This document shows, in pieces, positions 1-41,121 of a stretch of DNA of 41,121 nucleotides. The translations under genes were made by a program, and so were the position numbers. Every line of letters starts with the position of its first letter. Within the stretch, counting starts at the first letter, position 1. Below the pieces are notes generated by a model that worked only from the letters and a program-made list of their open reading frames with translations, did not search any database and was not told the origin of the DNA. Origin of the DNA: an uncultured Oscillospiraceae bacterium (lineage in GTDB: Bacteria > Bacillota > Clostridia > Oscillospirales > Oscillospiraceae); NCBI GenBank assembly GCA_947626785.1, contig CANQTO010000019.1:1-41121 (forward strand), given 5' to 3'.

Positions 1-909
1 GCCGTTGGCGATGGCGAAGGCCAGCATGTCGATCTTCTTGGCGATGCCGATCCCCGCCACGGCGGCGTTGGAGTAGTGGACCAGGAGCTTGTTCAGGGTG
101 ACGTTGGAGAAGATGCCCATCAGGTTCATGATCGAGCTGGGCAGCCCCACCAGCAGCACCTCCTTGGGGATGCCGTCCGAGAGGGAGTAGTACCGGGGAT
201 CCAGGCTCAGGTGGAACTTCCCCCGCTTCCCTAAGATCAGGACCACGAAATACAGCGTGGCGATCAGGTTGGAGAGCATGGTGGCGACGGCCGCGCCCGT
301 GATCTCCAGACGGAAGGCGAAGATGAACACCGGGTCCAGCAGGATGTTGAGGACGCCGCCCAGGGCCACGCCGAAGCTGGCCTGGCCGGAATAGCCCTCC
401 GCCCGGACCAGATGGGCCAGGGCCGCGTTCAGCACCGTGGGCACGGCGCCCACGGTCAGCGTCCAGAAGAGATAGCTGCTGCAAAAACCGTAGGTGTATT
501 CATCGGCCCCCACCGCCGGGAGCACCCAGCCCCGGAGAAAGAAGATCAAAAGTCCGTATGCCAGGGCCGCCGCGGCCGCCGTCCAGATGCAGAAGGCGGA
601 GGCCCGCCGGGCCTTCTCCGTGTCGCCCAGGCCCAGGCTGCGGGAGACCAGGCTGGCGCCCCCGATGCCGAACAGATTGGCCAGGCCCGTGGTCAGGAGG
701 AACAGGGGCAGGGAGAGGGACGCGGCGGCCACCTGGTCCGGGTCGTTGAGCTGGCCGATAAAGAAGGTGTCCGCCATGTTGTAGACGACGGTGATCATCT
801 GGCTGATCACCGTGGGGACCACCAGGGCCAGGACCGCCCTGGGCACGGGCATGGTTTCAAAGAGCTCTGTCTTGTCTGTTTTCGTAGGCACCGGCCTCCT
901 TGACTTCAT
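1..909 (-). CDS. MATE family efflux transporter, N-terminal part (3' end outside window)
   Basis: This is an open frame of 303 codons that runs off the left edge. It encodes a polytopic membrane protein whose N-terminal half is typical of MATE drug or metabolite antiporters: PRAVLALVVPTVISQMITVV leads into TM1, followed by NMADTFFIG, then GIGGASLVSRSLG and LVRAEGYSGQASFGVALGG. About seven hydrophobic segments are visible. MATE proteins usually have about 450 residues, so roughly two thirds is present. The ATG at 909-907 is the first in frame but lies only 2-4 bases from the predicted transcription start. An AGGAGG sits inside the frame at 900-895, too close to GTG 891 to be ideal. The start is therefore uncertain, but the family call is firm. 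The substrate cannot be told. Confidence 0.9.
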   Translation of the reverse strand, partial: MKSRRPVPTKTDKTELFETMPVPRAVLALVVPTVISQMITVVYNMADTFFIGQLNDPDQVAAASLSLPLFLLTTGLANLFGIGGASLVSRSLGLGDTEKARRASAFCIWTAAAAALAYGLLIFFLRGWVLPAVGADEYTYGFCSSYLFWTLTVGAVPTVLNAALAHLVRAEGYSGQASFGVALGGVLNILLDPVFIFAFRLEITGAAVATMLSNLIATLYFVVLILGKRGKFHLSLDPRYYSLSDGIPKEVLLVGLPSSIMNLMGIFSNVTLNKLLVHYSNAAVAGIGIAKKIDMLAFAIANG

Positions 910-918
910 AACGCAGCT

Positions 919-947
919 ATTATATATGAACCGTGGTCATTTGTAAA
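919..947 (-). promoter_or_regulatory. Promoter of the MATE gene
   Basis: On the minus strand TTTACA (947-942) and TATAAT (924-919) are separated by exactly 17 bases. This predicts transcription from about 912, which leaves almost no 5' leader before ATG 909. Confidence 0.75.
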
Positions 948-954
948 GCTGATG

Positions 955-976
955 AAAAAGTCGCCTGGGAGGCGAC
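955..976 (-). terminator. Possible intrinsic terminator upstream of the MATE promoter
   Basis: Read on the minus strand, GTCGCC-TCCCA-GGCGAC forms a 6-bp hairpin followed by TTTTT (959-955). No minus-strand gene lies just upstream, so its likely use is to block antisense read-through into the MATE promoter. It could also be an operator-like inverted repeat next to the divergent plus-strand promoter. Confidence 0.4.
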
Positions 977-979
977 CGC

Positions 980-1008
980 TTGACAGTTTGGAGAGACTAT
1001 ACTATAGT
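980..1008 (+). promoter_or_regulatory. Promoter of the BtpA-like gene
   Basis: TTGACA (980-985), a 17-base spacer and TATAGT (1003-1008) form a near-consensus sigma-A promoter. The predicted start, about 1015, falls at the ribosome-binding site AAAGGAGGGG (1011-1020), so the leader is very short. It is divergent from the MATE promoter. Confidence 0.75.
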
Positions 1009-1026
1009 CAAAAGGAGGGGATACAA

Positions 1027-1755
1027 ATGAAATTTGAAGAGGTATTCGGCACGAAAAAAGCGGTCATCGGGATGATCCATCTGGCGGGCTTTGGTCCGGA
1101 GCAGATCGACGCCCAGGCCCGCCGGGAGATCGAGCAGCTGTACGGCGCGGGAGTGGACGCGGTGCTGGTGGAGAACTACTTCGGCGACGCGGCCGACGTG
1201 ATCCGCACGCTAAAGTTTTTGCAGGAAAATCACCCCGACAAGCCCTACGGCGTGAACATCCTGGGCGACTTTGCCGCCAGCTACCGGCTGGCCCAGGAGT
1301 ACGGGGCCGCCTTCATGCAGGTGGATTCCATCTGCGGCCATCTGAGCCCCACGGCGGACCGGAAGTACGCCGCCGAGATCGGCAAGCTCAGGAGCGGCGG
1401 AAAGCCGGTCTTTGTCCTGGGCGGCGTCCGCTTCAAGTATCAGCCGGTCCGCTCCGGGCGGAGCCTGGAGGAGGACCTGCGCCTGGGCATGGAGCGCTGC
1501 GACGCCATCGTGGTGACGGGGCCCGGCACGGGCGTCAACACGGACCTGGAGAAGATCCGCGCCTTCCGGAAGGTCCTGGGGGACTTCCCCCTGATCGTGG
1601 GGGCGGGCATGACGGCGGAGACCTGCGTACAGCAACTGAGCCTGGCCGACGGGGCCATCGTGGGCAGCACATTTAAGGTGGACGGCCGGACCGAGCGGGA
1701 AGTGGACCCGGAGCGGGTCCGACACTTCATGGAGAGAGTCCGGCTCGTGCGCTAA
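1027..1755 (+). CDS. BtpA/SgcQ family protein
   Basis: A 242-residue TIM-barrel-like protein of the BtpA/SgcQ family. Family features visible are KAVIGMIHLAGFG near the N-terminus, the segment GVDAVLVENYFGDA, MQVDSICGH in the middle, and the C-terminal phosphate-site-like run PLIVGAGMTAETCVQQL...GAIVGSTFKVDG. BtpA was named for a role in photosystem I stability in cyanobacteria, and SgcQ is an uncharacterised E. coli sugar-cluster protein. The family's reaction is not established, so no substrate is proposed. ATG 1027 is chosen because AAAGGAGGGG lies 6 bases upstream; the longer frame from 952 would start before the promoter. The 283-aa gene at 1777 follows after 21 bases, probably in the same transcript. 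Confidence 0.85.
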   Translation: MKFEEVFGTKKAVIGMIHLAGFGPEQIDAQARREIEQLYGAGVDAVLVENYFGDAADVIRTLKFLQENHPDKPYGVNILGDFAASYRLAQEYGAAFMQVDSICGHLSPTADRKYAAEIGKLRSGGKPVFVLGGVRFKYQPVRSGRSLEEDLRLGMERCDAIVVTGPGTGVNTDLEKIRAFRKVLGDFPLIVGAGMTAETCVQQLSLADGAIVGSTFKVDGRTEREVDPERVRHFMERVRLVR

Positions 1756-1776
1756 TGGTTCATTAGGAGGTCCCGA

Positions 1777-2628
1777 ATGGAAAAGAACTGGATCAAGGAG
1801 GGTCTTTTCCGGCTGAAATGGTTCCTCACGCCAGAATACGGCAGGGAAGAGCTGCTGCGGAAGGAGAACCGGGCAGAGGGCGCGGACGAGCGCGGGAACG
1901 ACGCCTTCTCTGACTGCCGGGAGCCGAAAAGCATCGAGCTGACGGGAGAGCAGGACCCGGTCCGCGCCGCCGTCACCCTGGAGCGCATCCGTGGCCGGCG
2001 CTTTATGCAGCCCCGCCGCGCGCTGCCCCGGGAGGGGGACAAATATTGGAAAAAAGCCGCTTTCCGCACCCTGGCCAAGAACTGCGAGACGGGCAGCGCC
2101 GGGGCCATGGAGGAGCTGGCGGCCTTCTTTGAGGCAAAGCAGAAAGAGGACCCGGAGACGGCCTTTTACGGCCTGGCCGCCAATTTCTGGCGCTTCCGGG
2201 CCTGGGAGCGGGGCAGCAAAAAGGCCGGAGCCTGGCTGGAGGCCTGGCTCCGGGAGCCGGAGAACGGGCGGCTTCCGTCGCCCTTCCTGACGGAAAACCT
2301 CAGGGGCACGGCGTCAGGCCGCTGCCTGAACGCCCTGGGCTTTCTGTTCTTTGAGCCGGACCGGGAGTACAGCCTGGACGGGCGGGACGCCGAGGGCGTG
2401 GTGGAGGTCTCCTCCTACGAGAGCGAGGACGGCCCGGACGAGGACGGCTTCGGCCGGGAGATCTATTACGACTGGTGGTATCTGGACGAAAACCTGTGCC
2501 CGCTGCCGGGGGTGGACTGGCTGCACTCCTATTCCAACATCGACCGGCGGGCCAATGAGCGCCGCTTTTCTGCCTGTCATGCCGCCGCCGCGGCGGCCGT
2601 CGCCCGGCGGAAGGAGAAGAAAAAGTAA
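1777..2628 (+). CDS. Hypothetical protein, 283 aa
   Basis: I do not recognise this protein. It is charged and soluble, with no signal peptide or membrane segment. An N-terminal basic/aromatic patch (RLKWFLTPEYGREEL) is followed by an alpha-helical middle (about residues 90-160, rich in Ala, Glu and Trp) that could hold Sel1/TPR-like helices. An acidic stretch around residues 205-230 (SYESEDGPDEDGFG) precedes the aromatic motif EIYYDWWYLDENLCPLPGVDWL. The C-terminus is an Ala run followed by a basic tail ending in RRKEKKK. AGGAGG (1765-1770) is well placed for ATG 1777. It follows the BtpA-like gene by 21 bases and ends at a strong terminator, so the two form a likely operon. Function unknown. 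Confidence 0.75.
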   Translation: MEKNWIKEGLFRLKWFLTPEYGREELLRKENRAEGADERGNDAFSDCREPKSIELTGEQDPVRAAVTLERIRGRRFMQPRRALPREGDKYWKKAAFRTLAKNCETGSAGAMEELAAFFEAKQKEDPETAFYGLAANFWRFRAWERGSKKAGAWLEAWLREPENGRLPSPFLTENLRGTASGRCLNALGFLFFEPDREYSLDGRDAEGVVEVSSYESEDGPDEDGFGREIYYDWWYLDENLCPLPGVDWLHSYSNIDRRANERRFSACHAAAAAAVARRKEKKK

Positions 2629-2640
2629 ATGAAAAACCGA

Positions 2641-2669
2641 GCGCCGCGGGGAAAACCCGCGGCGCTGCC
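2641..2669. terminator. Bidirectional intrinsic terminator
   Basis: GCGCCGCGGG (2641-2650), loop GAAAA, CCCGCGGCGC (2656-2665) form a perfect 10-bp GC stem. CCTTTT follows on the plus side and a run of five T's on the minus side. It lies between convergent genes (1777 plus, aconitase X minus) and can serve both. Confidence 0.85.
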
Positions 2670-2684
2670 TTTTATCCGATTTTC

Positions 2685-3122
2685 TCAGACTGTGACGGTC
2701 CCGTCGGGGCCGACGGTGACGGTCATGCCCGTCTGCACATATTCCAGGAATTCCTCGCCCAGGCTGTCCACCACGGGCATTTTCCCCTCTGTCCACACGG
2801 CCCCTAAGATGGCGCCGGAGGCGGCCAGAGAGTCGATGGGCATGGAGAAGAGCATGCAGGCCGGCTGCTTGTTCAGCGCGCAGGCCGTGTACAGCACCAT
2901 GCCGCCGGTGGTGGAGCCGATGGTCATGGGCAGGCAGAGCGCCTTGCCCAGCATGGGCTTTTTATAGAGATCGGGGTTGTTCTGGTCGCCGCATTTGACC
3001 TCCTTGTCCCCGAACATCAGGGCCATCTGATAGCTGGCCAGGGTGTTGAAGCCGCCCCTGCTCACCAGGGCCTCGGCGGTGCAGGTGCCGGGGACTACCA
3101 CGCGGCCTTTGAACTGTCTCAT
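2685..3122 (-). CDS. Aconitase X, small (swivel, DUF126) subunit
   Basis: A 145-residue protein of the aconitase X swivelling-domain family. Typical parts are the N-terminal FKGRVVVPGTCTAEALVSRG, the GGFNTLASY segment, and the C-terminal stretch from GKALCLPMTIGSTTGG through MLFSMPIDSLAASGAI. Together with the larger catalytic subunit it forms a two-chain AcnX Fe-S hydro-lyase. Its ATG overlaps the TGA of the upstream large-subunit gene (ATGA, 3122-3119), which implies translational coupling and matched amounts. In characterised relatives AcnX acts as cis-3-hydroxy-L-proline dehydratase (bacteria) or mevalonate-5-phosphate dehydratase (archaea). The substrate here is not settled by sequence, though the bacterial setting favours hydroxyproline-type or another small hydroxy acid. 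Confidence 0.9.
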   Translation of the reverse strand: MRQFKGRVVVPGTCTAEALVSRGGFNTLASYQMALMFGDKEVKCGDQNNPDLYKKPMLGKALCLPMTIGSTTGGMVLYTACALNKQPACMLFSMPIDSLAASGAILGAVWTEGKMPVVDSLGEEFLEYVQTGMTVTVGPDGTVTV

Positions 3123-4399
3123 TTTCCGCCCTCCTTCCCGGTGATCATGTCCAGGATCTCCGCCTCGGTGTAGTACCGGGCGCTGGTATAGGTCCGCAGC
3201 TTGTTGGAGGAGGTGACGACCGCCTTGCTCTTGCAGAGGGGGTTGTTCATGTACATCAGCGGGCAGATATAGCTGAGCACCACACCGGCCTCCTTCAGCG
3301 CCGCCGCCCGGTCCTCCTTCTCAAACTCCCGGATCACCGCAGTGGGCGCGGTGAACACCGTGGGGATCGCCACCTTTTTCCGGCCGCTGGCCTTCAGACC
3401 GGCCGTCACCGCGTCTGTCCAGTCCCGCAGCTGCTGGAGGGACATGTGCGGGCAGCCCACAAAGGCCAGCTGGGGCTTGGCGTTGGGATTCTTCCAGATG
3501 ACCGGGTAGCTGGCTTTCACCCGCTCCAGTTCGTTATCGTCGATCACATAGACCTGGGCGCCCTCCGCGATCAGGCTCTCGCCCTGCTCCTTGGCCTCCG
3601 GAGTGAGCCCCTCCACATGGTAGAGCCCCACCGCCCCGTTGGAGGCGGCCGCGGCCCCCATGTCCTTCAGGTAGGCGCAGGCCGCGCCGTCCAGCTCCGT
3701 CCCCAGCCAGGGGCCCATGCCCTTGATGTAGGGGACCTCCTCCATCACCTTCATGCCGATGGCGGAGCCTAAAAGCTGGGCCTCAGGCCGGTTTTTGCAC
3801 CGGACCTCCACCACCCAGCTGGCCTTCCGCCCCTCGTCGGTCAAAAGGCCGAACTCCGGCACGAAGCCCGCGATGGAGCCCATCAGCTCTAAGATCCCGG
3901 AGTTCCGGTTGCAGCGGGCCCCTAAGACGGAGTTGGCGTAGATCACGGCGGAGGACTCCGCCCAGGAGAGCACCTCTCCCTTCTCCGGCTTGTTGCCCAC
4001 CTGGTCCAGATAGCAGGCGCAGGTGTAGGCGTCCTCTCCGGTGATGCCCAGCTTGTTCAGCTGCTCCTCATAGCGCTCCTGCTGGGTGTACATGAGCTTG
4101 GTGAAGACAAAATTGTCCAAAAACGAGGCCGGGACATTCTTGTCCAAAGGCCGGGGGTCCGCGGTGAACTTCTGACCCTGGGGGAGCCCCGCCTGGATGA
4201 GCTGATCGTACAGGTCGTACACCGGGCTCATCACCTTCAGCCCGAAGCTGATGACCGTGTGCCCATACTTGCTCGACACCGGCACCATCCGCTCAGCCCC
4301 GAAGCTGTCCCCGTACATGACCAGCGTCTTGACGATCTTGGCCATGATCTCGCCCTTTTCGCCGTTGAGCAGGGCCTGTTGTTCCGCAGTCAGCTGCAT
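3119..4399 (-). CDS. Aconitase X, large catalytic subunit
   Basis: A 426-residue catalytic subunit of aconitase X. It opens with the family signature LTAEQQALLNGEKGEIMAKI and GAERMVPVSSKYGHTVIS. Cys residues fit to ligate a [2Fe-2S] or [4Fe-4S] cluster, in the contexts TCACYLDQ, GARCNRNSG and YICPLMYMNNPLCKSKAV. It is predicted to dehydrate a small hydroxylated acid together with the DUF126 subunit that follows with a 4-base overlap. GAGGAAGTG upstream of ATG 4399 supports the start, and a strong promoter lies at 4488-4460. No proline racemase, transporter or dehydrogenase of hydroxyproline catabolism is adjacent, so the pathway cannot be read from context. Family assignment is firm; the substrate is open. 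Confidence 0.9.
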   Translation of the reverse strand: MQLTAEQQALLNGEKGEIMAKIVKTLVMYGDSFGAERMVPVSSKYGHTVISFGLKVMSPVYDLYDQLIQAGLPQGQKFTADPRPLDKNVPASFLDNFVFTKLMYTQQERYEEQLNKLGITGEDAYTCACYLDQVGNKPEKGEVLSWAESSAVIYANSVLGARCNRNSGILELMGSIAGFVPEFGLLTDEGRKASWVVEVRCKNRPEAQLLGSAIGMKVMEEVPYIKGMGPWLGTELDGAACAYLKDMGAAAASNGAVGLYHVEGLTPEAKEQGESLIAEGAQVYVIDDNELERVKASYPVIWKNPNAKPQLAFVGCPHMSLQQLRDWTDAVTAGLKASGRKKVAIPTVFTAPTAVIREFEKEDRAAALKEAGVVLSYICPLMYMNNPLCKSKAVVTSSNKLRTYTSARYYTEAEILDMITGKEGGK

Positions 4400-4459
4400 G
4401 ATCGATCACTTCCTCTCTTATTCATTCATCTTTTCAGTGGCTTATGACTCTTTGATAAT

Positions 4460-4488
4460 ACTATAACAGGCAGATGAGGAATTGTCAA
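4460..4488 (-). promoter_or_regulatory. Promoter of the aconitase X operon
   Basis: On the minus strand TTGACA (4488-4483), a 17-base spacer and TATAGT (4465-4460). The predicted start near 4453 gives a leader of about 54 bases to ATG 4399. Confidence 0.8.
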
Positions 4489-4514
4489 TCATTGGAAATC
4501 AAATCGAGTGCCAC

Positions 4515-4543
4515 TTGCCTTTACCGGAAGGGTCCAGTATAAT
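4515..4543 (+). promoter_or_regulatory. Promoter of the Bce-like regulator operon
   Basis: TTGCCT (4515-4520), a 17-base spacer and TATAAT (4538-4543). Transcription should begin near 4550. This excludes the upstream in-frame ATGs at 4482 and 4542 and supports ATG 4575 for the response regulator. Confidence 0.75.
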
Positions 4544-4574
4544 GAATTTGAAAACGAACAGGACGGTAAGGCAT

Positions 4575-5243
4575 ATGCGGAAGATCATGATCATAGAGGA
4601 CGAGCCGGCGGTCCGGGAGGAGCTGGCCCTGGTCCTTGCCAATGAGGGCTACGAGGCGCTCCCGGTCACGGATTTCGGCACGGCTTCGGAACAGGCCCGG
4701 CGGGAGCGGCCGGACCTGATCCTTCTGGACATCGGCCTGCCGGGGTGGGACGGCTTCTCCCTCTGCGCCGCCCTGCGGAAGGCCGTCCCCGCGCCGGTGA
4801 TCTTCGTCACCAGCCGGGACTCCGGGGCGGACGAGGTGCGGGCGTTGAGCCTGGGCGGAGACGATTACATCGCCAAGCCCTACAGCGTGCCCGTGCTGCT
4901 GGCCCGGATCAAGGCGGTCCTGCGCCGCAGCGGCGGCGTGTCCGGCCCGGCGGAGTCCCTGGAGGCGGCGGGCCTGCGCCTGAGCCTGACCAAGGGGACC
5001 TTGACGGCGGCGGGGAAGACCGTGGAGCTCACCCGAAACGAGCTGCAGATCATGGCCTGCCTGATGGAGCGCGCGGGACAGATCGTCTCCCGGGCCGATC
5101 TGCTGGACGCCCTGTGGGACAGCCGGATCTACATCGACGACAACACCCTCAGCGTCAACATGACGCGGCTGCGGGGCAAGCTGGCGGAGCTGGGCCTGCC
5201 GGAGCTCATCCGGACCCGCCGGGGAATGGGGTATCAGCTATGA
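4575..5243 (+). CDS. OmpR/PhoB-family response regulator (BceR-like)
   Basis: A 222-residue DNA-binding response regulator. The receiver domain (about residues 3-115) has acidic-pocket residues E8 and D9, phosphorylation site D52 in LLDIGLPGWDGF, switch T79 and the conserved K101 in AKPYSV. The C-terminal winged helix (about 125-222) carries LTRNELQIMACLMERAG and ends in RTRRGMGYQL. ATG 4575 is chosen because the promoter at 4515-4543 starts transcription after the earlier in-frame ATGs; the SD (AAGG) is weak. The histidine kinase gene overlaps it by ATGA. With the ABC pair downstream this is a Bce-type module, in which the regulator normally activates its own transporter genes in response to cell-wall-active peptides. 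A fitting operator lies at 6230-6245. Confidence 0.93.
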   Translation: MRKIMIIEDEPAVREELALVLANEGYEALPVTDFGTASEQARRERPDLILLDIGLPGWDGFSLCAALRKAVPAPVIFVTSRDSGADEVRALSLGGDDYIAKPYSVPVLLARIKAVLRRSGGVSGPAESLEAAGLRLSLTKGTLTAAGKTVELTRNELQIMACLMERAGQIVSRADLLDALWDSRIYIDDNTLSVNMTRLRGKLAELGLPELIRTRRGMGYQL

Positions 5244-6244
5244 GCCTTGGAGAATTTTTATCCGACCGGCTGGGCCGGATCTGCCTCTGGCTGCTCAGCT
5301 TTGGGGCGGCCGGGCTGTTCCTCTACGCCACCGGCACCCAGGCGGGGGTCCTGGCGCTTTTGCTGGCGGTGCTGCTGCTGATCTTCCTGGCCGTGCAGGC
5401 GGCGGACTTCCTGCGCCAGCGCTCCCGCCTCCGGGAACTGGAGAGCATTTTGGAGGGCCTGGAGGAGAAGTACCTGTTCACCGAGTGCGTCCCCCCGGCG
5501 AAGGGGCTCTATGAGCGCCGCCTGTTCGACCTGATGCGCCGGGCGGGCCGGTCCATGACCGGCGCGGTGTCCGGCGCCCGGGCCTCTCAGCGGGACTACC
5601 GGGAGTATGTAGAGAGCTGGGTCCACGAGATCAAGGCCCCCATCACCGCCGCCCGGCTGGTCTGCCGTCAGGTGGAGGGAGAGCCCCGGCGGAAGCTGGA
5701 CCTGGAGCTTGCCCAGATCGAGGCCCATGTGGAGCGGGCCCTGTTCTACGCCCGGGCGGAGAGCCCGGAGCGGGACTGCGTGATCCGGCCGGTCAGCCTC
5801 TCGGAACTCGTCGCCCAGGCGGTGGAGGACCACCGGACCCTGCTGATGCACAGCGGGGTCCGGATCGAGACGGAGGACCTGGAGCGCCAGGTGTACACGG
5901 ACAAAAAGTGGGCGGCCTTTATCCTCGGCCAGCTGCTCCAGAACGCCGCCCGCTACCGGGGCGGGGACCCGGTCATCAGCATCTCCGCCCAGCCCCTGGG
6001 AGAACGGACCCGGCTCAGCGTCCGGGACAACGGGATCGGCATCCCGGCCCACGAGCTGCCCCGGGTATTCGACCGGGGCTTCACCGGCTCCAACGGCCGC
6101 TCCCGGGGCGGGGCCACCGGCATGGGGCTGTACCTTTGCAAAAAGCTGTCCGGCTTTCTGGACCTGGACATCCAACTGACTTCGGAGGAGGGGAAGGGGA
6201 CCTGTGCGGCCCTCACGTTCCCCGCAAAACTTACAAATTTGTAA
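5240..6244 (+). CDS. Intramembrane-sensing histidine kinase (BceS-like)
   Basis: A 334-residue sensor kinase. Two closely spaced membrane helices (about residues 12-30 and 36-53) have almost no external loop, the mark of intramembrane-sensing BceS/LiaS-type kinases that take their signal from the partner ABC transporter. H129 in SWVHEIKAPI is the phospho-acceptor. The ATPase domain shows the N box QLLQNAARY (N235), G1 DNGIGIP (about 263) and the G2 region GATGMGLYLCKKL. The ATG overlaps the regulator's TGA (5240-5243), so the two are co-translated. The last codons carry a 16-bp palindrome (6230-6245) that looks like the regulator's own binding site. The ATPase gene follows after 72 bases. Confidence 0.93.
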   Translation: MSLGEFLSDRLGRICLWLLSFGAAGLFLYATGTQAGVLALLLAVLLLIFLAVQAADFLRQRSRLRELESILEGLEEKYLFTECVPPAKGLYERRLFDLMRRAGRSMTGAVSGARASQRDYREYVESWVHEIKAPITAARLVCRQVEGEPRRKLDLELAQIEAHVERALFYARAESPERDCVIRPVSLSELVAQAVEDHRTLLMHSGVRIETEDLERQVYTDKKWAAFILGQLLQNAARYRGGDPVISISAQPLGERTRLSVRDNGIGIPAHELPRVFDRGFTGSNGRSRGGATGMGLYLCKKLSGFLDLDIQLTSEEGKGTCAALTFPAKLTNL

Positions 6245-6245
6245 G
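6230..6245. promoter_or_regulatory. BceR-type operator palindrome
   Basis: CTTACAAATTTGTAAG is a perfect 16-bp palindrome spanning the kinase stop codon. It fits the published consensus for BceR-like regulators, TNACA-N4-TGTAA, with no mismatch. It lies about 70 bases before the ABC ATPase gene. No clear -35/-10 pair could be fixed between them, so the promoter is unassigned. Confidence 0.7.
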
Positions 6246-6316
6246 GAAAGTCCAACTCAAATCGATACCAGCGCCGCTCCTTTTGATGTACCATGGGTCC
6301 AAAAGGGGGTTTTATC

Positions 6317-7075
6317 ATGCTGCAAGTGCAGAATATCGAAAAAGTCTACGGGAGCAAAAACAACGTCACCAAGGCCCTGGACCGGGTGAGCTTCGACGTG
6401 GCGGACGGGGAGTTTTTGGTCATCATGGGCGCGTCCGGCAGCGGCAAGACCACGCTGCTCAACTGCGTCTCCACCATCGACACGGTCAGCGCGGGCAAAA
6501 TTCTGATGGACGGGGTCAACGTGGCGGAACTGTCCGAGGACGCTTTGGCGAAGTTTCGCCGGGAGAAGCTGGGCTTCGTGTTCCAGGACTTCAATCTGCT
6601 GGACACTTTGACAGTCGAGGAAAACATCGGCCTGGCCCTCTCCCTGAACCATACGGACCCGAAGACTGTGCAAAACCGGGTCCGGGAGATCGCCGGGAAG
6701 CTGGGCATTTCGGACATTCTCACGAAGTTTCCCTATCAGATCTCCGGCGGACAGAAGCAGCGGACCGCCTGCGCCCGGGCTTTAGTGGCGGGCCAGTCCC
6801 TGCTGCTGGCGGACGAGCCCACCGGCGCGCTGGATTCCAAAGCATCCAAAAATCTGCTGGAGCTCCTGTCCGGCCTGAACCGGGACCTGGGGGCCACCAT
6901 CCTCATGGTCACCCACGACGCCTACAGCGCCAGCTACGCCGGGCGGGTGCTGTTTTTAAAGGACGGCCGGGTCTTCAACGAGCTGCTGAAGGGCGGCCGG
7001 AGCCGCTCCGTGTTCTACCACGAGATCCTGGACGTGCTGGCCGCGCTGGGGGGTGACGTCAGTGACGTACTGTAA
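6317..7075 (+). CDS. Bce-type ABC transporter ATPase
   Basis: A 252-residue ABC ATPase of the MacB/BceA group. Walker A is GASGSGKT (38-45), the Q-loop Q90 is in FVFQDFNLLD, the signature is ISGGQ (142-146), Walker B is LLLADE (162-167) followed by PTGALD, and the switch H200 is in VTHD. The order and spacing are normal, so it should be active. ATG 6317 is preceded by AAAAGGGGG; the longer frame from 6293 has no ribosome site. Its stop codon lies 14 bases inside the permease gene. With that permease it forms a transporter that both removes cell-envelope-targeting peptides from their targets and signals flux to the histidine kinase. The peptide class cannot be told from sequence. Confidence 0.94.
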   Translation: MLQVQNIEKVYGSKNNVTKALDRVSFDVADGEFLVIMGASGSGKTTLLNCVSTIDTVSAGKILMDGVNVAELSEDALAKFRREKLGFVFQDFNLLDTLTVEENIGLALSLNHTDPKTVQNRVREIAGKLGISDILTKFPYQISGGQKQRTACARALVAGQSLLLADEPTGALDSKASKNLLELLSGLNRDLGATILMVTHDAYSASYAGRVLFLKDGRVFNELLKGGRSRSVFYHEILDVLAALGGDVSDVL

Positions 7076-8999
7076 GCTCTCCCTGCGCAATGCCCGGCGG
7101 CAGGCCCGGGATTATCTGGTCTACTTCGTCACCATGGTGCTGGCCGCCGCGCTCCTGTATACCTTCAACGCCCTGGCGGTGTCTGAGGAAGTCCGGTTCC
7201 TGGCGGCCGGGTCGGCGAATCTTACGCTGATGATCGCCCTGGGCAGCCTGGCTGTGGTGTGCGTGTTCGGGTGGCTTGCGGCCTATTCCACCCGCTTCAT
7301 GCTCTCCCGGCGGGGCCGGGAGTTCGGGCTCTATCTGCTCAGCGGGCTGACTAACCGCCAGGTGGCCCGGCTGTTCTTCCTGGAAAACGTAACGGTGGGC
7401 GCCGCCGCTCTGGTCCTGGGCGCAGCCCTCGGCGGCCTGCTCTGGCAGCTGCTGCGGGCGATCGTGCTGGCCATGTTTGCCCAGCCATATCATTTTACCC
7501 TAGAGTTCTCCCTCCCCGCCCTGGGGCGGACCGGGCTGTACTTCGCGCTGATCTATCTCTTCGCCCTGCGCAGGAGCCGGAAACGCCTCCGGAAGATGAA
7601 GATCTGTGACCTGCTCTATTTTGACCGTCAGAACGAGGGCGCGGTACTGCGGACCGGGGCCCTGCGCCGCCTGGTGTTTGGCTTGTCTCTGGTCCTTGGG
7701 GTGATCGGGACTTGCCTGCTCCTGCAAATGAGTGCGTATGTGGCCCTGGCCGGGGCGCTCTGCGCCGTTCTCGCCCTGTTTGGCTTTTTCCTGAGCTTTG
7801 CCTCCGGCGTACCCGCTTTTTTTGACCGCCGTCCCGCCCGAAAATACCGGGGACAAAGCCTGCTCATTTTCCGCAGCCTGACGGCCAAGCTTGCCAGCAT
7901 GGGCGTTTTGATGGCGGTGCTCTCCGTCGTTTTCGCGGCCACGCTGATCTCTGAGGGCAGTTCCTCCGTGCTTTACGGCATCATGAAGGGGCGGACCGCG
8001 GAGGCGGCCTGCTTCGACCTCTATATCGGGATAGAGGGAGAAAAACAGGATCCCGGGCCGTACCTGACTTATATCGGCGAGAATATCCCGGTGGAGCGGG
8101 AGAGGCTGTATCAGGTCTTTCTTACCGGAAAAACACAGCTGCAGGACTATCTGAAGGACGCCTATTACAACTACGGCTACGACAGCGACCCCGTCCTCCG
8201 CTGGAGCGATTACGCGGCCCTACGCTCCATCGCCGGCTATCCGGAGGTGGAGCCGCCCGGACCGGGGCAGTGCCTCATCCACTGTATGCCCTACCTGGCC
8301 GGGCCCTTAGGGTCGTATCAGGAAGCGCTTCTTGTGGGGGAGACTTCCCTGAGCCCCGGCGGCCTGTACACAGAACGCCTGTCCCAAAGCTACGGGACGG
8401 CCAACGGCCGGGGCTATATCCTGGTGGTGTCCGACGAGGCGGCGGAGAGGCTGCCGGTGCATCACCTGGCCTACGCAGCCAAAACCGCCCAGCCTATGAC
8501 GGCCGGGCAGTATGAGGCTCTGGCCGGTCTGGCCGGGGTGGAGCGCGGCCGGGAGAATTATACCTTTGTTCTCAGCAAGGCCCATGAGGAAGCCGAGGTG
8601 GCCGCTCAGGCCGTCCTGGTCTGTTTCCCCCTGTACTATCTGGCCCTGGCCCTGATGAGCACTGCCGTCACCATCCTGACCATCCAGCAGCTCAGCGAGA
8701 CGGAGCGCTTCCGGCGGCAGTTTACGCTCCTGCACGAGCTGGGCATGGACCGGCGGGAGATGGCCCGGGCGCTGGGCCGGCAGTTTGCCCTGTATTACAG
8801 CCTGCCCGCCGTCCCGGCGGTGCTGCTCGCCGCTTCCTTTATCGTGCATCTGGCCATGATGCCCGAGCCGGGCGTCATGGTGGGATGGAACAGCCCCGGG
8901 GCTATCGTGGCGGTCTCGCTGGGCGTATTTTTCCTGATCTACGGGGTCTACATCCTGCTGGCCTACACCGGCATGAGGCGGAACGTACTTCCCAATTGA
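7062..8999 (+). CDS. Bce-type ABC transporter permease (FtsX-like, with large extracellular sensor domain)
   Basis: A 645-residue membrane protein. It starts with the family's usual LSLRNARRQARDYLVYFVTM and TM1 (about 19-38), has further helices up to about residue 300, then a hydrophilic extracellular domain (about 300-520) and a last group of helices that includes a 4-residue-short loop after LYYLALALMSTAVTIL. This long external loop between the late helices is the hallmark of BceB/VraG permeases, where it binds the peptide or its lipid complex. GTG 7062 is chosen over GTG 7053: it has GGGGGG 8 bases upstream and gives a family-like N-terminus, though 7053 adds only three residues. It overlaps the ATPase gene by 14 bases. 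Confidence 0.9.
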   Translation: MTYCKLSLRNARRQARDYLVYFVTMVLAAALLYTFNALAVSEEVRFLAAGSANLTLMIALGSLAVVCVFGWLAAYSTRFMLSRRGREFGLYLLSGLTNRQVARLFFLENVTVGAAALVLGAALGGLLWQLLRAIVLAMFAQPYHFTLEFSLPALGRTGLYFALIYLFALRRSRKRLRKMKICDLLYFDRQNEGAVLRTGALRRLVFGLSLVLGVIGTCLLLQMSAYVALAGALCAVLALFGFFLSFASGVPAFFDRRPARKYRGQSLLIFRSLTAKLASMGVLMAVLSVVFAATLISEGSSSVLYGIMKGRTAEAACFDLYIGIEGEKQDPGPYLTYIGENIPVERERLYQVFLTGKTQLQDYLKDAYYNYGYDSDPVLRWSDYAALRSIAGYPEVEPPGPGQCLIHCMPYLAGPLGSYQEALLVGETSLSPGGLYTERLSQSYGTANGRGYILVVSDEAAERLPVHHLAYAAKTAQPMTAGQYEALAGLAGVERGRENYTFVLSKAHEEAEVAAQAVLVCFPLYYLALALMSTAVTILTIQQLSETERFRRQFTLLHELGMDRREMARALGRQFALYYSLPAVPAVLLAASFIVHLAMMPEPGVMVGWNSPGAIVAVSLGVFFLIYGVYILLAYTGMRRNVLPN

Positions 9000-9024
9000 G
9001 AAATGAGATGAAAACGGGGGGAGA

Positions 9025-9969
9025 ATGAGTATGAAACGGACCAAATATCCCATCCATCCGGACTTCCGGCGCTGGGCCCACATGAACCCGCCCTTAAACC
9101 GGCGGCTGCTCCCGGTCATGCAAGGGCTCCTGGGGCTGCTGTTTTCGCGGGAAAAGCCGGACCGGGAGCTGTCCGTGGAGCGCGAGAGCGTCCCCGGCCC
9201 CGGCGGGCAGGTCCCGGCCCTGTTGTACAGCCCCCGGGACCTGCCCGGCAGGGCTCCCTGCCTGGTCTACTATCACGGGGGCGGCTTCGCGCTGCCCGCC
9301 GCGCCCTATCACTACCGGCTGGCCCGGGAGTATGCCCTGCGCTGCCGCTGCCGGGTGCTGTTCGTGGACTACCGGCTGGCGCCGGCGCACCCCTTTCCCG
9401 CCGCGCCGGAGGACTGCTTTGCCGCCTATGCCTGGCTTTTGGAGCAGGGGGAGGCTCTGGCGGTGGACACCTCCCAGGTGGCCGTGGGCGGGGACAGCGC
9501 CGGGGGCGCTCTGGCGGCCGCCGTCTGCCTCATGGCCCGGGACCGGGGCCTGGCTCTTCCCTGCGGGCAGCTGCTGGTCTACCCGGTCACGGGCGTCGGG
9601 ACCCAGACCGAGTCCATGCGGCAGTTTACGGACACGCCCATGTGCAACAGCCGGGATATTGAAAAGTACGACGCCTTTTACCGCCCGGACCCCCGGGCCG
9701 GGAACTGGGAATACGCCTCGCCCCTGGACGCGGCTTCTTTAGAAGGTATGCCGCCCGCCTACATCGAGACGGCGGAGTTCGACTGCCTCCGGGACGGCGC
9801 TCTGTTGTATGCCCGGCGGCTGGAGGCCTCCGGCGTCCCCGTCCGCCTGCACAGCACCCGGGGCACCATGCACGGCTATGACATCGTGCTGGACAGCCCC
9901 ATCACCCGGCAGAGCGTAGCCGAACGTGTGGCTTTCTTAAATGACGTGTTTCGGGAGCGTGGGAGCTGA
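9025..9969 (+). CDS. Alpha/beta hydrolase, hormone-sensitive-lipase family esterase
   Basis: A 314-residue cytoplasmic esterase of the HSL (family IV) type. The oxyanion-hole motif HGGG is at 84-87, followed by VDYRLAPAHPFPA. The nucleophile S158 lies in GDSAGG. The acid is probably D253 in AEFDCLRD, and H283 in TMHGYD completes the triad. It has no signal peptide or membrane anchor. The start ATG 9025 follows GGGGGGAGA. It lies 25 bases after the Bce permease on the same strand with no terminator between, so it may be co-transcribed. Whether it has a role in peptide resistance or is a passenger is not shown. The natural ester is unknown. Confidence 0.92.
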   Translation: MSMKRTKYPIHPDFRRWAHMNPPLNRRLLPVMQGLLGLLFSREKPDRELSVERESVPGPGGQVPALLYSPRDLPGRAPCLVYYHGGGFALPAAPYHYRLAREYALRCRCRVLFVDYRLAPAHPFPAAPEDCFAAYAWLLEQGEALAVDTSQVAVGGDSAGGALAAAVCLMARDRGLALPCGQLLVYPVTGVGTQTESMRQFTDTPMCNSRDIEKYDAFYRPDPRAGNWEYASPLDAASLEGMPPAYIETAEFDCLRDGALLYARRLEASGVPVRLHSTRGTMHGYDIVLDSPITRQSVAERVAFLNDVFRERGS

Positions 9970-9970
9970 G

Positions 9971-10020
9971 AAAACAGTATAACAGGGCTGGCCCAAAAGC
10001 CAGCCCTGTTATGCTGTTTT
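9971..10020. terminator. Very long symmetric intrinsic terminator
   Basis: Stem 9971-9992 pairs with 9999-10020 around a CCAAAA loop. The 14-bp core (ATAACAGGGCTGGC) is extended by AAAACAG/CTGTTTT after one mismatch. It starts right after the esterase stop codon, ends in TTTT on both strands, and closes the Bce/esterase operon. Confidence 0.85.
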
Positions 10021-10246
10021 GAGGAACGGTTTGCTTATTCTTCCGCATCCCAGCCATACCATTTGTTGTATCGTCATTTCCCCCACTTTATTCTTCCACT
10101 TGGAAAGGATAAAAGCATCCATTTCATCGGCGTCCTGAAATTGCCGCCGGTCTTTAACAGGAGAGAAAACCGGGCGAAATAATGTTCAAAAAACAGATAC
10201 ACCGTTCATTCCCCCTCAAAACACCCTGCGAATAGTCACTTTCCGG

Positions 10247-10276
10247 TTGACAAATATGAACGAGCAGATATACTAT
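10247..10276 (+). promoter_or_regulatory. Orphan promoter-like pair
   Basis: TTGACA (10247-10252), an 18-base spacer and TACTAT (10271-10276), with TATAAA overlapping to 10279. No gene follows on this strand before the oppositely oriented 10,519 gene. It may drive a short RNA that would end at the hairpins 10445-10511, antisense to the end of that gene. Confidence 0.4.
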
Positions 10277-10444
10277 AAATAAAGGAAACGTGAAACAGGG
10301 AAGGATCCCCGGGACGTTTGAAAGGCCGTTTTGAGCGGACTTGGCGGCCGTGATCCCGGCGGCGGGAGGCATAGAAAGATAGATCCGTTGGAAAAACCGT
10401 GTAGCCCCTTTCGTAATAAAAAGTGCCGGCTGAAGCAATGCGCA

Positions 10445-10511
10445 GCTTGTAGACAAAGTCCAAAGGACTTTGTCTACAAGCCGGTGTGCGGTCACAAACT
10501 GCGACCGCACA
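10445..10511. repeat. Two adjacent large hairpins at the left end of the island
   Basis: The first is a perfect 17-bp stem, 10445-10461 with 10465-10481, around AAA; its arm begins GCTTGTAGACAAAGTCC. The second is TGTGCGGTC (10485-10493) with GACCGCACA (10503-10511). They lie just after the stop codon of the minus-strand gene and may end its transcript, but no T-run follows closely. They resemble other intergenic hairpin clusters in this window in style but not in sequence. Confidence 0.8.
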
Positions 10512-10518
10512 GAAGGAT

Positions 10519-11421
10519 TTACTCATCCTTATCGAGACGATGGTTCGCCCTGTACGAGATGCGGCTGACCTGGGAAGCGACCTGATCGTGGTCGTTGGTG
10601 TCCGCTTTCACGGATTCCGGAGTCAGTTTGCGACCGGCAATCATGTCGCGGATCTCCGACAGCTCGATATCGTTCCTCTTGGCGATCTCGAGGAGGATCT
10701 CCGCGTAAGCGAGGTCAGGGCCCTTGTCGAGGATCAAGCTGGCAAGCTGACGCGGCTTCATGGAAAGGTGCGTGACGGCGAGCCGCACCATCACCTCGGC
10801 GGGGCGCTTGCGCAGCAGCTCGATCTCGTGAAAGATAACTTTCTTCTTCTCAGCGCGCTTTTTTGCCTGCTCGGCATTGGATTTCGCTATGCGTTCCCCG
10901 ACCGTCTCCTTCGCCAAGAGGATGGCGTCAGGATCGTATGTAGAGTCTCCGATAATGTCGGCCAGCACAGCGCCATTTTCGTTGATGTCGCTGTTGATGG
11001 GAGTATCCCAGGGGACGACCTCTACCGGAGGGAGCTTCCTCCACAGGTCGTTGACCTTGTTGTTGACGATCCTGTAGGTGTAGAAGACTTTCTTGGAGAC
11101 CGGAGACTGGGCCAGAATGTGATCGAGTTTCTTCATGATGTGAAGGAGAATGTCCATCTGGATGTCGTAAAGGTCCATCCCCCCATTTTCAATCAAAAAC
11201 TTGACCTTGTCCGCGTTGCCAGGGACGATCTTACCGGTTTTGGTTTTCCCGGTTTTGCTTGCGAGGGCGAAATAGTTGATGAAATTCTGAGTGGCAAAAT
11301 ACAACTCGTTCGACAGATTTGCGTTTTTGGGAAGTCTGAGCTCATCAGCGGTAGAGATTCCGTTTTCCTCGATCTTGGAAAGAATGGACACGAATCTTTC
11401 ATAGTGCTTGTTGCTAGTCAT
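10519..11421 (-). CDS. Island protein with weak sigma-factor-like segment, 300 aa
   Basis: I do not recognise a family with certainty. The protein is soluble and largely helical. Around residues 100-170 the run VFYTYRIVNNKVNDLWRKLP, then VVPWDTPINSDINENGAVLADIIGD, resembles sigma-70 region 2 and the following linker, where an acidic L.D.I.D stretch is common. A lysine/alanine-rich helix (EQAKKRAEKKK) and a C-terminal part with IELSEIRDMIAGRKLT follow. ATG 11421 is chosen because AGAGGAGAG sits about 6 bases upstream; the earlier ATG 11439 has none. It is divergent from the five-gene cassette and shares its control region, so a regulatory role is the working guess. It could equally be a structural island protein. 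Confidence 0.6.
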   Translation of the reverse strand: MTSNKHYERFVSILSKIEENGISTADELRLPKNANLSNELYFATQNFINYFALASKTGKTKTGKIVPGNADKVKFLIENGGMDLYDIQMDILLHIMKKLDHILAQSPVSKKVFYTYRIVNNKVNDLWRKLPPVEVVPWDTPINSDINENGAVLADIIGDSTYDPDAILLAKETVGERIAKSNAEQAKKRAEKKKVIFHEIELLRKRPAEVMVRLAVTHLSMKPRQLASLILDKGPDLAYAEILLEIAKRNDIELSEIRDMIAGRKLTPESVKADTNDHDQVASQVSRISYRANHRLDKDE

Positions 11422-11491
11422 GTTGGGCTCTCCTCTCATTTTTTATTGAGGACGTTGTTCCGTCCTTCTGATTAGAGGATATACCCAGGCA

Positions 11492-11579
11492 ATCAAGCAT
11501 CGTTAAGTTTGGTATCAAGCAGAAAAAAAGTGAAAAAAAAAGAAACTATCAAGAAGATATTTCTTGATAGTTTCTTGAT
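11492..11579. promoter_or_regulatory. Divergent control region with five ATCAAG motifs
   Basis: ATCAAGCA occurs at 11492-11499 and 11514-11521 (22 bases apart), ATCAAGAA at 11548-11555, and the inverted TTCTTGAT at 11561-11568 and 11572-11579 (11 bases apart). Spacing by whole helical turns suggests co-operative binding of one regulator between the divergent island genes. A tentative minus-strand promoter, TTAACG-17-TATATC, overlaps the first two sites. No plus-strand promoter could be fixed. Confidence 0.55.
11522..11574 (-). terminator. Hairpin with long T-run on the minus strand
   Basis: GAAACTATCAAGAA (11542-11555), loop GATAT and TTCTTGATAGTTTC (11561-11574) form a perfect 14-bp stem. 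On the minus strand it is followed by nine T's, CAC and seven more T's. This is a textbook intrinsic terminator, but no minus-strand gene precedes it. It may stop antisense transcription from the cassette or be primarily the operator dyad. Confidence 0.55.
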
Positions 11580-11632
11580 AAGGCTGAATTAGAATAAGAT
11601 GGACGGTTTATCTAAGAGGGATTGAAAAGCCT

Positions 11633-13132
11633 ATGATGCAAGTCAAACTACCGCGAGGAATAAAGTATAGAGTAGAGATTCCGCAACCAGGGATTATCAT
11701 TCCAGGCTCTGAAAATGAACCAATTATCACTGTATTTGGACGTGATTCTAACATACAGTATAAATTGATTTCCTGCGCTTTGGAACAAGATTGCATTGTC
11801 CAAGATACTTATTCTGCTGGTAACTTGGACGATGATGAGATTGAAATGATTGATTCTTGGGTAGAGTACCTCACCCCATCTTTGTTACAGGAAGCCGGGG
11901 TTCGACATACTATACATTTTCTTCCAGATTCTACGTGCTACTATGATTTTGCTTCACAAACTCTGTATGGTGCTAATGGATATAAAGAGAAAAAAGGTGT
12001 GCGCACGGAGAATCGAGAAAATACCGCACCGATCAACGGAGAGCCATACAAGCTTAAGAAAAGCGAAACAGCATTTATCGAGTTGTTGACTCGCACACCA
12101 AATGCACCGTTTTCAATGGAAGATGTCGAGGATTTGTCAGGCCTTCATGGTGCTGGCAGTGTGACATCAACTTGGCATGAATTTAAAAGACATGACTCAG
12201 CCATTGATGCGACCTTCGATAGAAAAAATGGAATGTTCTTTTATCGGGGCATTCCTCAAATATGGGTTATTGGTGAAGACAAAGAAGATGAACTTACATT
12301 AAAGAAGCTTTTTGAAGTAGTAGGATATGGAGATGTTGTGGCTTCTTTTGATAAGACACGGCTAAGAGTCTGTCTTGCTGAGAAAGCGTCACCAGAAGAA
12401 AAACTCATGTTTCTCGGAGTAGCCAACGCCTTGATTGACTTAACAACAATAGAAATGGATATCAATAGATTTGTTGTTAGTAACTATTGCCCGGCGTCCG
12501 TGTTGATCGGGTTTCTTAATAGGTATAGTAGTGATAATAGTGTTTCTCTTGAAGCCGTGTGGAAAGCTTTACGAGAAAAACTCACCGAGAATCTCACATT
12601 GAGTTTAAACGCTTCAACATACCATTATGAAACAGAAGAGATTCCGTCTCGGCTGGCCGACTTAAAGGGATATACGGTTACAGCCGGGCGACTTGAAAAA
12701 TCATTACAGCGCATTTGCCCCGCAATAAAGAGTATCATAACTTCTACTCGTGTTGGCACGGATTATTTTGGGTACTGTGATATCGCAGTAAAGCCTAGTA
12801 CGGTAGTAGATTATATTGCTGCACTCGTCTTGGCTTGCTTTAGCTATTGTCGCTCTGAGCAAGATCCTATGATTTCACAGAAAAAAACTCGTTATCAAAG
12901 TATACTTACCGCATTGATTCGTAAGCAGTTCAATTATTCTCCTCCGGGAGATGGGAAAAAAGGTATTATTGAAGAAATCCAGAGAATGTTGGCTGAGATT
13001 CAGTTAGAAACAAGAGAAGCTGGTTTGGACTCTTCCGTTTCAAAGCTTATCAAAATCAACGATCTACTTAATCTCCTAGGTAATAATGACTCAAATAGCC
13101 TACTACAAACTTCAATAGGTAGGGAACTTTAA
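11633..13132 (+). CDS. Island protein of unknown family, 499 aa
   Basis: I do not recognise it. It is soluble, with no signal or membrane segment. The N-terminal 130 residues are beta-rich (KYRVEIPQPGIIIPGSENEP, HTIHFLPDSTCYYDF). A segment near 145-210 (SETAFIELLTRTPNAPFSMEDVEDLSG then SVTSTWHEFK) has the pattern of a winged-helix unit. The C-terminal half is helical, with a Cys-containing stretch ALVLACFSYCRSE. The DNA is clearly more AT-rich than all neighbours, a sign of foreign origin. ATG 11633 (or 11636) follows AGAGGG at some distance. It is the first gene of the plus-strand cassette, 15 bases before the VirD4-like ATPase, and may be the target-recognition or adaptor component. Confidence 0.7.
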   Translation: MMQVKLPRGIKYRVEIPQPGIIIPGSENEPIITVFGRDSNIQYKLISCALEQDCIVQDTYSAGNLDDDEIEMIDSWVEYLTPSLLQEAGVRHTIHFLPDSTCYYDFASQTLYGANGYKEKKGVRTENRENTAPINGEPYKLKKSETAFIELLTRTPNAPFSMEDVEDLSGLHGAGSVTSTWHEFKRHDSAIDATFDRKNGMFFYRGIPQIWVIGEDKEDELTLKKLFEVVGYGDVVASFDKTRLRVCLAEKASPEEKLMFLGVANALIDLTTIEMDINRFVVSNYCPASVLIGFLNRYSSDNSVSLEAVWKALREKLTENLTLSLNASTYHYETEEIPSRLADLKGYTVTAGRLEKSLQRICPAIKSIITSTRVGTDYFGYCDIAVKPSTVVDYIAALVLACFSYCRSEQDPMISQKKTRYQSILTALIRKQFNYSPPGDGKKGIIEEIQRMLAEIQLETREAGLDSSVSKLIKINDLLNLLGNNDSNSLLQTSIGREL

Positions 13133-13147
13133 GGAGACAAATGAACT

Positions 13148-14893
13148 ATGATTAGCACGAACAACCCAAATCTTTCACGCCCGGAAGTGCTGTTCCAGGA
13201 GTTTGCCCATCTTGACATCAACACGCACCGTTTTTCAGGAAAGAGATCCTTTGATGGTCAATTTGGAGGCGTTCCCCTCCTATACAGTAAAGAAAAACAA
13301 CAGCTGGCTGTGGACGCTACGGATAACCATACCCTTGTCATTGGCGCCTCCGGCAGCAAAAAAACCCGCTCCCTGGTCCTGCCCGCCATCAAAGTTTTAG
13401 CTTACGCTGGCGAGAGTATGATCATCAATGATCCGAAGGGCGAGCTTTATACCCGCACAGCCGGTGAGCTCCGGGACTTGGAATACAATATAATTACGGT
13501 CAACCTCCGTGATCCGTCCGTGGGGCATGCCTTCAATCCGCTGCAAATACCGTACAGCTATTATAAGGCGGGGGATATGGATAAGGCGGCGGAATTTGCC
13601 AACGATATTGCGAACACGCTCATACTGGGTGAGATCGCGACCGACGACCCGTTCTGGGCATACTCCGCGTACGATACATGCCTAGGTCTCATTTTGCTCC
13701 TTTTTAAACTGTGCAAAGAAATGGATTATCCCGATAACGCCGTGAGTATCTCAAATCTTTTGCGGCTTAGGAGAAAACTGTTTGAAAACGGAGTAAATGC
13801 CAAAAACTCTCCGCTTTGGAAATGGGCAAGCAAAGACGAGTTGATCGCGGCAAGCTTGACAGGGAGCGTAATGACCGCGCAGGATACAATGCGCGGGATC
13901 CTCGCGACGCTGGATCAAAAGCTAAGGGCGCTGGCGATACAACCTTCTTTGCTGGAAATGCTGGCTAACTCTAATTTTGACATTGAAGAGATCGGACAGA
14001 GCAAAACCGCGGTCTATCTTATTACTCCAGATGAAAAAACGACCTATTCCTCGATCGTCGCGATGTTTATTTCGCAAAGCTATCAGCGTCTGATTTATTC
14101 TGCGACACAGAATGGAGGCCGTCTGAGCGTTCGCGTCAACTATATTCTGGATGAGTTCAGCAGTCTTCCGGCTATTGGCAGCGATTTCCCGAGCATGATT
14201 TCTGCCGCCAGATCCAGAAATATACGTTATCTGATCTGTATCCAATCAAAGTCCCAGTTGGTTAAGCGCTATAAGGAAGAAGCGGCGACGATCATTTCAA
14301 ATTGCACGAACTGGGTCGTACTATTTACACGGGAGCTCGAGCTCCTGCGAGAAGTGTCTGAGCTGTGTGGGCAAAAGAAGGATCGGACGCCCAACGTTTC
14401 GGTTTATGACCTCCAACATCTATCGAAAGATAAGGATGAAGCTCTTTTGCTGGCAGGAAAAGCAAAACCATGTCTTGTAAATCTGCTGGATATCGATCGC
14501 TTTGGGGAACACAGCTACAAAGTGATCGATTTCGAAACACCAGAAAGGCTATCGAGATTCAACGTTGATTTTTCCGAACTACCCGCTGAGGCCAGAGCAA
14601 TTATCGAAGAGGAACGCGCGCGATTGTCCGCTCCTTTGAATCCGGGATTCGGCCCATTTAATACCCCTAGTTTAAATCCTCCGCGTTCGCCAATAACTCC
14701 GCCGGGAGCGGGAGAAAAAACGATAGATCCAGTCGATGAGCTGCTTGCAAGTATAGATAAAAGGATCGCTGAACTTGAAGAGGAAGAACGCAAACAATCG
14801 ATCGATTCTAAATTGGGCAGTGTCGTAGATACCATAAAAGAACGCCGTAACGGACTATATCAAGCAGGTGTGACCGAGTCCACCGAAGAATAA
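13148..14893 (+). CDS. Soluble VirD4/TraG-like P-loop ATPase
   Basis: A 581-residue ATPase of the VirD4/TraG coupling-protein superfamily. The P-loop GASGSKKT is at 66-73, NDPKGELY at 94-101, DPSVGHAFNPL near 122, Walker B YILDEFSSLP at 332-341, and the conserved arginine-rich sensor region ISAARSRNIRYLICIQSKSQL at 351-371. Unlike conjugative coupling proteins it has no N-terminal membrane helices. The P-loop has Lys where the usual Gly precedes the catalytic Lys (K71 before K72). After about residue 480 the tail is Pro-rich then acidic/helical, likely a partner-binding region. AAGGAG lies 11 bases before ATG 13148. No relaxase or channel genes are near, so classical DNA transfer is unlikely. 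Confidence 0.88.
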   Translation: MISTNNPNLSRPEVLFQEFAHLDINTHRFSGKRSFDGQFGGVPLLYSKEKQQLAVDATDNHTLVIGASGSKKTRSLVLPAIKVLAYAGESMIINDPKGELYTRTAGELRDLEYNIITVNLRDPSVGHAFNPLQIPYSYYKAGDMDKAAEFANDIANTLILGEIATDDPFWAYSAYDTCLGLILLLFKLCKEMDYPDNAVSISNLLRLRRKLFENGVNAKNSPLWKWASKDELIAASLTGSVMTAQDTMRGILATLDQKLRALAIQPSLLEMLANSNFDIEEIGQSKTAVYLITPDEKTTYSSIVAMFISQSYQRLIYSATQNGGRLSVRVNYILDEFSSLPAIGSDFPSMISAARSRNIRYLICIQSKSQLVKRYKEEAATIISNCTNWVVLFTRELELLREVSELCGQKKDRTPNVSVYDLQHLSKDKDEALLLAGKAKPCLVNLLDIDRFGEHSYKVIDFETPERLSRFNVDFSELPAEARAIIEEERARLSAPLNPGFGPFNTPSLNPPRSPITPPGAGEKTIDPVDELLASIDKRIAELEEEERKQSIDSKLGSVVDTIKERRNGLYQAGVTESTEE

Positions 14894-14907
14894 GGAGAAT
14901 GGATCAT

Positions 14908-15933
14908 ATGGAACGAGAAGTTATTATAGCTACTACTGACGAAAACGGTGCCGCATTGGAAAAAGAAGAAACGATCAACCTTCCCATCAAAACAGCAAAC
15001 GCCATCGCCCAGACTTATTTGGACAGTGTTTCCAGCGACGACTTATATGAAGCGGAGACGGCCCTTAAAGATCTCAATGCCATTGTTCAAAGAGTTATTC
15101 AGCAGACAGTAAAAGCGGGAGATGCCGACGATTGGCACAATTTCGCGGTCGATGTCGCGAGGAAAGCCCTGTATGACCTGGCATGCGATCTTCTCGAGTG
15201 CGGATTGTCGATTTATCCCAAGAATATTGATTTGCTGGCAGATTATCTCCAGTATGGTATCTCTTGCGGAAGGATAGAAAAATGCAGGTCATTCTACAAG
15301 GTGCTCTCTAAGATACCTAAAATCCGCTGGAGCTGGCGCGGATACAGCTTCTCTGTCAGCTACCTGACGTATCTTTGGGAGCGGAGTGATTCAGAGAAAG
15401 AGCTGGAAAAGCTTCAAGAAGAGATGATGAGTCTTGCGGCAGCTTTCAGACAGAATCTTCCCTATGATGAGGAAAGCTATCGATGCGAGGCCGAGATCTA
15501 TAAACTGCTGCACAAGAAGAAAGAGGAAGAGGAAGTTCTTCGTTTGGCTTTGAGCAAGTTAAAGATCGCTCCGAAATGTGCTCTTAGGCTTTCAGATTTG
15601 TTATTTGACCGTGGAGATTATGAAGAGGCGTTGACATTGATCCAACGAGGCCTCCGCGACGCTATGCAAACGCAGAGATCCGTAAATGAGGGGTATTTGT
15701 ATTATCTTATGGGCCTTACAAAGATGGCTCTGGCACAGCGGGCAGAGCAGGCGGGGACCCCCATCTCGGAGGAAACGGCATACGATATCTACGCCGATTT
15801 TGATATTTCCCTGCGGCAGGAGCGTAGAGTGGCATATGTCAATACGATGAAAGCGAAAACGATCGTCCTTGTAAATAAATCTGGGGCTCCTATCCCGGAG
15901 AAATATGAAGAACTCAATTACCTGATCCAATAG
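14908..15933 (+). CDS. TPR-like helical repeat protein, 341 aa (island)
   Basis: A soluble all-helical protein with TPR-type repeats. Examples are ALYDLACDLLECGLSIYPKN, YLQYGISCGRIEKCRSFYKV, SYRCEAEIYKLLHKKKEEEE and the clear unit LLFDRGDYEEALTLIQRGLR. A helical segment GYLYYLMGLTKMALAQRAEQ follows. Such repeats usually scaffold protein complexes. ATG 14908 is chosen because AAGGAG (14892-14897) is 10 bases upstream; the earlier ATG 14899 is only one base from it. It follows the ATPase gene by 14 bases in the same frame of transcription. It is probably an adaptor for the VirD4-like ATPase, but that is inference from context only. Confidence 0.75.
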   Translation: MEREVIIATTDENGAALEKEETINLPIKTANAIAQTYLDSVSSDDLYEAETALKDLNAIVQRVIQQTVKAGDADDWHNFAVDVARKALYDLACDLLECGLSIYPKNIDLLADYLQYGISCGRIEKCRSFYKVLSKIPKIRWSWRGYSFSVSYLTYLWERSDSEKELEKLQEEMMSLAAAFRQNLPYDEESYRCEAEIYKLLHKKKEEEEVLRLALSKLKIAPKCALRLSDLLFDRGDYEEALTLIQRGLRDAMQTQRSVNEGYLYYLMGLTKMALAQRAEQAGTPISEETAYDIYADFDISLRQERRVAYVNTMKAKTIVLVNKSGAPIPEKYEELNYLIQ

Positions 15934-15965
15934 GATAGCGGACGACTTGGAAGAGGGTGAAGTTT

Positions 15966-16928
15966 ATGAGCGCTGATATTGCGAAACTGAATAAACAGGT
16001 CGAACAGTTCTGCGGCAGCCCAAGCTCTCTGTTTTTTAGCGAGGCACAAGAACTTTTAAAGGAGCTTCTTAAGGCGCTCTGCTGCGAAGAGGACCTCTTG
16101 AAACGCAACAAGTTGGAGCAGCTTCTCGGTGTGGTTCGTCGTTCTTCTGAAGCTGACGTGTCGACCTATGCGCATGTTCTTGATGCCATCGCTCTTGAAG
16201 AATATGAAGCCGGAGACGTTGATTTCGCAGAATGCCTATTCCGCCGTGCTTCTGATTTGGTTGATGACCATTCCCTTAATAATAATTTGGCCTATGTGCT
16301 GCGAAGAAAAGGGCATGATTCGATCAACAGGTACGAAGTGATCACTTTGCTGCTCCCTGGGGTCCAAAATAGAGATCCATTCTGTCTCATTAATATGGGC
16401 TTGCTTTTCGCGCTGGGCTTTTCCACTCCCGATGACTGGAAAACTGCCGATGATCTGTTCGCACTGCTGCCGGATGAGATAGATGGAGCCGTTTCCTGGT
16501 GGGAAAGACTTGGCAAGAATAACGACTCCGAAGGTTACTTAGTTCATTTTTTCCTTCTGCGACACGGAAAGATCGAACATAGTAGTCTGGGTTCGATCCG
16601 AAGCGTAGCCGCGCGTTTGGCAAAGAGTATGGACGGATTTCCTGAGTGGCTTGCAAAGGATTATGCCATCGAAACACTCAATGATGTAGTCGAATGTATG
16701 GCCGATCCAGACTTTGATTCTATTCTGGAGAACTTCCTTGAAAAGATGCCGCGCTCCAGAGAAAGCGTCGACGAGATGCTGGAAGTTGTGTCCAGCTGGG
16801 ATTTGTGGCCGGTGTACGATAAGCTGCTGACCGATTGTGCCGGGTTCCTTTCGCCGGAAGAGCTGGAAAAGCTGAAAGCTGATTATAAAAAAACCTTCTC
16901 CGTCCCGCTTCCTGACGAAGAAGAATGA
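15966..16928 (+). CDS. Helical-repeat (TPR/Sel1-like) protein, 320 aa (island)
   Basis: Soluble and helical. The middle has repeat-like features: HVLDAIALEEYEAGDVDFAECLFRRASDL and NNNLAYVLRRKG look like one TPR pair, and INMGLLFALGFSTPDDWKTADDLFALLP like a Sel1-type unit. The C-terminal half (ESVDEMLEVVSSWDLWPVYDKLL) is Trp-rich and unassigned. ATG 15966 is preceded by AGAGGGTG at good distance; the GTG at 15957 would lie inside that site. It is the fourth gene of the cassette, 32 bases after the other TPR-like gene. The two may be distant paralogues or form a joint scaffold. Family identity is tentative. Confidence 0.7.
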   Translation: MSADIAKLNKQVEQFCGSPSSLFFSEAQELLKELLKALCCEEDLLKRNKLEQLLGVVRRSSEADVSTYAHVLDAIALEEYEAGDVDFAECLFRRASDLVDDHSLNNNLAYVLRRKGHDSINRYEVITLLLPGVQNRDPFCLINMGLLFALGFSTPDDWKTADDLFALLPDEIDGAVSWWERLGKNNDSEGYLVHFFLLRHGKIEHSSLGSIRSVAARLAKSMDGFPEWLAKDYAIETLNDVVECMADPDFDSILENFLEKMPRSRESVDEMLEVVSSWDLWPVYDKLLTDCAGFLSPEELEKLKADYKKTFSVPLPDEEE

Positions 16929-16952
16929 CGCACAGACTGTCGGAGGAAAGAT

Positions 16953-17330
16953 ATGAAAAAAGCTGAGTTTATAGAATTACTTGACGAGTATCTCAATAAT
17001 ACCGGAATGAACAGCGGATGCTATAACGGCGCATTCCTCAGTGTTGGAGATGAAAAAAATGTCAACACGAGTATCTACATTGACGATGAGGATCGTATTT
17101 GGGTCGCAGATGACGAATCTGTAAAACGGGTCAAGACTTCTATTCATGTAGATGATATCGTTGAGATCAGGTATTCGGCGTTCGGCAGCGATGGAGGCAG
17201 ATTCTTTGTTATCTGCCGGGACTATTCCGGATTGGATTTCTGCGAGGGGGAAATTGGCTTTTTCACAGACGGTTATTATGGAAGCTTTAAAAAGGCTACG
17301 GATTGGTTCACAAACGATCCTGCGCAATAA
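16953..17330 (+). CDS. Small acidic island protein, 125 aa
   Basis: I do not recognise this family. The protein is acidic and compact: an N-terminal helix MKKAEFIELLDEYLNN is followed by alternating beta-like stretches (GAFLSVGDEK, NTSIYIDDEDRIWVADDES, RVKTSIHVDDIVEIRYSAFG, GRFFVICRDYSGLDF). The fold may be SMI1/KNR4-like or an immunity-protein-like alpha/beta sandwich, which is a guess from pattern only. GGAGG lies 6 bases before ATG 16953. As last gene of the cassette, small and acidic, it could be an inhibitor, chaperone or antitoxin-like partner. A strong terminator follows at once. Confidence 0.7.
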   Translation: MKKAEFIELLDEYLNNTGMNSGCYNGAFLSVGDEKNVNTSIYIDDEDRIWVADDESVKRVKTSIHVDDIVEIRYSAFGSDGGRFFVICRDYSGLDFCEGEIGFFTDGYYGSFKKATDWFTNDPAQ

Positions 17331-17353
17331 TGTGCAATAAGCAATAAAATGAT

Positions 17354-17399
17354 GGGGCTGTGAAAAGTGAGCCTTTTACGGCTCATTTTTCACAGCCCC
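17354..17399. terminator. 20-bp-stem terminator hairpin at the right end of the island
   Basis: Stem 17354-17373 pairs with 17380-17399 around TTTTAC: 19 Watson-Crick pairs and one G-T. The arm begins GGGGCTGTG. It lies between the convergent cassette (plus) and UPF0210 (minus) genes, with T-rich sequence on the minus side (ATCATTTTATTG). Confidence 0.8.
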
Positions 17400-17449
17400 T
17401 TGTGATATCATGCCCTCAACGCTCTCATACTATTTAAAGAAAATCAGTA

Positions 17450-18805
17450 TCAGTTTTTCAAACTGTGCAGGGGGGCCGGGATGCGGCCGCCCCGGGCGAC
17501 GAACTCCGCGGCGGAGCCGGCGCGCAGAGGCATCACCGGCGCGGAGCCCAACAGGCCGCCGAAATCCACCCGGTCGCCCACGGTCTTGCCCTGGGCGGGA
17601 ATGACCCGGACGGCGGTGGTCTTGTTGTTCACAACGCCGATGGCCGCCTCGTCGGCGATCAGGGCGGAGAGGGTCTCGGCGGGGGTGTCGCCGGGGACGG
17701 CGATCATGTCCAGACCCACAGAGCAGACGCAGGTCATAGCCTCCAGCTTGTCGATGCTCAGAGCGCCGGCCTCCACGGCGGAGATCATGCCCGCGTCCTC
17801 GGAGACGGGGATGAAGGCCCCGGACAAGCCGCCCACATGGCTGGAGGCCATGACGCCGCCCTTCTTCACCGCGTCGTTCAGGAGGGCCAGGGCCGCGGTG
17901 GTGCCGTGCCCGCCGCACTTCTCCAGGCCCATGATCTCCAAAATCTCCGCCACGCTGTCGCCCACGGCGGGGGTGGGGGCCAGGGACAGGTCCACCACGC
18001 CGAAGGGCACGCCCAGACGGCGGGAGGCCTCCTGGGCCACCAGCTGGCCCATGCGGGTGATCTTGAAGGCGGTCTTCTTCACCGTCTCGGCCACCACGTC
18101 AAAGGGCTGGCCCTTGCAGTCCCGCAGGGCGTGGGCTACCACGCCGGGGCCGGACACGCCCACATTGATGACGCACTCCGGCTCGCCCACCCCGTGGAAG
18201 GCGCCGGCCATGAAGGGGTTGTCCTCCACGGCGTTGGCGAAGACCACCAGCTTGGCGCAGCCCAGAGGGCCCAGGGCGGCGGCCTCCTTGATGATCCGGC
18301 CCATGAGGGCCACCGCGTCCATATTGATGCCAGCCCGGGTAGAGGCCACGTTGACGCTGGAGCAGACCAGGTCCGTCTCCGTCAGGGCCTGGGGGATGGA
18401 GTGGATCAGCTTCAGGTCGCTCTCGGTAAAGCCCTTGTGGGCCAGGGCCGAGAAGCCGCCGATGAAGTTCACGCCCACGGCCTTGGCGGCCCGGTCCAGG
18501 GCTGCGGCCAGGGGGACATAGTCCTCCGCCCGGCAGGCGGCGGCCACCAGGGAGATGGGGCTGACGGAGATGCGCTTGTTGACGATGGGGATGCCGAACT
18601 CCTGCTCGATGGCGCAGCCGGTCTCCACCAGCTTCTCCGCCTTGCGGCAGATCTTGTCGTACACCCGCCGGCAGCAGGTCTCCAGACTGTCCGAGGCGCA
18701 GTCCAGCAGGTTGATGCCCATGGTGACGGTGCGCACGTCCAGATGCTGCTGGTCGATCATCTGGATGGTTTGCAGTATTTCGCTGCTGTTGATCAGATAA
18801 CTCAT
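17450..18805 (-). CDS. UPF0210 (DUF711/PFL) family protein
   Basis: A 451-residue member of the UPF0210/DUF711 family, which is related to the anaerobic formate-lyase-type (PFL-like) fold. Family stretches are [16 protein letters not shown] at the N-terminus, [56 protein letters not shown] and the C-terminal [19 protein letters not shown] with [16 protein letters not shown]. The biochemical role of the family is not known. ATG 18805 is chosen from AGGGGAAACT just before it; the longer frame from 18919 would run into the ACT gene. It follows the ACT-domain gene by 13 bases, an arrangement conserved in many Gram-positive bacteria, so the ACT protein is probably its ligand-sensing partner. Confidence 0.92.
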
Positions 18806-18818
18806 AGTTTCCCCTGCC

Positions 18819-19088
18819 TCAGATCCGGTGCATGGCCTCAAAGATGTCCTGCCGCTGGATGTGGACATCCAGGCTCCGCTCCGCGCCCTTTTCCCGCAGG
18901 AAGCGGGCCAGCTCGTCAAAGGGCAGGGGGCAGTCGGCCAGGTCCACCAGCATGATCATGGCGAAGTATTCCTGCATCAAAGTCTGGCTGATATCCAGGA
19001 TGTTGATCTCCTTTTCGGCCAGAAGGCCGGTCACATAGGCGGTGATGCCCTTGGAGTCCATGGCAAAAACGCTGACGATGGCTTTCAT
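18819..19088 (-). CDS. ACT-domain protein (UPF0237 family)
   Basis: An 89-residue stand-alone ACT domain: [37 protein letters not shown] beta-alpha-beta start, then [18 protein letters not shown] and a C-terminal helix [12 protein letters not shown] domains bind small ligands, often amino acids, and regulate partner proteins. ATG 19088 has AAGGAG 6 bases upstream; the frame could open earlier at 19109 without a ribosome site. It is the first gene of the two-gene ACT-UPF0210 operon, and its mRNA probably carries a long structured leader (see 19129-19327). The ligand is unknown. Confidence 0.92.
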
Positions 19089-19128
19089 AGATTTCTCCTT
19101 CGATTTCACAGATAGATATGGCTATTAT

Positions 19129-19220
19129 AATGACTATATGTTGGCGAAACGCAAGAAGCGTTTCGCCGAGCAGCTATGCTGCTCAGCAAAACAGCAGTGC
19201 TGTTTTGCCATATATTCATT
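19129..19220. repeat. Three-hairpin module A in the ACT-UPF0210 leader
   Basis: An outer stem AATGACTATATG (19129-19140) with CATATATTCATT (19209-19220) has 11 pairs and one mismatch. It encloses three abutting perfect hairpins: 19143-19152/19158-19167 (10 bp, GGCGAAACGC), 19168-19174/19178-19184 (7 bp, GAGCAGC) and 19186-19195/19199-19208 (10 bp, GCAAAACAGC). Nearly every base is paired. Loops are only 3-5 bases. Confidence 0.85.
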
Positions 19221-19222
19221 TC

Positions 19223-19327
19223 AATGAGTATCGCGCCAATGATTCTTTGAATCATTGGCAGCCAAACTTGTCGTTTGGCTGCGGAAACAATCGAACTGTC
19301 GATTGTTTCCGCGTAGCGATAATCATT
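19223..19327. repeat. Three-hairpin module B in the ACT-UPF0210 leader
   Basis: An outer stem AATGAGTATCGC (19223-19234) with GCGATAATCATT (19316-19327) has 11 pairs and one mismatch. It encloses hairpins 19235-19244/19250-19259 (10 bp), 19260-19267/19273-19280 (8 bp) and 19281-19294/19299-19312 (14 bp). The ends AATGA-N-TAT and ATA-N-TCATT are the same as in module A, while the hairpin sequences are unrelated. Confidence 0.85.
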
Positions 19328-19352
19328 ATACTGAAACCGGCAGAAATTTCAA
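19325..19352 (-). promoter_or_regulatory. Candidate promoter of the ACT-UPF0210 operon
   Basis: On the minus strand TTGAAA (19352-19347), a 16-base spacer and TATAAT (19330-19325). Transcription from about 19318 would give a leader of about 230 bases made largely of the hairpin modules. The TATAAT overlaps the conserved end of module B. Confidence 0.6.
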
Positions 19353-19377
19353 CAGAAAATTTCCGGATTATACGCAA

Positions 19378-19402
19378 AAGCCCCGGCGGTCCGCCGGGGC
19401 TT
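19378..19402 (-). terminator. Intrinsic terminator of the PurN-like gene
   Basis: AAGCCCCGGCG/CGCCGGGGCTT with loop GTC, followed on the minus strand by TTTGCG. It lies 11 bases after the stop codon of the gene at 19414. Confidence 0.75.
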
Positions 19403-19413
19403 ATCAACGCGGT

Positions 19414-20058
19414 TTAATTTTTAATGAGCTCTGAGCCGGGCTTTTCCTCCGCGATCAGGACCCGGTTGCCGTGGATGGAGAGCCGGCCGGCGCAGTAGAG
19501 CCCCACCGCCTGGGACAGCAGCTTCCACTCCGCGTCCTCCATGACCCGCCGGGCCAGGGAGGACGGATCGTCCTCCGGCAGGACGGGCACCGCCTTCTGG
19601 CAGATGATGCTGCCCACGCGGCCGTCCCCGTCGGCGAAATAGGCCGTGGCCCCGGTGACCTTCACGCCCCGCTCCAGCACCGCCCGGTGGACATCCCCCT
19701 CATAGTCCTCAAAGGCGGGGATCAGAGAGGGCCAGGTGCCGATGATGCGGTTCTTGAACTGGTAGGGGACCACACCCAGGGGCCGGTCATAGCCTGCCAG
19801 GATGACAAGCTCGATATCCATGTCCTTCAGCTTGTTGGCTACGGCCATGCTGTGGCTGGTCATGGTGGGGAAGAGCTCCGGGTCCACCACGTAGGCCGGG
19901 ACGCCGGCGTTCAGCGCCCGTTTCATGGCGTAGGCGTCCCGCTGGGGCGAGATGACCGCCACCAGATCCAGATCCGGCAGTTCATGAAAGTATATGGAGT
20001 CCAGGATCGCCTGAAGCTGCGCCCCGTCTCCCGAGGCCAGCGCGGCCGCTCTGACCAT
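19414..20058 (-). CDS. PurN-like formyltransferase-fold protein lacking the catalytic residues
   Basis: A 214-residue protein that aligns along its length with glycinamide ribonucleotide transformylase (PurN). Matches include ALASGDGAQLQAIL at the N-terminus, ELVILAGYDRP, the PSLIP loop, HRAVLERGVKVTGATAYF and QKAVPVLPEDDPSSLARRV. The three E. coli catalytic residues N106, H108 and D144 are replaced by G107, W109 and R147, and the GAR-phosphate motif GSN is GAQ. It is therefore unlikely to be the working PurN and may bind a related ligand or have a regulatory role. No purine genes are adjacent. GGGGGTGAT precedes ATG 20058, and a promoter lies at 20200-20172. Confidence 0.85.
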   Translation of the reverse strand: MVRAAALASGDGAQLQAILDSIYFHELPDLDLVAVISPQRDAYAMKRALNAGVPAYVVDPELFPTMTSHSMAVANKLKDMDIELVILAGYDRPLGVVPYQFKNRIIGTWPSLIPAFEDYEGDVHRAVLERGVKVTGATAYFADGDGRVGSIICQKAVPVLPEDDPSSLARRVMEDAEWKLLSQAVGLYCAGRLSIHGNRVLIAEEKPGSELIKN

Positions 20059-20094
20059 AGAGCATCACCCCCGTTTTCCGACGGAATTTCAACC

Positions 20095-20123
20095 TTGTGT
20101 ATCGGCGCGATTTGAGCTATAAT
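20095..20123 (+). promoter_or_regulatory. Promoter of the phosphatase-GNAT operon
   Basis: TTGTGT (20095-20100), a 17-base spacer and TATAAT (20118-20123). The start is near 20130. The leader contains the hairpin CCGCGCC/GGCGCGG (20134-20152). Confidence 0.65.
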
Positions 20124-20171
20124 AGGGACATGGCCGCGCCGGGACGGCGCGGATCTCCCTGATATCAGTTT

Positions 20172-20200
20172 ATTATACTGTATTTGATCTCTTCGGTCAA
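20172..20200 (-). promoter_or_regulatory. Promoter of the PurN-like gene
   Basis: On the minus strand TTGACC (20200-20195), a 17-base spacer and TATAAT (20177-20172). The start is near 20165, with a leader of about 107 bases. It lies downstream of, and faces, the plus-strand promoter at 20095. Confidence 0.7.
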
Positions 20201-20217
20201 GATTTGGAGGCGCGGTT

Positions 20218-21345
20218 ATGACGGAAATTTATCTCATTCGGCACACCCAGGCGGAGGGGAACCTCTACCGGATGATGCAGGGCCATTGGGACGGGGACGT
20301 GACCCCGGACGGCCGCCTCCAGATCGCCGCCCTGTCCAAGCGCTTTGAAAAGGTCCATGTGGACGCGGTCTACTCCAGCGACCTGTACCGGGCCATGGAG
20401 ACTGCCGGGGCCATCACGGGTCCCCACCGCCTGCCCTTACATACGGACCCCGACCTGCGGGAGATCAATCTGGGGCCCTGGGAGGCCCTGTTTTTCGCCA
20501 ACGTGTTCCGGGACGAGCCGGAGAGCGCGGAGCTCTTCCTCTTTGACCCGGACCACTGGGTGCGGGAGGGGGCGGAGACCTTCGGCCAGGTGACGGAGCG
20601 GGCCTACGCCGCCCTGGAGAGGATCGCCCGGCGGCACGAGGGGCAGACCGTGGCCGTGGTGAGCCACGGGGTGACTATCCGCTGCCTGCTGGCCAAGATC
20701 ACCGGCACCCCCCTCAATGAGACCAAGCGCCTGCCCATCGGCGGCAACACCGCCGTTTCCCGGCTTTTGTGGGACGGGGAGCGCTTCACCGCCGCCTACC
20801 TGAACGACGCCAGCCACTTGGAGGGCCTGCCGTTCCCCGCCTGGAGCGGCGGGGCCGACCTGCGGCACGAGAGCTTTGACCCGGCCACGGACCGGGCCTA
20901 TTACGAGAACTGTTACGCGGAGGCCTGGCGGGCCGCCCACGGCAGCCTGGCGGGCTTTGCCCCTGGCCCCTACTACGCCTCCGCCCTGGAGCACTACCGG
21001 GCCTATCCCGGGGCGGTGCTGAAGATGTACGACGGGGAGGAGGCCGTGGGCCTGGTGGATCTGGACACCGGCCGGGGCGCCCACGCCGGTTACGGCTGGG
21101 TGAGCCTGCTGTACCTGCGGGAGGATCACCGGGGCCGGGGCCTGGGCGTGCAGCTGCTGGCCCGGGCCATCCAGACCTACCGGTCCCTGGGCCGGAAGAG
21201 CCTGCGGCTGCACGTGTCGGAGGACAACAAGGCCGCCTTGGCCTTTTACCGGCACTGGGGCTTTGAGCAACTGGGTGAGGAGACGGGCGGCGGCGTGAAG
21301 CTGCTGCTGATGGAGCGGACTCTGGAGGGCAAGCGGCATGTATGA
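20218..21345 (+). CDS. Histidine phosphatase-GNAT acetyltransferase fusion
   Basis: A 375-residue two-domain protein. The N-terminal histidine phosphatase (phosphoglycerate-mutase-like, about 1-205) has the catalytic LIRHT (R8, H9), R58 in YSSDLYRAMETA, E82 in LREINLG and second His H150 in VVSHGVTIR. The C-terminal GNAT domain (about 225-372) shows the acetyl-CoA loop REDHRGRGLGVQLL and the beta-alpha finish EDNKAALAFYRHWGFEQLGE. Both sets of key residues look intact. GGAGG lies about 9 bases before ATG 20218. The metallophosphatase gene starts 8 bases before its stop. The joined activities suggest tailoring of one small phosphorylated amine-type metabolite, but no substrate is evident. Confidence 0.92.
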   Translation: MTEIYLIRHTQAEGNLYRMMQGHWDGDVTPDGRLQIAALSKRFEKVHVDAVYSSDLYRAMETAGAITGPHRLPLHTDPDLREINLGPWEALFFANVFRDEPESAELFLFDPDHWVREGAETFGQVTERAYAALERIARRHEGQTVAVVSHGVTIRCLLAKITGTPLNETKRLPIGGNTAVSRLLWDGERFTAAYLNDASHLEGLPFPAWSGGADLRHESFDPATDRAYYENCYAEAWRAAHGSLAGFAPGPYYASALEHYRAYPGAVLKMYDGEEAVGLVDLDTGRGAHAGYGWVSLLYLREDHRGRGLGVQLLARAIQTYRSLGRKSLRLHVSEDNKAALAFYRHWGFEQLGEETGGGVKLLLMERTLEGKRHV

Positions 21346-22438
21346 GCGAAAAGCGAAGATCCTGCCCCTGCGTTTTGCCCCCGGCCGGCGCATCCTGGTG
21401 ATCTCGGACATCCACGGGAACCTGGCCTATTTTGACGCCCTTTTGGAGAAGGCCGGCTTCTGCGGGCAGGACGAGCTGATCATCGACGGGGACTTTTTGG
21501 AGAAGGGCCCGGACAGCCTGGGCGTCCTGCGGCGGATCATGGAGCTGTCCAAAGGCGGCAACGTCCACGCGGTCCTGGGCAACTGCGACAACTGGGCCGA
21601 CCTCTATCAGCCGGACTGGACGGAGGAGGCCGGCGAGCGCGTGATGCACTACATCATGTGGCGGCAGAGCGGCCTGCTGTGGGAGATGCTCAACGCCTCC
21701 GGGGTGGATCTGTTCGAGATGGAGAGCCTGGGGGACTTCAAGGAGCTGCTGCGCCGGCGCTATGAGGCGGAGTGGGCCTTTTTAGAAAGCCTGCCCGACG
21801 CCATCGAGACGGAGAACTTCGTCTTCGCCCACGCGGGGGCGGACCCGGACAAGCCCCTGCGGGAGCACACCCAGGGGGAGCTGTGCCGCCTGGACAGCCT
21901 GCTGACCACCGGGAGAAAATTCAAAAGATGGCTCATCGTGGGCCACTGGCCCGTGATGCTCTACGGGCAGGATCGGGTCTGCGCCAACCCCATCATCGAC
22001 CGGGACAAGCGCATCGTCAGCATCGACGGGGGCTGCGTTTTGAAGGACGACGGCCAGCTCAACGCCCTCATCATCCCGGACCGGGACAGCACGGACTTTG
22101 AATTCGTGGCCTACGACCCCTTCCCGGTGAGGACTGTCACCCGGGACCAGGCGGGCAGCGAGCGCTCCTACTATATCCGCTGGGGGGACAGCCAGGTGCG
22201 GGTGCTGCGCCGGGGAGAGGAGTTCTCCCGCTGCCGCCACGTGCGCACGGGCTACGAGATGGACATCCTGACCAAGTACCTCTACTCCGATGGGGAGTAC
22301 AGCGACTGCAACGACAGCACCGACTATGTGCTGCCCCTGAAGGCCGGGGACCGGGTCAGCGTGATCGAGGAGACCTCCTTGGGCTATCTGGTCAAGCATA
22401 AGGGCGTCTCCGGCTGGTACTACGGAGAATTGAAGTGA
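21338..22438 (+). CDS. Calcineurin-like metallophosphatase with C-terminal SH3-like domain
   Basis: A 366-residue protein. The metallophosphoesterase core has D24 and H26 in SDIHGN, D52 in IDGDF, N82 and D84 in LGNCDN, H in FVFAHAG and H in LIVGHWP, so the two-metal site is complete. This core resembles bis(5'-nucleosyl)-tetraphosphatase/PrpE-type enzymes. The last about 60 residues (YVLPLKAGDRVSVIEETSLG, then WYYGEL) look like a bacterial SH3-type beta barrel. It overlaps the phosphatase-GNAT gene by 8 bases and the DUF1294 gene by 4, so all three are one operon. The substrate is not known. Confidence 0.9.
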   Translation: MYERKAKILPLRFAPGRRILVISDIHGNLAYFDALLEKAGFCGQDELIIDGDFLEKGPDSLGVLRRIMELSKGGNVHAVLGNCDNWADLYQPDWTEEAGERVMHYIMWRQSGLLWEMLNASGVDLFEMESLGDFKELLRRRYEAEWAFLESLPDAIETENFVFAHAGADPDKPLREHTQGELCRLDSLLTTGRKFKRWLIVGHWPVMLYGQDRVCANPIIDRDKRIVSIDGGCVLKDDGQLNALIIPDRDSTDFEFVAYDPFPVRTVTRDQAGSERSYYIRWGDSQVRVLRRGEEFSRCRHVRTGYEMDILTKYLYSDGEYSDCNDSTDYVLPLKAGDRVSVIEETSLGYLVKHKGVSGWYYGELK

Positions 22439-22725
22439 AGGAATTATTATCCGGCCCCGTCCTGCTGACGGGCTGGCTGTTCGTTTTGAGCCTGGCGCTC
22501 TTTTTCACCATGGGCTATGACAAACTCCAGGCCCAGCGGGGCGGCTGGCGGGTCCCGGAGCGGAGCCTGTTCACTCTGGCCCTGCTGGGCGGAGCCATCG
22601 GGGGATGGCTGGGGATGCGCGCCTTCCGGCACAAGACCCTCCACCGGACCTTTTCCCTTGGCTTTCCCGCGCTGGCTATCCTACAGGCGGCGCTTTGGAT
22701 CTGGGTCAATTACCGTTATGTATAA
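22435..22725 (+). CDS. DUF1294 small membrane protein
   Basis: A 96-residue protein with three hydrophobic segments (about 5-25, 45-58 and 73-92). The family motifs are clear: YDKLQAQRGGWRVPE, then GGAIGGWLGMRAFRHKT with HRTFSLGFPAL. GTG 22435 is the start; it overlaps the stop of the metallophosphatase gene (GTGA) and has GGAGA 6 bases upstream. Function of the family is unknown. It is the last gene of the 20,218-22,725 operon. Confidence 0.88.
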   Translation: MKELLSGPVLLTGWLFVLSLALFFTMGYDKLQAQRGGWRVPERSLFTLALLGGAIGGWLGMRAFRHKTLHRTFSLGFPALAILQAALWIWVNYRYV

Positions 22726-22758
22726 AACAAAAAATCACAGATAAAAGGGGGTTTTCTC

Positions 22759-25329
22759 ATGAGCGATGAGCTCCGCATCAGCACCGGCATCCAGGGCCTG
22801 GACGAGACTCTGGACTATCTCCGGCCCGGGGACACCGTCACCTGGCAGGTGGAGCACGTGGGCGACTACGCCTATGTGGCCACCAAATTCGTCACCGCCG
22901 TGGCTCTCAGCGGACGGCGGATCGTCTATCTGCGCTTCGGGGACCATGAGGAGGTCATCGACGCGGAGGCCCTGGCCCGCCGGGGCGCCAACATCGTCAA
23001 GTACCAGCTGGACCCCTCGGTGGGCTTTGAGACCTTTGCCGTCCAGGTCCACCGGATCATCAGCCAGGAGGAGCCCGGCGCCTACTTCATCTATGACGGC
23101 CTGACGGAGCTACAAAAGTACTGGTTTTCCGACCTGATGGTCTGCAACTTCTTCCTGCTCACCAGCTCCTTCTCCCAGGAGCGGGGGAACGTGGCCTACA
23201 CCGCCATCAAGTACGAGCGGCACATCTATGAGACCATCTCCCGCATCCGCCACGCCACCCCTGTGCTGCTGAACATCCGCAGCGTCCGGGGCAGCACCTA
23301 TATCCACACCCTCAAGGCCGCCGGGCGCAGCACCAAGAACATGTACTTCCCCCTGCGCATCGACGGCAGCCACAGCCGGATCATCACCTCCAGCTCCGAG
23401 ACCTACGCCATCTTTGACATCTTCACCCAGACCGGCGAGCGCCGGGACTGCTGGGACAGCATGTTCGACTCGGTGGGGGACGCACGGGAGGAGCCCACGG
23501 ACCCGGAGGGCATCCAGCTCAAGGAGAACATCCTCCGCTGCCTGCTGGGCACCGAGCCCAAGCGGCTGGAGATCTGCCGGAAATATTTTTCCATCAAGGA
23601 CCTGATGGAGATCAAGAAGCGGGAGATCGGCACCGGCTGCATCGGCGGCAAGGCGGTGGGCATGCTCCTGGCCCGGAACATGCTCCGCAACGACGCCCCG
23701 GAGCTCTATGAGAAGTACATCGAGCCCCACGATTCCTACTTCATCGGCGCGGACGTGTTCTACACCTACGCGGTGCAGAACAACACCTGGGACCTGCGCA
23801 CCAAGATGATCGAGCCGGAGGACTATATCCGCATCGCCCCGGAGTTCGGCCAGAGGCTCCTCCACGGCAGCTTCATGCCCACCATCAAGGAGCAGTTTCT
23901 GTCCATGCTGGAGTACTTCGGCCAGTCGCCCATCATCGTCCGCTCCAGCTCCCTGTTGGAGGACGGCGTGGGCAACGCCTTTGTGGGCAAGTACGAGAGC
24001 GTGTTCTGCCCCAACCAGGGCACCCTGGAGGAGCGCTACCAGGTCTTTGAGGACGCGGTGCGCCGGGTCTACGCCAGCACCGTTAGCCCCGAGGCTATCA
24101 AGTACCGGGCCGACCGGAACCTGCTGGACCGGGACGAGCAGATGGCCCTGCTGGTCATGCGGGTCAGCGGCGACTGCCACGGGGACTACTACTATCCCCA
24201 TCTGGCCGGCGTGGGCCACTCCCGGAACCTGTATTTCAACAACTCCAACAGCTCCGCGGACAACAAGGGCATGCTGCGCCTGGTCTTCGGCATGGGCACC
24301 CGGGCGGTGGACCGGGGGGCGGACGACTACGCCCGCTTCATCAACCTGGAAAAGCCCCTGGCCCCGCCCATGGTGGAGCACGGGGACGAGTACCGCTTCT
24401 CCCAGCACAACGTGGACCTGATCGACCTGAAGGAGAACCGCTTCCGCTCCGTGCCCCTGGGCGAGCTGGACAAGCGGCTCATGGGGGCCGACCCCAGCCT
24501 CTTTATGGAGCCGGACCTGTCCGCCGCCGCCCGGTACCGGGAGCTGGGGATCAACGAGCCCGTGCCGGACATCCTCAGCTTCAACAAGCTCCTGCGCCGG
24601 ACCGACTTCACCCAGGTCATGACAAAGATCATGGCGCTGCTGGCGGAGAAGTACCAGTACCCGGTGGACGTGGAGTACTCCTGCAACTTCTACGACCGGC
24701 TCAGCTACCGCATCAACCTGCTCCAGTGCCGCACGCTCCAGACCCACGGCCTGGGCCAGGCGGGGGTAATGCCCAAGGTGCGGGACTTCTTTTTCCGCAT
24801 CAAGGGCAACTTCATGGGCGGCAACGCCTGCATCCCCGTGCGCTATGTGGTCTTTGTGAAGGTGGAGCCCTATCTGTCCCTGCCGGAGAACCGGAAATAT
24901 CTGACCGCCCGGAGGGTGGGAGAGCTCAACGCCCTGCTCAAGGGCAAGAACGCCATCCTTCTGGGCCCCGGCCGCTGGGGCACCACGACCCCCAGCCTGG
25001 GGGTGCCGGTGAGCTTCGCGGAGATCAACCGCTTCTCCTGCATGTGCGAGCTGGCCTACCAGTCCCACGGCCTCCGGCCGGAGCTGTCCTACGGGAGCCA
25101 CTTCTTCCAGGATCTGGTGGAGAGCGGCATCTTCTACACCGCCGTCTACCAGGGCGAGGAGGGCTGCCAGTTCAACGAGGCGCTCTTCGACCGCTATCCG
25201 GACCGGTACACGGAGCTGACCGGAGACAAGAGTTTGGCCGGCGTCATCAAGGTCTACGACATGGGCCAGGGCGGAGCGATCCTCTTCTCGGAGATCGCCT
25301 CTCAGGACTGCTTCCTGGGAGCGTTGTGA
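22759..25329 (+). CDS. Degenerate KaiC/RecA-like domain fused to PPDK/PEP-synthase ATP-grasp domain
   Basis: An 856-residue protein. The N-terminal about 230 residues begin STGIQGLDETLDYLRPGDTV, the usual entry to a KaiC/RadA domain, and continue with RRIVYLRFG and YFIYDGLTEL (Walker B-like position), but the P-loop between them (WQVEHVGDYAYVA) has no GxxxxGKT. From about 295 a pyruvate phosphate dikinase N-terminal ATP-grasp domain follows: IGGKAVGMLLARNML, QSPIIVRSSSLLEDG and, later, INLLQCRTLQTHG. No phospho-His swivel or PEP-binding domain is present. ATG 22759 follows AAAAGGGGG. Single-gene unit. It is probably an ATP-using phosphotransferase of unknown target. Confidence 0.85.
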   Translation: MSDELRISTGIQGLDETLDYLRPGDTVTWQVEHVGDYAYVATKFVTAVALSGRRIVYLRFGDHEEVIDAEALARRGANIVKYQLDPSVGFETFAVQVHRIISQEEPGAYFIYDGLTELQKYWFSDLMVCNFFLLTSSFSQERGNVAYTAIKYERHIYETISRIRHATPVLLNIRSVRGSTYIHTLKAAGRSTKNMYFPLRIDGSHSRIITSSSETYAIFDIFTQTGERRDCWDSMFDSVGDAREEPTDPEGIQLKENILRCLLGTEPKRLEICRKYFSIKDLMEIKKREIGTGCIGGKAVGMLLARNMLRNDAPELYEKYIEPHDSYFIGADVFYTYAVQNNTWDLRTKMIEPEDYIRIAPEFGQRLLHGSFMPTIKEQFLSMLEYFGQSPIIVRSSSLLEDGVGNAFVGKYESVFCPNQGTLEERYQVFEDAVRRVYASTVSPEAIKYRADRNLLDRDEQMALLVMRVSGDCHGDYYYPHLAGVGHSRNLYFNNSNSSADNKGMLRLVFGMGTRAVDRGADDYARFINLEKPLAPPMVEHGDEYRFSQHNVDLIDLKENRFRSVPLGELDKRLMGADPSLFMEPDLSAAARYRELGINEPVPDILSFNKLLRRTDFTQVMTKIMALLAEKYQYPVDVEYSCNFYDRLSYRINLLQCRTLQTHGLGQAGVMPKVRDFFFRIKGNFMGGNACIPVRYVVFVKVEPYLSLPENRKYLTARRVGELNALLKGKNAILLGPGRWGTTTPSLGVPVSFAEINRFSCMCELAYQSHGLRPELSYGSHFFQDLVESGIFYTAVYQGEEGCQFNEALFDRYPDRYTELTGDKSLAGVIKVYDMGQGGAILFSEIASQDCFLGAL

Positions 25330-25486
25330 TCAAATGCGACCCGCGTGTGCCCTAAGGGCACAGCGCTGGGCTCGCATTTGAGGTACTTGCGCTTATCGCA
25401 GGGGCGTTGCCCCGTTTGGTCGGCGCGAGAGCCCGCCCCAGGGCGGGCTTTAGGGAGTTTTTGAGGCGGCAAAGCTGCCTCAAAAA
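25330..25486. repeat. Four successive hairpins after the PPDK-like gene
   Basis: The stop codon abuts TCAAATGCGA (25330-25339), which pairs with 25372-25381 and encloses GTGCCC/GGGCAC. Next are GGGGC/GCCCC (25401-25413), GCCCGCCC/GGGCGGGC (25431-25448), and TTTTTGAGGCGGC with GCTGCCTCAAAAA (25458-25486). The third, with the T-run 25458-25462, can serve as the gene's terminator. The others are unexplained. Confidence 0.75.
25431..25462 (+). terminator. Likely terminator of the PPDK-like gene
   Basis: An 8-bp all-GC stem (GCCCGCCC/GGGCGGGC) is followed by TTTAGGGAGTTTTT. The T-run is slightly displaced, and the T's also form the 5' arm of the next hairpin. Confidence 0.5.
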
Positions 25487-25490
25487 CGAA

Positions 25491-25518
25491 TTTGATTTAT
25501 GTTTCATTGCGTTATAAT
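25491..25518 (+). promoter_or_regulatory. Promoter of the LRR lipoprotein gene
   Basis: TATAAT at 25513-25518 is clear. The -35 is weaker: TTTGAT (25491-25496, spacer 16) or TTGATT (25492-25497, spacer 15). Confidence 0.55.
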
Positions 25519-25562
25519 CTGTTTTTTGAGGAATCTATTCATTTCGCCGGGAGGCGTATTTC

Positions 25563-26870
25563 ATGAAGAAAGTTGTCAGTATTGTGCTGTTTACGCTGCT
25601 TTTGACCGCTCTGGCCGGCTGCGGGCAGAGCCCCGCGTCCGCGCCGGAGCCCACGCCGGAGCCCACGCCCAGCCCCGTTGTCTACGACGGAGTGGAGCTG
25701 AGCGAGGCCACGGAGAGCCTGACGCTGAACGTCCAGAGCGATCTGGAGGAGCTGGCGGCCCTGGCCGGTGAGCTGCCCGGGCTGAGCCGGATCGACTTCG
25801 GCGCCCGGCAGCCAGTGGCGGGGGAGCTGGAGCTGCTCCGGGGGGCCTTTCCCCAGGCAGAGCTGGTCTACAGCGTGAGTCTGGCCGGGCAGAGCGTCCC
25901 CTGGGACGCCCGGGAGCTGGATCTGTCCGCTTTGAGCCGGAGCGAAGTCCCGGCCGCGGCGGAGGCTTTGAAGCTGCTGCCTGAGCTGGAGAATGTGAAG
26001 CTGGGCGCCGCCTCGGAGGCGGAGGGGTCCCTGCGCCTGGAGGATGTGGGCCTTTTGCAGGAGGCCCGGCCCGAGGCGGCCTTTGATTTCTCCTTTGACA
26101 TCTGGGGAAAGACTGTCTCCACCGCCGACGAGACCCTGGATCTGAGCAAGGTCCGCATGAGCGACGGGGGACAGGCTGTCCGGGAGGCGCTGCCCTATAT
26201 GACCCGCTGCAAGGTCCTGGATATGGACAGCTGCGGCGTGTCCAACGAGGATATGGCCGCCATCCGGGACGACTTTCCCGACATCAAGGTGATCTGGCGG
26301 GTCTTCTTCGGCCCCTACAACGCCCGGACGGACGAGACGAAGATCCTGGCCTCCATCAAGGGCTACTACATGCGCTATGTGGACGTGGAGCCGCTGAAAT
26401 ACTGCACCGAGATCAAGTATCTAGACCTGGGGCACAACACCATCGAGGACATCTCCTTCGTCTCCTACATGCCGGATCTGGAGGTGGCCATCCTGGCCAT
26501 CAACTACTGGAGCGACGCCTCCCCCCTGGCAAACTGCCCGAAGCTTGAGTATCTGGAGATCTTCAACACCCAGGTGACGGACCTGACGCCCCTGGCCGGA
26601 CTGACGAACCTGAAGCACCTGAACATCTGCTTTTTGCACGACCTGAAGGATATCACGCCCCTCTACGGCCTGACCGGCCTGGAGCGGCTCTGGATCGGCA
26701 GCATCCACAGCATCCCCCAGGAGCAGCTGGACACCATTAAGGAGAAGCTGCCCAACACCTTGATCGACACTACCGCCGTGGCCCCCATCGACGACGGCTG
26801 GCGCACCCATGAGCGCTATAAGCTGCTCAGCGAGCAGTTTGGCTACGAAGAGGGAGATTACAGTATGTAA
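25563..26870 (+). CDS. Leucine-rich-repeat lipoprotein
   Basis: A 435-residue exported lipoprotein. The signal peptide MKKVVSIVLFTLLLTALAGC ends in a lipobox with C20 as the lipidation site, followed by a Pro/Glu linker (APEPTPEPTPSP). The middle (about 45-230) has irregular leucine-rich segments such as WDARELDLSALSRSEVP. From about 265 regular LRR units appear: EIKYLDLGHNTIEDISFVSY, KLEYLEIFNTQVTDLTPLAG, LKHLNICFLHDLKDITPLYG and LERLWIG. These match the internalin-like/LRR_4 pattern with 20-23-residue spacing. GGGAGG lies 9 bases before ATG 25563. It is probably anchored outside the membrane for ligand or surface binding. The target is unknown. Confidence 0.9.
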   Translation: MKKVVSIVLFTLLLTALAGCGQSPASAPEPTPEPTPSPVVYDGVELSEATESLTLNVQSDLEELAALAGELPGLSRIDFGARQPVAGELELLRGAFPQAELVYSVSLAGQSVPWDARELDLSALSRSEVPAAAEALKLLPELENVKLGAASEAEGSLRLEDVGLLQEARPEAAFDFSFDIWGKTVSTADETLDLSKVRMSDGGQAVREALPYMTRCKVLDMDSCGVSNEDMAAIRDDFPDIKVIWRVFFGPYNARTDETKILASIKGYYMRYVDVEPLKYCTEIKYLDLGHNTIEDISFVSYMPDLEVAILAINYWSDASPLANCPKLEYLEIFNTQVTDLTPLAGLTNLKHLNICFLHDLKDITPLYGLTGLERLWIGSIHSIPQEQLDTIKEKLPNTLIDTTAVAPIDDGWRTHERYKLLSEQFGYEEGDYSM

Positions 26871-26908
26871 GAGTAATTCACATACGACCCGCGTGTGACC
26901 TACAGTCC

Positions 26909-26945
26909 GAAAATTCCCGCCCTCTTAGAGAGAGCGGGAATTTTC
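26909..26945. terminator. Bidirectional terminator between LRR lipoprotein and DUF378 genes
   Basis: GAAAATTCCCGC (26909-26920) pairs with GCGGGAATTTTC (26934-26945). Both sides carry T-runs within the stem base, suited to the convergent genes on either side. Confidence 0.75.
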
Positions 26946-26952
26946 CGGCTTG

Positions 26953-27162
26953 TTATCCTTCGTCGGTAACAGAGTCGCTGCGGAACAGCAGCGAGACGCA
27001 CCAGAGAGCGGCCAGACCCACCAGCGTGTAGATCACGCGGCTGACGGTGGAGGTCTGCCCGCCGAAGATCCAGGCCACGATGTCAAAGCGGAACAGGCCG
27101 ATGCTGCCCCAGTTCAGGCCGCCGATGATGGCCAGCACCAGGGCGATGCGATCCATAATCAC
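26953..27162 (-). CDS. DUF378 small membrane protein
   Basis: A 69-residue protein with two membrane helices (about 5-22 and 42-62). It fits the DUF378 family: MDRIALVLAIIGGLNWGSIG, FRFDIVAWIFGG, then RVIYTLVGLAALW. GTG 27162 is chosen because AGGAG (27175-27171) is 8 bases upstream; the ATG two codons later would be 14 bases away, and the ATG at 27180 lies before the ribosome site. A GC-rich hairpin (27184-27203) lies just upstream in the leader. The function of this family is unknown. Confidence 0.85.
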   Translation of the reverse strand: MIMDRIALVLAIIGGLNWGSIGLFRFDIVAWIFGGQTSTVSRVIYTLVGLAALWCVSLLFRSDSVTDEG

Positions 27163-27183
27163 AGTCAATTCTCCTTTCATGGC

Positions 27184-27203
27184 GCCGTCCGGTCCCGGAC
27201 GGC
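27184..27203 (-). promoter_or_regulatory. Leader hairpin of the DUF378 gene
   Basis: GCCGTCC (27184-27190), loop GGTCCC, GGACGGC (27197-27203). It sits 8 bases upstream of the AAAGGAG ribosome site on the minus strand, so it could affect translation. No T-run, so it is not a terminator. Confidence 0.45.
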
Positions 27204-27303
27204 TGATGCTCTCAGAAGAGGATTCCTTCGGGCTCTATTCTGCCCGGCAAAACAAAAAAATATACCTTCGACAAAACTGGTGCTTTTCCGACTCCCTTCG
27301 CTC

Positions 27304-27332
27304 TTTACAAATGGCCGCTCACGGTGTATCTT
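27304..27332 (+). promoter_or_regulatory. Weak promoter for a possible small RNA
   Basis: TTTACA (27304-27309), a 17-base spacer and TATCTT (27327-27332). The -10 is poor (4 of 6), with a TATACT five bases further on. Its only reason for notice is the strong terminator about 100 bases downstream with no gene between. Confidence 0.3.
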
Positions 27333-27338
27333 ATACTC

Positions 27339-27437
27339 ACAGCTTATCCAATTGGTCTTTCGCGTGAAAGACCCGGCTCATATCTTTATCCCACAACCCT
27401 GTTTGGCGGACTGAAGAAATTCAGTCCGCACTTTTTT
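27339..27437 (+). ncRNA. Candidate small RNA of about 100 bases
   Basis: The predicted transcript contains the hairpin GGTCTTTC-GCGT-GAAAGACC (27354-27373), an unpaired middle, and the terminator at 27406-27437. No open frame with a ribosome site is inside. It resembles no RNA family that I can name. Confidence 0.35.
27406..27437 (+). terminator. Orphan intrinsic terminator
   Basis: GCGGACTGAA (27406-27415), GAAA tetraloop, TTCAGTCCGC (27420-27429), then ACTTTTTTG. A textbook plus-strand terminator with no plus-strand gene nearby upstream; the minus side has no T-run. Confidence 0.8.
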
Positions 27438-27441
27438 GTTG

Positions 27442-27809
27442 AGGTGCCGAGAGCCGGACCCAAACCGGTTCCTGGCGGCAGGCGTCAGAAGAAACTCGCT
27501 CCATTCCGCTTCGCTCTAAAGAGCAAAGCTCCATATCCGCTCCTTCCTTCTTCCTATCAAAATCAAAGCAGACGCTTTGATTTTGGAAGGACGAGCAGCG
27601 GCGTGAATGAGCTTTCGTGTATACACGGAAGCGAATGAGCGGAGCTTGCGAGGACGCAGTATTCCCTGCGGGCTTTTCCTAGCCTGAGAAAAAATCTGCT
27701 CGCCAGAAACTGCGCCACGCTTCAAAGGAAAAAGTTTTACGCGGTTTTGGCGTGAACGAAAAGTTAAAGAGATTCCATTGAAGCAGTTTGTGTCCGGCTC
27801 CCGGCACCT
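27442..27809. mobile_element. MITE-like element with 30-base imperfect terminal inverted repeats
   Basis: The first 30 bases (from AGGTGCCGAGAGCCGGAC) match the reverse complement of the last 30 at 26 positions; the outer 18 differ at one. The 368-base interior codes for nothing convincing. It has a 12-bp hairpin with loop AGAC (27558-27585), another with loop TATA (27611-27632) and two GAATGAGC copies. No target-site duplication is visible. A structured RNA closed by this stem is the alternative. Confidence 0.55.
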
Positions 27810-27865
27810 TAAAGGCAAACTCTCATTGAATTTTTACAAAGCCCTCGTTAACTTTTTACCTTAGC

Positions 27866-27894
27866 TTGCGCAGGCGGAGGAAGGGGACTATAAT
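27866..27894 (+). promoter_or_regulatory. Distal hypF promoter with TAGCTTGCGCA motif
   Basis: TTGCGC (27866-27871), a 17-base spacer and TATAAT (27889-27894). The -35 lies in TAGCTTGCGCA (27862-27872), an 11-mer that recurs at 32631-32641 before the hydrogenase genes. The leader to hypF would be about 187 bases. Confidence 0.55.
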
Positions 27895-28037
27895 AACGAT
27901 GATGCAAGAGATCATGTAAATTAGTGGAATCACACTGAATAAGGAACAAATTCATGCGTCAGACGGAAAAAAGTCCGGAAATCGCGGCAGAATTTGGCGC
28001 CCTTTTCAAAAAAAGAACGAAAAGGGAAAAATAGTTC

Positions 28038-28066
28038 TTGCATATAGCGCCCAGTGCGGTTATAAT
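28038..28066 (+). promoter_or_regulatory. Proximal hypF promoter
   Basis: TTGCAT (28038-28043), a 17-base spacer and TATAAT (28061-28066). The start near 28073 leaves a 15-base leader to ATG 28088. Confidence 0.75.
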
Positions 28067-28087
28067 GAGAATGTCAATTAATTAACT

Positions 28088-30322
28088 ATGGGGAAGTGCG
28101 CCTTGGAAAGAGTGCGGATCGAAATACGCGGCATCGTGCAGGGCGTGGGCTTTCGGCCCTTCCTGTACCGGCTGGCCGCCGAACACGGCCTGCAGGGGAC
28201 CATCGAGAACAGCGCCTCCGGCGTGGAGCTGGACCTGGAGGGGCCCCGGGAGGCCCTGGAGCGCTTTATCTCCCAGCTGCCGGAGCGGGCCCCGTCCCTG
28301 GCCCTCATCGAGAGCCTGAAGGCGGACTGGGGCGGCGAGCCCTCGGGCCGCCGGGGGCTGACGATCCTCCGGAGCCGGACGGCGGATTTCCGGGACACCC
28401 TCATCTCCCCGGACATCGGCATCTGCCCGGACTGCCTGCGGGAGCTGCGGGACCCCAGGGACCGGCGTTACCGCTACCCCTTTATCAACTGCACCAACTG
28501 CGGCCCCCGCTTCACCATCATCCGGGACATCCCCTACGACCGGGCCCGGACCTCTATGGCCGCCTTTCCCATGTGCCCGGACTGCGAGCGGGAGTACGGG
28601 GACATCCTGGACCGGCGCTACCACGCCCAGCCGGACTGCTGCCCGGTCTGTGGGCCCCGGCTCTTCTTCCTGGGCGGGGAGGGGCGGGAGCAGCCGGGGG
28701 AGCCTCTGGAGCTGGCCCGCGCCCTGCTGAAAAGCGGCGGCATCCTGGCCCTGAAGGGCCTGGGGGGCGTCCATCTGGCCTGTACGCTGGACCGGGCGGC
28801 GAAGCTGCGGCGGCGAAAGCAGCGGGACGAGAAGCCCTTTGCCCTCATGTGCCGGGACGTGGAAGCGGCCCGGGCCCTCTGCCATATCAGCCCGGAGGAG
28901 GAGGCACTGCTGGAGAGCAGCCGCAAGCCCATCGTGCTGCTGAAAAAGCGGCGGCCGGGCCTGGAGGAAGTCAGCGAGAACGGGCGCATCGGCGTGATGC
29001 TGCCCTATACGCCGCTGCATGTGCTGCTCTTCGGGGAGGATCTGGACGCGCTGATCATGACCAGCGCCAACCTGTCCGACCGGCCCATCGTATACCGGAA
29101 CGACGAGGCCCTGCGGGAGCTGAGAGGCATCGCCGGCGGCTACCTGCTCCACGACCGGGACATCCAGACCCGCTGCGACGACTCGCTGCTCTGGGTGCTG
29201 GAGGGGAAGGAGTACCCCGCCCGGCGCTCAAGGGGCTATGTGCCCTTCCCGGTGAAGATCACCGGCGGCCGGGGCAGCGTCCTGGCCTGCGGGGCGGAGC
29301 AGAAGGCCAGCTTCTGCCTGTCCAAGGGGGACTACGCCTTCCCCAGCCAGCACATCGGGGATCTGAAAAACTTGGAGACCCTGGAGCACTACGAACAGCA
29401 GATCAGGCACTTTGAGCGCCTTTTCGATACCAGGCCGGAGCTTCTGGCCTGCGACCTGCACCCGGACTACCTGTCCGCCGCCTACGCCCAGGAGCGGAGC
29501 CGGCGGGAGGGCCTGCCCCTCGTCAAAGTCCAGCACCACCACGCCCACCTGGCCGCCTGCATGGCGGACAACGGCCTGGAGGGCCCGGTCATCGGGCTCA
29601 TCTGGGACGGCGTGGGCCTGGGCAGCGACGCCACCGCCTGGGGCGGCGAGTGCCTGGTGGGGGACTACGGGGGCTTTGAGCGCTTCGGCAGCCTCCGGCC
29701 CATCCCCCTCATCGGCGGGGACCGGGCCGTGAAGGAGACGGACCGCCTGGCCTACGCCCTGCTGAGAGACTCCGGCTGTGAACCGGGCGGGGGAGAGGCA
29801 GCGCCGGCCTATGAGGCCATGCTCCGGGCGGGGCTCAACTGCCCTTTGTCCTCCGGCATGGGCCGTCTCTTCGACGGGGTCTCCGCCATCCTGGGCATCA
29901 AGACCCGGTGCAGCTACGAGGGCCAGGGGGCCGTGCTGCTGGAGGCGGCGGCCGGAGAGACGGAGGAGCGCTTCCCCTATGAGCTGGAGGGCAGCCCCCT
30001 GCGCTTTGACTGGCGGCCCATGGTCCGGGCCCTGGCGGCGGAGAAGACCGCGGGCGTCCCGGCGCCGCTGCTGGCGGCGAAATTTATGAACACCCTGCTG
30101 GATATGGCTCTGGAGATGAGCCTGGCGGCCTCCCGGGAGACCGGACTGAAGGACGTAGTCCTCTCCGGAGGCAGCTTCCAGAATATGTATATCATGGAGC
30201 GGCTGCTGCCCGCCCTGCGCGGAGCGGGGCTGCGGCCCTGGCGGCACAGCCGCGTGTCCGCCAACGACGAGGGGCTGTCCCTGGGCCAGCTGATGATCGC
30301 CCAGAGACAGTGGAAAGGTTGA
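28088..30322 (+). CDS. hypF: Carbamoyltransferase HypF, [NiFe]-hydrogenase maturation
   Basis: A 744-residue HypF, which carbamoylates the C-terminal Cys of HypE to make the cyanide ligands of the active-site iron. It has an acylphosphatase domain (about 10-95, GIVQGVGFRPFLYRLA), two zinc fingers (C113/C116 with C135/C138; C163/C166 with C185/C188), a YrdC-like domain (about 205-390) and a Kae1-like carbamoyltransferase domain with VQHHHAHLAACMAD and IWDGVGLGSDATAWGGE. The length is normal. The start is uncertain: ATG 28088 has no ribosome site, while TTG 28103 has GGGGAAG 6 bases upstream and still precedes the conserved core. hypC follows after 11 bases. First gene of the hyp/hydrogenase cluster. 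Confidence 0.96.
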   Translation: MGKCALERVRIEIRGIVQGVGFRPFLYRLAAEHGLQGTIENSASGVELDLEGPREALERFISQLPERAPSLALIESLKADWGGEPSGRRGLTILRSRTADFRDTLISPDIGICPDCLRELRDPRDRRYRYPFINCTNCGPRFTIIRDIPYDRARTSMAAFPMCPDCEREYGDILDRRYHAQPDCCPVCGPRLFFLGGEGREQPGEPLELARALLKSGGILALKGLGGVHLACTLDRAAKLRRRKQRDEKPFALMCRDVEAARALCHISPEEEALLESSRKPIVLLKKRRPGLEEVSENGRIGVMLPYTPLHVLLFGEDLDALIMTSANLSDRPIVYRNDEALRELRGIAGGYLLHDRDIQTRCDDSLLWVLEGKEYPARRSRGYVPFPVKITGGRGSVLACGAEQKASFCLSKGDYAFPSQHIGDLKNLETLEHYEQQIRHFERLFDTRPELLACDLHPDYLSAAYAQERSRREGLPLVKVQHHHAHLAACMADNGLEGPVIGLIWDGVGLGSDATAWGGECLVGDYGGFERFGSLRPIPLIGGDRAVKETDRLAYALLRDSGCEPGGGEAAPAYEAMLRAGLNCPLSSGMGRLFDGVSAILGIKTRCSYEGQGAVLLEAAAGETEERFPYELEGSPLRFDWRPMVRALAAEKTAGVPAPLLAAKFMNTLLDMALEMSLAASRETGLKDVVLSGGSFQNMYIMERLLPALRGAGLRPWRHSRVSANDEGLSLGQLMIAQRQWKG

Positions 30323-30333
30323 GGTGACAGGAG

Positions 30334-30555
30334 ATGTGCCTTGCGGTACCCCTGAAACTGATCAAGATCGACGGGAAGAAGGCCCTGGGCGAGGCCCTGG
30401 GCATGACCCGGGAGATCCGGGTGGATTTCATCCCGGAGCCCAAGGTGGGAGACTATGTGATGGTCCACGCGGGCTTCGCCATCGAGCGCCTGTCCGAGAG
30501 CCAGGCGCTGGAGGACCTGGAGAGCTGGGAGGAGATGGCCGATGCCCTCCGCTGA
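30334..30555 (+). CDS. hypC: Hydrogenase maturation chaperone HypC
   Basis: A 73-residue HypC/HybG/HupF-family protein. The hallmark MCLAVPLKL start with C2, which carries the iron-cyanide-carbonyl unit between HypD and the hydrogenase large subunit, is present. GDYVMVHAGFAIERL is the conserved core, followed by an acidic C-terminal helix. GAGGTGA lies 6 bases before ATG 30334. It lies between hypF (11-base gap) and hypD (14-base overlap), so the two chaperone partners are translated together. Confidence 0.96.
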   Translation: MCLAVPLKLIKIDGKKALGEALGMTREIRVDFIPEPKVGDYVMVHAGFAIERLSESQALEDLESWEEMADALR

Positions 30556-31609
30556 AGAGCTCTTAAAGGCCATCCGGGAGCTGCCCCCAATGCCGGTGAA
30601 CCTGATGGAGGTCTGCGGGACCCACACCATGTCCATCGCCCGCTCCGGCATCAAGTCCCTGCTGCCGGAGAATGTGCGGCTCCTCAGCGGCCCCGGCTGC
30701 CCCGTCTGCGTGACGCCGGCAGAGGTCATCGACGCCATTCTGGACCTGGCTATGGAGAAGGAGATCACCGTCGCCACTTACGGAGATCTGCTCCGGGTCC
30801 CCGGCAGCCGGCCGGGGGACAGCCTCCAGCGCCGCCGGGCCCTGGGGGCCCGGGTGGAGATGGTCTACTCCCCGGTGGACGCGGTGGAGCTGGCCAGGCA
30901 GAGCCCGGAGCAGCAGATCGTCTTTCTGGGCGCCGGCTTCGAGACCACCGCGCCGGGCACCGCCGCGGCGGTGCTGACGGCGGCGGAGGAGGGGGTACGA
31001 AATTTCTCCCTCTTCTCCATGCTCAAGACCGTGGAGCCCGCCCTGCGGGCCCTGATCCGGCTGGAGGGCTTCAACGTCCAGGGCTTCCTCTGCCCCGGCC
31101 ATGTGGCCACCGTCATCGGCGCGGAGGCCTTCCGCTTCCTGCCGGAGGAATACGGCCTGCCGGCGGTGGTGGGCGGCTTTGAGGCAGAGGACATCCTTTT
31201 GGCGGTGTATCTGCTCTTAAAGCAGCTGGCCGAGGGCCAACCCCGGGTGCAGAACGCCTACCCACGGGCCGTAGCCCCGGCGGGCAATCCCCTGGCGAGA
31301 GCTATGATGGAGCACTGCCTGGAGCCCCGGGCCGATCTGTGGCGGGGCCTGGGCCGCATCGAAAACAGCGGCCTGAAGCTCCGGGAGGAGCTGAAGGACT
31401 TCGACGCGGAGCGGAAGTTCGGCGTACAGATCAAGCCCCCCGCCGCCCAGAGCCCCTGCCGCTGCGGCGAGGTGATCACCGGGCGGCTGAGCCCGAAGGG
31501 CTGCCCCCTCTTCGGCGGGCGCTGCACCCCAGAGGACCCCATGGGGCCCTGCATGGTCTCCTCGGAGGGGGCCTGCGCCGCGGCCTATAAATACGAGACG
31601 GTCGAATAG
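30542..31609 (+). CDS. hypD: Hydrogenase maturation factor HypD
   Basis: A 355-residue Fe-S scaffold for building the Fe(CN)2CO group. Conserved motifs are C25 in EVCGTHTMSIARSGI, C53 and C56 in SGPGCPVCVTP, FLGAGFETTAPGTA, GFLCPGHVATVIG and the C-terminal cysteines of CRCGEVITG, KGCPLFGGRCTPEDPMGPC and GACAAAY that bind the [4Fe-4S] cluster. The ATG lies 14 bases inside hypC; hypE follows after 9 bases. All key residues are intact. Confidence 0.96.
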   Translation: MPSAEELLKAIRELPPMPVNLMEVCGTHTMSIARSGIKSLLPENVRLLSGPGCPVCVTPAEVIDAILDLAMEKEITVATYGDLLRVPGSRPGDSLQRRRALGARVEMVYSPVDAVELARQSPEQQIVFLGAGFETTAPGTAAAVLTAAEEGVRNFSLFSMLKTVEPALRALIRLEGFNVQGFLCPGHVATVIGAEAFRFLPEEYGLPAVVGGFEAEDILLAVYLLLKQLAEGQPRVQNAYPRAVAPAGNPLARAMMEHCLEPRADLWRGLGRIENSGLKLREELKDFDAERKFGVQIKPPAAQSPCRCGEVITGRLSPKGCPLFGGRCTPEDPMGPCMVSSEGACAAAYKYETVE

Positions 31610-31618
31610 GAAACGCCT

Positions 31619-32617
31619 ATGGACGACATCATCACTTTGGATTACGGCAGCGGGGGGAAAAAGACCTCCCGGCTGATCGAAAACAGCATCCTGCCCCGGC
31701 TGAACAATCCCGCCCTGGGCGAGCTGGGGGACGGGGCCATCCTGCCGGGGGCGGAGCGGCTGGTCTTCTCTACCGACAGCTTTGTGGTCAGCCCCCTATT
31801 CTTCCCCGGCGGGGATATCGGGAAGCTGGCCGTCTGCGGCACGGTGAACGACATCGCCATGTGCGGCGGAGAGCCGCTGTACCTGAGCTGCGCCCTCATC
31901 ATGGAGGAGGGCCTGCCCATGGAGACCCTGGAACGGGTGCTGGACTCCCTCCGGGACGCCTGCCGGGCGGCGGGGGTCCAGGTGGTCACCGGCGACACCA
32001 AGGTGGTGGAGCGGGGCCGGGGGGACCAGCTCTATATCAACACCGCCGGCATCGGCCGGCTGAGGTTCCCCGGCCTGAGCCCCAAAAACATCCGGGAGGG
32101 GGACCGGGTACTGGTCTCCGGCAGCCTGGGGGACCACGGGGCCACCGTGATGCTGGCCCGCAGCGGTATGGCCCAGGGAGAGCTCCGGTCCGACTGCGCC
32201 CCCCTGCACAGGATGGCGGCGGCCCTCCTGGAGCGCTGCCCCGGCGTCCGGGTCCTGCGGGACCCCACCCGCGGCGGAGCGGCCACCACCCTCAACGAGT
32301 TTGTGGAGGGCGCGGAGCTGGGCATCGAGCTTGAGGAGGCGGCGGTCCCCGTCCGCCCGGCCGTCCACGCGGCCTGCGAGCTGCTGGGGCTGGACCCGCT
32401 GTACTGCGCAAACGAGGGCAAGCTCCTGGCGGTGGTCCCGCCCGAGGAGGCGGAGGCGGCGCTGGAGACCCTGCACAGCTTCCCGGAGGGGGCGGAGGCC
32501 GCCCTCATCGGCACCGTCACGGCCAAGAACCCGGGCAGGCTGGTCCTGCGGACCCGCCTGGGCGGGGGCCGGGTGCTCCAGAAGCTGGCCGGAGCCCAGC
32601 TGCCCAGAATTTGTTGA
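31619..32617 (+). CDS. hypE: Hydrogenase maturation factor HypE
   Basis: A 332-residue HypE of the PurM-like ATP-dependent dehydratase family. It turns the carbamoylated C-terminal Cys into thiocyanate. The N-terminal DYGSGGKKTSRLI nucleotide loop, GDIGKLAVCGTVNDIAMCG, VVTGDTKVVERG, DPTRGGAATTLNE and CANEGKLL are typical, and the chain ends in PRIC with the essential terminal Cys. AGGAAA lies before ATG 31619. It ends the hypF-C-D-E block; the hydrogenase structural genes follow after 108 bases with their own promoter-like region. Confidence 0.96.
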   Translation: MDDIITLDYGSGGKKTSRLIENSILPRLNNPALGELGDGAILPGAERLVFSTDSFVVSPLFFPGGDIGKLAVCGTVNDIAMCGGEPLYLSCALIMEEGLPMETLERVLDSLRDACRAAGVQVVTGDTKVVERGRGDQLYINTAGIGRLRFPGLSPKNIREGDRVLVSGSLGDHGATVMLARSGMAQGELRSDCAPLHRMAAALLERCPGVRVLRDPTRGGAATTLNEFVEGAELGIELEEAAVPVRPAVHAACELLGLDPLYCANEGKLLAVVPPEEAEAALETLHSFPEGAEAALIGTVTAKNPGRLVLRTRLGGGRVLQKLAGAQLPRIC

Positions 32618-32680
32618 TAAATATTTATTGTAGCTTGCGCACAGTAGATATTTGTTATAAAATGGTAGATAGTTTGTTAT
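32617..32680 (+). promoter_or_regulatory. Control region of the hydrogenase structural genes
   Basis: Contains the palindrome ATAAATATTTAT (32617-32628), the 11-mer TAGCTTGCGCA (32631-32641) shared with the hypF region, a weak promoter TTGCGC-17-TAAAAT (32635-32663), and a direct repeat GTAGATA(G)TTTGTTAT (32644-32658 and 32665-32680) with a period of 21-22 bases. The repeat covers the -10 and the start point, fitting a repressor or activator that binds as two units. Confidence 0.55.
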
Positions 32681-32725
32681 CCTGTCAGCAGCAGTCATTA
32701 TTCAGGACATCGAGAGGTGAAAGGA

Positions 32726-33124
32726 ATGCAGGAGTACAGAAAGATCCTAATCGAAAAAGACCAGGTCGTACCCATTGCAGAGAAGATGAAGAAAGAGGGC
32801 CGTTTCCTTGTGATGATCCACGGGTACATCGACAAGGACGGACAGATGGACGTGTCCTACGAGTACGCGGTGGACCCGGCGATCGAGTCCTACCACGTAG
32901 TGGGGCAGATGGAGCTGCCCTCCATCAGCGAGATCTACGACACCGCCGCCTCCTGGCCGGAGCGGGAGATCAACGAGCTGTTCGGCGTGCAGTTCGAGGG
33001 GCTGGATACATCCCAGCGCCTGTTCCTGCCGGAGGACATGCTGGAGACCCAAGGCCGGGGGCACATCATGGTCACCCCCCTGTCTGAACTGGTAGAGAAG
33101 AACAAGAAGGAGGCGCAGTCATGA
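32726..33124 (+). CDS. Group 4 hydrogenase NuoC-like (30 kDa) subunit, MbhK-like
   Basis: A 132-residue protein of the complex I 30-kDa subunit family. Family landmarks are FLVMIHGYIDKDGQMDVSYE, the signature SWPEREINELFGVQFEGL and RLFLPEDM. It forms part of the peripheral arm beside the large and small subunits. ATG 32726 has GAGAGGTG upstream; the GTG at 32717 lies inside this site. Its last 4 bases overlap the large-subunit gene (ATGA, 33121-33124). As in Ech/Mbh enzymes it is shorter than NuoC of complex I. First structural gene of the hydrogenase operon. Confidence 0.9.
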   Translation: MQEYRKILIEKDQVVPIAEKMKKEGRFLVMIHGYIDKDGQMDVSYEYAVDPAIESYHVVGQMELPSISEIYDTAASWPEREINELFGVQFEGLDTSQRLFLPEDMLETQGRGHIMVTPLSELVEKNKKEAQS

Positions 33125-34203
33125 GCTATATCGTGCCCATCGGCCCCTACCATCCCGCGTTGGAGGAGCCTATCCACGCCAAGCTCTACACCGAGGGCGA
33201 GGTCATCAAGGACGCGGAGGTCTTTGTGGGCTATAACCACCGGGGCATCGAGAAGCTGGCCACCGAGCGCAACGCCATCCAGACCCTGGTGCTGGTGGAG
33301 CGGGTCTGCGGCATCTGCTCCCACTCCCACGCGCTGACCTACGCCCTGGCCGTGGAGGCCATCAACGGCATCCAGGTCCCCAAGCGGGGCGAGTATATCC
33401 GGGTCATCACCGCGGAGCTGGAGCGGCTCCACTCCCACTTCCTCTGGCTGGGCATCGCCTGCCACATCATCGGCCACGACAGCATGTTCATGCACATCTG
33501 GGACGAGCGCGAGCTGGTGATGGACCTGCTGGAGGAGATGACCGGCAACCGGGTCAACTACGCCATGGTCACCATCGGCGGCTCCCGCCGGGATATCAGC
33601 GACGAGCTGCGCCGCAAGATCCTGGCCGCCTGCGACAAGCTGGAGGAGAAGCTCAAGCGCATCACCGAGATCGCCGTCACCGACAAGACCATCGCCCTGC
33701 GCACCAAGGGCGTGGGCGTCCTGACCACCGAGACCGCCCTGAAGATGGGCGCCATCGGCCCCCATGCCCGGGCCTCGGGCGTGGATGTGGACGTCCGGCG
33801 GGACGCCCCCTACTGCTCCTATGACGATTTTGAGTTCGCCGTGCCGGTGACCCCCAACGGCGACGTGTTCGACCGGGTGGTCATCCGGGCGCTGGAGAGC
33901 GCCGAGAGCATCAAGATCATCCGTCAGGCTCTGGACCTGCTGCCGGAGGGCCCCATCAACCTGGGCAACAAGCTGGTCAAGATCCAGGACGGCGTGGCCG
34001 TGGCCCGGCATGAGGCCCCCCGGGGCCAGCTGAGCTACATGGTGGTGGGCAACGGCTCCTTCAACAACCACCGCATCAGCGTCCACGTGCCCAGCTACAA
34101 GAATACCCCCACCATCCCGGCCATGCTGCGGAACAACACCGTGGCCGACGCGGGGCTGATCGTGGCCAGCATCGACCCCTGCTTCAGCTGCCTGGACCGC
34201 TGA
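33121..34203 (+). CDS. Group 4 [NiFe] hydrogenase large (catalytic) subunit, MbhL-like
   Basis: A 360-residue NuoD-like protein that keeps both nickel-binding pairs: C63 and C66 in ERVCGICSHSH (L1) and C354 and C357 in IDPCFSCLDR (L2). This marks a true hydrogenase rather than complex I. Features between are NHRGIEKLA near residue 40, RLHSHFLWLG and GGSRRDIS. The chain ends three residues after the last Cys, so there is no C-terminal peptide for a maturation protease to remove, as in EchE and CooH. It makes or uses H2 with electrons passed through the NuoB- and NuoI-like subunits. hypA follows after 3 bases. Confidence 0.95.
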   Translation: MSYIVPIGPYHPALEEPIHAKLYTEGEVIKDAEVFVGYNHRGIEKLATERNAIQTLVLVERVCGICSHSHALTYALAVEAINGIQVPKRGEYIRVITAELERLHSHFLWLGIACHIIGHDSMFMHIWDERELVMDLLEEMTGNRVNYAMVTIGGSRRDISDELRRKILAACDKLEEKLKRITEIAVTDKTIALRTKGVGVLTTETALKMGAIGPHARASGVDVDVRRDAPYCSYDDFEFAVPVTPNGDVFDRVVIRALESAESIKIIRQALDLLPEGPINLGNKLVKIQDGVAVARHEAPRGQLSYMVVGNGSFNNHRISVHVPSYKNTPTIPAMLRNNTVADAGLIVASIDPCFSCLDR

Positions 34204-34206
34204 GCC

Positions 34207-34548
34207 ATGCACGAGCTGGCGATCGCCCAGGGCATCATCCGCATCGTGGACGAGCAGGCCCGGGAGAAGGGCTTTCAAAGGGTGCAGGAGATCCGCCTGA
34301 AAATGGGGGAGTTCTCCGGCCTGGTGCCCGCCTGCCTGCGGGAGTTCTTCCCGGTGGCCGCCGCCGGAACGGCGGCGGAGGGGGCCGCGCTCGTGATCGA
34401 GACCCTGCCCGCCCGCTTCCGGTGCCTGGACTGCGGATACGAGGGCCCGGTGGACCGGAGCGGCGCCTGCTGTCCCGACTGCCGGTCCCCGGCTATCCGG
34501 ATGCTCTCCGGCAGGGAGTTCTATGTGGACAGCCTGAAAGTAGAATAG
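34207..34548 (+). CDS. hypA: Hydrogenase nickel-insertion protein HypA
   Basis: A 113-residue HypA. The nickel-binding N-terminus MHELAIAQGI (H2) is present, with a structural zinc site C73/C76 (CLDC) and C89/C92 (CPDC) and the usual EIRLKMGEFSGLVP. It delivers nickel to the large subunit encoded 3 bases upstream. hypB, its usual GTPase partner, is not in this window. A 126-base gap with a GC hairpin (CGGGGC/GCCCCG, 34631-34647) separates it from the Mrp-like genes. Confidence 0.95.
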   Translation: MHELAIAQGIIRIVDEQAREKGFQRVQEIRLKMGEFSGLVPACLREFFPVAAAGTAAEGAALVIETLPARFRCLDCGYEGPVDRSGACCPDCRSPAIRMLSGREFYVDSLKVE

Positions 34549-34674
34549 AGGCAACGAAAGTCAAGCCCAAGTCCGGCTTCCGCTGCCTAACGCAATACCC
34601 GCCTGACGGAAAACAAGCGCGGGCGGCGTCCGGGGCCCGGCGCCCCGCCGCCCCAAGAAAGGAGAGGTGTTCCC

Positions 34675-35196
34675 TTGCAAAAGACGAAACTTCCCGCTGT
34701 CATTTCCACCTTCGTCGTCTGCTATATCTTCTGGCTGCTGCTGACCTGGAGCTTTGCGGTACAGGAGCTGGCGGCCGGCGCGGTGGTGAGCCTCGCGGTG
34801 GCTCTGTTCTCGGCCCGGTTCTTCATCCATGAGAAGGCCTTCTGGCTCTTCAACCCGGCCAAGCTCCTCATGGCCCTGGCCTTCTGGCTGGGGACCTTCG
34901 TGGTGGAGATGGTCAAGGCCAACGTGGATGTGGCCCGGCGCTGCTTCGGCGGCTGCAAGGACGTCAACCCCGGCATCGTCAAGGTGCCGGTGGACCTGAA
35001 GTCCGACTACGGCCAGGCCGCTCTGGCCAACGCCATCACCCTCACCCCCGGCACCATCACCATGGACATCGCCGAGGAGGAGGGACAGACCTACTACTAC
35101 ATACACTGGATCGACGTGACCAAGCCCAGCGGCCAGGAGGCGGGCGACGCCATCAAGGGCCGGCTGGAGAAAGGCTTAAGGAGGGTATGGGAATGA
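34675..35196 (+). CDS. MrpE/MnhE-like membrane subunit (MbhA-like)
   Basis: A 173-residue MnhE-family protein. Two or three N-terminal membrane segments (about 8-50) and another near 65-80 are followed by a cytoplasmic part with VPVDLKSDYGQAALANAITLTPGTITMDI, the family core, and YIHWIDV. It is part of the ion-translocating arm shared by Mrp antiporters and Mbh hydrogenases. TTG 34675 is the start, with AAAGGAGAGGTG upstream; no ATG fits. The next gene overlaps by 4 bases. Confidence 0.9.
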   Translation: MQKTKLPAVISTFVVCYIFWLLLTWSFAVQELAAGAVVSLAVALFSARFFIHEKAFWLFNPAKLLMALAFWLGTFVVEMVKANVDVARRCFGGCKDVNPGIVKVPVDLKSDYGQAALANAITLTPGTITMDIAEEEGQTYYYIHWIDVTKPSGQEAGDAIKGRLEKGLRRVWE

Positions 35197-35477
35197 GCGA
35201 CCTGATGATCTTTGCCGTGCTGTTCGGCGTGCTGGCTCTGCTGAACCTGGTCCGGCTCATCAAGGGCCCCACGGCCGCGGACCGGATGGTAGCCGGGGAC
35301 GCGGCGGACATCTGCATCTGCTGCGCCATGGTCCTCTTCTCCCTCTACAGCGGCAGAGGCATTTATCTGGATATCGCCATCATCGGCGCGCTGCTGGGCA
35401 TCATCGACACGATGCTGGTAGCCAAGTACATGGACAAAGGGAGGTGGCTGAAGTATGCTGCTAAGGATCGTCATTGA
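35193..35477 (+). CDS. MrpF/MnhF-like membrane subunit (MbhB-like)
   Basis: A 94-residue protein with three membrane helices. The family signature VRLIKGPTAADRMVAGDA follows the first helix. ATG 35193 is chosen because AAGGAGGG ends 7 bases upstream and the ATG overlaps the stop of the previous gene (ATGA); ATG 35187 would be one base from the ribosome site. It overlaps the MrpG-like gene by 23 bases. Confidence 0.92.
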   Translation: MSDLMIFAVLFGVLALLNLVRLIKGPTAADRMVAGDAADICICCAMVLFSLYSGRGIYLDIAIIGALLGIIDTMLVAKYMDKGRWLKYAAKDRH

Positions 35478-35799
35478 CCTGCTCATCGCCTTCGGGCTGA
35501 TCTTCGCTGTGGCGGGCACCAAGGGCATCCTGAAAATGCCCGACACCTTCTGCCGGATGCAGGCAAGCACCTGCGTCAGCACCCTGGGCGTCCTGGGCGT
35601 GTGCCTGGGCGGCCTGCTCTATGCCATCTTCGTGATGGGCAGCGCCTCCGCCGCCGTCAAGGTGGCGCTGATCGGAGCGCTGATCTTCTTCACCAACCCT
35701 GTCGGCTCCCACGCCATCGCCAAGGGGGCCTATCAGGCCGGTATCCGCCCGGAGAAAAAGATGGAAATCGACGATTACGGGAGGGATTTCGATGAGTGA
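35455..35799 (+). CDS. MrpG/MnhG-like membrane subunit (MbhC-like)
   Basis: A 114-residue protein with three membrane helices. Typical features are GTKGILKMPDTFCRMQAST after helix 1 and FFTNPVGSHAIAKGAY after helix 3. GGAGGTGG lies before ATG 35455, inside the end of the MrpF-like gene. The next gene begins 8 bases before its stop. Together with the E- and F-like subunits it makes the small-subunit group of the Mrp module. Confidence 0.92.
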   Translation: MLLRIVIDLLIAFGLIFAVAGTKGILKMPDTFCRMQASTCVSTLGVLGVCLGGLLYAIFVMGSASAAVKVALIGALIFFTNPVGSHAIAKGAYQAGIRPEKKMEIDDYGRDFDE

Positions 35800-36046
35800 A
35801 CTGGTTGTGATCCTGAATGTCCTGGTGGTCGTGGGCATGGTGGTGTCCGCCATCCTGGCGGCCCACTTTGAGAAGCTCCTGTCGTCGGTCATCGCCCTAA
35901 GCGTGACGGGCCTGTTCGCCGCGGCGGAGTTCCTGCTGCTCCACGCCCCCGACGTGGCCATCTCCGAGGCCGCCGTGGGCGCGGCCCTGAGCCCGCTGAT
36001 CTTCATCGTCACCCTGAAAAAGATCAAGGGAGGGGACGGCAAATGA
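35792..36046 (+). CDS. MbhD-like subunit (MrpA C-terminal/DUF4040 type)
   Basis: An 84-residue protein with three helices. The middle AAEFLLLHAPDVAISEAAVGAAL is the hallmark of the MbhD/MrpA-C segment, with acidic residues in a membrane context thought to line the ion path. ATG 35792 lies within the MrpG-like gene; the stop overlaps the next gene by 4 bases. Confidence 0.9.
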   Translation: MSELVVILNVLVVVGMVVSAILAAHFEKLLSSVIALSVTGLFAAAEFLLLHAPDVAISEAAVGAALSPLIFIVTLKKIKGGDGK

Positions 36047-36405
36047 AGAAATTTCTGACTTGGTTCTCCCTGCTGGCCGTTCTGGCGGCCTGCGTCTACG
36101 CCGGCATCGCCATGGCGGCCATGCCCCGGACCTATGACGGCAGCCAGGCCACGGTCTCCGTGTACGAGCTGCAGCAGGACCCGTCCTCCTATGACGACAG
36201 CACCGCCGACGGCGCGGCGGCGGCCATCGTCCAGCAGAACCTGGAGAAGTCCCACGCGGTGAACGACGTGACCTCCATCGTCTTCGACTTCCGTGGTTAC
36301 GACACCATGGGCGAGGCCTTTATCCTGATCACCGCCGTGGCCGGCTCCACCGTGATCCTCTTTACCAAAAAAGCCAAGAAGGAGGAGGAGAAGACGGATG
36401 AATAA
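36043..36405 (+). CDS. MbhE-like membrane subunit
   Basis: A 120-residue protein with a membrane helix near 5-26, a periplasm-side loop (about 30-75, rich in Asp, Ser and Ala) and a second helix (about 90-108). AVNDVTSIVFDFRGYDTMGE is the conserved family motif. The C-terminus is a Lys/Glu tail. It overlaps its neighbours by 4 bases upstream and 8 downstream. Confidence 0.88.
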   Translation: MKKFLTWFSLLAVLAACVYAGIAMAAMPRTYDGSQATVSVYELQQDPSSYDDSTADGAAAAIVQQNLEKSHAVNDVTSIVFDFRGYDTMGEAFILITAVAGSTVILFTKKAKKEEEKTDE

Positions 36406-36856
36406 CAAGCCTGTGATCAAAGACGTGATCCAGCCCTGCGGCTGCGACGCGATCATGCCCCTGGCCCTGGTGTACAGCCTGTACATCGTGCTCCACGGGC
36501 ACCTGTCCCCCGGCGGCGGCTTCCAGGGCGGCGTCATCATGGCGGCCGTTGTGGTGCTGCTCTACTTCGGCCACGGCCAGCAGACCACCATGGAGGCTCT
36601 GAGCTTCAATCTGCTGCACCACGCCGAGGGCGCGGCCTCCACGGTCTATGTGGCCCTGGCTCTGCTGGGGGTGGCCGTGGGCGCCCAGTTCTGCCAGAAC
36701 GTCCTCTACACCTTTGGGAACGTGGGCGACCTTTACAGCTCCGGCACCATCTTCTGGATGAACCTGACGGTCGGCGTGAAGGTCATAACCGGCATCGGCT
36801 CCATTTCCCTGTTGATGATCGGCGTCTTTGCCGGAAAAGACGCCGGCGCGGAATGA
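36398..36856 (+). CDS. MrpB/MnhB-like membrane subunit (MbhF-like)
   Basis: A 152-residue protein with four helices. The MnhB signature is HGHLSPGGGFQGGVIMAA, with LSFNLLHHAEGAAS and GDLYSSGTIFWMNLTVGVKV following. It is part of the Mrp-like ion-transport arm. Starts 8 bases before the previous stop; the next gene follows after 10 bases. Confidence 0.92.
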   Translation: MNNKPVIKDVIQPCGCDAIMPLALVYSLYIVLHGHLSPGGGFQGGVIMAAVVVLLYFGHGQQTTMEALSFNLLHHAEGAASTVYVALALLGVAVGAQFCQNVLYTFGNVGDLYSSGTIFWMNLTVGVKVITGIGSISLLMIGVFAGKDAGAE

Positions 36857-36866
36857 GGTGAAGACT

Positions 36867-37217
36867 ATGATCATGTTCAACTATATCGCGTCGTTTTTCC
36901 TCATCGTTCTGGGCTTCTACACCATCGTCACCAAGACCAACCTGGTCAAGACGGTGATCGGCCTGTCCATCGCGGATTACGGCGTCAATCTGCTGATCAT
37001 CAGCATCGGCTTCAATCCCGGCGGCACCGCCCCCATCTTTACCTGGGGCGAGCTGAACCCCGCCTCCTTCTTCGTCGATCCCATCCCTCAGGCCCTGACC
37101 CTGACCAGCATCGTCATCGGCGCCTGCGTCACGGCCATGTCCCTGTCCTTGGTGATGAAGCTGCGTGAGCAGTATGGCACCATCGACACCAGAGAGATAA
37201 GGAGGCTGAGAGGATGA
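36867..37217 (+). CDS. MrpC/NuoK-like membrane subunit (MbhG-like)
   Basis: A 116-residue protein with three helices of NuoK type: YIASFFLIVLGFYTIVTKTN, VIGLSIADYGVNLLIIS and ALTLTSIVIGACVTAMSLSL. ATG 36867 is preceded by GAGGTGAAG; the longer frame from 36828 would overlap the previous gene. It overlaps the MrpD-like gene by 4 bases. Confidence 0.92.
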   Translation: MIMFNYIASFFLIVLGFYTIVTKTNLVKTVIGLSIADYGVNLLIISIGFNPGGTAPIFTWGELNPASFFVDPIPQALTLTSIVIGACVTAMSLSLVMKLREQYGTIDTREIRRLRG

Positions 37218-39145
37218 GTACTGCTCTGTATCAGCACTTCCCCATCTTCGCCATCATGGCGCTCTTCCTGGGCGCGTTCCTGATCGTCCTCTTCGGCAAC
37301 ATCAAGCCCCTGCGGCACGCCATCGCCCTTCTGGCGGTGACCGCCTCCCTGGGCTTCCTGATCGCCCTGGTCAAGCCCGTGATGCTCAACGGCGAGATCA
37401 TCGCCTACTGGATGGGCGCCCGGGCCCCCGCCGGCGGCTACGCCATCGGCATCGCCCTGGAGGTAGACGCCCTGAGCCTGTTCTTCGGCCTGCTGATCGC
37501 CACCGCCGTGTTCGTCTCCTGCGTGTACTCCATCCAGTACATGCGCCATGACGACAACGTGTCCCAGTACTACACCCTGTTTTTGATGCTGGCCGGCGGC
37601 GTGATGGGCCTGGTCCTCTCCGGGGACCTGTTCAACATGTTCATCATGGTGGAGATCCTGACCTTCGCCGCCGTGGCGCTGACCGCCTTCCGGAACACCG
37701 TCAACGGCGCGCTGGAGGCCGCCTTCAAGTATCTGGTGGTGGGCTGCATGGGTTCCACCTGCATCCTGGCGGGCACCATCATGCTCTACGCCCAGGCCCA
37801 CACCCTGAACTTCGCCCAGCTGTCCGCCTTCATCCCGGGCAACATGAACACCGCCACCGTGGTGGCCTTCGCCCTGCTGTACATAGGCTTCTCCACCAAG
37901 GCCTTCATCGTGCCCTTCCACCCCCTGGCGGCGGACGCCCACGGCGCGGCCCCCGCGTCCATCTCCGTGCTGATCTCCGGCGTGCTGACCAAGTCCGGTA
38001 TCTACGGCATCATCCGGCTCAGCTACTTCCTGTTCCAGACCATGGAGCTGGGCACCATGCAGTTTTTGCTGGTGTTCATGGGCTCGGTGAGCATGTTCGT
38101 GTGCGTGACCATGGCCCTGGCCCAGCATGACTTCAAGCGTCTGCTGGCTTTCCACAGCATCTCCCAGATCGGCTACGTGCTGACGGCCGTGGGCCTGTGC
38201 ACCGCCATGGGCATTTCCTCCGGCCTGTACCACGCCATGAACCACACCCTGTTCAAGGGCCTGCTGTTCCTTGCCGCCGGCGCCGTGCTGCACGAGACCG
38301 GCACCACCGACCTGGGCAAGCTGGGCGGCCTGTCCAAAAAGATGCCCTGGACCACAGCGCTGTTCCTGGTGGGCGCTTTCTCCATCAGCGGTATCCCGCC
38401 CTTCAACGGCTTTGCCTCCAAGTGGATGGTCTACCAGTCCATCTACCAGAAGGCGGTGGAGTCCGGCAACATCGGTTTCCTGTTCGTCACCATTATCGCT
38501 CTGGTCACCAGCGTCCTGACCCTGGCTTCCTTCGTGAAGGTCAGCCAGTCCGTGTTCTTCGGGCAGCTGCCCAAGGAATATGAGAACGTGAAAGAGGTGC
38601 CCTGGGGCATGCGCCTGGCCATGGGCCTCTTCGCGGTGCTCTGCATCGTGACGGGCCTGTTCCCCAACGCGGTCACCACCTACCTGACCCAGCCGGCCGC
38701 CGCCGCGGTCTTCAACGTGGCCAACTACATCAACGCCATGATGGGCTCCGGCTACGCCGAGAGCGTCATGGGCGCCGCCGCCCCCGCGGCCCAGGCCGTC
38801 ACCTTCGTGGAGGTGGGTGTGTGGCAGCCCGTGTCCTGGCTGCTGATCCTCATCATCGCCCTGCTTGCCATCACCATCGTGGCCATCGCCGGCCAGTACG
38901 ACCGGGTCAGCGAGAAGGCTCCCGCCCCCGCCCCTGTGGACGGCAAGTACGACCTGTTCTTCGGCGGCGAGCAGAGCGTGTACTCCCAGGTGGGCGGCGA
39001 GGACCTGTTCTGGGGCTTCAAGCACAACTGGCGCGGATACTTCTCCTTCATGCATGAGCTGCACAGCGGCATCGTGAACGACTACGCCCTGTGGGCCGTG
39101 GTCGCCCTGGCGCTGACCACGCTCTACATGCTGATCGTGTTTTAA
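37214..39145 (+). CDS. MrpD/NuoN-type ion-translocating subunit (MbhH-like)
   Basis: A 643-residue polytopic protein of the NuoL/M/N family with about 14 helices. The discontinuous-helix and ion-channel features are visible: GDLFNMFIMVEILTFAAVAL with the conserved Glu, KYLVVGCMGSTCILAG, STKAFIVPFHPLAADAHGAAP and LTKSGIYGIIRL, plus FHSISQIGYVLTA and MNHTLFKGLLFLAAGA. The C-terminal 150 residues extend beyond the core, with a Pro/Ala loop (EKAPAPAPVDGKYD) before the last helix. It pumps H+ or Na+ coupled to the redox reaction. It is the largest membrane subunit here; no second NuoL-type gene is present in the window. Confidence 0.93.
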   Translation: MSTALYQHFPIFAIMALFLGAFLIVLFGNIKPLRHAIALLAVTASLGFLIALVKPVMLNGEIIAYWMGARAPAGGYAIGIALEVDALSLFFGLLIATAVFVSCVYSIQYMRHDDNVSQYYTLFLMLAGGVMGLVLSGDLFNMFIMVEILTFAAVALTAFRNTVNGALEAAFKYLVVGCMGSTCILAGTIMLYAQAHTLNFAQLSAFIPGNMNTATVVAFALLYIGFSTKAFIVPFHPLAADAHGAAPASISVLISGVLTKSGIYGIIRLSYFLFQTMELGTMQFLLVFMGSVSMFVCVTMALAQHDFKRLLAFHSISQIGYVLTAVGLCTAMGISSGLYHAMNHTLFKGLLFLAAGAVLHETGTTDLGKLGGLSKKMPWTTALFLVGAFSISGIPPFNGFASKWMVYQSIYQKAVESGNIGFLFVTIIALVTSVLTLASFVKVSQSVFFGQLPKEYENVKEVPWGMRLAMGLFAVLCIVTGLFPNAVTTYLTQPAAAAVFNVANYINAMMGSGYAESVMGAAAPAAQAVTFVEVGVWQPVSWLLILIIALLAITIVAIAGQYDRVSEKAPAPAPVDGKYDLFFGGEQSVYSQVGGEDLFWGFKHNWRGYFSFMHELHSGIVNDYALWAVVALALTTLYMLIVF

Positions 39146-39157
39146 GGAGGTGGGCAG

Positions 39158-40186
39158 ATGAGTATCGTACTGAGCGCCGTTCAATACCTGGGCTATGTCC
39201 TGATCTTCCCCGGCTTCCTGTTCTGCTTCCTGGCCGGTCTCCTGCTCTGCGGCATCGACCGGAAAATGGTCGCCAAGATGCAGAAGCGGGTGGGACCGCC
39301 GGTCCTCCAGCCCTTCTATGACTTCTTCAAGCTCTGCGGCAAGGAGACCATCGTCCCCGCGGCGGCCTCCTCCAAGACCGTGTTCCTGATGGCCCCGCTG
39401 GTGGGCCTGGCGGCCCTGGTGGTGCTGCAGCTGTTTATCCCCATCTTCCAGTTCACCGCCTTCTCCGGCATGGCCGACATCATCGTCATCCTATATCTGC
39501 TGCTGATCCCCGCCCTGGCCACCATCCTGGGCGGCGCTGCCTCCGGCTCCCCCTACGCGGGCGTGGGCCTGTCCCGTGAGATGGTCACCATCATCTCCTG
39601 CGAGCTGCCTCTGGTGCTGATCCTTCTGGCGGTGGGCAAGGTGGTGGGCAGCGCCTCCGGCACCGGGCTGACCTTCTCCTTCAGCGCCATCATGGCCTAC
39701 CAGGCCGAGCATGGCAGCCTGATTTTGAAGGCCAGCATGATCCCCGCCGCCGTGGCTATGCTGATGGTCATCCCCGGCGAGACCGGCAACCACCCCTTCG
39801 ACGCCGCCGAGGCGGAGACAGAGATCTGCGAGGGTCTTCTGGCCGAATACAGCGGCCCTCCCCTGGGCGTGTACAAGCTGAGCCACGCTATCAAGATGCT
39901 GACCCTCACCAGCCTGTTCGTAGCCCTGTTTTTGGGCGGCATCGGCAGCGGCATCGAGAAGCTGGTCCTGCTCTGCGGCCTGAGCGGCGCCGCCGCCGGC
40001 GCAGTGACGGTGATCTTGGGCGCGATCGTACTGTTCCTGCTGTGCGTGGTGCTCACCGTCGTGTGCATCTCCTTTGCCCACGCGGTCACCGCCCGGCTCA
40101 AGATCGAGCAGATCTTCAAATTCTACTGGACCGCCGTGTCCGGCCTGGCCCTTATCAGCCTGGTCCTGGCCTGGTACGGTCTGTAA
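39158..40186 (+). CDS. NuoH-like membrane anchor subunit (MbhM/EchB-like)
   Basis: A 342-residue protein with about eight helices. It has the complex I ND1/NuoH motifs KMQKRVGPPVLQPFYDFFKL and GETGNHPFDAAEAETEICEG, the acidic loop that links the peripheral arm to the membrane arm. TAAGGAGG lies before ATG 39158. It follows the MrpD-like gene by 12 bases and precedes the small subunit by 12. In Pyrococcus mbh clusters the MbhM gene lies after the large subunit; here it sits behind the ion-pump genes. Confidence 0.93.
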   Translation: MSIVLSAVQYLGYVLIFPGFLFCFLAGLLLCGIDRKMVAKMQKRVGPPVLQPFYDFFKLCGKETIVPAAASSKTVFLMAPLVGLAALVVLQLFIPIFQFTAFSGMADIIVILYLLLIPALATILGGAASGSPYAGVGLSREMVTIISCELPLVLILLAVGKVVGSASGTGLTFSFSAIMAYQAEHGSLILKASMIPAAVAMLMVIPGETGNHPFDAAEAETEICEGLLAEYSGPPLGVYKLSHAIKMLTLTSLFVALFLGGIGSGIEKLVLLCGLSGAAAGAVTVILGAIVLFLLCVVLTVVCISFAHAVTARLKIEQIFKFYWTAVSGLALISLVLAWYGL

Positions 40187-40198
40187 GGAGGGGCGACT

Positions 40199-40639
40199 AT
40201 GTTTAAAAAACTGATCGCGGAGAGCACCGCCAAATCCCCCTGGCTGTTCCACATCAACGCCGGCTCCTGCAACGGCTGTGACATCGAGCTGGTCTCCGTG
40301 CTGACCCCCCGCTATGACGCGGAGCGCCTGGGCTTCAAGCTGGCGGGCAGCCCCCGGCATGCGGACATCGTCGTGGTCACCGGTCCGGTCACCACCCAGT
40401 CCCTGCCCCGGGTGCTGCGGGCCATCTCCCAGGTGCCCGAGCCCCGCTGCATCGTGACCATGGGCTCCTGCCCCCAGTCCGGCAACGTGTTTAGGGGCAG
40501 CTACTCCGTGGCCGGCCCCCTGAGCAAGTACGTGCATGTGGATGTGGACGTGGCCGGCTGCGCCCCCAAGCCGGAGGCGGTCATCGACGGCCTGGCCCTG
40601 GCCACCAAGATCTTAAAAGAGAAGAGGGAGGCGAAGTAA
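40199..40639 (+). CDS. NuoB-like hydrogenase small subunit (MbhJ/EchC-like)
   Basis: A 146-residue protein that holds the [4Fe-4S] cluster nearest the [NiFe] site. The four ligands are C24 and C27 in GSCNGCDIEL, one in MGSCPQSG and one in VAGCAPKPEAV. AAGGAGGGG is 6-7 bases before ATG 40199. Its stop and the next start share one base (TAATG). Confidence 0.94.
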   Translation: MFKKLIAESTAKSPWLFHINAGSCNGCDIELVSVLTPRYDAERLGFKLAGSPRHADIVVVTGPVTTQSLPRVLRAISQVPEPRCIVTMGSCPQSGNVFRGSYSVAGPLSKYVHVDVDVAGCAPKPEAVIDGLALATKILKEKREAK

Positions 40640-41121
40640 TGGATCTTCCGTTTGTCAAAGAGGCGGTCAAGCAGCTGTTCAGCAAGACCAGCTGCGCCAT
40701 GTACCCCGCCGTCCCCAGCGAGGCGGCCCCCCGTTACCGGGGCCGGATCGTGTACCACCCGGAGCTGTGCATCAACTGCGGCATGTGCGAGCGGGTCTGC
40801 TCCGGCAACGCCATCACCCGGACCAGCGAGAAGGTGGAAGAGGGCGAGAAGATCACCATGACCTTCAACCTGGGCTCCTGCACCTTCTGCGCCACCTGCG
40901 CGGACTTCTGCAGCCGCCACGCCATTGAGTTCACCGGCGACTACCACATGGTGGCCACCAAGTCCGAGGATCTTCTGGTCTCCGGCACCTTCATCAAGAA
41001 GCCCCCGGTGAAAAAGGCGGCCCCCGCGGCCAAGCCCGCCGCCCCCGCGGCTCCGGCTGCCGCCAAGCCCGCCGCTCCTGCGCCCGCGGCCGCGGCCCCT
41101 GCCGCGCCGGCGGAGCCCGTC
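40639..41121 (+). CDS. NuoI-like 2[4Fe-4S] ferredoxin subunit (MbhN-like) with Ala/Pro-rich tail, truncated by the window end
   Basis: A frame of 161 codons without a stop. Two cluster motifs are complete: C44-x2-C47-x2-C50-x3-C54 (CINCGMCERVCSG) and C81-x2-C84-x2-C87-x3-C91 (CTFCATCADFCSR). It carries electrons between soluble ferredoxin and the NuoB-like subunit. From about residue 121 an unusual Lys-then-Ala/Pro-rich stretch runs to the window edge (at least 40 residues), much like linkers in multi-domain enzymes; a further domain may follow. GGGAGG is 7 bases before ATG 40639. Confidence 0.92.
   Translation, partial: MDLPFVKEAVKQLFSKTSCAMYPAVPSEAAPRYRGRIVYHPELCINCGMCERVCSGNAITRTSEKVEEGEKITMTFNLGSCTFCATCADFCSRHAIEFTGDYHMVATKSEDLLVSGTFIKKPPVKKAAPAAKPAAPAAPAAAKPAAPAPAAAAPAAPAEPV

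Follow-up and report, generated by a model that had tools for sequence, protein, structure and literature searches.

A recurring operon with an apparently soluble VirD4-like ATPase in an uncultured Oscillospiraceae bacterium

The 41,121-nt contig CANQTO010000019.1 of an uncultured Oscillospiraceae bacterium (assembly GCA_947626785.1), hereafter the window, bears a low-GC island of five tightly packed genes and one divergent gene set among ordinary chromosomal genes (Table 1). An ORF check found all six reading frames where the initial annotation had placed them, five on one strand and one divergent, and with the starts supported by homologues (11421 for the divergent gene, 14908 for TPR1 and 15966 for TPR2) the four intergenic gaps measure 15, 14, 32, and 24 bases, as short as the 14 to 32 bases first proposed. 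The reported drop in GC content is equally clear: between 11 and 17 kb, each of six 1-kb bins lies at 41 to 48%, vs. 57 to 69% in the remaining bins, except for two at 52% (10–11 kb, partly island) and 51% (27–28 kb). Hairpins do stand at both ends of the island, and the control region shared by the divergent gene and the operon holds a palindrome that is kept in both complete relatives of the module (L118 and L032), where its letters differ with matching changes in both arms. No direct repeats mark the ends of the island. In an empty-site comparison in which UPF0210 was matched in 37 of 61 genomes, the hydrolase on the left-hand side was found beside UPF0210 at none of the 30 UPF0210 loci (own included), bar a weak match of 53 residues in L171; because this hydrolase is not conserved in place, the ends of the island are not fixed.

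Table 1. Features of the island and its borders in the window.
Feature	Position	Strand	Basis
Hairpin	9971-10020		
Hairpin 3′ of the divergent gene; may be a terminator or the edge of the island	10445-10481	.	Perfect 17-bp stem with a 3-nt loop (17-nt arms, 100% complementary)
Divergent gene, about 300 aa, putative regulator resembling sigma-70 domain 2	10519-11421	-	Moderate-confidence model
Palindrome in shared control region, candidate operator	11540-11576	.	16-bp arms, perfectly inverted, around a 5-nt spacer
Candidate recognition subunit of 499 aa, variable between copies, matching no known family	11633-13132	+	Identity between copies
Putative soluble VirD4/TraG-type (CD1115-like) ATPase, 581 aa	13148-14893	+	PF02534, PF12696, NF045973
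TPR1, conserved core protein of about 341 aa with helical repeats	14908-15933	+	PF14559, consensus TPR chains
TPR2, 320 aa, probably helical; part of the core, though less well conserved	15966-16928	+	Weak TPR_12 match
125-aa protein, accessory gene of the window copy	16953-17330	+	ORF
Hairpin beyond the operon; may be a terminator or the edge of the island	17354-17399	+	20-nt arms, 95% complementary

VirD4 proteins are the textbook membrane gatekeepers of conjugation and secretion. The ATPase of the island matches PF02534 (5.6e-36) and the TraG-D C domain PF12696 (3.1e-20), scores 250.1 bits against NF045973 (cut-off, 250), and carries the Walker A motif GASGSKKT and the Walker B motif LDEF; a PDB sequence search with it returned no match. 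As the initial annotation had noted, it has no membrane helices: no N-terminal hydrophobic stretch was found in the window, L032, and L033 copies, the L118 copy has the same 39 residues ahead of the core, and the anchor is missing in all four, whereas 76 of 78 relatives possess an N-terminal membrane anchor and the other two begin at a contig edge. The four module ATPases form one clade whose nearest sampled relatives are membrane-anchored and lie mostly beside VirB4-like genes. A VirB4-like family occurs near 66 of the 78 anchored relatives and a TrbL-like family near 50 (each named from one representative, the TrbL-like one falling below its cut-off). Judged from its sequence, the ATPase descends from T4SS coupling proteins and has no membrane anchor. 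Its dN/dS is low (0.046–0.056 in the three pairs where it was computable) and it is therefore a maintained gene rather than a chance ORF. The absence of relaxase and channel genes, also claimed at the outset, holds near three copies, none being recognized by eye among the 29 ORFs surrounding the island in the window or near L032 and L118 (with Pfam for selected genes and reading by eye for the others).

Comparison of the copies divides the module into two halves. The core formed by the ATPase and TPR1 is strongly conserved (74–93% identity across copies, and across four copies for TPR1), whereas the 499-aa protein and the divergent gene are far more variable (39–55%), and the step falls at the start of the ATPase gene, where DNA identity jumps from 49–58% in the 12900 bin to 78–82% in the 13100 bin. 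Four-fold silent sites differ more often in the variable half than in ATPase plus TPR1 in one pair (67/85 vs. 125/207, p 0.003) and a second (79/105 vs. 119/211, p 0.001), less distinctly in a third (71/99 vs. 128/212, p 0.058), and two-fold silent sites give no significant separation (p 0.13, 0.070, and 0.072), all these p values treating as independent codons that are not. The 499-aa protein, 39–48% identical between three copies, has no match in Pfam, NCBIfam or PDB and no explanatory one in PADLOC; one of its three members weakly matches a PHROG of unknown function, and its model, built from three sequences, reaches a pLDDT of 48.7, too poor for a fold search. To the eye, its middle part has a winged-helix look in predicted secondary structure, an impression given no weight here. 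The divergent protein probably resembles sigma domain 2, according to a moderate-confidence model; sequence searches with it gave chance-level matches in PDB and no match in BFVD at E 0.001. The earlier suggestion that the 499-aa protein acts as recognizer finds indirect backing in its belonging, with the divergent gene, to the variable half.

Two helical-repeat proteins had been proposed, and the description suits the first better than the second. TPR1 has modest support as a TPR protein, matching PF14559 at 8.4e-5 (23.3 bits, below the cut-off of 25) and synthetic consensus-TPR chains at 1e-3. TPR2, 53–76% identical across four copies (the L033 copy being cut short), is weakly TPR-like (PF13424, TPR_12, E 0.46) and found no PDB match by sequence. 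The divergent protein now has its probable sigma-like domain, and the 125-aa gene is at most accessory, since the three other carriers (genomes or record) gave no match to it; its product has no explanatory match in Pfam, NCBIfam, PHROGs or PADLOC.

The module recurs in two further complete copies, one in a Lachnospiraceae MAG and one on a prophage-like contig of 45.7 kb, and as a fragment in an Oscillospiraceae MAG. Gene order is the same in L032 and L118, so that set and order are conserved in different genomic places and beyond the window strain, and these relatives lie outside recognizable conjugation genes; the initial annotation had named a residence within intact conjugative elements, or an order confined to this strain, as what would speak against a new system. 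The ATPase, both adaptor-like helical proteins, the 499-aa protein, and the divergent gene with its probable sigma-like domain travel as one block. Proximity to defense genes, another expectation, is seen in part: an Eco29kI-type restriction-modification (RM) pair lies directly beside both complete relatives (2/2), although the two pairs are 68–77% identical and may reflect one association, and an ABC-3C system also adjoins one of them; no defense gene was recognized by eye in the 29 ORFs around the window copy, and the L033 contig is short. None of the PADLOC 2023 models matched the six proteins, the best being LmuA with the divergent protein (E 0.014).

At E 1e-3, a TPR1 profile matched 4 of 394 order-level genomes, strongly only in the window's own, and no comparable gene set surrounds the other three matches (2e-29, 1e-6, and 5e-4) where inspected. 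A profile of the 499-aa protein matched 2 of 391 class-level genomes, the window's own and G594 (5.9e-4), with none of the other five proteins in the 15 kb covered at the G594 match; the single protein as query matched 1 of 149 relatives, its own only. A single-protein pattern scan for relatives of the 499-aa protein found none, despite the copy in L032, and because it is so insensitive as to miss this 35%-identical copy, scan-based rarity is a lower bound. G486, a carrier whose contig starts just ahead of the ATPase, yielded no 499-aa gene. When viral sequences were scanned, each of five profiles or alignments from the module gave the same single contig, as did a scan for the second VirD4-like protein described below.

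The explanation preferred here, with a probability of about 0.42, is that of a mobile cytosolic motor-plus-adaptor module with an exchangeable recognition and control half, for defense or targeted protein handling, a function that we infer from context. The variable half would recognize an invader or a substrate and control expression via the conserved palindrome; the TPR proteins would pass the substrate to a VirD4-type ring, which would act within the cell by pulling or remodeling DNA or protein. It would likely defend the cell against phages and other mobile elements, perhaps jointly with the ClpP cluster present in three of the four carriers. In favor of this explanation stand the recurrence in unchanged order, the low dN/dS of the ATPase, the identity step and silent-site contrast, the RM and ABC-3C neighbors, the serine recombinase upstream in L032, the paired changes in the palindrome and the sigma-like model of the divergent protein. 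Counting against it, the module holds no effector gene (nuclease, toxin or protease), its proteins match no PADLOC model, no defense gene was recognized around the window copy and the context comes from two complete relatives. The initial proposal that the ATPase was recruited to another job is partly favored, by its soluble form, by the lack of recognizable relaxase and channel genes, by the conserved gene set and order and by the RM and ABC-3C neighbors of its relatives, while the job itself is read from context.

A second soluble VirD4-like protein (79–100% identity) is encoded in three of the four carriers (G000, G484, and G485), in a rare cluster with ClpP that also includes E1/ubiquitin-like genes in two of them and kinase/PP2C genes in one. 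The three close clusters share the order ClpP, a 261–287-aa protein, the second VirD4-like protein and a 322-aa protein, M50-like in the one tested. Among 394 order-level genomes the second protein occurs in one, the window's own, and among 391 class-level genomes in two, the window's own and G626 (41%). Such co-occurrence of rare genes, on the same contig in two of the carriers, together with a C-terminal motif common to the two soluble VirD4 types, suggests that the module could be a companion of the ClpP cluster, in which a VirD4 ring with TPR adaptors would select and unfold proteins, perhaps ubiquitin-like-tagged, for ClpP, and would thus act in protein quality or targeted degradation rather than on DNA. 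However, linkage is not obligate (same contig in 2/4, same genome in 3/4): the two lie on different contigs in the window genome, the second protein was not found in the MAG of the fourth carrier (G486), and G626 has a ClpP-VirD4 triad with no module in the 35 kb read. The C-terminal motif is present in all 78 anchored relatives too (a set partly chosen by this motif), and the two soluble types are about 30% identical and form no clade of their own. The companion role is doubtful, albeit the strongest of the alternatives. In C13 of the window genome, G484, G485, and G626, the second protein is like the module ATPase in being soluble, in its similar C-terminal motif and in residing in the same islands; it differs in its canonical Walker A glycine, in ILEEL for LDEF and in the ClpP and other proteases adjoining it. 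By eye, its C-terminus had seemed L7/L12- or ClpS-like, and L125:3-797 and L119:13733-14596 had been labeled JAB; neither impression found a match, with phmmer and Pfam respectively. A broader and unlikely extension would have two VirD4-type motors freed from the membrane, one beside ClpP with E1/ubiquitin-like or kinase/PP2C genes and one with TPR adaptors, jointly forming a mobile tag/adaptor/motor route of degradation; this would be the bacterial equivalent of ubiquitin-proteasome immunity, with a recognition half swapped like a restriction specificity gene.

Rather improbable is a regulatory or superinfection-exclusion cassette of prophages and similar elements, in which the sigma-like and 499-aa proteins would control transcription and the VirD4-like protein would be a non-hydrolysing scaffold. 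It could account for the sigma-like look of the modeled divergent protein, for the copy on an IMG/VR contig whose neighbors look by eye like phage replication genes, and for the lysine (K71) that replaces the Walker A glycine in all four clade members, glycine being present in 105 of 108 others. Yet just one copy in four comes from a virus-classed contig, the ATPase retains lysine 72 and threonine 73 as well as the Walker B acids, and three anchored T4CPs also do without that glycine (M in L014 and L026, A in L011), so that the change need not inactivate, which weakens the reading of the ATPase as a dead enzyme. Least probable is a remnant of a conjugative or mobilisable element, in which a coupling protein and its neighbors, having lost channel and relaxase genes, now drift or aid helper-T4SS transfer: the clear T4CP homology, the serine recombinase upstream of the module in L032, the prophage-like contig and VirD4-like genes in 34 of 99 relatives searched, possibly from helper elements, speak for it, but strong purifying selection, a gene set conserved in distant hosts, an anchor missing in all four copies and no relaxase recognized beside any of them (largely by eye) speak against it.

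Among known systems, HerA/FtsK-type defense motors (HerA pairs, DndH, and mad8 of MADS) belong to the same broad class of pumping ATPases and reside in mobile islands near restriction genes. None of the HerA, DndH, and mad8 PADLOC models matches the window ATPase; they do match a HerA-like protein of the neighboring ClpP cluster. With T4SS coupling proteins (VirD4/TraG, CD1115 family; PF02534, NF045973) the ATPase shares the motor domain, the TraG-D C domain, Walker B, and conserved residues; unlike them, it combines the missing anchor and the Walker A lysine with surroundings where no channel or relaxase was recognized, and its operon brings in a pair of adaptor-like helical proteins, the 499-aa protein, and the sigma-like gene. 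The prokaryotic E1/E2/ubiquitin-like gene clusters (Iyer, Burroughs and Aravind, 2006; PMC1779556) are comparable as mobile clusters with E1-like genes, one such gene being present in the linked or co-resident cluster of two module carriers; the module lacks E1, E2, and ubiquitin-like genes of its own, and VirD4 and TraG have 0 occurrences in the passages of the paper that were read. The literature searched, where subscription journals are thinly covered, offered no title or abstract opening on a VirD4 module of soluble type or on a cluster joining ClpP with VirD4. The VirD4/TraG kind of motor is known, and what appears to be new, as far as sequences tell, is a soluble form with its own adaptor and control genes.

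A conserved mobile VirD4 family with adaptors in place of an anchor would show that this motor is usable as a free machine, and its compact operon is suited to testing in defense assays. The link to the ClpP cluster, with its second soluble VirD4-like protein, yields the prediction that rings of coupling proteins are able to deliver proteins to a protease, and the module may represent an undescribed defense or protein-handling module of gut bacteria.

An anchor-less VirD4-type ATPase with helical partner proteins, found in mobile contexts beside defence genes, is the conserved part of the module; the upstream half is variable and an operator-like site is conserved. Complete copies with unchanged gene order and orientation occur on a contig of a Lachnospiraceae MAG (L032, genome G485) and on a prophage-like IMG/VR contig (L118, genome G484), and ATPase, TPR1 and TPR2 are located together at a contig edge of an Oscillospiraceae MAG (L033, genome G486). 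The 125-aa gene was not found in the records of these three other carriers. Directly upstream of both complete copies stand a cytosine methylase and an Eco29kI-type nuclease, preceded in L032 by a serine recombinase; in L118, an ABC-3C pair (CTD11 and DUF2326; L118:3573-6590) also lies upstream of the module copy. The module set is rare, and both the TPR1 profile against 394 order-level genomes and the 499-aa profile against 391 class-level genomes gave a strong score for the window genome alone. The module is tentatively read as a defence module, with a probability of about 0.4.

Coordinates of the island and of the ClpP-VirD4 clusters
Feature	Position	Strand	Remarks
Divergent gene	10519-11421	minus	
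Five genes of the operon	11633-17330	plus	
C13 cluster, ~20 kb (L157, L125, L195)	~3-30 kb of contig C13		also SprT-like (just under cut-off) and YbjN-like genes
Triad of ClpP, 252-aa protein and soluble VirD4-like protein (L200/L201)	G626:C42, 20079-23316		contig coordinates

At the protein level, copies of the ATPase are 76-90% identical, those of TPR1 74-93% and those of TPR2 53-76%; the 499-aa and divergent proteins reach 39-48% and 39-55%, respectively. Along the DNA, identity of the window to L118/L032 rises from 58%/49% in the 12900 bin to 82%/78% in the 13100 bin, a step located where the ATPase gene begins. Among conserved residues, four-fold silent sites differed more often in the variable half than in ATPase plus TPR1 for each of the three pairs (p 0.003, 0.001, and 0.058), but two-fold silent sites did not set the halves significantly apart in any pair (p 0.13, 0.070, and 0.072). 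From three sequences, cassette exchange is favoured over mere fast evolution, without being proven.

A rather unlikely reading makes the module a companion of a ClpP cluster. A second soluble VirD4-like gene shares a contig with the ATPase gene in G485 (~14 kb away) and G484 (~21 kb), and the same gene lies on contig C13 of the window genome, with 79-100% identity among the three. The gene is rare: at E 1e-60 it was detected in one of 394 order-level genomes, the window's own, and a class-level scan detected it in two of 391 genomes, the window's own and G626 (41%). Each of the three close clusters combines it with ClpP and with two further proteins, one of 261-287 aa and one of 322 aa, the latter being M50-like in C13. 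C13 also bears ThiF/E1, transglutaminase-like and SPFH genes, small ORFs in tandem that weakly match ubiquitin-like proteins, and a HerA-like gene matching PADLOC mad8/HerA/DndH; serine-recombinase ORFs were seen by eye on the far side of its cluster. G484 DNA matches C13 along the ThiF/E1-to-HerA-like stretch (75-78% identity), the corresponding place in G485 being occupied by PP2C and kinase genes instead. The 71 C-terminal residues of the second VirD4 (L125:10765-10977) looked L7/L12- or ClpS-like by eye, and phmmer against the PDB returned no match. The association of module and ClpP cluster is strong among few carriers but not obligate, because no close second VirD4 gene was found in G486, the fourth module carrier, and the G626 triad, followed by activase-, PP2C- and kinase-like genes (by eye), is not accompanied by the module within the 35 kb that were read. 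This triad, in another family of the class, possibly represents a wider ClpP-VirD4 system.

That the module is a regulatory or prophage cassette is improbable. Phage replication genes lie farther out on L118 (by eye). The window island is flanked by chromosomal genes, as judged from ORFs read by eye: one flank has response regulator, ABC transporter and hydrolase genes, and the other has UPF0210 and ACT-domain genes followed by genes for hydrogenase maturation and complex I-like subunits. Reading these flanking ORFs by eye revealed no relaxase, VirB4 or recombinase. GC content in the island (41-48% over 11-17 kb) is below that of the surrounding DNA, and the gaps within the operon measure 15, 14, 32, and 24 bases when gene starts supported by homologues are taken. 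BRCT and ASCH/DUF3850 proteins and small unknown proteins occupy L118:15406-18961, between module and YbjN gene. The UPF0210 ORF (window 17450-18919) exceeds its relatives L159-L187 in length, and its true start is probably further inside, since most of their matches begin near residue 35.

The window ATPase is a homologue of T4SS coupling proteins (T4CPs; PF02534 and PF12696 matches) and scores 250.1 bits with the CD1115 family model, barely reaching its cut-off of 250. Among the best 80 of 156 relatives from the genome scan, two are close, L032 (83%) and L033 (75%); the other 78 (L034-L111), from uncultured Bacilli and similar MAGs, share 34-42% identity in the best segment. A hydrophobic N-terminal stretch is present in 76 of these 78, the two without it being truncated by a contig end, and absent from all four module ATPases (window, L032, L033, and L118), which start 39 residues ahead of the shared core. 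In a tree of 54 of the 112 rows, to which a long-branch warning attaches, these four form a single clade (100/100) on a long branch (1.42); its placement beside the anchored Bacilli proteins is moderately supported (91/82). A channel-bound coupling protein is the most likely ancestor of the soluble clade, because the anchored relatives sit among T4SS genes: 66/78 of their loci have a family represented by a protein with a TraG P-loop domain, and 50/78 a TrbL-like family. These Bacilli loci recurrently combine VirB4-like, TrbL-like and anchored VirD4 genes; farther downstream, rhodanese genes occur in 62/78 and RmuC genes in 50/78. A Walker A glycine, kept in 105 of 108 other rows, is lysine in all four clade ATPases; three other T4CPs also lack it, and the lysine therefore does not imply lost ATPase activity. 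A motif like VDxLxxxIDAKIAELEEEE was observed at the ATPase C-termini (window 13148-14893, L125:9145-10980, and L034-L111) in 3/4 clade ATPases, 2/2 second-type VirD4 proteins, 0/28 other T4CPs and 78/78 anchored Bacilli proteins, the last count being partly built in, as IAELEEEE was among the patterns used to fetch that set. A leftover of conjugation is an improbable reading. The ATPase is a T4CP by descent, but two defining features of that group, the anchor and the channel/relaxase context, are missing.

For the favoured defence module, the 499-aa protein would recognise a target, the TPR proteins would bridge that protein or its target to the VirD4 ring, and the ring would pull or unfold the target, with expression under the control of the sigma-like protein. 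The target may be a protein, given the ClpP link, or DNA, given the ATPase ancestry. None of the six proteins is matched by a PADLOC system model, and no paper listed in the literature searches describes such a module. It is best filed as an FtsK/HerA/VirD4-class motor in a mobile island, in which the partner set is what is new.
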